Source of the DNA: Fragilariopsis cylindrus CCMP1102
Taxonomy: Eukaryota; Bacillariophyta; Bacillariophyceae; Bacillariales; Bacillariaceae
DNA length: 64,000 bases
Reading direction: 5' to 3'
Assembly: GCA_900095095.1 (NCBI GenBank)
Contig: FMBT01000455.1
Span: forward strand, 1-64,000
Within the stretch, counting starts at the first letter, position 1; each line of letters opens with the position of its first letter. The notes under the pieces are model-generated. The model was not told the DNA's origin and made no database searches. It worked only from the letters and a program-made list of their open reading frames with translations. Positions 1 through 64,000 of the stretch are shown piece after piece. A program made the translations under genes and the position numbers.

Positions 1-460
1 TGCACGTGTAATCAAGGCCATGATGCACCATCAATACAGACCTAATAACCTTGAAAGATTATATGGAGCTCAACATTATACCTATGGGTATAAGGTCCAA
101 CTATTGCTTAGGCTTAGGGAGGATTAGGAAGGTGTCAGGTGTGCTAAGCCCCAAAAAGGGTCATTTAGGCCCCAAAACAGGTTTTCCCCCTTTAGCCCAC
201 ATCAGCATGGTCCTGCCCATAGCTTACCAAGTTTATATTACCTTTGGTGTATATGGTCAACCCCATCTGGCTTACTTTGGGATAATTCATCCTTTGAGTG
301 TACTAGGTCACATACCCCCCAAATGGGCCATTTCCCCATGTCCTAGGCTGCATCACACCTTTACCACCTTCCAGTGTGAAGAACACATGCCTAGCGCCCC
401 AAAGTCTGGTCCAGGTATCACCCTATGCATATTAAGCTCAGATTATACCATCTGATTGGG
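1..460 (+). repeat. Dispersed repeat family A, copy 1 (cut by window edge)
   Basis: This stretch is nearly identical to 21,946-22,272 followed by 23,564-23,850. It shares a block around 160-180 containing TCATTTAGGCCCCAAAACAG, then TAGGTCACATACCC at about 306-319 and a CCTAGGCTGCATCACACC block near 342. Unlike the second copy it is not interrupted, so it serves as the empty-site reference for the insertion there. The 134-residue open frame at 51-455 has no recognisable domain and is not called as a gene. The left end lies outside the window. Confidence 0.8.
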
Positions 461-2866
461 ACTTTATACATGCTAGGATGGGTTAGAATGCCAGAAAGTG
501 GAGTGGTACAGGTAGCAAGTACCATAGGACATGATTTAGTACTTTGGCGTTATTTAAAATAAAAACTAAATAAGTAAAGTCTGTCCTTTGACTAGAAATT
601 AAAGTGTTACTAAATGATTACTTTTTCCTGCTAAAATTAATTAAAAGCCTGAAAAAGTTAAAAGTGTGTCCAAAAACCCGTAGAGTTAAAGTGTTTTGCC
701 TGTACGGCACGGTAGAGGTTTGGGATTGAAGAACTGTGCCAATTGAGGGTTTAAAGGGTTGAGAAATTATTTGGTTTTGACCATGGTAGTTAAATCATAA
801 AAATGAATTACTAAAAAAGAAGTGAGATTTGGATTTCAATCCCACAAGAAACAACCAATGAAAGGAACAAAAAAGCCTTACTTCTCTGAATTTGTTAGAA
901 GTTTCACATGGACAATTAGTGAAGAATATGAATCAGATGTTATAGTAATATATAAAGCTAACAGACATTGTCACAGCAATTCAAAATAGGACAACACCTA
1001 GTTTTATGCTAGTAGTGAGTACCTCATAGGTTTGTTAAACTTGGATATGACACAAAAAGAAGTAGTATTATATTATTACAGCTATTAGTTTAGAAGTACA
1101 TTATTTTGTAGTCTAAATAAAATAGTAAGCATGCAATTACAATATGTATTAATGTGCATAGTTTTTATTCCTGTGCTGTGTGAGGATATTGTTGATGTGC
1201 AGAGACCACTGGAAAGTTGAATTGTTCACGTGTTCTGTTTTCTGAGATAGGTGGAATTCTGCATTTCTTCAGGAATAAAAAGAAGACTAACTTTGACTCA
1301 TATGATTGAAACTAGAGTCTTCATATTTAACCAGAATTGCTTCCATGCCATTAGTCTTCTACCATTAGAGACTTTAAGTCCCTTGTATCACTACTTGTAT
1401 TCATATCCCTATTGTTTTGTTAGAACAGCAATAGGAAGTTAAACCTGTATAGAATCAGTTGCAGTACTAGGTTGTATTACAACTTTTTAATTGCTAGACT
1501 TAAAGTCTTGCGCAGTAGTATTTCTCCTCTATATTTATACATAATCTCCATAGAAAATACCAACCTCCCTCCCCTTTTCCCTTCTTGTTTTACCTACTTG
1601 GTATTGCACTAGGTGCTACATAAGTTTGAAACTAAATAAGTATGTTTTTGCACATTTTATTCTTAAATAGTCCAAACTTGTTTATCACAATATCATTTTC
1701 GTACATACCACCCCGAAGTAGTGCATAGAAATAATCTACATATAACGATTTTTATTTTTACTTCAGTCCCTGTATAAATGGATGCTCAGGGGTGCTTGTA
1801 TGAGTGTAGGAAAGAGAGCACAAAAAATAACTCTGTGACTGATTTTATAATTTTGTGTGCTAAACTACACACTGCGCTGTACAGTGTTCTAGCTCAATTA
1901 CTTGCAGATTTTAGGAAAAGTGAGTGAAGCGCGTTAATTACTGTTATCGCGCCAATAGGGTCAAAAATTCGCTTTTGATGTTGATCTTACCACCTTAATC
2001 GTAAAATCTATAATTGTATGTTCTCCCGATACATAAACGCAAATACGAACGCGATGCTTGACGTCCGTTCAGTCTTGCAGAACACTAAAAAATGCATAGG
2101 TGTCATTGTATCATCACTCAAGAATAAAATAGGATTATTTAATGCACAACACAGCATTATTCGGATAAAACTAGTATAAACTGTAAGAATATAGAAGAAT
2201 AAATCACATCTATCTCCTTAGGTCAAACTTTACGTGTCGAAAAGATTATATTTCATTGGTTAATACTTCCTCCAGACAACGCAAACTGCGAACGGGGGCC
2301 TATTGCGTTAAATGGTTAATAAAATTTGTTATTTAGTTTTTCTGGAAAGGTGAGAGAACATTGTTTGTAGTACTATAAGTTTAAATACCGTAGTCAGCAA
2401 AATTGCATAAGATTTATTGTTTAGTAGCACGCGATGGTTCAGTAATACCATACTCTTTGTATTATATGGAGAAGATAAAGTGGACATGTATCTCTTATTA
2501 TCGACGAATTTATTATACTACTCGCACTACTGTAACAACAAAAAACCTTAAAACCGTACTGGCACATTTTTTTGTACGCAAAACCTCACTGTAACAACTC
2601 CACTTTGACACTCCACTCACAAACTTTTCTTCAACATTATCATAACCACAGTAACTGATGGTATGTGTCTCCCCAAGAGAACATTAGAGCAACCCAAACA
2701 AGAACAAGAACATTCAATTCCCACATAAAAGAAGAGGAGCGAAGAATTGAATTCAGAATTGAATTCGGAATCGAATGAATCAATCGTCGGCGTAAGTAAC
2801 TAACTAACATCATTGCAGACACTTACTTCACATAATATACAGCTTCCCAATTTTTTAATAACAATA
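461..2866. other. No gene recognised; AT-rich non-coding DNA
   Basis: I see no supported gene here. The open frames are short and have atypical composition. A sequence ending in TTGCAG at about 2,812-2,817 looks like a 3' splice site just upstream of the next gene, so a 5' untranslated or short coding exon may lie in the last few hundred bases. Confidence 0.5.
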
Positions 2867-4561
2867 ATGAACAATGACAACAATAAGGATTGCCACCGCA
2901 CTGCTGTGCTGGATGTCGATGCCTACAATAATAGAGGAAGTAATGGCGAGGGATATTCAAGTCTAGCTCCTCCTCCTCTTATTGCTGCTGATACTGCTCA
3001 TTTATCAGACAGTATTTCTGCATTCTTCGCTGATCTGTTTGAAGAACGTCATCGTCGAGGAAGAGCAAGCGGAAGTGGAAGTGGAAGTATAATTGCTGCT
3101 GATACGATTGCTACTATTGAAATCGTACCAGACAATGCAAAACTAAGAAGTACAGCTCAACGAAGTGTATACTTTCCATCACTAAAGCAAGATAAAGAAA
3201 GGAAAAGTATAAACCGATGGCATAGTATTGATAGTCAGAATCAAAGTCATAATCAAAATCGAGGACAACGTAGTAGTAGTAGTAGTATGCGGTTGTCATC
3301 TCAATTGCTACCTACAGTGAATAGTCAAACTGTAGAAGGTAATGGACAGCAAAAGCAATGTCAACACAACACTACCAATAATACACCACCTCGAAGAAGA
3401 TTGTCAACATCATTATCACCAACACCTCCATCAAGAAGACGAAGTAGAGATAATCGATTTTTATCTCCAGTAAGAAGAATTGAAAAGCAGATAGCATCAT
3501 CAGTGCATACGTTCATTAAATCTGACTTCGGCATGATGAGGAATGATAGGGCAAAAATAATAAACCCCGCTACTACTCAGATGAATCAGAACGAAATAGA
3601 CCGTTCATCAGCGCATTCGTCATCATCATTTTCTTCGGCGGGTTCATTACATTGGGAAAAGTTTAGTAGCCGCATTACTACGGTACCGTACGTATTACGT
3701 AGTCAACACAACACATCATCATCATCATCATCAAGTACTCCATCATTATCTTCCTCTTCTCGTCGAGATGACGATGACGTTGATATTGACGCTGATATTG
3801 GCGATGAGAACAATAACGAAGAGGAAGAAGGAGGAGAAATATGGCAGTTGTTGCAATCGGATGAATTATCACCTACTCAACCTGTAAGACGAAAATCCTT
3901 TGAAGACGACGATGACGATGATGATGATAATGAAAAGGACAACAGCGAACAAGTAGCTGCAGTGGATGCATTAATCAAAAAGGTCAGAAATCTCTCTGCA
4001 CAAGAAGTGGGGGTAGCATCTTTTCCATCCGTTCCAGGTCGACAACAGCGAGGAGGAGGAGGAGGAGGAATTAATGATAGAATACATAATAGTAGTAAGA
4101 GGAGGTACTATGGGATGAGGAGGAGGCGATCTCCTGTTAATAGTATGAGGAGGAAGCGATCTCCTGTTCCTACTTCTACTGGAACAAGAGCAATCCGATC
4201 ATCATTAACACATACTAATCCTACAAATAGCAAAGTCATTACAGGAGGAAGGCCAGTAGTTAATCAACCTTCGCCTCCTGATGTACATGTATTACCACCA
4301 CCACCACCACCACCACCACCACGACTTTTACAATCGATCGATACACGGCCACAAACACAACCGGCTAGTGGATACGGGAATGTTGTTGGTGGTGGTAATT
4401 ATGAGAATTATGCGGATGATGATGATATCAATGCTGCGATGGTGCCGAGTCTGATCGAAGCGTCAAGACGACGCAGGATTAGCAATGCTAACAAGTTTTT
4501 GTCTATCAAACACGAAATCTTTATCGATGATGACCATGATAATGATGCATGCAAATCGTAG
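2867..4561 (+). CDS. Low-complexity Ser/Arg/Asp-rich protein of unknown function
   Basis: I do not recognise this protein. From the first ATG (2867) it has about 564 residues; the same frame is open back to 2813 without an ATG, and a TTGCAG acceptor-like site lies just before, so an upstream exon is possible. Visible features are Ser runs, acidic runs such as EDDDDDDDD, a stretch of about ten prolines near residue 470, and basic SP-containing segments (RRRRSPVNS, RRKRSPVPT) that form a local duplication around 4,110-4,170. There is no signal peptide or membrane segment. The basic and acidic low-complexity tracts fit a nuclear or RNA-associated protein, but that is only a guess. The long open frame in biased sequence and its codon pattern support real coding. 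Confidence 0.6.
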   Translation: MNNDNNKDCHRTAVLDVDAYNNRGSNGEGYSSLAPPPLIAADTAHLSDSISAFFADLFEERHRRGRASGSGSGSIIAADTIATIEIVPDNAKLRSTAQRSVYFPSLKQDKERKSINRWHSIDSQNQSHNQNRGQRSSSSSMRLSSQLLPTVNSQTVEGNGQQKQCQHNTTNNTPPRRRLSTSLSPTPPSRRRSRDNRFLSPVRRIEKQIASSVHTFIKSDFGMMRNDRAKIINPATTQMNQNEIDRSSAHSSSSFSSAGSLHWEKFSSRITTVPYVLRSQHNTSSSSSSSTPSLSSSSRRDDDDVDIDADIGDENNNEEEEGGEIWQLLQSDELSPTQPVRRKSFEDDDDDDDDNEKDNSEQVAAVDALIKKVRNLSAQEVGVASFPSVPGRQQRGGGGGGINDRIHNSSKRRYYGMRRRRSPVNSMRRKRSPVPTSTGTRAIRSSLTHTNPTNSKVITGGRPVVNQPSPPDVHVLPPPPPPPPPRLLQSIDTRPQTQPASGYGNVVGGGNYENYADDDDINAAMVPSLIEASRRRRISNANKFLSIKHEIFIDDDHDNDACKS

Positions 4562-4649
4562 ATAGTTTTAGTTTTGCCATCAGCAATCCGATGATGTCTC
4601 TCAATCACCTGCCTAGATACATAAAAAGAAGCTTAATGCTATCTTTTTT

Positions 4650-4667
4650 GGGGGGGGGGGGGGGGGG
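4650..4667 (+). repeat. Run of 18 G
   Basis: An uninterrupted run of 18 guanines follows a T run, just downstream of the gene ending at 4561. A run of the same length occurs at 59,012-59,029. Such runs can form G-quadruplexes and their length is hard to sequence reliably. Confidence 0.9.
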
Positions 4668-5390
4668 ATAATGGTATAATCGAATCGAATCGAATCAACC
4701 ATACTTCGAAGTAACAAGTTTAATCTAAAAAAATTAAATTTATAAAGCTGCTACAGATAAATCGTAAGATATGGTACGATATGGTACGGTACAAAATGAA
4801 TTGGAACAGCATAAGTTTATTCATTAAAGACGTAAATGTTAGTCAAAGTCATTGCTATATTCTTTCGTGCGATACAGTATCCCTCTTTTGTATCATATCA
4901 TCTCCTACTTTTCCCCTTTCAGTCAACGCAAAATTCACATGCGCTATCTATTGCTTTGTACCCGTTGCAACACCACATATTGTTCCTATCTACACTTCGT
5001 TCGTTTCCCATTCCACAGCCGATTAATTTTCGCCTGCAGATATTCCTGCGAGATCTGCCGCTACTAATAAACCTGCAACGACCATATCACCCCCCGACGC
5101 TGCTGCCTAGCCTTTAGCAATTAAGAAGCAGATAGTTGCTTTCCCCCCTCATTCTCCTACCATCCCTGCTTGAACAAATTCGATCATGTATCACCAGCAA
5201 CCAACTAGCATTCCTATATATCCCACCCGAGAAAAATCCACCGTTTGAATCGAATTGTTTTATTCATTTACTTTCTTTTCCACCAACTTCTCGAATTTTC
5301 AAATAACTCGTAGGAGTTTAGGCCCTATATCGTCGTGGATCGAGGCCCGACGGATCTCGTGAAACCTTATTTCGAAGTATTTTTAGAAAC
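4668..5390. other. No gene clearly supported
   Basis: Overlapping short frames (4781-5117) lie in pyrimidine-rich sequence with no domain. A segment at about 5,037-5,110 reads in one frame as an Ala/Pro/Thr-rich peptide (PADIPARSAATNKP) ending in a stop. It could be an exon fragment linked to the alanine-rich frame downstream, but I cannot place start or splice sites. Confidence 0.3.
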
Positions 5391-5402
5391 TTGAAACATA
5401 GA

Positions 5403-5436
<34 letters not shown>

Positions 5437-5579
5437 AAAATGATGACTCTACCAACGAGCACGGCGGGGAAAACAAGAAGAGAGCATTAGTACGAAGACC
5501 CAATTCGAAACATCAACTTCCACCTCCGGTCCATAAACTTAGCGAGGAGAGGAATGCATTATCTGTCTTCAATCAATAG
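5391..5579 (+). CDS. Possible exon encoding an alanine-rich peptide
   Basis: This open frame has no ATG. It begins after an acceptor-like TATTTTTAG at about 5,379-5,387, encodes an Ala run from a trinucleotide repeat, then a charged segment (KKRALVRRPNSKHQLPPP), and stops at 5579. It may be the last exon of an unlocated gene. The opposite strand is open over the same repeat, so openness alone is weak evidence. Confidence 0.25.
5404..5436 (+). repeat. (CTG)11 trinucleotide repeat
   Basis: Eleven perfect CTG/GCT units encode polyalanine in the plus-strand frame described for the surrounding possible exon. A perfect tract of this length is expected to vary in length between alleles. Confidence 0.9.
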
Positions 5580-6189
5580 TATACTGCTGTGAGTTCTCCC
5601 AGGGATATAACGTTCGCGGATCCTCCCAACGCTCAAAGTAAGTAAGTAAGTAAAGGAAACCGTAACGAAAAGAAATGAAAAACCTATATACAAAATCTGT
5701 TCGATTGGCAATGCGCTGATGTACACTTTTACTCCAACAAATCAATACTCGTTGCTTATCTGTTTGTGTTTCTTTTTCTAATAATATTTCAAGTCGTGCA
5801 AACATATTGCAAGGATCGTATCTTATCTTATTACATTTGCGAGATTTTTGTTAGTCACTTTACTGTGCTTTTTTTAATATTATCAAAGATTACGCGATCT
5901 TCAATCGCGCACTTATCAAATTATCGCGGGTTTGTCTTGCTTCACGAAAGTCATACTAGTAGAAGTACGATCAATAGCACGCGTCTCGAGCAAAATCTGG
6001 TCACTCTTCTATGAAAGAAAAACATCGTCTTTAACATCGCGTAGGAACATGAATTTGCATACAACGGTAATAATGCGGCTGGGAAAAGAACATGTACTGT
6101 ATTTCATCTCACAAAATCAGAATCAAAAAGCAAACAACACACAAAAAACAACGACAAAAACAAGAGCAGTAGATAAACAATAATCAATC
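5580..6189. other. No gene recognised upstream of the 6.19-kb frame
   Basis: Contains (AAGT)n around 5,638-5,651 and A-rich sequence immediately before the ATG at 6190, plausible as promoter or 5' leader. I find no supported coding sequence. Confidence 0.4.
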
Positions 6190-6486
6190 ATGGGGTGTGG
6201 TCCATCACGTGTATCATCATTAAACAATCTAGATGATTCCCGACATGTAATGCAAAATCGTGATATGAAATTGATACAAAAAAAGGGACAAGCACCACCA
6301 GCATTTAAACCACGTGCTGAAAATATAATGATAAAAACAAAAGCTATTAGTACAAATACAAATACAGATATAGATACAAGCTTCAGTGGTTTTGGTCAAA
6401 TAAAATTCCTTTTACCTGAGCCTAGATCAATGGCCACAGGTGCACCATATCGATTGACTCAGCTCATGACTGGGTATCGGTTTTAA
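6190..6486 (+). CDS. Small protein with myristoylation-type N-terminus (MGCGPSR)
   Basis: A 98-residue frame with ATG in good context (AATCATGG). The N-terminus MGCGPS has Gly2, Cys3 and Ser6, the classic pattern for N-myristoylation plus palmitoylation at Cys3, which would tether it to membranes. The rest is polar, with no domain I recognise. The stop lies seven bases before sequence related to a piggyBac-type transposase. The original 3' end may therefore have been displaced by that insertion, or the last residues (LLPEPRSMATG onward) may already belong to the element. The function is unknown; the lipid anchor is inferred from the motif only. Confidence 0.45.
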   Translation: MGCGPSRVSSLNNLDDSRHVMQNRDMKLIQKKGQAPPAFKPRAENIMIKTKAISTNTNTDIDTSFSGFGQIKFLLPEPRSMATGAPYRLTQLMTGYRF

Positions 6487-6489
6487 CAG

Positions 6490-6875
6490 ATCATGAGTTG
6501 TATTTGTATTACAACAAGTACACCTACTCAAACTGACCGGTTATGGGAGGTGAGAAATCTTATTACTGCATGGAACAAAAACATGCAAGACCTGTATGTT
6601 CCTTCTTGGGTGAGCTGCTTAAATGAATCGATGTCGATATGGAACATGAGATGGACTTGTCCTGGATACGTTTTCTGTCTACAAAAGCCACATCCTGTTG
6701 GCAATGAGTACCATACTATTGCTGATGGTATGACTACAATCCTTTATGCTGCCAGCTGATTATGGTACATGACTATGAAAAGGAGGAGGGCAAAACGAGT
6801 TCACTACTGGCACGACTTACACGATCGATTTGGCACAATGAATACTACTGCTACTAGTACATCAGTGGTACTGTA
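6490..6875 (+). mobile_element. Relic of a piggyBac-like (DDE_Tnp_1_7) transposase
   Basis: The frame from 6493 reads RLWEVRNLITAWNKNM, then VPSWVSCLNESMSIW, then KPHPVGNEYHTIADG. This is the central order of the piggyBac-derived transposase domain common in stramenopiles, where the middle block is normally LDESM. After a frame change, GKTSSLLARLTRSIW at about 6,791-6,835 matches the following conserved block. The aspartate expected in DESM is asparagine, the ends of the domain are absent and the frame is interrupted, so it is inactive. No terminal repeats are visible. Only about a fifth of a full transposase remains. Confidence 0.75.
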
Positions 6876-7210
6876 AATCGATATATCGTACAAAATTAAA
6901 GCAAATTAGCTAAGCTAAACGTTACTGTTCTAATATTTCATTTTCTTTTTTTAGGCTAATATTAATTTTTTTCTCGTTCTCTCTTTTGTATTTCTTCTGG
7001 TATAGAAATATTTTGCTGTCATAGATATATATATATTCTTTTTTTTCTGTTGTTTCTATTAAATCTTCTGTTGTTTGATTCAATTATTCTTGTGGTTCTT
7101 TTTTTCTTGTCTTGTCTTCATTTTTTTACCTGTCAATTTGTCATCTCTCTTGGTTTTTTTCTCGTATAATACTATTCTTTTTTCTTTTTTAGTTCCTGTT
7201 TTTGTTCTTT
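6876..7210. other. 3' flank of the SERCA gene; T-rich on the plus strand
   Basis: Strongly pyrimidine-rich plus-strand sequence (A/G-rich as the SERCA 3' UTR). The frame covering 7075-7473 on the plus strand is antisense to SERCA and is not a gene. Confidence 0.5.
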
Positions 7211-10439
<3,229 letters not shown>

Positions 10440-10496
10440 CTTAGAATACAACTGTACTACTACTCTTGTTGTCAAAGAAGTCTTTGTCTAATATCT

Positions 10497-10532
<36 letters not shown>

Positions 10533-11384
10533 TCCGATAAGATAAGATAGGATAAGACAATGTTGTTGTGAAGTAAGGTTGTCTATCTATTGATCGTGTC
10601 TTCTTCTCTCTTTTCCAATCGAATTAAAAAAACAAACTCCACGCGTTACATTACGTTATGTTACGTACTTTTCGCGATCTTTGTGTTTGTTTTGTAACAA
10701 AAATCAAAGAAAAAGAAAGCAACGTGTAACGCGATCAGATGAGGCGAAGCAAAAATCACAAACAACAATGCGCAATTGATGATCAGGCAGATTTTTTTGC
10801 TTTTTGAGCACGCGTCAACGCTTCAATGCGGACCGTTGGTTTTTGCTTCATGTAATCATGTATGTGTATGTGTGTGTGTATTGTTGATGTTTTTGTATCA
10901 TGATGCATACTCCGTTTGAGTTTCGCCGTAAAGAGCAAAATTACTGTAGTCGAATGAGTCGAGTTGTTCAAAGTCAGGGCGAGTCGAGTCAGTCGAGTCA
11001 AAACGAAATTATTTCGTCTACTTTTCTTTTGCTCGGTATGTGTTGCCAACGAAATACGGAATCTATAAAATCAATCAATCTTTATCGCAGTCGAAACAAA
11101 CACTACTACTTCTCTGGACGTAGCTAGATACTAGATTACATCCAGACTGGTTAGAGATCGTTACAATTTTGCTGTGTGTTGTATGGTGTATATCTACAAT
11201 TTCCTATACACCATTGAATGTTTTCTATTCTTCCGTACTAGTATTATATATTTGAAAGGGTGATAATTTAATCATTGTACTATATTTTATATCCGACAGG
11301 TAAATGGTTTTCATATTCGAGAGGGCAGAGTAGTACAAATAATAAATGGCACACTATTTTCCCCCCCGACAATGAGAAAATGTC
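10440..11384. other. Intergenic region between SERCA and the GPx 3' UTR
   Basis: Contains a (TC)n tract at about 10,499-10,527, which lies in the SERCA 5' leader or promoter, and a perfect 10-bp hairpin at 11,183-11,214. I see no protein gene. Confidence 0.5.
11183..11214. terminator. Perfect 10-bp stem-loop between SERCA and GPx
   Basis: ATGGTGTATA is followed by a 12-nt loop and its exact complement TATACACCAT. It lies downstream of the GPx gene and upstream of SERCA on the minus strand. It may be a 3'-end processing element or simply an inverted repeat. It lacks the tandem G.A pairs of a SECIS element. Confidence 0.35.
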
Positions 11385-11452
11385 AAGATCAAGGTTATCA
11401 ATCACATCACACAGCATATTATAATTGTGTGAGTTGATTCAACTCTAGTTCC
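11385..11452 (-). promoter_or_regulatory. Candidate SECIS element in the GPx 3' UTR
   Basis: On the minus strand, about 195 nt after the GPx stop, TGAA (11,438-11,441) and TGAT (11,397-11,400) can form the U.U, G.A, A.G quartet. Between them TCAACTCACAC pairs with GTGTGATGTGA (11 bp with two mismatches), closing a 14-nt apical loop that starts with AA, as SECIS form 1 requires. The lower helix is weak, the base before TGA is T instead of A or G, and GAGTT/AACTC can form a competing hairpin. Found by eye, not computed. Confidence 0.35.
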
Positions 11453-11636
11453 ATCATTATTTCTCTAGTCAGGGGGGTGGGATAGGGTATTTTCAATTCA
11501 TTCAATTTATACAGTGAAGTACCGTACAGTTCTCACGAATACTGCTGCATATAAAAGATAAATCGCTTCATCGTCATCATCATTATCATCATCATCCTCT
11601 CGGTATACTGTAGATATATAATGATATATGATATTA

Positions 11637-12152
11637 TTATTCTTTCATTAATGTTTCGATATCTTTTTCAACATTCGTAGGAATACTTACTTTTCCAGAC
11701 TTTGAAACTAAATACGAAGTACTAAAATTCCATGTCGGGTCTTTGGAATTGTTGGAGGAATTATTATCCCTCATATATTTCCAAATAGTAGAGGCAGTAG
11801 TACCCTTCACACTTCCTAATGTCATGAGCTTACCAACACTCTCAAAAGGAAAGTTTTTTTTCATAGCAAATGAGGATATTTCTTGGTTGGTACCAAATTC
11901 TTGGTTCCCAAATTCTTGTGATGGGAAGGCTAAGATTGTTAATTCAGTGGAGGAGTATTTTTTTCCCAACGCTTCGAATAATTTATATCCACGTTGGGTC
12001 GCACCTCACTGTGATGCGACATTGGTCGCATAGATCACTTTGCCCTTCGACTCCGCCATCGAGATGGTGGATCCATCCGATTGGACACCCGAAAGTGAAT
12101 AAAAGGCAGTAGTACTATCGGGTATACTATTACTTGATGATGGCGGCGACAT
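11637..12152 (-). CDS. Glutathione peroxidase, selenocysteine-containing (in-frame UGA)
   Basis: Reduces hydroperoxides with thiols (GSH or thioredoxin). From ATG at 12152 it encodes 171 residues, the size of GPX4-type enzymes. Codon 49 is TGA (12,006-12,008) inside NVASQ-U-GAT, exactly where GPx carries catalytic Sec or Cys. The frame continues through ILAFPSQEFGNQEFGTN (Gln block) and PTWNFSTSYLV (Trp-Asn of the catalytic tetrad), then stops at 11637. Uninterrupted homology on both sides of the UGA, with no frame change, argues for recoding, not a nonsense mutation. A candidate SECIS lies in the 3' UTR. No signal peptide is evident; the N-terminus is short and Ser-rich. A standard caller would report only the part after the UGA. 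Confidence 0.85.
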
Positions 12153-12629
12153 ATTGTTTCGAAATTCTTGTTGTTTTTGTTGCTTTTGCTTATTCTATTA
12201 ATGATAATTATGATGGATCGACAGAAACTAATGGTAATCTATGTTTTCTCTTTTTATTTATTTTGTTTTACTATTATTCACATTCATCGCAGTTATCAGT
12301 GCTTTTTAAAGAAAAGAAGAAAGATGTGCTGTTAAAACGTTGCTTCTGTTGTGACTCACTCATTTATTTGTGTTTGCTGATGTTTTCGCAGTCACTCCTG
12401 TGAACGAAAATATTGACGCACGATTGCTTTGATAGAAGTACAGTAAATATAAGATATAAATAAAGATAGGCAAGTCTGTTTTATCTTGTTCACACTCAAC
12501 ATTAATTTTAGCATATTGTTTATTAGCACAATAAATATGGTTCTCACCAAAGGATTCATGCTTTAAAACAATACAAACTTTTGGCTTTCTTATTATATTC
12601 CTTGTTTCTTGACTCACAATAACACTAAC
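12153..12629. other. GPx 5' flank; no gene recognised
   Basis: Plus-strand frames at 12134-12403 are T-rich and lack domain features. Likely promoter and leader of the GPx gene, then unique sequence up to the repeat element. Confidence 0.4.
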
Positions 12630-13460
12630 ACCAGATGGGTTGGGTGCACTTGCATCCACATAGTGTACTTGAACATTGTGTTTTCCTCCTACAACCTTTT
12701 GTTTTCCTGTGGCTGTGGAATGACATTCATTTCACTGTTGTGCGTGGAAGGCACAAAAACAACAACACGATGAGCAGCAAAATATCTCAGTTGAAAGGGT
12801 TGCAGAAGACGACACCAGATGGGTTGGATGAACTAGCAACCATTATACCTATACCTAGAAGGTCCACATAATGCTTAGGTTTCCTTGGAGGTTATGAAGG
12901 TATAGGGTGGCATTTACCACAAAATGGACCATTTAGGCCCCAAAACAGGGTGTTTCCACTTTTGTGCGCACCTAGGCTGGGTCATCAACACAAAGCACCA
13001 GGAGTAAGTTCCTGCTGGTATACATGGTGCACCCGATCCACATATTTTGTGATGTTTCACCTTTTTGAGTGTACTGTATGTCCACAAAACACTGCAAATG
13101 GGCCATTTTTGGGGGTTATTTGATGTGTGTGCTGTGTGTGAGCCTACATTGTGAGATACCGGTAGGCTTAGAAGACTTAAAGATATAACACTACTCCCTC
13201 CAATAGGTCAATTGTAACCTTCATAGTTTACTTCTCCAAAAATATGACTATTTAGCTGTATATATTTGATGCTAAAGTTGTTACTATATACTAGGCTAAC
13301 AAATGCTAGTAAAATTTGGGCATGATTTAGCTTTTATATTAATCACTATTTCCACGCGGAGATTTATTAAGCGTTTCGATAGGTCACCCGGCGCGAAAAT
13401 TCAAAAAGAATATTCGTTTGAGGGGTGTAACGCACCAAAGTGGTACTAGTAGTGCATCAA
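12630..13460 (+). mobile_element. Non-coding repeat element family B, copy with right terminus
   Basis: Begins with about one unit of the family-B satellite (TTGAAAGGGTTGCAGA at about 12,792). It then holds a block starting TTATACCTATACCTA near 12,843, also present at about 53,467, and ends with a segment of about 310 bp (13,130-13,440). That segment is the inverted complement of 52,475-52,800, terminating in GGGGTGTAACGCACCAAA. Comparison of the two copies implies long terminal inverted repeats. No transposase frame is visible, so it is probably non-autonomous. It ends just over 100 bp upstream of the ATG of the next gene. Confidence 0.7.
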
Positions 13461-13573
13461 CAACAACGTACCGGTACCAATCTACAAAAAATATCAACAC
13501 AACATCAACAATCAACAATACAGTGGTACAGATAAAAATATTCCAGCACCGCATTCAGCACAAAGTCATCACC

Positions 13574-15200
13574 ATGTCACGTCAAGACTGGTTTGAAAAA
13601 GCAGAACGATCCGGACAGGAACTTGACGATCTGATCGGGCGGCGTGAAAAGCTGTCGGAAAAAACGGACGATCCCGAAGCAAAAGACTTCGATGAAGCAG
13701 TGGAGTTATTCTGTAGCGGGCTCAAAATTGCCCGCTTAGGTGGTGACTTAGAATTAGCCGCACCTCAGATAGCATGTGCGTTCCTTCTCAATGGTCGGAG
13801 TGTTAAATTCATACCGAAGATACCTGACAATCCAGCAGATCAGAGGAAAAAACATTTGGTATTGGATATAGAATTGTTACGTGCACTAACGCTAGCTACA
13901 TCAAAAAACTCTTCGGAAACTTATTCGTGCAGTGTGTTGAAAATTATGGCGGGGCAATTGCTTGGTAAACACAAACAAGCAGGTCAATCTTTGATTGCAG
14001 AGGCAATGACCGCTATTGAACGGCTATTGAATATAATTGCAGACGATCCTTCTATTGAAAATCCTGATAGGAAAATCGTTGGAGGGTGTTTGACGAGGAC
14101 GAATCTTTTGTTCCAAAGAAGTTCGTTACACATGGCAATGGGAAATCGTAAAAGGGCCATCAAGGATCTAACGAACGCACTAAAAATTGATGAATTTTGC
14201 ACAAAAGCTAGAGAATCAAGAGGATACTTGTGGGCTGGTTTTGACTTGAAAGATGACAGAACAATTCATATAGAGTTTACACGAGTTGCTAGTGAATTTC
14301 ATCGGGATAATATAAGAATGGAAGGGGTGTATGCTTGGCTTGCTATTACTACATTGAAATTGAATGATCCATCCATCGGATCCGCCGAGGATGCAAAAAC
14401 ACACTTCGAAAAATGTCTTAAAGCAACAATCCGCAAAGATGAACTTTATGGTCCACAACGACGTATTGATCAATTACCTCCATGTGTTCAACGAGCACAT
14501 GGTCTTTTTCAACAACTTCCAACAACTGAAAGTTACCAAAGAAATCTTCACGATATGATTCAAGGAATGAGAGGGATCTCTGTTGATAAATATGAGGAGG
14601 AAATTAGGAAGAACAAATACATGTGTGTAAAATGTGGTGCGAACCGTAAACCTGATGGTGGAATGGTTATGAAGTGCAGTAGGTGCAAGTCTGTTTCTTA
14701 CTGTTCGGCTGGATGCCAAAAAGCTGTAAGTTCGTTCTATCAATAATCACAGGTGTCCTTTTTATTTCTATTATTCAACAAACTAACAACTTTCTATGTT
14801 TCTTTTGCTTGTACGTTTGATGCCAACAAAACTTGCGACTTGTAGGATTGGTCAAGTCACAAACATTTTTGTAATACTATGAAAAAGTAAATCGTAAATT
14901 AACAAGCTCAACAGAATCTACTCGTCCGATGTATACCTAATGTAGGTGCAAGTTTACAAGGTGGTATAGTTGGTCCACGAGAAATCGCTAATATATCGTT
15001 TGTACAAATGGGTATAAGTGAAGAACCAACAACAGGAGGAGTAGCAGGAACAAGCAACGATAATGAAATTTTGTGATGCATTAGGACATACAAAAAGCGC
15101 ATCAGAAGCTATTAATAATGCACAATTATCTACTGATATGGGATCTCATATCGATATCGAAAACGAGGGTATGTCGTTGAAACAAATAAATAATGCATAA
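13574..15200 (+). CDS. TPR-like protein with C-terminal MYND zinc finger
   Basis: Probably a protein-interaction adaptor. The ATG at 13574 (MSRQDWFEK) is preferred over the unlikely frame extension into repeat DNA. The middle contains helical repeats resembling TPRs (RAIKDLTNALKIDEFCTKARE). The MYND finger starts at CVKCGANRKP, continues KCSRCKSVSYCSAGCQ, and is completed after a 120-bp intron (14,726-14,845, GTAAGT...TGTAG) by DWSSHKHFC. The strict frame stops at 14890. Coding-like sequence continues in shifted frames (VNRKLTSSTES, NVGASLQGGIVGPREI, CDALGHTKSASEA) to a stop at 15200, requiring about three single-base indels, so the true C-terminus is probably there. The upstream repeat element may supply its promoter. 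Confidence 0.7.
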
Positions 15201-15430
15201 GCTGTGTGAAGGAGGGACAAAAAATAACCTAAAAGTCACAACGTCGACGATGACGACGACAATCATATTACTGTTTGTAGACTATTTTCTATATTACATT
15301 ATTCGTTCGATTATATATATATAATTATTATAATTCATAGTAAAATTTTGTCGTTAAATTTCATCTCTTTCCGTTCGCGTACAAGCGAATCCTCTCTCCT
15401 TACTTTTATCCTCTCATTACCAATTATTTC
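15201..15430. other. Short convergent intergenic region
   Basis: Lies between the 3' ends of the MYND gene (plus) and the SEC6-like gene (minus). AT-rich with a (TA)n stretch near 15,314. No gene. Confidence 0.6.
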
Positions 15431-18400
15431 CTATTCCTTAACGACAGCTACTTCATCAACGAGATTCTGCCAAGTTTCTCTCCATTTACCAAGCATGATA
15501 TTACCTTGTTCGGCAGCGGTACGATTATATCCAGGACGGCTACGTTTATTTTCGTCACATAATCGTGCTAATTCTTGATCTAATCGTAATCCTGGTACAG
15601 TTTGACGAGCTAGTGCAACATCGAATGCTTCTGCATCATTCGGTGCAACAGCATTCAATTCTGTTTCCATCACATCAATCTTCTCGTATATATCCTTTTC
15701 TTCTTTCGGATTCATTGCATGCCATAAGTCACCAACAACAAGTTTCGTAATAGGAATATTCCTAATCCGTTTTTGTAATAAGATAACAAAATCACGATCG
15801 GATGATTGTGACAAACCTGCAGCGATGGATAATAATTCATGGAAGGTTTCTAATATTTCAAATTGTTCCGGAACGGCACGTTTCAACGCAGGATAGATAT
15901 CCATTAGACTATCGAAGTATTCCCTCATGGTTTCAATATCACCTCTAATCCGATCTAATGCTCTTTTATTGTCCGACCAAAGTGGTTTTTTATTATCCTT
16001 GTGATCGGCAACCTTCTTCAGTAAATATCTGATATAGAATATAACAGTTGCCGTAACTAATGCATCTAATGTTTTTCCGACCATCAGTTCATCTAAGAAA
16101 ACTTCTAAATCACCCACAAAATCTTCAAGAGTCTTAACTAACGTCAATGCTAATTCATTTGCAGTTAGTTCATTCAACCATTCGTCACCAAAAAGTTCTT
16201 CCGCAATTGCTTCCTCGATTGGTTCAAATATATAAATATGAACCTTTTGGGCAGCGAAGACAGCATCCCCACTATACAAACCCAATAGTACACCCGACTG
16301 TTCCTCTAGTTGATTTGTTGCGTCCTCTGGTAAATTAGATTCTTCGACTAAGTCTGCTAAAATTTCTTCACAATTTTCACTCATCCGAATAAAGTCATTC
16401 GATGCAGCACAACTTGTTTCAAAATCCAGTAAGAAATTATTACGACATGCGATTTGTTTCTCATACAAATTCTTAAAGATAACACCTACAGCCTGTACTA
16501 ATGCTTCCGATCGGCGTGTTAACCGTTCTTGGATAGTCCGGAGTTGTACACCCGCAAGGGAGTAAACATCTTCACTCAATGATGTAGTAAGCCGTCCCTC
16601 AGATGTTTGATTCTTGGTATGATCAGCACTACAAGAGGAAGGGTCGAGGCGGGGTGCGTTTATACAAAAGGAATAGAGAGTGCGTGCGAAAGTCGGTTCG
16701 GAGGAGAAAGACGAAGATATAGGGAGTCAAAGGCGGAATGAGATGGAAAGAAGAAAGGAAGGCGGTGGATGTGAGAAAAAGATAAAAAAATTCGACGGTT
16801 GAATCATCATCATCGTCAGAACACATAATAAATAAATGATAAGCAAATAACAAAAACGCAACACGCAAGACGTACTCGTATACATTATCAAGCCATTCAT
16901 GGGTTTGTTCTTTTGTTCGGAATAAGAATTCATCTTTAGCTAAATCGTGGACTTCCCATAACATATTATTTGCCCACGCCAAGAATCTTTTGCAACATCC
17001 ATATCAATTTCACGATTATCTTCTTGTAGTAAATCAGGACGTTTATTAAAGTATGTCTTTTTTGATATGTGTTCACCAATATTAGGGAATGTTTCTTCAA
17101 TAGTTGATCGGAAACTTTCTATCCATGCAACTAAATCCAATAATTGTGTTACAGTCAAATCAGGTAACTTATGTCCCTCTGTACCACCAATTTGATCTAG
17201 AATTTGTTTTGAACACACGTGTGCGACACATGTACTCCATAGCATTTCTAATGCCCAATTAAGTGGAAAACATGGTGACATTTGATTTTGTACAAATGCA
17301 ATTTCTGCTGTTAATTCATTTGCTGCACGTAATATAGCATTAAAGTATTCCGTTGCTTCTTCTGGATCGTCATCATTATACTCATCAACATCAACACCAC
17401 GTGCTTGTGCAACCTCATGCACCTCACGAAAAATTTCTAGTCCACGTAATTCAAAATCTTGATACATTTGTTTTAATGCTGATGCTCTCATATCAGTAAA
17501 CCGTAAATTTTGTTTATTTGTTGAATTACGAGTAGTATTACCGCCACTACCACCAGCTTCTTGACCATGTACTGTCCTATATTCATCATTAGCAGTTTCA
17601 TATACTTCTACAGCTTCCACCAATGCAACTAATCCAGCTGGATTATCTGTTGCTAATTCAAATGCTGCACCAATCCCCGACATAATCCTCATACGAATTT
17701 CATCTCCTAATTCCCATACATTCTTCACATGTTCATGTAAAAAATTATCAACTTCTTCATAATTCATCATTGAACTTAATCCACCAGCTGCACCATTATT
17801 ACCACCACCACGATTATGATGCGAACTCATCATACCACGAGACGAACGACGTATATGGGATGATCTTGTAGTATTCTCCATATCATCCATACCACCACCA
17901 CCACCATCATTTTGTTCCTGAAATTCTTCATCAATTCTTTTTTTCATACCAGCTTCTGCTTCCACTAAGAAAATTTCTAATTCCACATGTTCTCTGGATA
18001 CTTCTCGTAATGAATTCCATTCAATATCGGTCCATTCGGCTTGATGTAAATCTTCTCGTAAACGATCACATGTTACAGGAATTTGTGAATAAAAATCTAA
18101 TTCACGAAAACATCTGGCTAAATTACGTCTGGCATTAATAGCTTTTTTTAATTTTGGATATTTCGTTAACATAAATGTTTGTGATTTTGCCATCATATTA
18201 TTTTTAACCACAGAAGTACTACCTACAGTACCATTTCCAACACTACCAATATCATCAAAACCATTAGTATTCGATGGATTAGTAGTAACAACACCACCAA
18301 TATAGGTAGATAATTCCCGCAATCGACCTAAATCATCTTTGGTACTGTTGACAGCATTGACTAATTCTTGTACTTCACCACCCGATGCAGCCACACCATC

Positions 18401-19546
18401 ATTTAATCTGGAATTCACCATCGTTAATTGTCGTGAGGTACCATTCCGTAATTTAGATATTTCTTTATCCATTTTAGATGGACCTTCAATAATGTGTCCA
18501 AATGCACCCACCTCGATACCCTCGGATGTTTTCACGGAACCTTGATTATCTTGTGTTGTCATGGTAGTTTTCGAATCATCACCAATTGATATATTATCAT
18601 TATTTCCATTATTACCATTCCCATCTTTGGGTGTAGTATAATGTTTTTGTGCTGTTCGCATTGTGGATTTACCCATTCCACCATGTACTAATAATTCATC
18701 AATTAAACCACAATCAAATAACCAGGTACTCACGATAGATATCGCACGTTCTTCTGCTTTTCTTTCAAATTCGGATAAGGATAATCCTTGTACCGCAGTG
18801 GGTATATCAGTGGGATCCTCGGGACGTTGTAATAATAAATCTTGTTGTTTACTAAGAGCGTTCGCAGCATTTTGTGCTGCAATAAGTTCATTTTGTGCTG
18901 CAGCACCACCACCAAAACCAAAGAAACCACGTTTTTGAGGTGTACCTTGTGCTAATGGATCGTCACTAACACCACCCTCGTCTCCATCATTATCTTTATT
19001 TTCTTGTGCTGCTAGTACTAGTGCAGCATCCTCCTCGAGTTTAGTATAATATTTCTTTTGCACTTCATGATAATCATCATATGGCCATCGTACAATTTGT
19101 TTACCACCAAAAACACCAACAACACCTGCTTCTTTTTTCTTTCTTTGCTGTTCTTGCTGATACACAGCAGTAGCGTTGTTGGTTTCACCAATTGTACTTG
19201 ATCCACCGCCTCCATCATTATCGCCACCGCCTCCTCCAGCTCCAGCACTACTCGTTATATCATTACCACTACCACTAGTACCACTTGTGTTTCTACTTTT
19301 CATTAAAAAGTTTAATCCTTTACCAACACCAGCGAATCGTCCCTGGGGTTGAGATGGTGCACTGTTATCATCATTGTCGTTGTTGTCACCATCCTGCTTA
19401 TCGATACCACTCATTAATGGTTCACCACGTTCCGCAGCTTTTCTTGCTAAATATTGTTCACGTCTTTTTTGTACTTTATCAAAATCAACATCAAAGTCGA
19501 ATGGATTTGCTCCACCAGCCGCTGATGATGCTCCATCATTCGACAT
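15431..19546 (-). CDS. SEC6: Exocyst complex subunit SEC6-like (EXOC3 family)
   Basis: Part of the exocyst tether for secretory vesicles at the plasma membrane. Exon 1 is 19,546-16,876, a 247-bp intron (donor GTACGT, acceptor TTGTAG) follows, and exon 2 is 16,628-15,431. About 1,290 residues, longer than animal or yeast Sec6 because of a low-complexity, Gly/Asn/Ser-rich N-terminal half. Sec6-like segments are RRNLARCFRELDFYSQIPV, the helical block with MSPCFPLNWALEMLW and LTVTQLLDLVAWIESF, and in exon 2 NFLLDFETSCAASNDFIRM and FYIRYLLKK followed by long helices. One base is missing near 16,977 (TT for TTT), which moves the frame from VAKDS to LAWANNML. The assignment rests on motif order and helical pattern and no alignment was run; another CATCHR tether is the alternative. 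Confidence 0.7.
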
Positions 19547-20400
19547 ACTAGTATGGTAGTACTAGCTACAGTAGTACAGCTATTTATTATTTTGTTATTA
19601 TCTTCACTCTGGTTCAACTCTTTTCTTTCTAATCTTGCTACGGTTAGTTAGTTATCGTGAGGATGCCATGACTATTCTTGTCTCCTCGTTTTGTTGTCGT
19701 TGTTGTGTCTGTTGTTTGTTGCTTTGCTTTGCTTTGAAAAAAGAAAAAAAATCGAAGAAATAGTAGTTTTCACACGACACTTTGACTTTGGCTTATTGGC
19801 TGCATACATACTCAACGGTTCTCTACGTGGTGCCGCGCGCCGCCACCCCCCCCCCTTTTTTATTTTTTTGGTCCCGAATGTTAGTTACGTGACTGAGATT
19901 AGAGCGATGTGAGGTTTATTTATCGGCTTATTCAATAGATAATATCATTGAATTCAATGATCTTGCAGATCGAGTAGCTAGGAGAGGAATAAAACTTCAA
20001 GGTAAAGCTAATTGAATTCAATGACTTCCTTCCTCAGATGCATAGCTATTATGCTATGGTCATCACTTGCATTCTAATTGAATTCAATTGCTTTGTAATT
20101 GAGTTTTGTAATAGCTCTAATTTTATTTTTCATTTTAGGTGAATGTTTCTAAATAAAAGTGTAATTGATTGGGTTCAATGTCCTAACACACAATACGCAG
20201 GTGCAAATTTGCCATTATTTGGAAATTTCAAAAGCATTTGGAACAAATAACACTTCCTTTGTGTTGATTTCCAACCAATATTTGAATATAACATCTCCTT
20301 CCCGGCGATCCAAAAATACAATCTTTTTTTTTGTAGGCAACACACATTAACTTTTCTATTTGGGGATTTTCCTGAGAACCAGTGTTCTTAATTAACTATA
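19547..20400. other. SEC6 5' flank; no gene recognised
   Basis: Holds a C-then-T homopolymer block near 19,845-19,868 and three copies of the palindrome ATTGAATTCAAT (or the near form TTGAATTCAATG) around 19,949, 20,012 and 20,079, spaced about 65 bp. No supported coding frame. Confidence 0.5.
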
Positions 20401-20519
20401 TTTTTAATCCTTAAAAGTGTATCTGGTTATAATTAATAATCCTCCCAAAATAAGCATAGAGGGGGCCCCGAAGATAAAATGTATTGGGGACACAAAAATG
20501 TATTTGGGGACAAAACATT

Positions 20520-21345
20520 TCATACAAAAACATTGCGTATGTACTGCACTAGTAGTATTTGAAAGGGTTGCAGAGGACAACACAAAACATCCACATGGTA
20601 TACTAGAACATTGCGTTGGCATCCTACAACTTTTTTGTTCCTGTGGTTGAGGAATATAATTCATTACGCTTTTATGACAAGCAAAAAAAAACAAGATTTT
20701 TTGATCAGAAATGAACCACAAAATATCTCATTTGAAAGGATTGCAGAGGACAACACCAGCTGGATCAGGTGCACAAAATCCACATATTGTACTAGAACAT
20801 TGTGTTTGCCTCCTACCACTTTTCTGTTCCTGTGGCTGCCAAGTAAAATTCATTTTCCTATTGATGCACGCACGCAACAACAACCAGATTTTGATCAGAA
20901 ATGAACCACAAAATATCTCATTTGAAAGGGTTCCATAGGACAACATCAGATGGGTCAGGTGCACAAACATTCACATAGTGAATTTGTTTCACTGCTGTTG
21001 CACGCACAAAAACATGATTTTTGACCAGAAATGAACCACAAAAATTCTCATTTGAAAGGGTTGCTGATGACAAAACCAAGTAGGCCGGGTGCACTAATAT
21101 CCACATAGTGTACTAGAATATTGTGTTTGCCTCCTACAACTTTTCTATTTCTGTGCTTGAGGTACAAAATTCATTTTGCTTTTATGGCAGGCACACAAAC
21201 AACATGCTTTTGGACCAGAAACAATAATGAAAAACAAAATATCTCATTTGAACCGGTTAGAGAGGACAACACCAGATGGGATGGGTGCACAAACATCCAC
21301 ATAGTGTACTAGAACATTGTGTTTGCCTCCTACAATCCCTGGTGG
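20520..21345 (+). repeat. Diverged array of family-B satellite units
   Basis: Five diverged units each start with a TTTGAAAGGGTTGCAGAGG-like motif at about 20,559, 20,729, 20,919, 21,050 and 21,246. Each continues into CACATAGTGTACTAGAACATT and TTTGCCTCCTAC blocks. The spacing (131-196 bp) is irregular compared with the exact 193-bp array at 52.8-53.5 kb, so this array is older or degraded. Short frames on both strands are by-products of the repeat. Confidence 0.75.
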
Positions 21346-21945
21346 TTCATCATCACTTGACTAAAGTAATTCTGATTGGAATCATTTTTATCTCACAAAT
21401 TCTCCTGTGGAGTTTGGTTATTGGAATATTGTTTTTGAATGATAAGATGAATAACTTCTCCTTAGGTTATAGAACCAGCATGATGCAACCAAAATACCAC
21501 CCAGCCATCCATCCCATATCCATAGGGGATGAACCAAGGGTCACAATCCCTCATACTTACCTTATTTTTGCCTCCAGAACACAAACATTGCATTTTGGCC
21601 AAATTGTCATATACAGAAATAGGCTGCCACAACATCAGAAAAAGAAGTAAGACCATGGTTTGAATACCCAGATACCTTCCATATATGCATATGGTCAAGA
21701 TAAACCAATAATTCTTGGAACATTTGCCATGTATTGGTGGTGTGGTGGGGTGGGGACAATAATATAGACATAAAATAGCCCAAAATGCACACATACAAAA
21801 ATATTTGAGTCCTAAATAAAATAGCTAGGCATCAACCTGACTCATAAAGGTTTTGGATTATATCATTGCTTTAGGTAATCATACATATATTTGGGGTGTC
21901 ACGGTCAAAACCAACTGCCATTAAAACACACAATTTCTCTAAGTG
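21346..21945. other. Non-coding DNA leading into repeat family A
   Basis: No gene recognised. It continues directly into the second family-A copy and may be part of the same element, but the corresponding flank of copy 1 lies outside the window. Confidence 0.4.
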
Positions 21946-22272
21946 CCAAGTGCGTGTGTAATCAAGGCCGTGATGCACCATCAATACAGACCTAATAACC
22001 TTGAAAGATTATATGGACCTCAACATTATACCTATGGGTACAAGGTACAACTATTGCTTAGTGCTGTAGGGAGGTTAGGAAGGTGTCAGGGTATGCTAAG
22101 CCCCCCAAAGGGTCATTTAGGCCCCAAAACAGGTTTCCCCCTTTAGCGCCCACATCAGCATGGTCCTGCCCATAGCTCACCAAGTTTATATTGCCTTTGG
22201 TGTATATGGTCAACTCCATGTGCTTACTTTGGGATAATTCATACTTTTGAGTGTGTACTAGGTCACATACCC
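21946..22272 (+). repeat. Repeat family A, copy 2, left part
   Basis: Close match to about 1-319, ending at TAGGTCACATACCC (22,259-22,272), where a 1.29-kb segment interrupts it. The match to copy 1 resumes at 23,564. Confidence 0.85.
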
Positions 22273-23563
22273 ACAATTCCGCGCGCGGAAAAATCGAAAA
22301 GGGTTGTCCTCGTCGCTTCGCGACAACGCGTGGAAACACACGTTGTTTTGCAACACGACGAGTAAAGTTCGCGACGTGTTTACACCGACATCCGGTTCCT
22401 TGTTTTGACCGGTGGACTCTGTGTGTCTTGATATCAACTAGTAGGACAGTTTGGTTGAAAGAACTGGAGAAAAATGTTGGTTGTTAGCTTGTAACAGCGC
22501 CCTGTATTTCACCCTGGTGAGGTGCAGAGTACAAGTTAAACAGAGGTTAGCAGAGGCAACGACAGTGGAGGTGCGGTTCATCGGAACCATGGGATTTTTC
22601 TTATATCACATCCGGTCTGTCAGTACTTCTAGATCACTCCTGGTAATCGCGCACATGCGCGCAGTGAAATTGAATGAAGTAGTGACTTCATTTTCACGGT
22701 CTGTCTGTACCTAGGTCACCCATTCGCGCACAAGCGCGCAGTGAAACCGATAATGAATACACACGACTGAGGAAATAGCCAGCTTGGGACTAAGTCCGTA
22801 CTTATAGGTCACTCCTGGAATTGCCACGTGCGCAAGTGATACTGTTACTTAAGTACGTGGCTGATGACAAGACCGAATGGTAGTTAAAGAAGACCCACAT
22901 ACAAGCTAGGTGAGCCTCTTTTGATTATCCTTTACAGTAATGTAGGAACAGAAGTAGTAGCAAGATTCCTAGTAAGTATGGCCCTGTCAGTCTTGGCGCA
23001 GCCTCCATTCAAAGGTGAATGGACCACACACATTTCGTATGTATGGATGATTGATGCTTCTGATATGATTAGTCCTTTTTAACTAGTGCTTGCATTTGAT
23101 GCCATGGCGCGATTCAGGTGTTGCTAGTTAATGGCTATTCATAATCAATCAGTGCTGGTTGCAACAGCACAAATTTGGGTTTCTATTCCAACATTGTTCA
23201 TGGGATTTTCCCCCTTTAGGTGGGGGTTTTCTGCCACATCCCGGAGATGATAATTCACTACTGAGTGGTGGAGTTCTTTAGGCTATGCTATGTATTGTTT
23301 GTATTGCCATTGTTCCTGTTCGACAGTGCATTTTTATTTTTTATAACTTTTGTAATTATTGCCATCGAATTCGACAGTGCACTTGTTGCCATCGAAGAGA
23401 GTTGAGCACAATAAACCGTACGAGGTTGTGTGCCTTCTACAGTTACTTTAATCAATACAGTGTAGTAGTGTAGTACAGTGGCGGGTCGACCGGTGACTTT
23501 CTGTCTTTCTAAGGCTTTGAGGATCGAAGAGGCAGCTACTATAATTAAATAATAAGTTATATA
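22273..23563. mobile_element. Unclassified 1.29-kb insertion flanked by a 14-bp direct repeat
   Basis: The 14-mer TAGGTCACATACCC occurs at 22,259-22,272 and again at 23,564-23,577, but once in uninterrupted copy 1, the pattern of a target-site duplication. The insert is more GC-rich than its surroundings, opens with a TTCCGCGCGCGGAA palindrome, and contains about three diverged copies of a unit with GGTCTGTC and GCGCACATGCGCGCAGTGAAA. There is no coding frame with a domain. Right-edge sequence is AT-rich. A long target duplication would suit target-primed insertion (SINE/LINE-like), but the class is undetermined. Confidence 0.55.
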
Positions 23564-23850
23564 TAGGTCACATACCCCCCCCCCCCCCCCCCCCCCCCCA
23601 TGGGCCATTTTCCCATGTCCTAGGCTGCATCACACCCTTTACCACCTTCAAGTGTGAAGAACACATACCTAGCGCTCCAATGTCCTGTCCAGGTATCCAC
23701 CCTTCACATACCCCCCCCCCCCCCAATGGGCCATTTCCCATGTCCTAGGCTGCATCAAACCCTTTACCACCTTCTTCAAGTGTGAAGAACATATACCTAC
23801 CGTCCCAAAGTCCGGTCCAGGTATCCACCCTATGCATGTTAAAGCTATAT
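23564..23850 (+). repeat. Repeat family A, copy 2, right part with 137-bp tandem duplication and C runs
   Basis: Resumes the family-A match after the insertion. The segment from CACATACC through CTGCATCA and the GTGTGAAGAACA block is present twice with a period near 137 bp (about 23,568 and 23,705). Each copy starts with a C run, 25 C at 23,575-23,599 and 14 C at 23,711-23,724; copy 1 has only about six. Confidence 0.8.
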
Positions 23851-24473
23851 AAGGGTTTATATACGTATTTTTCGCATATTTGCTTGCAGATAAAAAGCAT
23901 TAGAAAAATGACATACTTCGAGGTCGAAATGAAAACGAAGAATGCCGCAACCAAATGGAACTCGAACATATATCCTTCAAAACGATGACGATACGACACG
24001 ACATAACATAACATCATGCCATGGCCATGATTGTAGCTACAGTATCAACTAACGGGTAAACAACTTTGACATGAAAAAAACGTGTTCAGGTCCTATATAT
24101 ATTTTTAGAATAGTAATGGTAATATTCTCTTTTAAAATAAAAATTACATTATAGTATTATATTATTTGCATAATTGACGTAAGGTAGCATATAGCATACG
24201 CACATGCTTGTCTGTTCTTATTAAAAAGTAAATGTCAGTCTGTTGTACTATTAGTACGATATAAAATATACTTCCCCCTGAGGAGGTTGTATACTATTTT
24301 CGTAAATAATAATATAAAAAAGACGTCATTCTTTACTGTTTGTTTTTACTTCAGATTTAGTTTGTTCGTGTGTTTTTGTTTGTCTCATCTTGTCAAATAA
24401 TAATAATACCGGTCGTGTTATGTTGCTATATATTGCTTTGCTTCGTTGTATTTGTATTTGTTTTTTATTTATT
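23851..24473. other. 3' flank of the SelU-like gene; SECIS not found by eye
   Basis: AT-rich sequence that includes the 3' UTR of the minus-strand gene ending at 24,474. TGA-containing hairpins were examined, but none gave a convincing quartet plus AA apical loop. No other gene. Confidence 0.4.
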
Positions 24474-25562
24474 TTATGAACTAACAGCAATCGATAATAT
24501 TTCATCAATATTTGGATGATCACCTGGTAAACGATCATTCCATTGATATATAATATCATCCCCTTTGACAACAAATGTACCACCCAGTCGTAGTACACCT
24601 TCTGGTACACCACCACCTAACTTGACACCATCTTTTGGTATAGGACTTAATTTACCAACGGATGTGATATAGGTCATCCATTGTTTAAACTTTAAGGATG
24701 GTGGTTTTAAATTCACAGCCTTCGCATCTTCGGGGGAGGTATCTGTAAATTTTTTAGTAAATCCAACAGTGTCATAGGCATCAAATGTGGTGGATTCATC
24801 GACAAACATATTATTTCTATTGATCAAAGGATTTTTATCTAGAAACACATTTAATTTCTCAGAATCACCAACCGAAACAAATATTGGTCCTAATATATTA
24901 TGATCATTTAATTTTTGCTGTACGTTTTGCCATTCATTTGCATACGTCCAGCAATAGGCTGTTGTTTGTTTTATTTTATTTTGTTGTTGTAATATTATGT
25001 TATTGTTGTTTTGTAGTTGTTGTTGTCGTCGCAGATGCGGATGCAGCAGTATAGTTGAATCGAATCGGACCAGGGGAAGCAAAATTGTTAGAAGAAAAAG
25101 AAAGGGGAACGATTGAATGATGATATATGAAAAGTAGAATGCAGAATAGAATAGAAAACACAACGATTGATTCATTCAAATTTTTAACTTACGTCATCCC
25201 ATATGTCTTAAAAATACCACCACTGATGTCATTGGTTTATCTTTTTCAAGTCCCAACATATCACCTAATGCAATTTGTTCACCATCCACATTTGTGACAA
25301 TAGCATTCCGTAATGCTTTGGAATTTTTTAATGTACCATCAATTTCTTCCATATCGGATGGCATATCACATGGTTGTTGTTGTTCCTCTGTCGATGAAGA
25401 CGACAAGACGATGCAGCTGTTGCTGCTACTGCTACTGCTGATACGAGCACTCTTCTTGTTTATGTTGGTGTGTTGGATGATATTGATAGGTGTAAAGGCA
25501 TTAGTCATCGCGGCTGCTGACAATAGAAACGCCGAAACGACGCTTCTGTTCAAAATTCTCAT
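24474..25562 (-). CDS. SelU/PRXL2-like thioredoxin-fold selenoprotein, probably plastid-targeted
   Basis: A peroxiredoxin-like (AhpC/TSA-type) redox protein. Exon 1 (25,562-25,193) reads VVVFLRHMG then TGA (25,194-25,196), one base before a perfect GTAAGT donor. Exon 2 (24,958-24,474) follows an AACAACAG acceptor and reads CC-TAT-TGC-TGG. Splicing therefore gives FLRHMG-U-P-Y-C-WTYANEW, a UxxC redox motif exactly at the CxxC site of this family. The Sec is residue 123 of 284. The C-terminal half (GDSEKLNVFLDKNP, GGTFVVKGDDIIYQW) fits the thioredoxin fold. The N-terminus MRILNRSVVSAFLLSAAAM then TNAFTP looks like a signal peptide with the ASAFAP motif used for diatom plastid import. No SECIS was identified. 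A caller treating UGA as stop would split it. Confidence 0.8.
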
Positions 25563-25979
25563 CTTTTTTCTCTCTCTTTCTCTTCTTGTTGTTTCTTTCC
25601 TTTCTTTCTTTACTGTCTCGCCGGTTCGATGTTTGTGAGTGGTACAGTAGATGATATTACCTGATATTTTTTAGATTTTTCTACTCTTGTTGTTTGACTG
25701 TCTTTTGTTTGACGACACCGTCAGATGAGAATTTGTGATTGTTTGGGAAGTTACATCATTGACGTCATTTATTTTGCTGAGTGAATCAATCAATCAATCA
25801 CGAATACCGCATGTAAACGATTAATTTAATGCGTGATTTGGACTGAGTCAAACAAAACAAAAAATGGAAAAGTGTGGCCCTGGACTTGATATGTTTGTTA
25901 ATGAAATGCGATAGAGGCGCGAATAAGGATCGTCGATTTTATGTTTGTGGCAAGGAAAAAGGGCAACGATGCGACTATT
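25563..25979. other. 5' flank of the SelU-like gene
   Basis: Contains T/C-rich leader sequence directly upstream of the ATG and (CAAT)n near 25,787-25,800. No gene seen. Confidence 0.4.
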
Positions 25980-26300
25980 TTATATGGACTGACGAGATGC
26001 AAAAGGAAATGGGGAAAATGAAGTCAAAGGCGGCCAAATAGCTAGAAAGAAATCGGAAGGAAAAGTTTGGCAGGAAGCTAATCTGTTCTCTAAAGCTTGC
26101 ATGTCACTTTCAAAGTCGTGCACTTTAACATTGATCTTGGAGGTACAAATGAACCCTGATTTCATCGACGAACTCCCCGCTCCTCGACCTGCCTGTTGTT
26201 GTGGCTGTTGTTTTAGTTTCCTATTATTAATGGCCATTCTTTCAACCTCATCTACGATCGATTCCTTTTCTTCGAGAATGATACTGATGCTGGGGGAAGC
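25980..26300 (-). CDS. Possible extra exon or small protein downstream of the CRAL-TRIO gene
   Basis: A minus-strand frame ends at 25,980 and contains a helical, charged stretch (ILEEKESIVDEVERMAINN) and KINVKVHDFESDMQALENR, which look like real protein. Acceptor-like AGs lie near 26,312 and 26,295. No convincing donor was found in the upstream gene, and no ATG start is obvious. It could be a terminal exon of the CRAL-TRIO/DUF6824 gene or a separate fragment. Confidence 0.25.
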   Translation of the reverse strand, partial: ASPSISIILEEKESIVDEVERMAINNRKLKQQPQQQAGRGAGSSSMKSGFICTSKINVKVHDFESDMQALENRLASCQTFPSDFFLAIWPPLTSFSPFPFASRQSI

Positions 26301-26399
26301 GGCTAAACTGACACGCGAATATATAATCAATTTTATGAGAGATACGGTACCGTAGTAGAGAGAGGGAGAGAAAGTAATACCCAACCCTTATCGCGCAAC

Positions 26400-28915
26400 T
26401 TAGTCTTCCCGCTGGAGGCTACACCCACGAATAGAATTATAACAACCACATTTATTACTATTACTGATGGATAATTCATCATAGGATATCATAACACGTC
26501 GTTTTTTAATATCATGTTTGTAATCTTGTGTCTTATTATCAAAAGCAACACATGATACAGACGATATTGTTTCACATTTATTAAGTGCCCGTGTATGTTT
26601 ATTAAAATCACGTAGTGATGTAGCAACCTTCAATCGGATCTCAGATCGATTTGCGATTGGTACCCAAAATCCACGTTGGTCCCATTTCAAGAACCGTCCC
26701 CTCCGACGTTCAACTTCCTCAACAATCGACCATGTAAGATCGCGTTTAGCTGTTTGTGTTAATGTTGCATGATCCGTCTTCCTTTCTTCAAGAAGTCCCT
26801 TAAATAGTGTATTACCAGGATGGAACATACATGGCTTTGTTCGTTCATATAGAACATCATTAAGTCGAGGACATTCAATTGCCCCATAACATGCACCAGG
26901 TACAAGTGGATCACTTTTCCTATTACTACTTGTAGAAGAAGGATCACCAGAAAAGGAAGAGCGAGAAGCGGCTAATGCTGCTTGCTTTTCAAGCATAACA
27001 CGTGTCTTGTACCACTGTGTATAATTCTTCGTTTTGATTTGACCACTTTCTGTTGTTGGTAATACCTGTGTTGGGATGCCATACCCCATGAGCTGGTATT
27101 GTATTTCTTGTTGTTCGCCTGAAGTGTCGTGTGTGCATTTGTATGTGTATGTGGTAAAGAGAGAGAGAGTAAGAGAGTGAGTGGGAATACAGTTGTAACG
27201 TAACGTAACGTAACGTAACGCACTGTATCGCAACATAATCGTACTGTAGATCGTACCGCACCGTACTTATATTGTACTTACCGGTATGGAAACTCGCTCT
27301 TGCACGTATATCTGATCCAATAATTACCATAAAAAATGAGCGTATGAAATTAAATAATGGTGTATCTGGCCAGCAAAAATGTATACCAACAACACGTAAT
27401 GGGCTTGCATTCAAACTTTTACGACATACATTTCTTTCTTCTTGTAGTGGCATTCGTATATTAGTTGATTTACCTGGCCACATAACAAATAAACAACCAT
27501 TCCTTTGTGTATCAACATCTTCTGATGCAACTGTTAATAAGTATAGGAATATCTTTACCTGTTTTAGGGTAGTAGTTAGTTAGTTTAGTTAGATAGTTAG
27601 TTAGACAGTTAGTTAGTAAGGTAAAAGAAGAATCGATCGATGAGCTCAAAATCAAAAAAAATGAAAGAAAAAGTGGTTCACGATTAAAAATGATTCTTGA
27701 TTGATTGATTCACTCATCCATCCCGATCCGGGATTGAAAGAAGAAGGAATCGAACAAACGGCACGAGAACTTTTTAATTTTTGTAAACTAACTGGTACTA
27801 CACCGGTACAGCAATGGTGGTACAATGGTACTTCGAAGTACAGTTGTGCAATCAATCAATCAATGTATGGTACTATATAGTACAGTACAGTACAGCACAG
27901 TACTAGGACTAGTAAGTTTTTCACTTACTCTAATGATATGATTATGTGACATAATATCAGATAATATAACCATAACTCTTCTACCACTTCTATCACGATA
28001 TGGTAATAATTGAACTAAACCACTTCGTAGTATACTTTTATCACCTTTCCCTTTAAAGTCTGTTGTACGTAATGGTCGTTTCAGAACTTCTATACCAAAT
28101 AATTTATATATTAAATCTAAATATACACATAATCGTATTGCTGCTTTTTTTGAATCAAATAATTCTGCTCTTAAAAAACGTAATTGAAATCTACGTGATG
28201 TAACATAAGAACTTGAACTACTTGAATTACTTGTACCAGTAGATGTAGATGAACCAGTAGTAGAATCAGTAGAGGATTCAGTAGATTTAGAGGATGAAGT
28301 TGTTGTTTCAAATAATAATGTCTTGTTGTTGGACGATGTTGTTGTGGCAATCGTATAGGCAACTTTGTCTCTGATATTAATATTATTTATTTCATATAAT
28401 AATTCTTTAATTGAATTATTTAACATAGCAGGATTTTCAGTAATTGCCATATTATATACACCATGTATTTCTTCATTAATTTGATTCCGATCATTAAATG
28501 ATAATTCCATTAATTCTTTTGTTAGTAATGTACTAATATCACAAAATGGTTTTCCTGATGTAGCAACAGCAGCAGCAGCTTCTACTGTTGTCGTTGTACT
28601 ACATGAGTGAGAGTTTTCGTTGTTGAAGGAGTTTTCGTTTTGCTCTTCAGTTAATGATGGTAAATGTGATCTATAACTACTATCATCCGATGGTACACCG
28701 CTGCTACTAACTTGCGATGGCCTGTTGCTACTTCTACTACTACTAACTTGATTGGTGTTAGTATTCATTTCGTTTTCGTTTTCGTTTTGTTGTTGCTGCT
28801 GCAGCTCTTGTTGACAACTTTGACGATCATCATCGTGTTGACGATGATGTTCATCAACATCATCATCAGACGAGAGGGAGAATACGTCATCGCATTCGAA
28901 TTGTTTCGGTGCCAT
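26400..28915 (-). CDS. CRAL-TRIO domain protein with C-terminal DUF6824
   Basis: Three exons give 660 residues: 28,915-27,929; 27,558-27,282; 27,118-26,400. Both introns (370 and 163 bp) have GTAAGT donors and AG acceptors, and the phases match exactly. Residues 1-235 are low complexity (Gln, Ser, Thr, Asn). Then comes a CRAL-TRIO-like region typical of diatom homologues (FQLRFLRAELFDSKKAA, LLPYRDRSGRRVMVI, RVVGIHFCWPD). DUF6824 follows near residues 508-600 (NDVLYERTKPCMFHPGN, LTWSIVEEVERRRGRFL, KVATSLRDFNKHTRA). CRAL-TRIO binds small lipids; the DUF6824 role is unknown. The GRG that usually follows NDVL is replaced by ERT. Probably cytosolic; no signal peptide. Confidence 0.8.
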
Positions 28916-29912
28916 ACTTGAGTGAACTTGATTTGATTTGAGCGTACTTGATTTGATGTGATTTGACTTAAATTGAATTGAATTGAATAGAGTTGACTTG
29001 AGTGTACTTGACTTGAGTTTTGGGAAGAGCGAATGTTTTGGTTTTCATTGTTGCATGCTTGCGATTGCTTGATAAAGTAAAGAGGAATAACAGACAGTTG
29101 GGTGGAGGTGGGATTGGTACGGCAAATGCTTTGAATACTGTATTTCGATAACGATTAGCGCGACGGATTGTTATAAGAATATAAGAATGAACAATACAAC
29201 GAGCGAAGGATTACGTAAAAAATAATTCTTTCTTTGTTCTCTTGACGTGCTTTTAAAAGAATTTAATCCGCGAATTTGTGAATGTGCCAGAGGTGTTTTT
29301 TTTGCACTTCTTGCATCCTCCAAAATGTGAGACGAGAGGTGAATTGGAAAGTTACCGTCCGTACTACTGTAGCCCTCGTCACTGCTGTGTTTGTTGTCGT
29401 GTAACTGTACATTGATCAGTCGAACTAGTCGAATAATCAAGCAATCATTTTACATCGCTACTCCATGTGCTTTCTTGGCGCAAAAGTCGGTTATGCGCGA
29501 TTTTTGAACATACTGTACTATTAATGCTTAGTCGCGATGAAGCAAGCACGCATCATAAATGAAATCATCAAGAGGCTGAGGTCAACCGTAACATAACGAT
29601 AAGATTTTTAATTTTCAAAAAGCACATTATCTTCAACGACACACACAGGCAGAGGGGGTGTCAATACGGTAACCCAGCAAGCTTTCCATGAACGAGGCGC
29701 GTGACGACAACGACACATCTTTTTCAATATCTCATTTATTACAAGCAACAGAGACGAAGACAGTCCCCACCACCACCAGAACATAGTACCTAACTTACTG
29801 CCTGTAACGAATCATAAGCATCCGAATACAGTAGGCATAGAGAATAGCGTTGTGTCTTCTTCTCTATTGAGCAACCTACCTGGGAGATAGGACGCTACAT
29901 ACCGTAAGAAAA
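28916..29912. promoter_or_regulatory. Divergent intergenic region (shared promoter space)
   Basis: About 1 kb between the divergently transcribed CRAL-TRIO gene and the FGxSVA-repeat gene. It contains degenerate ACTTGATTTGA repeats at about 28,917-29,010, close to the CRAL-TRIO start. No coding frame with support. Confidence 0.45.
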
Positions 29913-32900
29913 ATGATACTAATGCCTCGCTTACTCCCGCGGTTGCTATTACTACTACTATTACTTGTAGTGATAAAAAGGGATGATCATCAATACTATT
30001 GTATTGCCTTTCTTCCTCATAGTAGCAGCAGCAGCAGCAGCAGCAGCAGCAATAACAATAACAACAACAGCATCAGAGGGGGAGGCGTCTTCTCAAGAAT
30101 ATCATCGTCCAGGGGATTTAATAATAATAATAATAATAATGGTTTCGTTGGGGGTAATGATGATGTGATGATACCATCGTCGAACAATAATAATTTATTA
30201 AATCATCGTAGAGCAGTTCCTTCTCCTTCTCAAATAATAACAATGGTTGCTGCTGCTGCATCCAAGGGATCGGAGGACGAATCCGAAGACAACGACGACG
30301 ACGAGAATACGAAGAGTGATGGTAGTAGTAGTAGTATGTCATCAGAAGAAGCATGGGAATTTGCTATGCAATTAGAAGATCGATCTACTTTTCAACCATC
30401 ATCATCATCATCAAAGAAGAAAATGAAGATAGAAGAGATGAAGATAGAAGAAACATCAAAAAAAGAGGAGGAGGATGAGAATCGAACGGCAACGGCAAAA
30501 TCGCCGTCATCATCATCATCATCATCATCATCGTCACAGCAACAGCAACAACTGCCAATATTTTCGGATCCAAAATTACAAGACATTGTGGAACAAGGTA
30601 GGAAGGCTGCAAAGGAGTTATTAATGAATGATGATGAAGACGATGATAATGATAATGATAATGACGACGTAGACTTCTCATCGTCATCGTCATCGTCATC
30701 GTTATCCACAGCAACAAGCGTATTATCATCATCATCATCTGATGATGATAACGATGATGATACAATTGAAGACGAAGAATTATCACTAGAAGATATGGCA
30801 GAACAATGGATGCAATCGCATAATCAGAATGATAATAATGATAGTGATGAAAGTGTTGCCAAAGAGGAGGAGGAGGACGAGAACGAGAACGAGGACGACT
30901 CATCATTATCATTAAGTGGTGCCGCTGAGGAGGACCGTAGTACCGAAGTATTAGGTGATATGCAGAAGAATATAGATAATACTATGGAAGACATAGAGAA
31001 AATGATGGATACAGAAATACCAGATAATATTGGTCTAACGGATGAAGATATTGAAAATGTCAGACAATTATTGATTGGTAGTACTGGTAAAGGAGACGAA
31101 GATGATGCTAACAACAATAATGATAATGACGATGAAAGCAACAGGATGATGAAAGAAATGTTATTAAATGCATTTGATACCGGTGAATTAGAAGATGTAT
31201 TACAAGATCCTATTGAATGGCAAAAAATTGTTCGATTAGGTCTTGGAATAAATTCAAGTAATGATGACAATAATGATGATGATACAGGAGCAAGTAGTGA
31301 AGTAGAAGCGGAACAAGAAAACAATGATGAAGTAGTTATGTCTACTAATTCTTCTGATGACGTTGAAGTCACAAATAAGAATAAGAATGATAGTAATGAC
31401 GACGACGAAGAGATAACAACGGAGGAAGAGAAGGAGGTTACGGGAAGACGAGGAGGTATTAGAAATACCAGTATCTGCTGAAGTAGAAGCAGCAGATCAT
31501 GGATTGAGAAATGATGGAGGAGTTGGTGGTCCTAGTCTTGCAGAACGGATCAATGCTGGTTCAGGAATGTTAACATCAACAACGAAGTCCACCAATAAAG
31601 ATACTACAAATGATGTTGTGAAAGACGTCAAGAAGAAAAAGGAAAAGAGTAAGATGCCATCACGTAAACCACCATTACCACCACCACTGCCGCCACCGCC
31701 GCCACCACCACCACCAACAAGTGACGATAAATACTTTAAAGCACAAAGACAACAGGAACAACAACAAAAACGACAGCGACCACGGCAAAGAACCGATAAA
31801 GATAATTTGTTTGAAGTTATTGGTCGAACGGTAGAAGGTGGTACTACAGGGAATATTGATAAGAAGGTTGGTGGTGGTGGTGACAGTGGTGGTGCTGGTG
31901 GTCCACCTGCATCATTTGGTGAATCTGTTGCAGCTTCGTATAGTAGTAAAGCAGGAAGTGCAAGTGATGTAATTGCAAGTGACGCCACAGGAAATAAGCA
32001 ACAACAACAACAAGATCCATCAACACCACCACCAGTAATACCAGAAGAATTGAAGAAAAAAGGACCACCATCAACATTTGGTTCTTCTGTTGCTCAAGCA
32101 AGTGGTGCACAAACGGGTATTATTCCACCTGCTGATATTGATCGAACTATTGATCCAGGGGAGATTGCTGGTAGCAAACAAAATAATAAGAACTCAAATG
32201 AAAACGACAAAGGCCCACCTGCATCCTTTGGTGTATCTGTTGCTATGGCAAGTTCTGGACAAGTGTCACCATCATTATTAAGTCGTGGTACAGCATCGAC
32301 GGATGCCGCAACAACAGGTAATGGTGGTGGTGGTGGTAATGGTAGTGGTGAACCGATAAGTAGTAGTACCGGGAGTACAACGGGATCAGCATCATCATCA
32401 TCATCATCATCTTCTATGAAGAAGTCACCATACGACAATATTATTGATGTACTTGATGTCGTATTTACTAAGAAAGACGACGATATCAAAAAGAGAAAGC
32501 AGAAATTATCTGCTACTGTCACTACGCCTACTACTAAAACAACATCAGCATCAGCATCGTCATCGCTGCCTCCGTCTCCTCAAAAGGTCAAGACTATCGA
32601 TACCACTATCAATACCCCTATTACCAAAAATAAGAAAGATCAGCAGCAGCAGAAAGAGGAGAAGAAGGAAATCAAAATACCACCACCACCTCCAGCAGCA
32701 ACATCAACGAAAAAGACTCCCTTCCCAATGAAAGTGAGCGAAACTGTGAGGACAAAGACGACAGCGTCGACAGAACAAAGTAGTAGTCCTTTTCCAAAGA
32801 AGAAGGAGCTTGATGTTGTTGTCCCTTCCCCTCCTTCTGTTAATATTGGTCGTCGTATGATGCCCGATCTTAATAAAGATGATACTAAAAAAGACATGAA

Positions 32901-35325
32901 GAAGAATTCGATGAACGATCAGAATAATGACCTACAAGTGAAGCAAGAAATAAAGAACACTACCGAGAAGCCTGTTGTTGTAGCGGAAGAAAAAGAAGAC
33001 ACAGAAGAAGAAAAGAGTATGGAAGAAAGGGTCGCAGAATTGCTGAAGGAGGCTTTTTCATTAAGTAAAGAGGATAGTAGGGTTGCTGATTTATTGCAAG
33101 GAGTGGTTTCATTAACTGCCACTGGCAGTAGTAGTAGTAAAATGGACAAAAATAAGAAGACGAAAAAGAAGAACACTATAGATATGGCAGATAACGAGAA
33201 AGATAACAGTGCCGACGCAAGTGTTGTTCCCGAAATAGCTTTGGACGATAATTCTGAGGAAGACGACGAGGAGGGTGAGGAGGAATTAGGCGCAGACGAT
33301 TTCGATGAGGATTACGAAGAAGATGAATTGGGAGAGGATGACAACGACGGAGACTATGAAGACGAGGACGACGACGACGACGACGATGAAGAAGATTACA
33401 GAAGAAACGATTCAAGAGGAGATTCAGAATTTCTCGATGAAAATTATCGCCGAAACTCACCACCCGAGCCTAGGATTGAGAATGTAAGGATCGAGAATGA
33501 GTGGGGTGATGATGCATATATAGAAACTCCTATTCCGTTCGATAGAGACAACAATGACGCCAGAAGAAGAGGGGCTCGCTACGACGATGACGACTTTAGG
33601 CGCGAAAGAGACGGGTACGATGATAGATACGATGACGAGTACAACAGCTTTAGGGACAGAAGGGGAAGGGGACCACGGCAGCGACGAGGACCGGAACCAC
33701 CTATGCAATCTCGTGAATATTCTGTCCGACCACCACCATCTGTCCGGCCACCACCACCGCCTAAGCAACGTTTTGAGAATGACGATGATTATTATTTTCT
33801 CAAATTTGGTTCTCCGCAACCTCCTCGGTTTAATGATGACATCGAAGACGCGTATTTTGAAGACGACGATGACTGGGATGATAATTATGACGAAGACGAA
33901 AACGACGACGACGATTATGACGACGACGACGATGGTCTGCAACCTGGAAAGGTTCGACCGCTATTTGAAGTCTCCGATGACGGTCCCAAGGGACCACCGT
34001 CTTCATTTGGAAATTCTGTCGCTTCAGCAAGTATGTCGAAAACGGGCTATGCCCCGGTGTCGATGAAAGAAGATAATGATTCTCCGAACGGGGTTTCAGA
34101 CGGTGAGACGTACGACAACAACGATGACGGAGAAGATTGGGGTGAAGAAAAAGGGGCTAATACCGGTAGCATGATGTCTCCACAAGGAGTAAATAAGAGC
34201 GCTGTTAGTGGTGGTGGAGGCGGTGGTGGCGGTGGTTCCCAACAACAGAAAGCGTCATTTGTTGTATCTGAAGATGAAACCGATAGTGGAGGTCGAGGAA
34301 AGAAAGGTCCCCCTTCTTCTTTTGGGAACTCCGTTGCTTCGGCTTCTGAATTTCAAACAGGTGAACTTCCACCACCTATCAAGGGCGAAACACCAACTGG
34401 AAGTATGGCTTCTCCCAAGAGAAAAATACCTCGTCCCGCTGCAGCTGGTGGTGACAATCCAACCCCAGCCTCTACTACTAGTGGAGGAGGACGAGGAAAG
34501 CAGCAACAAAAGAAAGCATTGTTCGTTATTTCCGACGACGATGCTCCAGGTGTAAGATATTACGGTTTGTTGTTGCTATCGCTATCGCTATTTGTCTGTA
34601 TCGTTTGTTGTTTTTCAAGCTCTGTCGTTCTATGCACCGGCACCTCTAACATACGCTGTCCTTCTCTTCTCTATAACAGGTACCTGATTTCGGTGGATCG
34701 GTTGCAGAAGCTAGTGGCTCTAAAACTGGATGGGCACCGAAGGCTACTAAGAAAGCAGTAAGAAACACAATAGACTCATCGGGTAGCGGCATGACCGGAG
34801 GAATGCGCCCAAGTGGAATTACACCGAAGAAATCTACTACGTCATCATCTCAGCGTACTCAACATCAACAAACACCTTCTCGTCCATCTTTTGGCTCGTC
34901 TGTGTAAGTTTGGTTATTCAATCCCCCTCAATTTGTTCAATTTGATAGACTACACCTTACTTCTTGTGTACATCGTAACTAACTAACATGCGCGTTCATT
35001 GATTCGATCCGCTCTCCACCTAACTTACCACAGGTACGAAGCTTGTCCAACATTACCTACCGAGACGTATAATACGCCAAATAACACCCCTCTGGCACGT
35101 AAACAAAAATTTGTTGCATCAGATTTGCAGCAAAAACTACAAAGGAATCCTGCAGTTAACCTACTCGACGGAGGCGCATCGAAGGAACCACCTAGGACTT
35201 TACGATATGCTGGTTCGATGATGGCAGCTCGGGTTCCTAAGACAGTCGACCAGGAACCACAGGATTCAACGCCCGAAGAAGGGATAGAAGAAGATTCGGA
35301 AGAGGAAGAAAAGGCAAATAAATAA
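29913..35325 (+). CDS. Very large acidic protein with seven FGxSVA repeats, probably plastid-targeted
   Basis: I do not recognise this family. ATG at 29913 begins a Leu-rich signal peptide ending near YYCIAFLPHSS, resembling the diatom ASAFAP plastid signal. Exon 1 runs to 34,551, exon 2 is 34,680-34,903 and exon 3 is 35,034-35,325, with GTAAGA and GTAAGT donors and matching phases. About 1,770 residues. Most is Ser-, Asn- and Asp/Glu-rich disorder. A motif close to PPxSFGxSVAxAS then TG recurs at about 31,903, 32,064, 32,215, 33,991, 34,306, 34,686 and 34,884, the last spanning an intron. One extra G near 31,465 breaks the frame; without it, EVTEDEEVLEIPVSAE continues. The 3' exons carry a more ordered C-terminus (LARKQKFVASDLQQKL, TLRYAGSMMAARVPK). 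Confidence 0.7.
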
Positions 35326-35750
35326 AAACATAAGCATACTGCACGAACTTTCAAAGCAAAACAACTCAGGGACAAATAAAATAGGACTTATTAGATGGAG
35401 AAAGAACGACATCGTTGGGATTACTTTTCTTTCGTATCTGCTGCAATGTAACAAAACCATGATGCTAGTAAGTAAGTAAGGCCTATTTGATGAAGAAAGA
35501 AGAAAATACTGCACCGCACAAAACAAGGGGGAATTAAAAATAACACAAATATGTACACGACGAAACTTCTATTCAAGCTATAAAAATAAATAATATGTAA
35601 TTCGGAAAATTATATGTGTCAACACTTATGATGGGATACTTAGTATTATTCAATTTCTAGATATATATGTTAATCATCTGCGAGCTGTTTTCTAATTAAA
35701 GGTTCTGATCTACTTCAGTTCCTTCTGTTTCGGTAGACTGTGTTTGGTAG
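35326..35750. other. Intergenic; no gene recognised
   Basis: AT-rich region after the large gene, with an (AAGT)n patch near 35,468-35,478. No supported frame. Confidence 0.45.
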
Positions 35751-35751
35751 T

Positions 35752-37361
35752 ATGAATAGGAACCAATATGCAAAGCGAAACAAGCAGCCTCGATTACCAG
35801 AGGTCGGCATATATGAGTGGCATGGTAACGAATTCGCAACCGCCACACCATCATAATCATGTTTGTTTAACACGTTGTACGACAATTACAACCGCCTCCG
35901 ACTGATTCGTAGTCCATTATCCCCCATGGTGACGCCTGGGCCATCACAAATACCGCCACATCCACCTACCTCTATCATTGCCCCCAAGTTTCAATACTAA
36001 ATGTTGTGATTGCCGATGTCATTCGACATTATCACAAATGGAGTACTTGTTGTGATTTACTTGCCCAATACATCACCAGTAGTGGGGGGCGGATCGATCA
36101 AAAAAGAGACTCTCTTCACGTTGCAAAATCTACATAATAATGGTAACGGTAGGGTATACAGGGAACTAACAAACAATGATGTTGTGTTTGGTCGTGGTGG
36201 GAAAGCCAATCATCATTTAGGGAATGTCCGATATAGGAATGAGATACAACGTTTTGAAAAGTGCTACAAATCTGCAGTAACACGATCGGAAAAAGAATGG
36301 ATAGTGGATACATTTGTACAATGTCTACAATCCGATGGTACAACAATTAATTTCCTGGAAAAAGAGAGCAAAGGCAAAGGCAATACTACTAATTGTAACT
36401 GTTGGTTTGTTGTGGATGATGATATTATTCGTCGTAAAGTACATCAAGCTTTACGAGAAAATAGAGATCCGAAGAAACGTGCAGCAAAACGTCGACGTTT
36501 CTTAGCAAAGAAAGCAGCAGTAGCAGCAGTAGCAGAAGTAGCAGCAGTAGCAGTAGCAGCAGCAGCAAAATATAAAACAAAAAAGGGAGAGAAAATAAAT
36601 AAACTAGATAGATATATCTAGCTAAATGTTTAAGCGATACTGTACATACACAGCTTTGTTTGGTACTATTCTTCTTCAATCGGACAGTCGATGCACACCG
36701 TTACTAGGGGATCGCCCTTATTGTCATCGTCGAAAGTTCCGATGTTTGTTTTGTAGGGGTGTAGTTATCATTCCAATCTTTTTAGGTTCCTGAAAGTTTT
36801 TTCAGTTGGGATATTGCTTTGAAGCATTGATTCGAATTTCTAGATTCGATTGATTGAGATGATTCATACGTCCTTTCGCTGACCACACAAATTTGAAACG
36901 AAATTTGTATCGTGGTAAACTAGAACGTGAACCTGAGCTTCGTTTTTAGAACTTCTTTGTTCTTTTTAATTCTACAATAACAACAACAACAACAACAACA
37001 ACAACGATAACGATAACGATAACGATAACGATAATAACAGCAACGGTATCTGTTGATGAAGCTACAGAATAATCATCAAAGGATTCTTACTCACGCCTTT
37101 GCCGGAAGAGTATTCGTACGACGAGCTAGTTAGTTATCTACCGAATAGCGATTGGCTTCTAGAATTGAGTTCCGTGCATAATATTATAACAAGTATATAT
37201 TTTAACATATTATTTTCAAAATGTATTATAGTTAGTAGTAGTAGATGTCCGATATACCATCCGCTAGGCCATATTATACTATCGAAGCTGCGGTTTCATC
37301 GGAACTTGGAGTAGAAGTACATCAACAACCAGCATTGTTGGATGGGCTATCTACTCTTTAA
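35752..37361 (+). pseudogene. DUF6824-domain gene, frame-broken (intact core 36,016-36,621)
   Basis: The intact core from ATG 36,016 holds a clear DUF6824 domain: NNDVVFGRGGKANHHLGNV, RYRNEIQRFEKCY, EWIVDTFVQCL, then DIIRRKVHQALRENRDPKK, a basic segment and an Ala-rich tail. Coding-like sequence in other frames extends both ways. Upstream from MNRNQYAKRNKQPRLPEVG (35,752) it runs through a Pro-rich stretch (MVTPGPSQIPPHPPTS). Downstream it continues with EEYSYDELVSYLPNSDWLL and TIEAAVSSELGVEVH, to a stop at 37,361. Several indels would be needed, more than at most other loci here, so this may be decayed or badly resolved. The role of DUF6824 is unknown; the domain often sits in putative regulatory proteins of diatoms. 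Confidence 0.6.
36976..37036 (+). repeat. (AAC)n followed by (GATAAC)n microsatellite
   Basis: About nine AAC units pass into five GATAAC units. The tract lies inside the broken DUF6824 gene and could encode an Asn/Asp or Thr/Ile run depending on frame. Confidence 0.85.
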
Positions 37362-37363
37362 GG

Positions 37364-38206
37364 TTAAAGAAGATACGAGAATTCGTTGGGTTTCTCGGCG
37401 CTGGTTTCCGTTACCCCATTGTCACTCACAACACTCGGGTTGCGATCCTCGGCAACGAACAGAATCGCGATCCCGACAAGATACACCACGTGGAACAATC
37501 CGTTGTGGTTGAACACCATAGGATTGTTGAAGGGGCAATTCTTGAAACAGTCCTTATAGGCGGGATCGCCGCACTTGGTGCGAAGGCTTATTTGGATCAC
37601 GAGGCCCGCGAGCATAATAAGCGTGCCAAGGGCCTTGATAACGTAGATTTTGGGTTTCGCCACGAGGTAGAGGACGGTGGTGGTGAGGTACACGAGCATG
37701 GCCATGAGCACGACAGCGGCCAACATCTCAACCACCGCATAAACCACCACGGTAGTCAAGAGTGTCAAGGTGGTCCACCAGATCCCTTTTTTCCACTTCT
37801 CGGGGCTAAGCATGCAAATATTGACCAGCGCAAGTCCATAAAGAGCCAAAAGAATAGATGAGCCACCCAAAAAAACCGCGGTGATGATCTCAAAAATCGC
37901 TTTTGACGGTTTCTGGCTTCTTGAGGTCACAACGATGTGGCCAATCGCGGCGACGAAAAATGATATGCCCATGGCGAGGAAAAAGTAGGGCATTAAGACG
38001 TTGTTATAGTGTGATGCAGATGCGCAGCCGTAACTGCCGAGTTTTACAAAGGCAGCCACGCCCACAAAGGCAACGGCAAAGTTGGTGGACCACGTCCCGA
38101 TGGTGGTGTCTAGCTCGAAATCCTGGTTGTAGTCGGCTTCAGGGCATCCCGCGTCGATAAAGTTTTGGTCGTAAAGGATCCGGGAAGTTGGTTCGAAGAA
38201 GGACAT
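37364..38206 (-). CDS. GC-rich multi-pass membrane protein, about seven helices
   Basis: 280 residues from ATG 38,206. Hydrophobic segments are visible around residues 39-58, 69-93, 105-126, 141-180 (two), 183-207 and 240-257. The last is FHVVYLVGIAILFVAE, preceded by a cysteine-bearing loop (CGDPAYKDCFKNCPF). Conserved-looking His-Asn-Gly-Leu-Phe-His precedes the last helix. This overall pattern resembles uncharacterised seven-helix proteins of the ceramidase/DUF6962 type, but I cannot assign a family. Composition is distinct: sampled lines are about 55-58% GC, while neighbours are near 25-40%. It is tail-to-tail with the DUF6824 gene, two bases between stop codons. Frame is intact. Confidence 0.75.
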   Translation of the reverse strand: MSFFEPTSRILYDQNFIDAGCPEADYNQDFELDTTIGTWSTNFAVAFVGVAAFVKLGSYGCASASHYNNVLMPYFFLAMGISFFVAAIGHIVVTSRSQKPSKAIFEIITAVFLGGSSILLALYGLALVNICMLSPEKWKKGIWWTTLTLLTTVVVYAVVEMLAAVVLMAMLVYLTTTVLYLVAKPKIYVIKALGTLIMLAGLVIQISLRTKCGDPAYKDCFKNCPFNNPMVFNHNGLFHVVYLVGIAILFVAEDRNPSVVSDNGVTETSAEKPNEFSYLL

Positions 38207-38613
38207 CTTGATACTACTGTTACTAGAGAGGGTTCAAAATGTTGTTTCAGCATACACGCATTATATTTATGAGAATGAACGTACAGTAAATAATTGATTG
38301 ACAAGAGACGAAATGTGGTTTTTACTAACTCTGTCCACGCAATAAATGGGAAAAATACGGATCGACCGTTGAAATCAGTAACAGTAATATAGGCTACTAG
38401 TATGTGATAATCCTTGAACAAGATATTTCAAATTAAACAGTTCTTTTTCTGTAGGCATATGTGTTTGAATACTTAAGGAAAATGCTTTATCTAGGAATTT
38501 TCTTTGGTCCTCAACGGTTTTAATCACGCGATTGCGTGTTTTTGTCGCGTTATTAACTATCATGCATAACCCAAGCAAAAGCGAAGCAAAAGCAAAAATC
38601 ATCAAAAATTAAA

Positions 38614-39713
38614 ATGGCAAACTTTGATACTACTTCACCTGTAATGGTAACTGGCTCAACAGGATACGTTGCAGGCGTACTCTGTAAGGAGCTCCTCAAA
38701 GCAGGACTGACGGTTCATTTGTCCTGTGAGAGAGATCCTACAAACGAATCGAAGATCCAACATTTAAAGGATATAGAGGCTAACTCCGACGGTACACTAA
38801 GATTCTTTAGAGCTGATTTGTTGGATGATGGTTCATACCTTGAATCTATGAAAGATTGCTCAACCGTATTTGATTCGGCATCACCATTTAGTATGAGTGT
38901 ACCAAAAGGGAAAGAAATAGAAATACTATTAGATCCAGCAATTAAAGGAACAAAAAATGTTCTTCAAAGTGCAAAGGAAACTCCAACAGTAAAGCGTGTT
39001 GTATTGACATCGAGTATAGCCGCAGTTGCTGCTGATGGTACTGACAGAAAGGAATCTTTCCAAAAGACTAGTAAAATGTGTAATGAAGATAGTTGGAACG
39101 AAACGGCAAGTGTAGATTATAGCCCGTACGGGTATTCAAAAACGTTAGCAGAAAAAGCTGCATGGGAATTCGTCAAAGATAAGGACTGTAATTACGAGTT
39201 AATTGTTATCAATCCGGGTTTTGTGATGGGTCCAGGTATTATGGTCCATCCTACATCTGAATCATATCAATTTGTTCAACGATTAGGCAATGGTGTTATG
39301 AAATATGGCTGCCCAAATACTGGAATTGTGGCCGTAGATGTACGTGATGTAGCAAAAGCACATTTTAATGCTGGCTTTACGGAAAATGTTAATGGTAGAT
39401 ACCTTGTTGTTGGTCACAATACTAATATAATGGGAATTGCAGCTGCATTGAGTGAAATTTCTCGGAATATCCTTTCCCCAAAAATTCATTCCCCAAGTGG
39501 ATACTTTGGTTGATCGCACCATTAATTGGCATGACCCGTACTTATGTATGGCGTGCTGTTAATGTTGAAGCAGGAATGGATAATTCCAAAAGTATTAGGG
39601 GTTTAAACATGGAATACAAACCATTGAATGTCACTATGCAAGATATGTTTATACAAATGGTTGATGATGGTTTCGTGAATGATCCTACTATTGCTGTTAA
39701 AAAGGAAGAATAG
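38614..39713 (+). CDS. NAD(P)-dependent epimerase / dihydroflavonol-4-reductase-like
   Basis: An extended-SDR oxidoreductase. ATG 38,614. The Rossmann nucleotide-binding motif VTGSTGYVAG is at residues 12-21, followed by LTSSIAAV and the catalytic YxxxK as YGYSK in SPYGYSKTLAEKAAWEF. INPGFVMGP and DVRDVAKAHF are typical of DFR/CCR-like members. The substrate cannot be told. The frame stops at 39,513, but one missing A near 39,493 (AA for AAA) explains it: restored reading gives SPKWILWLIAPLIGMTR and runs to 39,713 (about 366 residues, normal for the family). Likely cytosolic; no targeting peptide. Confidence 0.85.
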
Positions 39714-40056
39714 AATGATTATAAATTTTACTTAAATGTATGTAAAATGAGGATAGCATTGTTGATAGAATGCGAGAGACGGAGAAAGGAAGGAAGGAAT
39801 GAGAAATAATCCCCGCCTCGCGTATCCATGTAGTATACATTTACTGCATCTGATTTGTGTAAAACTCATTATATATAACATTCTACTTCTTGTTTTATGT
39901 GGTACATATCATTATAACATCGAAATCATGACGTTGTTGTTGAAGATTCGGGTGCAACAGCGAATAGAGCGAGAGAAAACACTGCATATATTCTCGCCCG
40001 GTCAAACACTCTCCTACTGTGACTGTCATATTCACTGTTAATATCAAAGTCATCTT

Positions 40057-42288
40057 TCATTTCGTAAACTTAATCTGTTTTTTAACACCACGAGGATAAT
40101 ATTCACGTTTACGTTTATACCGTACTGTTTGTCCAGATGCAAAGACTGGTCCATTTCGTAATAAATGATAAACAACATCATATCGTATTTCTTTTCTAAA
40201 AGTATCTTCATCACGTATATCACTATCTTGATTACATGTTCGATACGATTTACGGAATGCTTTAAAAATTGCCAGTGGCCAAACTGAAAGAGGAATTGTT
40301 TCTGGTCGTTGTCGTACTCCTCCTCCTTCTCCTTGATTGGTTGTCGTTGCCAATGCCGATGCACCCATCTCTTCAGAATTCCCTAAAGGATTTCTTCCAT
40401 CTTCACTTCTAGTACTATCAGCAGCAACAGCACCGGGAATAGTAGTAATACGTGTACCACCACCACCACCACGAATTCCACCACCCCCTGTCATTGAAAA
40501 TGCATTGGTAGAATTCATTGAAAGTAAATATTCAATCTTGTTTATCTTTTTCCTTTGATCACTTGGAAGTAATATCATACGCTTGTTGTGTATGTGTGTA
40601 ATTGAAGGACTGTTTTCTCTAAACGAAACAACACCATCTTTACCCGTACATGAACCATAACAAAACACTTTCATTATACCCACCGTCGGATAAAGTTTTT
40701 CCAAAAAGTATATAACACTATCTAATTCTTCATTATTCACTTGAATTCTTGTACCTGATAATTTGATTGTTTTTAAATTCGTTGCCATTGTTGGCACCAC
40801 TGGAACATAGTTATGTGGTGGTGGTGGTGGTGGTGATAACTGCAATACGTCCATAAATGAATTAATTTCAGGATTATCATTTATGATCAGAGTATGTAAA
40901 CTAGGAAATCTATTACCAACTAACATACGAAATAAAATAGTACTTAAATCTTTATTTGTCAAACGTGAACCACTAAATGTTAAACACTGTAATGACAAAC
41001 GGAATTGAAATTCGTATTCTAATACTTGTAACGGTACTACCGGCTGCTGCTGTTGCTGCTGCTCGTTCGATGGTACTATTACATTGTTGTTGTTGTTGTT
41101 GTTGTCATTCATCGACGATGACGATGCCACCAACGACACTTCTGTTGTTGTTGTTGTTGCTGGTGCTGAAACAACAACTGATGCTAAAGACAATTCATCT
41201 ATCCAACGATGACCTAAATTAATTGTATTATTATTTGATTTATCCCATCTCATTAATGATATACGTTTCAAATTGGATAAATTACGAAATTTAATTGGTG
41301 TTAAATCTTCACAATCAGTAATCTTTAATTCCATCAAATTATGTAATCTATTATTATTCTTATTGGTGTTAATGGCAGTAGTACTATTACCTAATCCTAG
41401 TCCTAATAATGACAAATCAATATTTCGACAACCATCTAATTGAAGACGTACTAAACAATTTAAATAATTCATTGATTTTGGTAACCGACCAGTACAACGA
41501 TATAATTCCATTATTTGCAATTGATCCAGAATAGCAATATCTTTTGTCATTCTCCACATTGGTCTTGGACCCAAAATTCTTGGTGGTAATTGCAATTGTT
41601 CAAGATGATCATGATGATCATGATTGCGATTATTTGCATTATTTCTATTTCTATTTGCTGCAGCTGCATTCCGAAATGCTAATATCAATTGAAGACGTTC
41701 ATAAAAGGTATTATCAATAATTTTCAGATGTGTAATACGTCGACTACTAATACTCCTACTCCTACTACTACCATCTACTACGAAATCGCCATCGCCGTCA
41801 CCATCACCAGTAGGATTAGTATTCGTATTAGTATTTGTTAATGATTTTTCATAACATTGTTGTGGTCCTGATGGATAGGATCTCCATTTCGAACGATCTA
41901 TTAATTTTAATAAGACACTCTCTTCCATTCGTTGTATTTGTTGGATGGTTGGTAGTCGTTTTGGATAATGTAGTTCCATATAGGGATGATGTAATACTGC
42001 TAATAATGGTTGTAACTCAGCAGCAGCAGCAGCAGGTTGAGGAGTAGTAACTTTTAACTTCTTCTTCTTCTTCGCCTGCAAATGAGAAGGAAAAGAAGTT
42101 TTTTTCTTCGTCTCTGTTGCTGCTGCAGCTAAAGGAGATACATTCTTCTTGTTCTTGTTCTTGCTATTGCCTTTGTTATGTTTTGCTGTTCCATTTCTCT
42201 CACCATTCTTCCCATTCCCATTCTCATTCTCATCATCATCATCAATCTTTCGATTTCTTATAGATCGACGTAATAGTAGTGGCGCCAT
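40057..42288 (-). CDS. Leucine-rich-repeat protein, diatom type
   Basis: 743 residues in one exon from ATG 42,288. N-terminal 90 residues are basic and low complexity (KKKKKLKV, Asn/Lys-rich). LRR-like units follow from about residue 180: ITHLKIIDNTFYERLQ, LDQLQIMELYRCTGRLP, LNCLVRLQLDGCRNIDL, LMELKITDCEDL, FRNLSNLKRISLMRW, LQCLTFSGSRLTNKDL and LKTIKLSGTRIQVNN. Asn, Gln and Thr runs are inserted between them. The C-terminus (VWPLAIFKAFRK, YDVVYHLLRNGPVFA) is a block I have seen described with diatom LRR-type proteins, not in plants or animals. No signal peptide or transmembrane segment. Partner unknown. The leucine spacing is irregular, so the number of repeats is uncertain. Confidence 0.75.
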   Translation of the reverse strand: MAPLLLRRSIRNRKIDDDDENENGNGKNGERNGTAKHNKGNSKNKNKKNVSPLAAAATETKKKTSFPSHLQAKKKKKLKVTTPQPAAAAAELQPLLAVLHHPYMELHYPKRLPTIQQIQRMEESVLLKLIDRSKWRSYPSGPQQCYEKSLTNTNTNTNPTGDGDGDGDFVVDGSSRSRSISSRRITHLKIIDNTFYERLQLILAFRNAAAANRNRNNANNRNHDHHDHLEQLQLPPRILGPRPMWRMTKDIAILDQLQIMELYRCTGRLPKSMNYLNCLVRLQLDGCRNIDLSLLGLGLGNSTTAINTNKNNNRLHNLMELKITDCEDLTPIKFRNLSNLKRISLMRWDKSNNNTINLGHRWIDELSLASVVVSAPATTTTTEVSLVASSSSMNDNNNNNNNVIVPSNEQQQQQQPVVPLQVLEYEFQFRLSLQCLTFSGSRLTNKDLSTILFRMLVGNRFPSLHTLIINDNPEINSFMDVLQLSPPPPPPHNYVPVVPTMATNLKTIKLSGTRIQVNNEELDSVIYFLEKLYPTVGIMKVFCYGSCTGKDGVVSFRENSPSITHIHNKRMILLPSDQRKKINKIEYLLSMNSTNAFSMTGGGGIRGGGGGTRITTIPGAVAADSTRSEDGRNPLGNSEEMGASALATTTNQGEGGGVRQRPETIPLSVWPLAIFKAFRKSYRTCNQDSDIRDEDTFRKEIRYDVVYHLLRNGPVFASGQTVRYKRKREYYPRGVKKQIKFTK

Positions 42289-44273
42289 ATCGTAGGTATA
42301 GCGTGTGATGTGATGTAATGGAAGCTCGTTTCGTTTCGTTTTGTGTTTCGTATCGTTTATAATGACAGAGATGTGAGTTTGTTTGTTGTCCCGTCGAGGA
42401 AAGAAAGAAAGAAAGCAATAAGAAGAGTACCTATCTGCTCTTTGATACTGCTCGTATTGTGTTTATCTTATATCTCGAGTTGTGTTGTGTTTTACTTTGT
42501 ATCAAGATTGATTTTATGATGAATTTATTTTTGTTTGGTTGGTCGTTGGTTGTTGGTTGTTGGTTGTTGCTTCTTTTAGAGTAACTCTTTCTTTGTGTGG
42601 TTTGGAAAACAAATGAAAAGAAGTAGGGAAAAGAAAGAAATAGAGAAAAAAATATTGAGAGAGAGGAAGAGAGAGAGAGAAGAGAGGATTTGCATTGCGT
42701 TAACTGCCTACTAGCCTAGAAAATAGCTAGTACGCACCGTACGTTGTAGTTCAATTAATTGATGTTTCAATTGAGTTTTGAATTTGAATTTGAATTGGAT
42801 TCCGTGTGTAACAGACTGAACTGAACTTAGAATAGAAACTATGCGTTGGTATGGTCGTAAGCGAACACGAATAAAAATGCCTCATCACTTTACCTACCGT
42901 ATGTACTGTATGTAACAAACTAAGCTCGAGGAATACATGTATGTTGTACGATATATAAGGATTTGACTTGACTTATTTACCTAAAGTACTTACAGTATTC
43001 TGTATTGTTTTTTGTGACATTCGATTCGATTCGATTCTATTCTATTCTAAAGTTTTAATACCGTAAGAAAGAACAGTTTTCTTTTCTTTTCTTAAGCTAC
43101 TAAGAAAGAAAGAAAGAAAGAATAATTAAAAGTCAAGAATAGAGGTCGACTCGACTCGACTCTTCAATACTAGTAGGTGCGAACACTCCATCCATCAGCA
43201 AAGAAGGGATGAGAGATAACTGTACTGTACTGTATGCCGTGTGGTGTGGAGTACGTGCGGAGTCCATGGAATACTGTACTGTAGGCTATAGATACAGTAT
43301 TTATTTTCCATCAAAGAAACGACATACTGCCCAGGAAGCGAAGATGAAGATTTTTTAATAACACGAAACGCTTCACACTTGATGTTCGAATCTCATGTGT
43401 ATCGATCGTATAAATGGGCTGATGTTTGATTCATTGATTGATTGTGGTTGCGTTTGTTTATGATGGCACACACATGAAAGACATCATTTTTTGGGGGTTC
43501 GCGCATACATCTTTATATTTTGAGCAGATTGCTGCTGAGTGAGTCGACACTCCGATTGATTTAATCCAATTTTACTTATGCCCAAATCAAACGTACTGTA
43601 TGTGATGTAAAAAATAATTGGTTACGCGTCGTGACATGACATTAAAATTGTGGATAACGAACTCTACGTACAGGCTATCACTCTAGCTAACTTGGAACCT
43701 GGACGTCACACACTAAGATCAAAATTCTATACACTTCGTCTACACTGGTGTTTCGATCATGGCTTAAGCCAAATGAGATGATAGAGATTATCATCATCAG
43801 TACACAGTTACAGAAGGCCTGATTATCTCACACTAAGCCTCTACAATCAATGCCTTTTACGATTAACAGAAAGCTCTCCGTGGGCTGGTACTACCAGAAA
43901 GAAAGTAATATATAGTTCGGGTTAAATCTAACCATGTATCTGATTAGAAACAAAGTCATCTAAATACAGATGTCTTCTATGTCAATGCTCGCTAAACTAG
44001 TGATATTCTAATGAATGTGCATATGTCGTTTATTGAGAAATATCACCAGTGGCAGGTAATACATATTATGTTATAGACCCTCTTATCTTGTCCATACTAA
44101 GAAATTTCAGATAGGTATAACAAACAACATTAAAGTGGAAATAAAAACCAAAATGGTCCCAGAGTAAAAATAATAGTTACATTTATTTAAATAACGAGTG
44201 GAAGAAGAAAATATCTTCGGATGTGGTTGCAGGATAAGACGCTTCTGATGCTGCAGCAGCAGCAGATACTGGT
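42289..44273. other. 2-kb gene-free region with simple repeats
   Basis: Contains GA-rich (42,600-42,690), TTGGTTG-type (42,537-42,568), GATTC-type (about 43,020-43,045) and AAAG-type (43,082-43,120) simple repeats. It is the 5' flank of the LRR gene and the 3' flank of the large secreted protein. I see no coding frame worth calling. Confidence 0.5.
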
Positions 44274-47200
44274 TTATATAGAAGGTGATAAGCTCGGTGC
44301 ATTACTCATACTAGGTATATCACTGGGTGCAATACTCATAGAAGGTACAAAGCTTATGCTGGGTTCAGTACTGGGTGCAATACTCAATGTGGGTACAAAG
44401 CTTATACTGGGTTGAACACTGGGAGATGCACTCGGTTCGGCACTAGGGATGGAGCTTGGTGAATCACTGGGTTCATCACTCGGTGCAGTACTTGTGGTGG
44501 GTACAAAGCTTATGCTGGGTGCAATACTGGGTGCTAAACTTGGTGCTACACTAGGGACGGAACTTGCTGATGATGTTGGCGGTAACGTGGCAGTAGGTGA
44601 TGCAGTAGAAGGTGATGTGCTTGGTACATTACTCATGCTAGGTATATCACTGGGTGCAATACTCAAGGAAGGCACGAAGCTTATGCTGGGTTCATTACTT
44701 GGTGCAATACTCAATGTTGGTACAAAGCTTATGCTAGGTTGATCACTGGGAGATGCACTCGGTACATCACTAGGGACGGAACTTGGTGAATTACTGGGTT
44801 CATCACTAGGTGCAGTACTTGTGCTGGGTACAAAACTTATGCTGGGTGCAATACTGGGAGATAAACTTGGTTCTATAGAAGGGACAGAACTTGCTGATGA
44901 TGTTGGTTGTAATGAAGTGGTAGGCGATGCAGTAGAAGGTGGTGTGCTTGGTACATTACTCATGCTAGGTACATCACTAGGTGCAATACTCATTGTAGGA
45001 ATAAAGCTTATGCTGGGTTCATTACTGGGTGCAATACTCAATGTGGGTACAACGCTTATGCTGGGTTGATCACTGGGGGATGTACTTGGTACATCACTAG
45101 GAAGACCACTAGGAACATCACTCGGCTCATCACTAGGTGCAGTACTTGTGCTGGGTACAAAACTTATGCTGGGTGAATTACTGGGGGATAAACTTGGTTC
45201 TATAGAAGGGACGGAACTTGCTGATGATGTTGGTTGTAATGAAGTAGTAGGTGATGCAGTAGAAGGTGATGCGCTCGGTAGATTACTCATACTAGGTACA
45301 TGACTAGGTGCAATACTCATTGTAGGTATAAAGCTTATGCTTGGTTCAGTACTGGGTGCAATACTTGTCGTCGGTACAAAGCTTACACTGGGTTGATCAC
45401 TGGGAGATCTACTCGGTACGTCACTAGGAAGAGCACTAGGAACATCGCTTGGTTCCTCACTCGGCCCAGTACTTGAGGTGGGTATAAAGCTTATACTGGG
45501 TGCATTACTGGGTGCTAAACTTGGTGCTAAACTAGGGACAGAACTTGCTGATGATGTTGGTTGTAATGAAGTGGTAGGTGATAAAGTAGTAGGTAATGAG
45601 CTTGGTACATTACTCATGCTAGGCACATCACTAGGTGCAACACTCAAACTCGGTACAAAGCTTATGCTGGGTTCATTACTAGGTGCAATACTTGTCGTCG
45701 GTACAAAGCTTACACTGGGTTGATCGCTGGGGGATGTACTCGGTACATCACTAGGAAGACCACTGGGAACATCGCTTGGTTCATCACTGGGTGCAGTGCT
45801 TGTGGTTGGTACAAAGCTTATGCTGGGTGCAATACTGGGAGATATACTTGGTCTTTCACTGGGTGCATTACTTGCTGCTGCGCTTGGTGCGGAACTAGGA
45901 ACATCACTAGGAACATCACTTGGTTCATCACTAGGTGCAGTACTCGTTGTTGGTACAAAGCTTATACTAGGTGTAATACTGGGGAATAAACTTGGTGTTA
46001 AACTAGGGACGGTACTTGCTGATACTGTCGGTTGTGATGACGTAGTAGGTGATAAAGTGGTTGGTGATGCGCTTGGTGCATTACTGATGCTAGGTACATC
46101 ACTGGGTGCAATACTCATTGTAGGTATAAAGCTTATGCTGGGTTGATCGCTGGGTGCAATACTCATGGTGGGTACAAAGCTTACACTGGGTTGATTACTG
46201 GGGGATGCACTCGGAATATCACTAGGAATATCACTAGGAACATCGCTTGGTTCATCACTGGGCGCAGTACTAAGTGTTGGTACAAAGCTAATGCTGGGTG
46301 CAATACTGGGTGATATAGTTGGTGTTACACTGGGTACATCACTCGGTGCAATACTCATGGTAGGTATAAAGCTTATGCTGGGTTGATCGCTGGGTGCAAT
46401 ACTCATGGTGGGTACAAAGCTTACACTGGGTTGATCACTGGGGATGCACTGGGTACATCACTAGGAACATCACTAGGAACATCACTTGGTTGATCACTGG
46501 GTGCAATACTAATTGTTGGTACAAAGCTTATGCTGGGTGCAATACTGGGAGATATACTTGGTCTTTCACTAGGTGCATTACTTGCAGCTCCGCTTGGCGC
46601 AGAACTTGGCAAAGCAGATACTGTTGGACTAACTGATGGCATATTAGTAGGATTGGAACTATCTGATGGTACACTGCTAGGATATGAACTGATTGATGGC
46701 TGATCACTAGGTGCAACACTCAAAGTCGGTACAAAGCTTATACTGGGTTGATCACTGGGTGCAATACTCGACGTTGGTACAAAGCTTACACTGGGTTGAT
46801 CACTGGGAGATACACTTGGTACAGTACTAGGGACATCACTTGGTGATGTACTGGGTACATCAGATGGTGTAGTACTCGGTTCTAAACTAGGAGCGGAACT
46901 TACGCTGGGTTCATTACTGGGTGCAGCACTCGTTGTTGGCACACTACTTGAACTAGGAGATAAACTTACGGAAGTTGGTGAATTCGATAATGTTAATGTC
47001 GGTGCAAATGTAGTAGTAGGTGATGTGCTGGTGCAGCACTTGTGGTGGGTGCAGCACTGGGTACAAGACTTGCGGTTGGTACAAAACTTATACTGGGTTG
47101 ATCACTGGGTGCAATGCTCAGGGTCGGTACGAAGCTTATACTGGGTGATCACTGGGGGATGCACTCGGAATCACTAGGAGATTCACTTGGTGATCACTTG

Positions 47201-49857
47201 GTTCATCACTAGGTGCAGTACTAATTGTAGGGACATCACTTGGTGAATCACTTGGTGAATCACTTGGAGATGCACTTGGTTCAACACTAGGGACAGAACT
47301 TGGTGAAACACTTGGTTCCCCACTAGGTGCAGTACTAAGTGTAGGGACATCACTTGGTTCATCACTTGGAGATGAACTTGGAGATGAACTTGGTTCAACA
47401 CTAGGGACGGAACTTGGTAAATCACTAGGGTCATCACTTGGAGATGAACTTGGTTCAACACTAGGGACGGAACTTGGTGTCTTCGTACTAGTTGGATTTT
47501 CTGAAACCGTTGGACTCGCTGTAATCGTTGGTTCATTTGTTGGATTCTTCGTACTAGTTGGATTCTCTGAAACTGTCGGACTCGCTGTAATTGTTGGTTC
47601 ATTTGTTGGATTCCCCGTACTAGTTGGATTCTCTGAAACTGTCGGACTCGCTGTAATTGTTGGTTCATTTGTTGGACTCTCCGTACTCGTTGGATATGCT
47701 GAAACCGTCGGACTCGCTGTAATTGTTGGTTCATTTGTTGGATTCCCCGTACTAGTTGGATTCTCTGAAACTGTCGGACTCGCTGTAATTGTTGGTTCAT
47801 TTGTTGGACTCTCCGTACTTGTTGGATACGCTGAAACCGTCGGACTCGCTGTAATCGTTGGTTTATTCGTTGGACTCTTTGTACTAGTTGGATTCTCTGA
47901 AACTGTCGGACTCGCTGTAATCGTTGGTTCATTTGTTGGACTCTCCGTACTAGTTGGATACGCTGAAACCGTCGGACTCGCTGTAATCGTTGGTTTATTC
48001 GTTGGACTCTCCGAAATCGACGGACTTTCCGTACTAGTTGGACTTTCCGTAATCGTTGGTTTATTCGTTGGACTCTCCGTACTAGTTGGACTCTCTGAAA
48101 CCGTCGGACTCGCTGTAATCGTTGGTTTATTCGTTGGACTCTTTGTACTAGTTGGACTTTCTGAAACCGTCGGACTTGCCGTAATGGTTGGTTCATTCGT
48201 TGGACTGTCCGAAGTCGATGGACTTTCTGTACTAGTTGGACTGTCCGTAAGCGTTGGTGATGCTGTAACCGTTGGTGATGCTGTTGTTGGTGAATCAGTT
48301 CTTTTGCATCTGCTTTTGCATGTCGCTGGACAAAAGAATCTAACTTTTCTATTTGTACCAGGTTGTTCCTTTTTACATCTCTTGTAAGGTTTTACTGCTA
48401 CGTATGAATCACATGTTTTACCCCCTTCATCGCCATTGTATGGTCCCATACCCGCACTGAATTGTCCTGAGACACTGAATTTTCCTGTTTGATTGCCTAG
48501 GAATACGAATGAATCTGAATTTTCACATGGACCCCGAAATGCTGTTGGTGATGATGTTATTGTTGGTGATGATGTTGGTGTTTTAGTTCTTTTGCATCTT
48601 CTCTTGCATATTGTTGGACAAAAATATTTTAATTTTTTATCAGTACCAGGTTGTATCTTTTTACATCTCTTTACAGGTTTTTTTGCTACGTATGAATCAC
48701 ATGTTCTATCACCCTCTTCGCCATTGTATGGTACATTTGCACCCACACTGAAATTTCCTGTTTGATTGCCTTGAAATACGAATGAATCTAAATCTTCACA
48801 CTTACCCCGAAATGCTGTTGGTGATGATGATACTGTTGGTGACGATGTTGGTGTTTTAGTTGTTTTGCAACCTCTCTTGCATATTGTTGGACAAAAGAAT
48901 TTTAATTTTCTACCAGTACCAGATTGTTTCTTTTTACATCTCTTTACAGGTTTTTTTGCTACGTATGAATCACATGTTCTATCACCCTCTTCGCCATTAT
49001 ATTGTCCCTTGCCAAATCGTCCTGTTTGATCCTCTTGATATACAAATGAATCTAAATCTTCACACTTACCCCGAAATGCTGTTGGTGATGATGTTACTGT
49101 TGGTGATGATGTTGGTGGATTAGTAGGAGTGCCAGTAGGAGTGCCAGTAGGAGTGCCAGTAGGAGTGTCGTTGTCATTGTCACTTGGAGTAGGAGCAGTC
49201 AATTCAGTCAATCCAGTGGGTAAAGCACTGACAGAAGGTGCAGGTGATGGTGTTTGACTCTTACTTTCTTTACTACTCTTACTTGATTTCGACGATTTCG
49301 ACGATTTTGATGATTTACTTGATTTTTGATATGTGCTAAATGTATCACCAAGTCCTAAACTTTTGTCTTTTTTTAATCTACGACGAATATTGTTCTCGTT
49401 ACTTTCATCATAATGATCGCTCACACCGACTACGGAAGCGGAAGCGGCAGTCTTGTCAGCGGAGGAGTGTAGTATCCGGAAACGAAGATTCTTTTGTCGA
49501 TGTCGATAGTGTATGGTATTATATTGAATTGAAGTGAATTGTATTGGATTGTATTGCATTGTATGGTATTGTATCGTAGTGTGTATTGTATTGTGTTGTA
49601 TCACCGTGTGTGGAAAGATAGAAAGAGAGATGCAGAATGAACGAGAAAATAGATCAAATTAGTTTCGTTCGTTGGAACATCACACCACATCACATCACAT
49701 CACATCACATCATCACATTACATATCGCGTTCGTTATCAAGAAATCGATATAGAGTTACGGTAGAGGATCTTTTTTGCTTACCCTTTTCGCCTCGACGCA
49801 TGAAGAATGATGTGTCATTAACAACAACGGTATGACAAAGAAGATGGATGCGTTCAT
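44274..49857 (-). CDS. Giant secreted Ser/Pro/Thr-repeat protein with three ShK-like cysteine modules
   Basis: Exon 1 (49,857-49,783) encodes MNASIFFVIPLLLMTH then HSSCVEAKR, a clear signal peptide, and ends at GTAAGC. Exon 2 probably starts at 49,490. Order: RRLKKDKS and an (SSK)n patch; three six-Cys modules (about 49,080-48,865, 48,820-48,595, 48,545-48,295) of pattern CEDLDSFVxQ, CDSYVAKKPVKRCKK, FFCPTICKRGCK; TESPTNKPTITASPTV repeats (48.3-47.5 kb); then PSDEPSDVPS repeats with SISFVPT blocks in units near 117 residues, five full plus one partial. About 1,850 residues, probably an O-glycosylated wall or mucilage protein (inference). At least four indels (near 46,440, 47,000-47,050, 47,145, 47,190) break the repeat region. 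Another frame continues past 44,274 (SAAAAASEASYPATT) to about 44,192. Confidence 0.75.
49680..49715 (+). repeat. (CACAT)n microsatellite
   Basis: Imperfect pentamer repeat inside the proposed first intron of the secreted repeat protein gene. Confidence 0.8.
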
Positions 49858-52465
49858 GGATGATAGTGTCATGGTTGTATAGGAAGAAAAGGTAAACAAA
49901 TAATATATACAGTAGTAGCGTTCTTCTATTGTATTCTGTTAGTTAGAATCTAATAACGATGTTCTTTTTGGTTAAAAATCTAATGTCAAGTTATTGTCTT
50001 CGTGGTTAGGTTAGTAACTGTTCTTGTGTTTTGGTTATGGGGATACTAATAATGATGTTGACGCATCTATTTTAGACGAACTCTGAATGATGCCGATGAA
50101 CATACTTCGCCGGTGGTTGTTTTTGTGTTTAGCATGTGCTTATGGACTAAATTATGGATATATTTTGCCGGGTATAGTATGTAGTTTTTCATTTATGGTA
50201 ATTCTTCTCGTAATTAGTGCGAACCAGACAATAATACGCCTTTTTAACGAGACGTCGATACAGGAACCGCCGTACTGAAATACGGTAGTCGTTGAAGTCA
50301 ATGTTGTCTTGTTCATACATAAGCCTTTTATGTATTTATGGTACACATAACAATAAATATTAAAACATATAGGTACGGCGGTCATAGTACGTGTGACATT
50401 AAAAAGTGTGACCGCATACAAACTTGTAAAGAGTTGTACGGAAGCTGTGTGAAGAGTATTCGATAGTGAAATGAAGAGTATTCAAGAGATAGTTGTTCCC
50501 TACCGTACATAATTTTAGCGGTCATAAAACCTAAAAACGTCGACTGTATCAAATTTTGGTTGTCAGCAATCAAATGTGCCAATCAGAAGCTTTCTGAATT
50601 TATCAAATTTTGAGTGTCACCAATTATTTTTAGAATGACTTTAGTTTTAAGAGCGAATGAAAGAATGGCGAGTATTGAAGAGATTGTTCGCACTAGTTAG
50701 ATAAAGTGGGTGGCAATAAGAACTAAAACCTTAACGTTAACGTCAACTGGGTTACTGTACGAAGAGAACTGTATCTGACTTTATCACATTTTGGGTGTCA
50801 GCAATCATTTTTTTAAAATGGTTTAGTGTATAATTATAGTCCAGAACAAAAGTAATCATTGTTAGCTGCACATCTTTCTGCATAATAACAATTAGCGGTT
50901 TGCCACTGGATCATTGCACGTTTTTTTGCTACTGGTATGTTGTTCTTCTTCTTTCAGAATTATGCTGTTCTTTTCTTCTTTCAGAATTATGCTGTTCTTT
51001 TCTTCTTGATTCTTAATCCATCCAATTTTAAATCTATTTACAGATGATTATGTTTCTCATTCAGTAAAATCAAATTCAAAAGCCTCAGGATTCATTCGGT
51101 TCGTGCGTATTCTTCCATGATTGACGTATTATACCAAAGTCGGCATAGTCAACGGCACAATACTAGTATTGCAAGAAATATTCCATCTACATGAAGTAAC
51201 TTGGATACAAGCTGTATCGTATCCTGCCACGCAATTGGATCACGGTATTCGATAGCGGTCGTACACGTATGTAAAGAACGCACATTTACTGTACAAATTC
51301 TTCAACATTCAACCAGGTATTACGATCTCTTAATGTCTACCATTTTTATACGATCTTAAATGGTTTTGAAAAAAGTTTTTCGTTCTATTATTCTTTTGCA
51401 AATCATATAGCATCGCCTCGTGCATTCGAAGAACATCCTCCGTAGAAGATAATTTCTTTCTTAAAAGCTTTTACTTGATTCATTCGTTTGGGTCGTTCGA
51501 ATTTTTTAATATTCCATACCGACCCGTATTCTACAGATGTGCATGGCGGTTTTTAAATCCTCTTAGTTCAATCGGATTACAACCAAAAACGAGTTGATCA
51601 TCCTCGTTTACAAACAGTGGTGTATAATTTTTCTAATTGATATATAAGAATTCCTTCCCTGTTCTTTCCTCCTTATTATCAGTTGGGTACCAACAAAGTC
51701 TTAAATTAGTATTTCTCGTGGCTGCTCCTGCTGCTGCTACTGCTGGATTTGATGATGTTGCAGCTAATGCTACCGATCCAACAGAAGAACCGGCAGCAAT
51801 GTTGACGGTGGGATTTTTGGTTTGTTTAATAATAAGACTGACGATGACCCAACCGCGATGACTTCATTTTCATCATCCTCATCATGAATGACGACGATGC
51901 AATTTGGCGAAGGTATCAATACGGTTCTTGAAGCAATGACAATACAGGTCCATAGTCAAAACGAAATCGTATCTTTTCCTCGTGTAATTTTTCTTTTGTT
52001 GGTCTACTGTACTATTTATTCTATCAATATCAATCATCATAGGTGCGATACCTTTTTCTGAACACAACTGACTGTGAGTTCTTTTTTCCTTTTCTGGAGT
52101 GTATCTGCGATATCATTCATCCAATTTTTTTTAATTATTCGATTTCAAATTACATATATATTAGCAAGAGGCATGACGAGTGAGTCAGTCAGTCGTATTT
52201 TGGTTGTGTTTCTTTCTCAAGCAAGTTTTTACGGTATGTCATTCTGTTGATCGAGAGTTGCTTTGCTTTGCTGCTGTTGCGACGCAATACATCTTTCGAT
52301 TGGTCTTCATTCGTCTGTACAGTCGGTACTGATCTAATAGCTAGTAGTGTTCATCCCATCTTATTTCGCTTCATCTAAAATTCTTGCTGTGGTATATGTG
52401 TCGTGAAGTTTAAAAAAATATTGTTACCTCCGTTCCGGAGGGGGACTACTAAGTTAGGGGTCATA
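49858..52465. other. No gene clearly supported; a few coding-like fragments
   Basis: A 63-residue plus frame at 50,087-50,278 has two hydrophobic stretches but no domain. On the minus strand at about 51,860-51,640 an Ala/Ser-rich reading (NIAAGSSVGSVALAATSS) and at 52,067-51,882 a charged reading (IDRINSTVDQQKKNY) look protein-like but do not join into a gene. These may be remains of a decayed gene. Repeated phrases (ATCAAATTTTGGxTGTCAGCAATCA) occur near 50,548, 50,607 and 50,780. Confidence 0.35.
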
Positions 52466-52469
52466 AAAG

Positions 52470-53580
52470 CACTCTAGTACCAATTTGGTGCGTTACACCC
52501 CTCAAATGTTTGAATTTTCGCGCCGGGTGATCTAGCGAAACGCTTAAATAAAGCTCCGCGTGGAATTAGTAATTAATATAAAAACTAAATCATGCCCATA
52601 TTTTACTAGTATTTGTTAGTCTAGTATATAATAACAACTTCAGCATCAAATATATACACCTAAAAAGTCATTTTTTTGAGAACATAAAGTACAAAGTTTA
52701 CAATTGACCAATTGGATGGAGGACAGTTATATTCCTTAGTCTCCTAAGCCAACTGGTATCTCACAATGTAGGCTCACACACAGCACACATTTTAGGGATT
52801 TTGAAAACATATGTGTACACACAACAAAATATCTCATTTGAAAGTGTTGCAGAGGACAACACCTTCTGGGCCGGATGCACTAGCATTCTTATAGTATATT
52901 AGAACATTGTAGTTGCCTCCTACCACTTTTTTGTTCTTGTGGTTGTTGAATAAATTACAATCTGCTGTTATGGAAGGCACACAAACAACAAGCTTTTTGA
53001 CCAGAAATTGTGAACAACAATATATCTCATTTGAAAGGGTTGCAGAGGACAACACCTTCTGGGCCGGATGCACTAGAATTCTTATAGTATATTAGAACAT
53101 TGTAGTTGCCTCCTACCACTTTTTTGTTCTTGTGGTTGTTGAATAAATTACAATCTGCTGTTATGGAAGGCACACAAACAACAAGCTTTTTGACCAGAAA
53201 TTGTGAACAACAATATATCTCATTTGAAAGGGTTGCAGAGGACAACACCTTCTGGGCTGGATGCACTAGCATTCTTATAGTATATTAGAACATTGTAGTT
53301 GCCTCCTACCACTTTTTTGTTCCTGTGGTTGTTGAATAAATTACAATCTGCTGTTATGGAAGGCACACAAACAACAAGCTTTTTGACCAGAAATTATGAA
53401 CAACAATATATCTCATTTGAAAGGGTTGCAGAGGACAGCACCTTCTGGGCCAGATGCTCTAGCATCTATTATACCTATACCTACAAGGTCCTCATAATGC
53501 TTAGGTTTCTATTGAGGTTATGAAGTTGTAGGGCAGCATTAACCAGAAAATAGGCCATTTAGGCCCCCAAAACAGGTTAC
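52470..53580 (+). mobile_element. Repeat element family B, copy with left terminus and 193-bp array
   Basis: Begins with TTTGGTGCGTTACACCCC and about 310 bp that are the inverted complement of 13,130-13,440, then the 193-bp tandem array, then the block TTATACCTATACCTAC (about 53,467) and a TTTAGGCCC motif also seen in the 12.6-kb copy. Together the two copies define an element with long inverted ends and an internal satellite. No transposase is visible. Confidence 0.7.
52839..53460 (+). repeat. 193-bp tandem array, three units plus a partial
   Basis: Units start with CATTTGAAAGGGTTGCAGAG at about 52,839, 53,030, 53,223 and 53,416. They are nearly identical; only a few substitutions separate them, so the duplication is recent. 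Related but diverged units occur near 12.7 kb, 20.5-21.3 kb and inverted at 55.5-55.8 kb. Frames of 60-81 residues are open on both strands in each unit, a repeat artefact. Confidence 0.9.
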
Positions 53581-55479
53581 AACATGGTTGTACACTACAT
53601 ACCTGTACATCTACTAGTACTAATGGTTGCACAAACCTCCCGTACATTCTTCAGGACATATTTTCTTGTGGGCTATCGCCTAAAATCTAATATATTTTCT
53701 TCCTACTGTACCTTGCCTTTTGCTCTCCTTCTCTCTCATGTCACCAGAACAACATATGTGGTAAAACTGCACTGCCTGTCCTCATTGACACAAACATCAT
53801 GTGGTGCGAAAATAGGTGATCATGAATGTACTCACTATTGATTCCTCCTCTAACTTTTTGAGTATAATATAGCAATGTTTTCTTAGAAAAAATCCCTTTT
53901 GTGTTTTGACTCATAGATCCAATTATCTGTACAATCTAATGTTGATTAGAATCTTTGTAATGTGTGGACAGTTCTTGCACTAGCTATATTCAAAGGAAAC
54001 TGTGTCAATCTGGTCCTTGTGTGCTGCTGTCTTTTGTTCTGGATGTTATTGCTGACTCAAATGTAGGTATTGGTATAAATAAAAGATTGAGCTAAGCTCA
54101 TAAGGAGCAGTGGTCCCCAAAGATCACTTAGGCATCCTACAAAATAGTTTCTCAAAATTTTGGGTCTCCCCCAAGACAGACCACTTTTTTTTAAACAGCT
54201 TAGATCACAGCCATTGGACAAAGACTCTAAGCAAAGCAATGAAAGAGCTGCATGCCAACTACAGACCTACACTAGCATAGAGCACTGTGCATACATAACA
54301 ATATCTAGAGCAAAATAGAGGCAGCAGCCTTCCTTTGTGATCTAGGAGCAATGGACAACATGTAATAGGACAAAGTCCAATCCCTGAGTAACTAGTGAGC
54401 AACTTGGGTTAACAGGATTCAGGTTATAAGGTATTTTGGTGGTATTTTTTTACGCGTGTAAAATAAACGCAATAAAAATGGTAAAAATAACTAAAATCTT
54501 TGAAGACTAGATTAGAGGCAAAGAAGAGGACAAAATAAATCAAGATTCTGTTAATTGTGCTATTATTTTGAAAACTCAAAGCACAGCACATGCTATTGTG
54601 AGGGCTAAAGTAGTGATTTTTGGCAAAGCTGTACCAGAAATATGGATGGAAACACCAGAATTCTTCAGGACAGGGTCTGGTCCTGGTAACAAGTGACTCG
54701 TGGAATTGTGACATTTTGAAAACTCAAAGCACAAGCTACTGTGAGACACAAGTAGCAGCTTTTTGTGCATGCACTTTCACCATGAAGTAATAGGAATTCC
54801 AGCGCACCACCTAGTTTCTATGATCCACTGTCACAGAACAGTAAATGAATGGGTACGCCAAGGATTGGAAAAAATATGAGAACTATCAGGCTGGTAAATC
54901 ATAACTACTCTAGTACTATGACAAGATTGGAGATAGAAGAACCTGTAAACAAACATAGGTGAAGAAGGAACTAAATCTTAGAATATCTCCTGGCTTGGAA
55001 TCTCCTATCCAAAGTTGGAAACCTACTGGAAAAGGTGGGTCAATTGAATATCAGCTTGAAGACATCTGTTTTTCTGATGACATCTGATGAGTGGACAAAT
55101 TCACAGCCATCATTGATGTTGAGGATTATATGGACGTTCAGATGGATCAGTAGCATTCAAAGAAAAATTCAAAGCAGATAGATAGCGCAGCAACAGAGCA
55201 AATAATGGATGCTGTACTTGTGAATGTGCTGGTACAGAAGTGTCAAGGAATGACATATGCTCCCTTATTTCACCTGATGTTGAGTGACTACATTCAACTT
55301 GTTGCTGTGCATGATGGAAATCATTAATTCAACTTTTTGTTGTGTGTGATGTTGTGTGTGATATTGTGTGCGCACATTCAATTTGTCTAGTACTGTTATA
55401 CCATTGTGTTTCATACCTGCCTACACCTAGATGTCTTGTTCACTTAGTTTTTTTTTGCCTTCTGTAACCACAGGAACAG
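53581..55479. other. Repeat-rich non-coding region
   Basis: No domain-bearing frame. A segment with ATTTTGAAAACTCAAAGCAC occurs twice (about 54,565 and 54,713), a local duplication. Sequence between the forward array (52.8-53.5 kb) and inverted units (55.5-55.8 kb) may all be part of one larger repeat element. Confidence 0.4.
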
Positions 55480-55770
55480 AAAAGTTGCAGGTGGCACAAA
55501 CAATGTTATAGTACACTATGTGTATATTAGTGCACCCGGCCCATTTGGTGTTGTCCTCTGCACCTGTTTCAAATGAGATATTTTGTGGTTCATTATTTCT
55601 GATCGAAAATCATGTTTTTTGTGTGCCTCCCATAAAAGTGAAATGAATTTTGTTCCTCAACCACAGGAACAGAAACGTTTTAAGAGGCACAAACAATGTT
55701 CTAGTACACTATGTGGATGTTAGTGCACCCGACCTATTTGGTGTTGTCTTCTGCAACCCTTTTATGTGTA
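55480..55770 (-). repeat. Family-B satellite units in inverted orientation
   Basis: Two diverged units, spaced about 183 bp, read as the reverse complement of the 20.5-kb type (for example CCTCTGCACCTGTTTCAAAT and ACTATGTGGATGTTAGTGCA). Together with the forward array at 52.8-53.5 kb they make a large inverted arrangement. Confidence 0.8.
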
Positions 55771-56007
55771 TACTAAAGATGGTATTTGTTATGATAAAAT
55801 ATGATTGATGACAATAATATATACTGGTAAAAAGTCTGAGGAGGATTACTGATGTACAGTATCAGGAGTATGGTGAAATTTGATGCATAGAAAGGAAGTA
55901 AATTTGTTATAATACTGTATGTTACTATGATTTCATTATTTATTAACTATGTTTATAATGAATTGTCACTCAGTACTATACATCGTTGTCTGTTTAACGT
56001 GCTTTTT

Positions 56008-56238
56008 TTAAAAACCGAAGATGGCAGCGGCAGTGGCAACGGCAGTAATCGACGCAATAGCGACTGATAAAGATGCAGAAGCACCGAATTCAATAGTAGG
56101 AAGTACACCGACATCAGGAGCATCTAATGCAATAGTAGTTTCATTAGATCCCTCAGTCCAATCTTTTGCAGAAACAGAGGAAAAGTCGGCCACGGCGGCG
56201 AAAAATAATGCGAAGGTAGTAATACGTTGGATAAACAT
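56008..56238 (-). CDS. Small secreted protein, possibly GPI-anchored
   Basis: 76 residues from ATG 56,238. MFIQRITTFALFFAAVADF then SSVSA is a typical signal peptide with an Ala-x-Ala-like site. The mature part is short and acidic with an N-glycosylation sequon (SNETT). A C-terminal hydrophobic stretch (ASLSVAIASITAVATAAAI) ends the protein with no cytoplasmic tail, as in GPI-anchored precursors. No family recognised. The same locus is open on the plus strand, but that frame is alanine-rich and lacks signal features. Confidence 0.55.
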   Translation of the reverse strand: MFIQRITTFALFFAAVADFSSVSAKDWTEGSNETTIALDAPDVGVLPTIEFGASASLSVAIASITAVATAAAIFGF

Positions 56239-56414
56239 CGTGTTGAAAATTTGTTTAGTGTAAGTTTTGTTGTTAATGTTGTATTTTATCTTTGGTTCGG
56301 AAGATAAAACTAGTTTTATGTGATTGTGATAAAACTTGTAGAAAAAGTAGATCTCGACAATATTGATTACAATATATTTGTTGAAAAGATTCATCATCAA
56401 ACACGTTGTAACAC

Positions 56415-56606
56415 GGAAAAGAAGAAGTACGTTCACGTTCATTTGCATCCGCCTTCATAACACGGCTCTCTCCCTAATCAGATCAAAGTATCATTCATTA
56501 TTGTATGCATTTTTGTTTGGAAAAGAAGAAGTACGTTCACGTTCATTTGCATCCGCCTTCATAACACGGCTCTCTCCCTAATCAGATCAAAGTATTATTC
56601 ATTATA
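56415..56606 (+). repeat. Tandem duplication, period about 104 bp
   Basis: A block of about 88 bp starting GGAAAAGAAGAAGTACG at 56,415 is repeated at 56,519 with one visible substitution. It lies upstream of the small secreted gene on the minus strand. Confidence 0.9.
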
Positions 56607-56765
56607 TACTTTGATCGCCATTTTTAAAACGGTAATGGAATTGGGCTAACTTTATGTATAAATAAATAAATGGCATCAAATATTATTATGTATTCAAAAG
56701 AGAGAGCTACTAAACGCGCTACCAAACGATCTTTGTTTATGGTGTACTCAGTAATCGAAGAATGA

Positions 56766-57014
56766 ATGAAATCAATTAGTCAGTCATGTCATAATGTACA
56801 CAGTTTATTACTATTCATCATTTTGATTACAACATGTCAAGAGTACTTCCTCCATGCACCGGAAGGTGTCGACGGGGATACTAAGTGCGATAGCAATTTA
56901 CGCGACAAATGCACGCAGAATCATGAGTGCTTTGAGAGGAAAATAATAAGGCGATCCTTGAAAAATACTTTTAAACAAGATTTTCGAGCTAGATTAGTTT
57001 CTTTTAAAAACTAA
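56766..57014 (+). CDS. Doubtful small Cys-containing frame
   Basis: 82 residues with ATG at 56,766, a hydrophobic stretch (SLLLFIILITTC) and four cysteines afterwards (KCDSNLRDKC, NHECFERK). It could be a small secreted protein, but the N-terminal region before the hydrophobic core is long for a signal peptide and no relative is recognised. Confidence 0.25.
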   Translation: MKSISQSCHNVHSLLLFIILITTCQEYFLHAPEGVDGDTKCDSNLRDKCTQNHECFERKIIRRSLKNTFKQDFRARLVSFKN

Positions 57015-57376
57015 CGGTAGCCCTAACCGCCATTATATTGTAGCCCCTACTACGGTACAATTGTAGCTATTATTAAATTTTGTTGAGATTCAAGGAGTTT
57101 AAAAATAAAAATAAAACGATATTTATTTATTCTTCCCCTTATTTATTATATGTACTATAATGTAGTGTATTATCAATACCTATTTGAGCTCTATCAATTC
57201 AATCTCACTACAACACATTTTTTGTTTCTTTCTGGTCGAGTGAATGAATCCTTCTAATATGCTTAAAATTACGATTCGATACAGATTTTACGGGTCCTGC
57301 CGTTGCCGTCGCCGCACATACGTACTTACTTTACGTCCGTCCACTCTCAACCTTATTTATTTATTCATGTATCCAT
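57015..57376. other. Intergenic, no gene seen
   Basis: AT-rich, convergent flank between the doubtful 56.8-kb frame and the tail-anchored protein gene on the minus strand. Confidence 0.5.
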
Positions 57377-58273
57377 TTAACTCTGTTTATTTCGATATAT
57401 AATATATCCACCATAGGCAAATAATATACACATCGTAATAAATATAATAATACCAATAGTATAATATATTTTCATTTCCATAATTCTTTTTTTGGTATGA
57501 CGTGACATCATTTTTGATTCAACTACTACTACTGCACTATTATTCTCTTCGTCTATATTATCATTATAATCATCACTTTTAGATTGTTGTTTTGATATTG
57601 GTGATGATGCAATTTTTAATAATCCACGTTGTTTTTGTTCCTGGTAGTCACGTGACTCACGCGAACGTTGTTCTTCCTCTTCCTGTTCTTTATGATCATG
57701 TTTGTAGTTAAGTACAACATCTTCAAGTTCTTTTAATTCTTTGTCACGTTCAATTTGTCCTTGTATTATCTTCTTTTTAATATTTCTGTTACTACTACTA
57801 CTACTACTGCTAATTTTTCGTTGCTGCTGCTGTTGCAATTGCAATTGATGTTGCTGTCGAATTTCCTCTTCCTCTTCGATTATGATAGCTTGAGCTTCAT
57901 ATTCATCATATTCATTAGCAGTCTTATTAAGATCATCCAGAACATTTTTTGGATCTAAGAATAAACTACTCATCCCTAATGCACTAATTGTACTGGAACG
58001 AAAATTCCCGGCAGTTGTGATCATGGCATAATTCCCTCCTTCTTCTACTACATCTTTTAGACCACCACATTTTAAACCACCATTATCATTATAATCATCA
58101 TCTTTATCTTTATTACGTGTATTCCTCATTCTATTTTGTTTTGCTTTACTTGGATATTTACTTTTTCCTGCTGTACCTTTTCCTATCCCAAATCTTGAAT
58201 TATACCATTCATGTTCTCCTTGTTGTTCTAACGGTGGTGGTGGAGATTCTTCGTCGTGACTACTATCGTACAT
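57377..58273 (-). CDS. Tail-anchored or single-pass membrane protein with charged coiled coil
   Basis: From ATG 58,273 (MYDSSHDEESPPPP), 298 residues. The frame is open further upstream but without an ATG. The N-terminal half is polar with GKGTAGKSKYPSKAKQNR. A helical, Glu/Gln/Lys-rich segment follows (KELKELEDVVLNYKHDHKEQ). Close to the C-terminus KIYYTIGIIIFITMCILFAY is one strong membrane helix, leaving a tail of about ten residues. That is the layout of tail-anchored ER or SNARE-like proteins, but no SNARE motif is apparent. Function unknown. Confidence 0.6.
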   Translation of the reverse strand: MYDSSHDEESPPPPLEQQGEHEWYNSRFGIGKGTAGKSKYPSKAKQNRMRNTRNKDKDDDYNDNGGLKCGGLKDVVEEGGNYAMITTAGNFRSSTISALGMSSLFLDPKNVLDDLNKTANEYDEYEAQAIIIEEEEEIRQQHQLQLQQQQQRKISSSSSSSNRNIKKKIIQGQIERDKELKELEDVVLNYKHDHKEQEEEEQRSRESRDYQEQKQRGLLKIASSPISKQQSKSDDYNDNIDEENNSAVVVVESKMMSRHTKKRIMEMKIYYTIGIIIFITMCILFAYGGYIIYRNKQS

Positions 58274-59296
58274 GATGAGTCGATGATGATTGATGGTGTG
58301 TTGGGTGTTCGTTGTTTGTGTTTGTGTTTTGTGTGTCGTGTTTGTGTTTGACAAAATGAGACGCTTATTTATCCTCGAGCCGGTTTATGTCGTGTAGTAT
58401 TTATCGTATGATCAATTAATTATTTTGATTTGAACGAGACATCATACAGTAACGGCAAGTAAACAATATCCTTTTTGGCGTCTTCGTGCACCTCCGAAAG
58501 TCGGTAGCATACCGGTATGATTGTTTTCATTTAATAATTTACGTACGTAGTAGCGCGCGCTTTTTAATACGAATGAATCAATCAAAATAAGCCCCGCTTT
58601 AATTCTCATTGATTTTTGAGCGCGTACCGCCCAGTGTAATAATTATCGGGAGGATCGATTGTTGTTTCCCCAAAGAATATCAGGTTTCTTTCCCCTGTAC
58701 GAGTGTACAGTATGTGTAGTACAGTAGCTGCACTCTGTACCTCTTGTACCGTATTATCAGGACCGCAACCAAATCTAATCAATCAACAACTCAATCAATG
58801 CCACAAGAGTGAAGTATCTAAGACGATATACTGCTAACTGAACAAATAAAGCATCGAAGCAATCAATCAATCAATCAATCAATATAGGTTAACAAATAAT
58901 AGTTGATATATATATTGAAAAAGTCATTTTTCTTAGGGATTATTACTATTATTTTTCATTTCATTTTACTTTACTTCCTATATAATTATTTTTTCTTCTC
59001 CTTCTTCTTCTGGGGGGGGGGGGGGGGGGTAACAATGATATAGAGGAGATAACTAATCAATCAATCAATCAATTCAACACATACATGCATACATTATTTC
59101 GTTTCGTCATTAAATTGTTGTAATAGAACACTTCACAAGATGTTAGATAACACACACAACACAACATAATATAAATATTTCCTCGGGGGAGTTTTTCGGC
59201 AACTAACCGCAAAAACGAAAGATCTTGTTCATCTTTCTTTTTCACAAACCATTTTTTTCTTTTTTGTTTTTGTCTCGTCTCAGTCTTGAATTTATA
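58274..59296. other. Intergenic; contains AATC repeats and a run of 18 G
   Basis: (AATC)n at about 58,860-58,884 and 59,056-59,073, and an 18-G run at 59,012-59,029. Likely promoter of the tail-anchored gene and 3' region of the basic secreted protein. No gene. Confidence 0.5.
59012..59029 (+). repeat. Run of 18 G
   Basis: Same length as the run at 4,650-4,667 and again in non-coding sequence. It sits after a CTTCTTCTTCT tract. Confidence 0.9.
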
Positions 59297-59848
59297 TTAA
59301 AGTTCTTCCCCTTCTTGATCTTGTCTTTCTTTCCGTTTCCGTTGTCGTTCTACACGTTTTGCTTCACGTTCTTCTTTCCGTGCACTACGTTTTGCTTCCT
59401 TATCACTTCTACTTAGATTTTGTCTTTCATTCCGACGTTGTTTCCGTTCTTCTTTCCATTTTTGTTTACTACCACCACCATTATTACCTGGTATGAAATC
59501 ATCATCATCATCATTATATTTCATTCTACCACCACCATAACCTCTTTCACCGTCACCTCCACCACGTTCTTTATTTTTATTTCGTTTTGCCATTCGTTCT
59601 TCTTTAAATCTTTGTTTTTCAGATGCACTTTTACGTTTCTTCTTCTTTTTATAACTATCATCACCAATGTTACCACCAATGTCACCGTTACTAGATGATG
59701 CTGTACCCTTATTGTTAAATTTTAGACCAGATTCACGAAGACGACTTGGTACATCATCAGCAGCAACAAAGCTCATCATTGCGAATGATAAACAAATAAT
59801 AAGTAACAATAAAGTTGTTGTTTTCGTCATCATCATCATCATCGTCAT
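59297..59848 (-). CDS. Secreted Lys/Arg-rich protein (silaffin-like composition)
   Basis: 183 residues from ATG 59,848. A Met-rich start leads into TTTLLLLIICLSFAMMSFVAA, a strong signal peptide ending before DDVPSRL. The mature part is dominated by basic clusters (DSYKKKKKRKSASEK, RMAKRNKNKERG, KRSARKEEREAKRVERQRKR) with Gly-rich and one Asp-run spacer. Signal peptide plus high Lys/Ser is the composition used to define silaffin-like and cingulin-type biosilica proteins in diatoms. However, the Arg/Glu alternation could equally be a charged single alpha-helix. No domain recognised; silica involvement is inference only. Confidence 0.65.
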   Translation of the reverse strand: MTMMMMMTKTTTLLLLIICLSFAMMSFVAADDVPSRLRESGLKFNNKGTASSSNGDIGGNIGDDSYKKKKKRKSASEKQRFKEERMAKRNKNKERGGGDGERGYGGGRMKYNDDDDDFIPGNNGGGSKQKWKEERKQRRNERQNLSRSDKEAKRSARKEEREAKRVERQRKRKERQDQEGEEL

Positions 59849-60643
59849 TTTTCTATTCTTTTTTTTTTCTTCTTCTTTTTCTTATCACGTTAATAAACAG
59901 TGGTCTACTGTAGTAGCTGCCTAACACACAATTTTATGAAGGTTTACTACTGTGTCTATATTTACTGGTGCTTACAGTACTGTACTTGTACTTTTGGTAG
60001 TACAGTATCCACGAAATAAGATGGATGCATGTGAGGAATGTCCTGAGCGATCCTGATGACACGTTAGTACAGTACTAAAAAAAGACACACTAAGCAAGCA
60101 AGCAACAAAGATCGAGCGATGTTAATCTTTTCGTTTCTTGTCGTGCTGGGCCTTCTCCTTGCTTCCTTTCAAAGTACTTCACAAAAGTGACGCTACTACT
60201 GTACTAACTTAGTAATTTACAGTACAGTATCCTGCCCCCAAAAAAATTCTGACACGCCACGGGACTGGTATTTAATCACGGACGGAAGAACTAAAGTAAT
60301 ACCTTACGCTTTGAACCTATGCTTTGTATCTTCACCTCTTAGAGAGATCCAAGAATTGCCGGCATGGCATGGATGACTTCTTCTTGACTCGACTCGACTC
60401 ACTCGACTTCACTGCTGAAAATGATTTCAAATGAAGCAAGCAAAAATGATATCTTTTTTTTTTCTAAAGGTTTGCATTGGCATGCGCGAACGTCAGAAAG
60501 AACTTCTTGACATCAAAACAAATCACATCATCATACGATCAATCAATAACATACAATATTGGCATCAATCAATTTCAATTCAATTCAATTCAGTTCAATT
60601 CAATTCAATCAGTCAAAAAAGCAAGCATAATTAAATTAATACT
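59849..60643. other. Divergent intergenic region
   Basis: Lies between the basic secreted protein (minus) and the PIN-LIKES-type carrier (plus). Has TACTGTACT-type repeats and an (AATTC)n patch at about 60,575-60,607 just before the carrier ATG. No gene. Confidence 0.5.
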
Positions 60644-61945
60644 ATGACAGGATCAACATCAATTATGTCCTCCATTTTGACCCAATCGAATAATCCTGCT
60701 GTACATGCTGCAGGTCGTGCGACACTGGAAATTTTCATATCTAGTATAATTGGTATCGGGTGTATTGATTATAAATTAATTAATCAAACTACCATAAGTG
60801 CCTTAAGTTCCACTACCTATAAAATATTACTACCCATGTTTTTAGGGACGAACATCATCAAAACGATTACGAAAACAAATGGTTTGACCAAAAGTTCAAT
60901 GACCTTACCACTGTTAGCATCCCTCCAATCATTTATACTGTATATGATTACCACCAAAATTATTTTTCCATTACTACTACTCCTTGACGACGGCAGTAAT
61001 ATTGTTGATAGTAATACTATCCGTAATTCAGATGATGGACGTGGTATATCAATTTGTTCCTCATTTGGGAATGGGGGTGTGGTACCATTAATATTTTGTG
61101 AATCATTATTTGGTAGATCGTCGTCAAGTGGTGACAATGACTTACTTGCAATAAGTACAGGTTGTGTTGCACTGTTCTTAGTAGGATGGTCACCATTCTT
61201 TTGGGGTTTTGGTCGTTCAATTTTATTAGGTGACGATGCCAATGCCAGCAGTAGTAAAGACAAAAAAACAATAATTGCAAATAAATTAAAATCAATGTTA
61301 CCACCACCGGTAATTGGTGTCTTTATTGGTATGATTATTGCAACAATACCAATTATACGTAAATTGTTCATTACTAATGACGTTGGCGCTTCAGTAAGTA
61401 GTCCATTATTTGGTGTTGTATTTGATACAATGCAAAATTTTGGTAAAGCAGCAAGTCCATTATCATTATTAGTATTAGTATCATCCTTAGCATTAGGTGC
61501 AGGATTTGGTAGTGGTAGTACAAGTGCTACTACTGGTAGTACAAGAACTGGTACTAAAAGTAAAAATGAATCAACAGACACAACCTCATCGACTATAGTG
61601 TATGAAATACCATTTTGGAAACGATGGGGGATTGTCTCATTTATGAGATTTATTATATCACCAATAATAATGTATAGTTTATTAAAAGTTGTATCATCGC
61701 CACAAATTGGTTTAATTGATTCTTATAAAACTACTGATAGTACGTATACATCGATGATATGGTTTATCTGTATATTAGAAAGTATTATGCCACCCGCACA
61801 AAATCAAGTGACATTATTACATGTTGCAAATAAAACAGACAAAGCGAATGAAATGGCCACATTTTTATTCTTCATTTATACGACATCCATGATACCACTT
61901 GTCATTATATTATCAATGGCATTACAACAATTTCAATTAATATAA
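60644..61945 (+). CDS. Auxin-efflux-carrier (AEC) / PIN-LIKES family membrane transporter
   Basis: 433 residues in one intact exon from ATG 60,644. Hydrophobic helices fill both halves, separated by a polar loop with SSSKDKKTIIANKLK. The C-terminal half carries the family signature ICILESIMPPAQNQVTLLHV then ANKTDKANEMATFLFFIYT and SMIPLVIIL, and PPPVIGVFIGMIIATIPI lies at the start of the second half. PIN-LIKES proteins sit in the ER in plants; the substrate in algae is not established and need not be auxin. Length and topology (about ten helices) match the family. The 254-residue frame on the opposite strand is an antisense artefact. Confidence 0.85.
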   Translation: MTGSTSIMSSILTQSNNPAVHAAGRATLEIFISSIIGIGCIDYKLINQTTISALSSTTYKILLPMFLGTNIIKTITKTNGLTKSSMTLPLLASLQSFILYMITTKIIFPLLLLLDDGSNIVDSNTIRNSDDGRGISICSSFGNGGVVPLIFCESLFGRSSSSGDNDLLAISTGCVALFLVGWSPFFWGFGRSILLGDDANASSSKDKKTIIANKLKSMLPPPVIGVFIGMIIATIPIIRKLFITNDVGASVSSPLFGVVFDTMQNFGKAASPLSLLVLVSSLALGAGFGSGSTSATTGSTRTGTKSKNESTDTTSSTIVYEIPFWKRWGIVSFMRFIISPIIMYSLLKVVSSPQIGLIDSYKTTDSTYTSMIWFICILESIMPPAQNQVTLLHVANKTDKANEMATFLFFIYTTSMIPLVIILSMALQQFQLI

Positions 61946-62321
61946 ATACAGAACACGCATGCATGCAGGCAGATAGATACTGTAGTAGAACAGAACAGAA
62001 CAGAAAATCAATCACAAGCAAGCGAAACAAAACAAAACAAACCGAATATGAAATTGATCTTTTTCTCGTAGTACTAGTAATAGTAGTAGGACATATCACG
62101 TAATAATAATAATAAAAATTGTCTTCAATTTTTAATAGTTCTTCGTACGTTTCTTTTTTATATATTTAAAACCCTAATTTCGCATTTTGGGCGTATAAGG
62201 ATGTACGGTAGGAAAAACCGACGATTGTTCCGAATAAGTTATATATATATCGTTACAATTAATTGTTTACACTTAATTCGTCAGTCATGATGCTTGCTAT
62301 CGTTACAGAATACATTTACAA
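61946..62321. other. Convergent intergenic region
   Basis: AT-rich, with AACAG-type repeats near 61,990-62,003. 3' flanks of the carrier and of the ShKT protein. No gene. Confidence 0.5.
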
Positions 62322-63673
62322 TTACAATTCCCCCTGTGATGATGATGATGATAATATACGTAATGAATCTAATTTTTTTCTTTGTAAATTATGTTTTGCT
62401 TTTGCTTCTTGATTCTTCTGGGATATAATTTTAGTAATATCATTTTGTGTATTCACACGAACAACACTAAATAGTATAGTATAGTACAGATATAATATAA
62501 TACAGTAATTCAGTATATAAGTTAGAAAAAACAAAACAAGAACAGTCAGAAAATTCATACAGTAGAAAGTAGAACAAACAAAGCAAAAGCAAAGCAACAA
62601 ACACTGGCTACTTACTGGCATCGATTACATGATTTTTTACAATTCGTATGCATCCATGTACGATTATTTTTACATTCTCCCTAGTGTATATTTGTGTTTT
62701 GTGTATGTTTTATTTAAGAACAGGAAAAAATAGTAGAGCAAGAAAGTAAAGAAAGAAAAGAACATAAGGATTGATTGTGTTTATACAAAAATTAAAGTTT
62801 GTATAATTTATTTGTGAAAAAAGTTATTTGTACAAATACGATTCTCTCTCTCTCTCTCTCTTTATGTTTTCCAACGTGTATGTATTGTATTTACGTTACG
62901 TTACTACGTACCGTAATAGACCAATATGGACAATTTTTTTCATCTTGATCTATACATTCAAGTCCAGTATCTGCATCAATAATAATTTTCTTCTTCTTTT
63001 CTACTGTCGATGAAGTAGATTTCGTTTTCGTCGTCGTCGCCGTAGCAGTATCAGTGGTTGTGCTGCCGCTGGAGACGACAGTTGTTTGTTGTTGTCGTTT
63101 TCCTTCTTCTTCGGTATTGTCATTGTGGTCGTCATTGTCATCGATGGAACCAACTGTTGTAGTAGCAGTAGTAGTAGTAGTAGCAGTATCGTCGTCATTC
63201 AATTCTTCCTGCTGTAGTAGTTCCCTGGTAATAGTCGTTTTCGCTGTTGTTGTTGTCGTCGTCGTCGCTGTCATATCTTCATTATTTTCGGCAGCACTTA
63301 ATATAGTCAATGATTCTTTTAATTTTTTTCGTTCGGAACGTTTATATTCTAATTCTTTTTTTTTGTTCGCAATATAAGAATTCATTTCATTATGATTTTG
63401 GACACGGACAATATTACATCGATTGCAAGATAATTTACAATTGATATTCATATAGGCTTTATTGGTAATACATTGATTGGTAGCGGCCCAATAGGGACAA
63501 TTCTTTGTATCACTATCAATACATTTACCACCATTTTCGACATCCAAAATAATCTTATTATCTGTATCTTCTATTGCTGCTGCTGCTGCTGCTGCGTCTG
63601 CTGCTGCTGCGTTTACGATTACTCCTGATAATGTAAATGCGAACATCAATATTGATAGTTTAACTATAACCAT
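62322..63673 (-). CDS. Secreted protein with two ShKT modules, internally duplicated
   Basis: Three exons: to 62,912; 62,680-62,616; 62,466-62,322. Donors are GTACGT and GTAAGT, acceptors ACTAG and TTTAG, with matching phases. Start taken at 63,673 (MVIVKLSILMFAFTLSGVIV), which gives a cleaner signal peptide than the ATG at 63,706; 323 residues. Module 1: KCIDSDTKNCPYWAATNQC, then NCKLSCNRC. Module 2: ECIDQDEKNCPYWSIT, completed across the intron by GECKNNRTWMHTNCKKSC then NRC. After each module comes a similar Lys/Gln-rich helix (VRVQNHNEMNSYIANKKKE and VRVNTQNDITKIISQKNQE), so the whole module plus helix was duplicated. The linker is Thr-rich. ShKT domains often bind channels or accompany oxygenases; no enzyme domain is present here. 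Confidence 0.8.
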
Positions 63674-63706
63674 AGTCCTACCCTGCAAACAACCTGATGA
63701 TGGCAT

Positions 63707-64000
63707 TATTACTTTATACCCAATAAACGCTGCTACTGTTATTGTCGTTGATGTTATTGTTGTGGGTTGCTGTACAGTGTAGTAGTTCTTTATTATATAT
63801 TTTTATTGTTGTTTTGTCGTGCTGGTCATTCTACTCGTAGACGAGGTTGTGAGAATGACACCACACAGGCTTGAATAAAATTGTGACTGTTGCTTCCCAG
63901 TCGTGAACTAAAAAGGGTACTGGTGTAGTTGTTTGTTTGGTACAGTACTAATATGGCTGTTTCATCAACGCTTATTCACAATTACAGTTTGAAAGCAACA
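63707..64000. other. 5' flank of the ShKT gene
   Basis: T-rich sequence upstream of the minus-strand ShKT gene. No gene visible up to the window edge. Confidence 0.5.

Follow-up and report, generated by a model that had tools for sequence, protein, structure and literature searches.

A probable SelU-type nuclear gene with an intron one base after its UGA

The window, that is, the whole 64,000-nt stretch of Fragilariopsis cylindrus CCMP1102 DNA analysed here, carries on its minus strand what is very probably a nuclear diatom gene for a thioredoxin-fold selenoprotein of the SelU/PRXL2 type, with an in-frame UGA read as selenocysteine (Sec). We refer to it as SelU1. The Sec reading, the UxxC placement, and the family identity, already proposed in a first-pass annotation, are favored by a second copy of the gene, by TGA codons at the same site in its paralogues, by genes for the Sec machinery, and by a hairpin located in the presumed 3' untranslated region (UTR).

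We rebuilt the gene model by script and obtained two exons of 370 and 485 nt that join into 855 nt in frame and encode a 284-residue product. Exon 1 (25193..25562) contains the ATG, the presequence, and the start of the thioredoxin-like domain, and runs through the Sec codon plus one base; exon 2 (24474..24958) continues with PYC-WTYANEW and extends through the stop codon TAA. The 234-nt, phase-1 intron between them (24959..25192; GTAAGT...AACAACAG) has splice sites that are conserved in the second copy. The sole internal stop in the joined frame is the TGA at 25194..25196, one base ahead of the donor, which as Sec would be residue 123 and the first position of a UxxC motif. The first-pass annotation had placed a GTAAGT donor one base from the UGA and stated that splicing to the AACAACAG acceptor preserves the frame; donor, acceptor, and coordinates all proved exact, and the spliced peptide reads FLRHMG-U-PYC-WTYANEW. 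Annotation could well truncate SelU1 at its active site.

The second copy lies on another contig (C464:108030-109097; the window copy is designated C67) and keeps the ATG, the TGA, the donor, and the acceptor. When C464:80001-130000 was compared with the window, bases 1 to ~46,600 of the latter were collinear with C464 apart from two inverted segments, 12631-19892 and 24062-25784, the second of which comprises just the SelU gene. Many shifted C464 matches fall inside a long open frame at window positions 44279-46606, as a tandem-repeat protein would give. The two SelU1 copies are either diverged haplotypes or a duplicated segment, probably the former. A reported long-read assembly of this species has 745 primary and 288 alternate contigs (59.7 + 9.1 Mb; PMC5634323). 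Since the copies are probably haplotypes, their conservation weighs less than conservation between species would.

Paralogues and family identity

Three further loci, on C451, C288, and C306, have one TGA each and show 32% identity to SelU1. Those on C451 and C288 seem to represent a single gene present twice (SelU2), with downstream stretches that are 89% identical, and the three loci represent two distinct paralogous genes. The motif reads FLRHFG-U-FLCWE at C451 and C288 and FLRSLG-U-PLCQE at C306 (SelU3), the TGA occupying the same CxxC position as in SelU1. In an alignment of four rows, one for each distinct paralogous gene plus both SelU1 copies, the F, L, R, G, U/C, and C columns were invariant, with the UxxC/CxxC site following FLRxxG.

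Taken alone, SelU1 scored 20 bits against PF00578 (cut-off, 26) and was not listed for PF13911. Its best single-sequence family match was NF040769, a family of SelL-related redox proteins (E 5e-13; 49 bits; cut-off, 120). A search of the genome with PF13911 returned 4 matches, which included C306 and neither SelU1 copy. The SelU2 and SelU3 proteins pass PF13911 at 32.0 and 46.7 bits (cut-off, 27), and hhalign related SelU1 to SelU2/SelU3 with a probability of 98.5% and an E value of 1.7e-15. Searching PDB by phmmer with SelU1 alone gave nothing relevant and did not find entry 9us9, a prostamide/prostaglandin F synthase; the four-sequence profile reached this entry at E 2.7e-8, and its CxxC aligns with the UxxC. 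The SelU/PRXL2-like identity put forward by the first-pass annotation is favored by the hhalign link to paralogues that pass PF13911 and by the profile match to 9us9. The same annotation had located the UGA at the first Cys of a CxxC and had proposed an alignment with homologues of this type that have Sec or Cys there; the TGA column is common to SelU1 and its paralogues, the two paralogous genes having TGA at the site and 9us9 having Cys. Outside this genome, no relative was confirmed in viral contigs, for which both SelU1 and the alignment of four sequences served as queries, or in bacterial and archaeal genome contigs, queried with the alignment. From the family searches, we take SelU1 to be a putative SelU/PRXL2-type protein that stands somewhat apart from the core family.

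Selenocysteine machinery and other selenoproteins of the genome

We searched the genome for components of the Sec machinery. It comprises 67.9 Mb in 818 contigs, and 27 matches to silicon transporters, including two of almost full length, mark it as that of a diatom. There were 15 matches to tRNA-Sec, 13 of them above the Rfam cut-off; eight sequences were read, and those that ARAGORN drew have a TCA anticodon. The 13 genes lie on C69, C547, C56, C138, and C678, and 12 of them sit in four clusters of three, ~160-220 bases apart. Some of them are probably haplotype copies of one another, and C69/C547 and C56/C138 may be haplotype pairs; eleven tRNA-Sec predictions have been reported for this species (PMC5330540). 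SepSecS and selD are present as well, tRNA-Sec, SepSecS, and selD being the components covered.

The stretch upstream of selD reads FSDLKG-U-ACK, giving an SPS2 with TGA at the known Sec site. A TGA is likewise found at the known Sec site in 5 of 9 GPX matches (one in the window), in SelT (1 of 3 Rdx matches), and in MsrA on C354 (1 of 15 PMSR matches). A search for Sep15/SelM found nothing, and its control was silent too. The Sec glutathione peroxidase of the window, presumably its other selenoprotein, lies at 11637-12152 on the minus strand (TGA 12008-12006), with a partner at C464:97491-97826; its SECIS-like hairpin, at about 11466-11375, has an AA 14 nt after the core (13 nt in the C464 copy).

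A SECIS-like hairpin downstream of the stop codon

A SECIS had been anticipated at about 23,900-24,470, and a candidate hairpin does lie inside this range, at 24227..24337 on the minus strand in the presumed 3' UTR (AGTAAA / AATGAC GTC ... GAC TGAC / TTTACT), but the canonical AA spacing is absent. Scanning 1.4 kb downstream of the stop yielded one hairpin with an [AG]TGA / GA core per copy, at the same aligned place; as in a SECIS, an AUGA / GA core is closed by a stem and lies 3' of the coding region. The inner stem folds at -22.1 (C67) and -19.4 kcal/mol (C464). When the first 500 nt were dinucleotide-shuffled 400 times, no shuffle attained this energy in either copy, and a second shuffle variant over 700 nt reached the hairpin in 0/200 and 1/200 cases. 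The whole-element z-scores are -4.18 and -2.44. The hairpin block is 88.8% identical between the copies, compared to 66.1% for the preceding 124 nt. No base differs in its outer stem AGTAAA/TTTACT or in the GTC/GAC stem that surrounds the core, and 1 of the 33 consensus pairs, an inner one, shows a two-sided compensatory change.

According to a published search rule for SECIS elements (PMC2375036), an unpaired AA or CC should lie 10-13 nt past the core. Neither SelU1 copy has AA or CC at that distance from its AUGA core, even when the rule is widened to 9-15 nt. Applied to 11 downstream stretches of this genome, the strict rule gave nothing in eight and three single hits off the expected cores, and the wider one was satisfied at the expected cores by GPX1a, GPX1b, and SelT. 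Rfam scans found no SECIS in the window at gathering scores or in 22800-25700 at E 10, and a SECIS_1 search of the genome returned 0 matches, with a control that was likewise silent. Sec might be inserted by means of another element, located elsewhere or unusual in form, and the hairpin at 24337-24227 would not be the SECIS. The missing AA fits this reading, as does the conservation of the next 115 nt, which at 87.0% is about the same as that of the hairpin; nevertheless, the hairpin is the only candidate past the scan filters in the 1.4 kb downstream in both copies, and the shuffles almost never reach it, so we consider another element unlikely. We favor the hairpin as a likely SECIS of irregular form, the departure from the canonical AA position making it likely and not proven.

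The candidates downstream of SelU2 are weak (reached by 6 to 8 of 200 shuffles, the best one of SelU2a not being at the expected core), as is that of GPX2 (15/200), and the SelU3 candidate falls beyond the 700 nt used in the shuffle test; we therefore make no general claim about SECIS elements in this genome. SelT (C79) is followed by two strong SECIS-like hairpins, beginning the count at its downstream stretch at ~243 and 608 nt, the second of which may serve another transcript. With some elements breaking the textbook spacing, this genome is useful for asking what a diatom SECIS needs. We also considered a recoding hairpin just after the UGA and do not claim one: the 48 nt there fold at -13.3 (C67) and -18.3 kcal/mol (C464), values equalled by 918 and 184 of 2000 synonymous randomisations, respectively, with similar counts for 60- and 72-nt windows. 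The C464 fold is the strongest of 277 48-nt coding windows, and the C67 fold is outside the best 8 of 269.

Coding constraint after the UGA

If the UGA were a true stop, as it is in the standard code, SelU1 would be a decaying or truncated gene copy with a frame of 122 aa up to the UGA and an untranslated exon 2. Comparison of the two copies argues against this. The dN/dS ratio is 0.204 before the UGA and 0.112 after it, with dS values of 0.245 and 0.220, respectively. Exon 2 is identical at 456 of 485 columns with no gap, and the end of its frame is conserved; exon 1 is identical at 341 of 370 aligned bases, and the lengths of its 3 gaps are all multiples of 3. Of the 7 alignment gaps in the intron, 5 are not multiples of 3. 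Together with the retained-intron frames described below, these figures indicate that the stretch beyond the UGA is under constraint as protein and that the intron is most likely non-coding; the C67 frame, free of TAA and TAG, speaks against the intron in that copy only. In addition, the second Cys of the CxxC falls after the UGA, and the TGA recurs at the same place in two paralogous genes. We thus regard a true stop as very improbable. SelU1, read with Sec, combines an in-frame UGA at the Cys site of its homologues with constraint after it, as expected of a selenoprotein gene.

Silent changes between the SelU1 copies were depleted near the UGA (30 codons, 2/35, uncorrected P = 0.009; 20 codons, P = 0.025; 40 codons, P = 0.014). 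This depletion was not repeated in the part of SelU2 that was compared (5/17; P = 0.77), so we do not claim it.

We give hardly any credence to a different protein made by a splice route that removes the UGA or by intron retention. In its favor, the TGA does lie one base from the donor, upstream GTs in phase with the acceptor exist, and a retained intron in C67 would bring in neither TAA nor TAG. Against it, splicing from these GTs, the nearest of which starts 68 nt ahead of the TGA (GGTGATA), would cost the protein the FLRHMG strand common to the paralogues, retention would put 78 codons between U and YC and meets a TAA in C464, and both paralogous genes read through the UGA site without an intron. 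A frame free of TAA and TAG, as in C67, is also seen in 86 of 5000 shuffles; the retained frame holds one further TGA in C67 and one TAA plus one TGA in C464; the intron lengths, 234 and 192 nt, are both multiples of 3.

Intron placement after selenocysteine codons

The UGA-intron geometry of SelU1 recurs in an unrelated gene, the GPX on C299 (C299:429368-429592 plus an upstream exon), where TGA-G / GTAGGT...AAACAAAAG / GT sets a phase-1 intron a single base past the Sec codon. Donors follow the UGA at +31 in GPX3, at +322 in SelU3, and possibly at +58 in SPS2, and GPX1 and GPX2 have no intron directly after it. Under the 50-nt rule, a UGA one base before a junction would escape junction-dependent decay. 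Such decay can be set off by a UGA that is taken for a stop (PMC8704476). Introns placed directly after some Sec codons would leave no junction far downstream, and termination at the UGA would then avoid mRNA decay. SelU3, with its donor at +322, does not fit this idea, which we rate as quite improbable; because the pattern emerged post hoc and from few genes, we offer it as a hypothesis only. Among the titles and abstract openings listed for diatom SelU, Fragilariopsis SECIS, selenoprotein mRNA decay, and intron gain with UGA, none described a Sec codon adjoining an intron in diatoms. The genome also lends itself to asking whether Sec mRNAs are shielded from decay by the position of their introns.

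Predicted plastid import and function

SelU1 begins with a signal-peptide-like N-terminus (25497..25562, minus strand) that ends in TNA/FTP, an ASAFAP-like motif. Motifs of this type are the plastid import signal of diatoms. A hydrophobic stretch starts at residue 8, and the A/F junction follows residue 22 (TDA/FTP in C464); the 36 residues after it include 0 (C67) or 1 (C464) acidic, 3 basic, and 19 S/T/N residues. The composition fits a transit peptide rich in hydroxylated residues and nearly devoid of acidic ones. We take this N-terminus to resemble a diatom plastid presequence, and the protein is probably imported into the plastid, judging from these features.

In the course of events that we propose, the conserved splice sites bring the UGA and PYC together in one reading frame, as can be read from the exons. 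The SECIS-like hairpin in the 3' UTR would direct Sec-tRNA to the UGA, and the ribosome would make FLRHMG-U-PYC. The protein would enter the plastid via its signal-plus-transit presequence and may act there as a thiol/selenol redox enzyme, its selenolate attacking the substrate and the second Cys resolving the intermediate. As a predicted Sec redox enzyme targeted to the plastid, SelU1 is one more protein that can be tested in diatoms.

Comparison with known systems

In known SelU proteins, Sec is the first residue of UxxC. Like the SelU/PRXL2 proteins of algae and vertebrates, SelU1 appears to combine Sec with a thioredoxin-like domain of SelU type, but it differs from them in not being listed for PF13911 when searched alone, in the intron one base after its UGA, and in its plastid-type presequence. 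The motif of SelL is UxxU; SelU1 has UxxC, and its match to the SelL-related NF040769 stays at 49 bits against a cut-off of 120. Of the solved structures reached with the four-sequence profile, 9us9, which we take to be PRXL2B, is the closest; it has Cys where SelU1 would have Sec, and the match implies no prostanoid substrate for the diatom protein. AhpC_b of Thalassiosira oceanica is a diatom selenoprotein described as having an AhpC-TSA domain and a UxxC motif (PMC7539508), a description that may also fit SelU1. Of 36 algal genomes, more than half were reported to have a SELENOU that contains Sec (PMC7539508), and two SelU genes were reported in Thalassiosira pseudonana (PMC2375036). Since SelU selenoproteins have thus already been reported from diatoms, SelU1 looks like a real but mostly ordinary gene, a further case of a known type.
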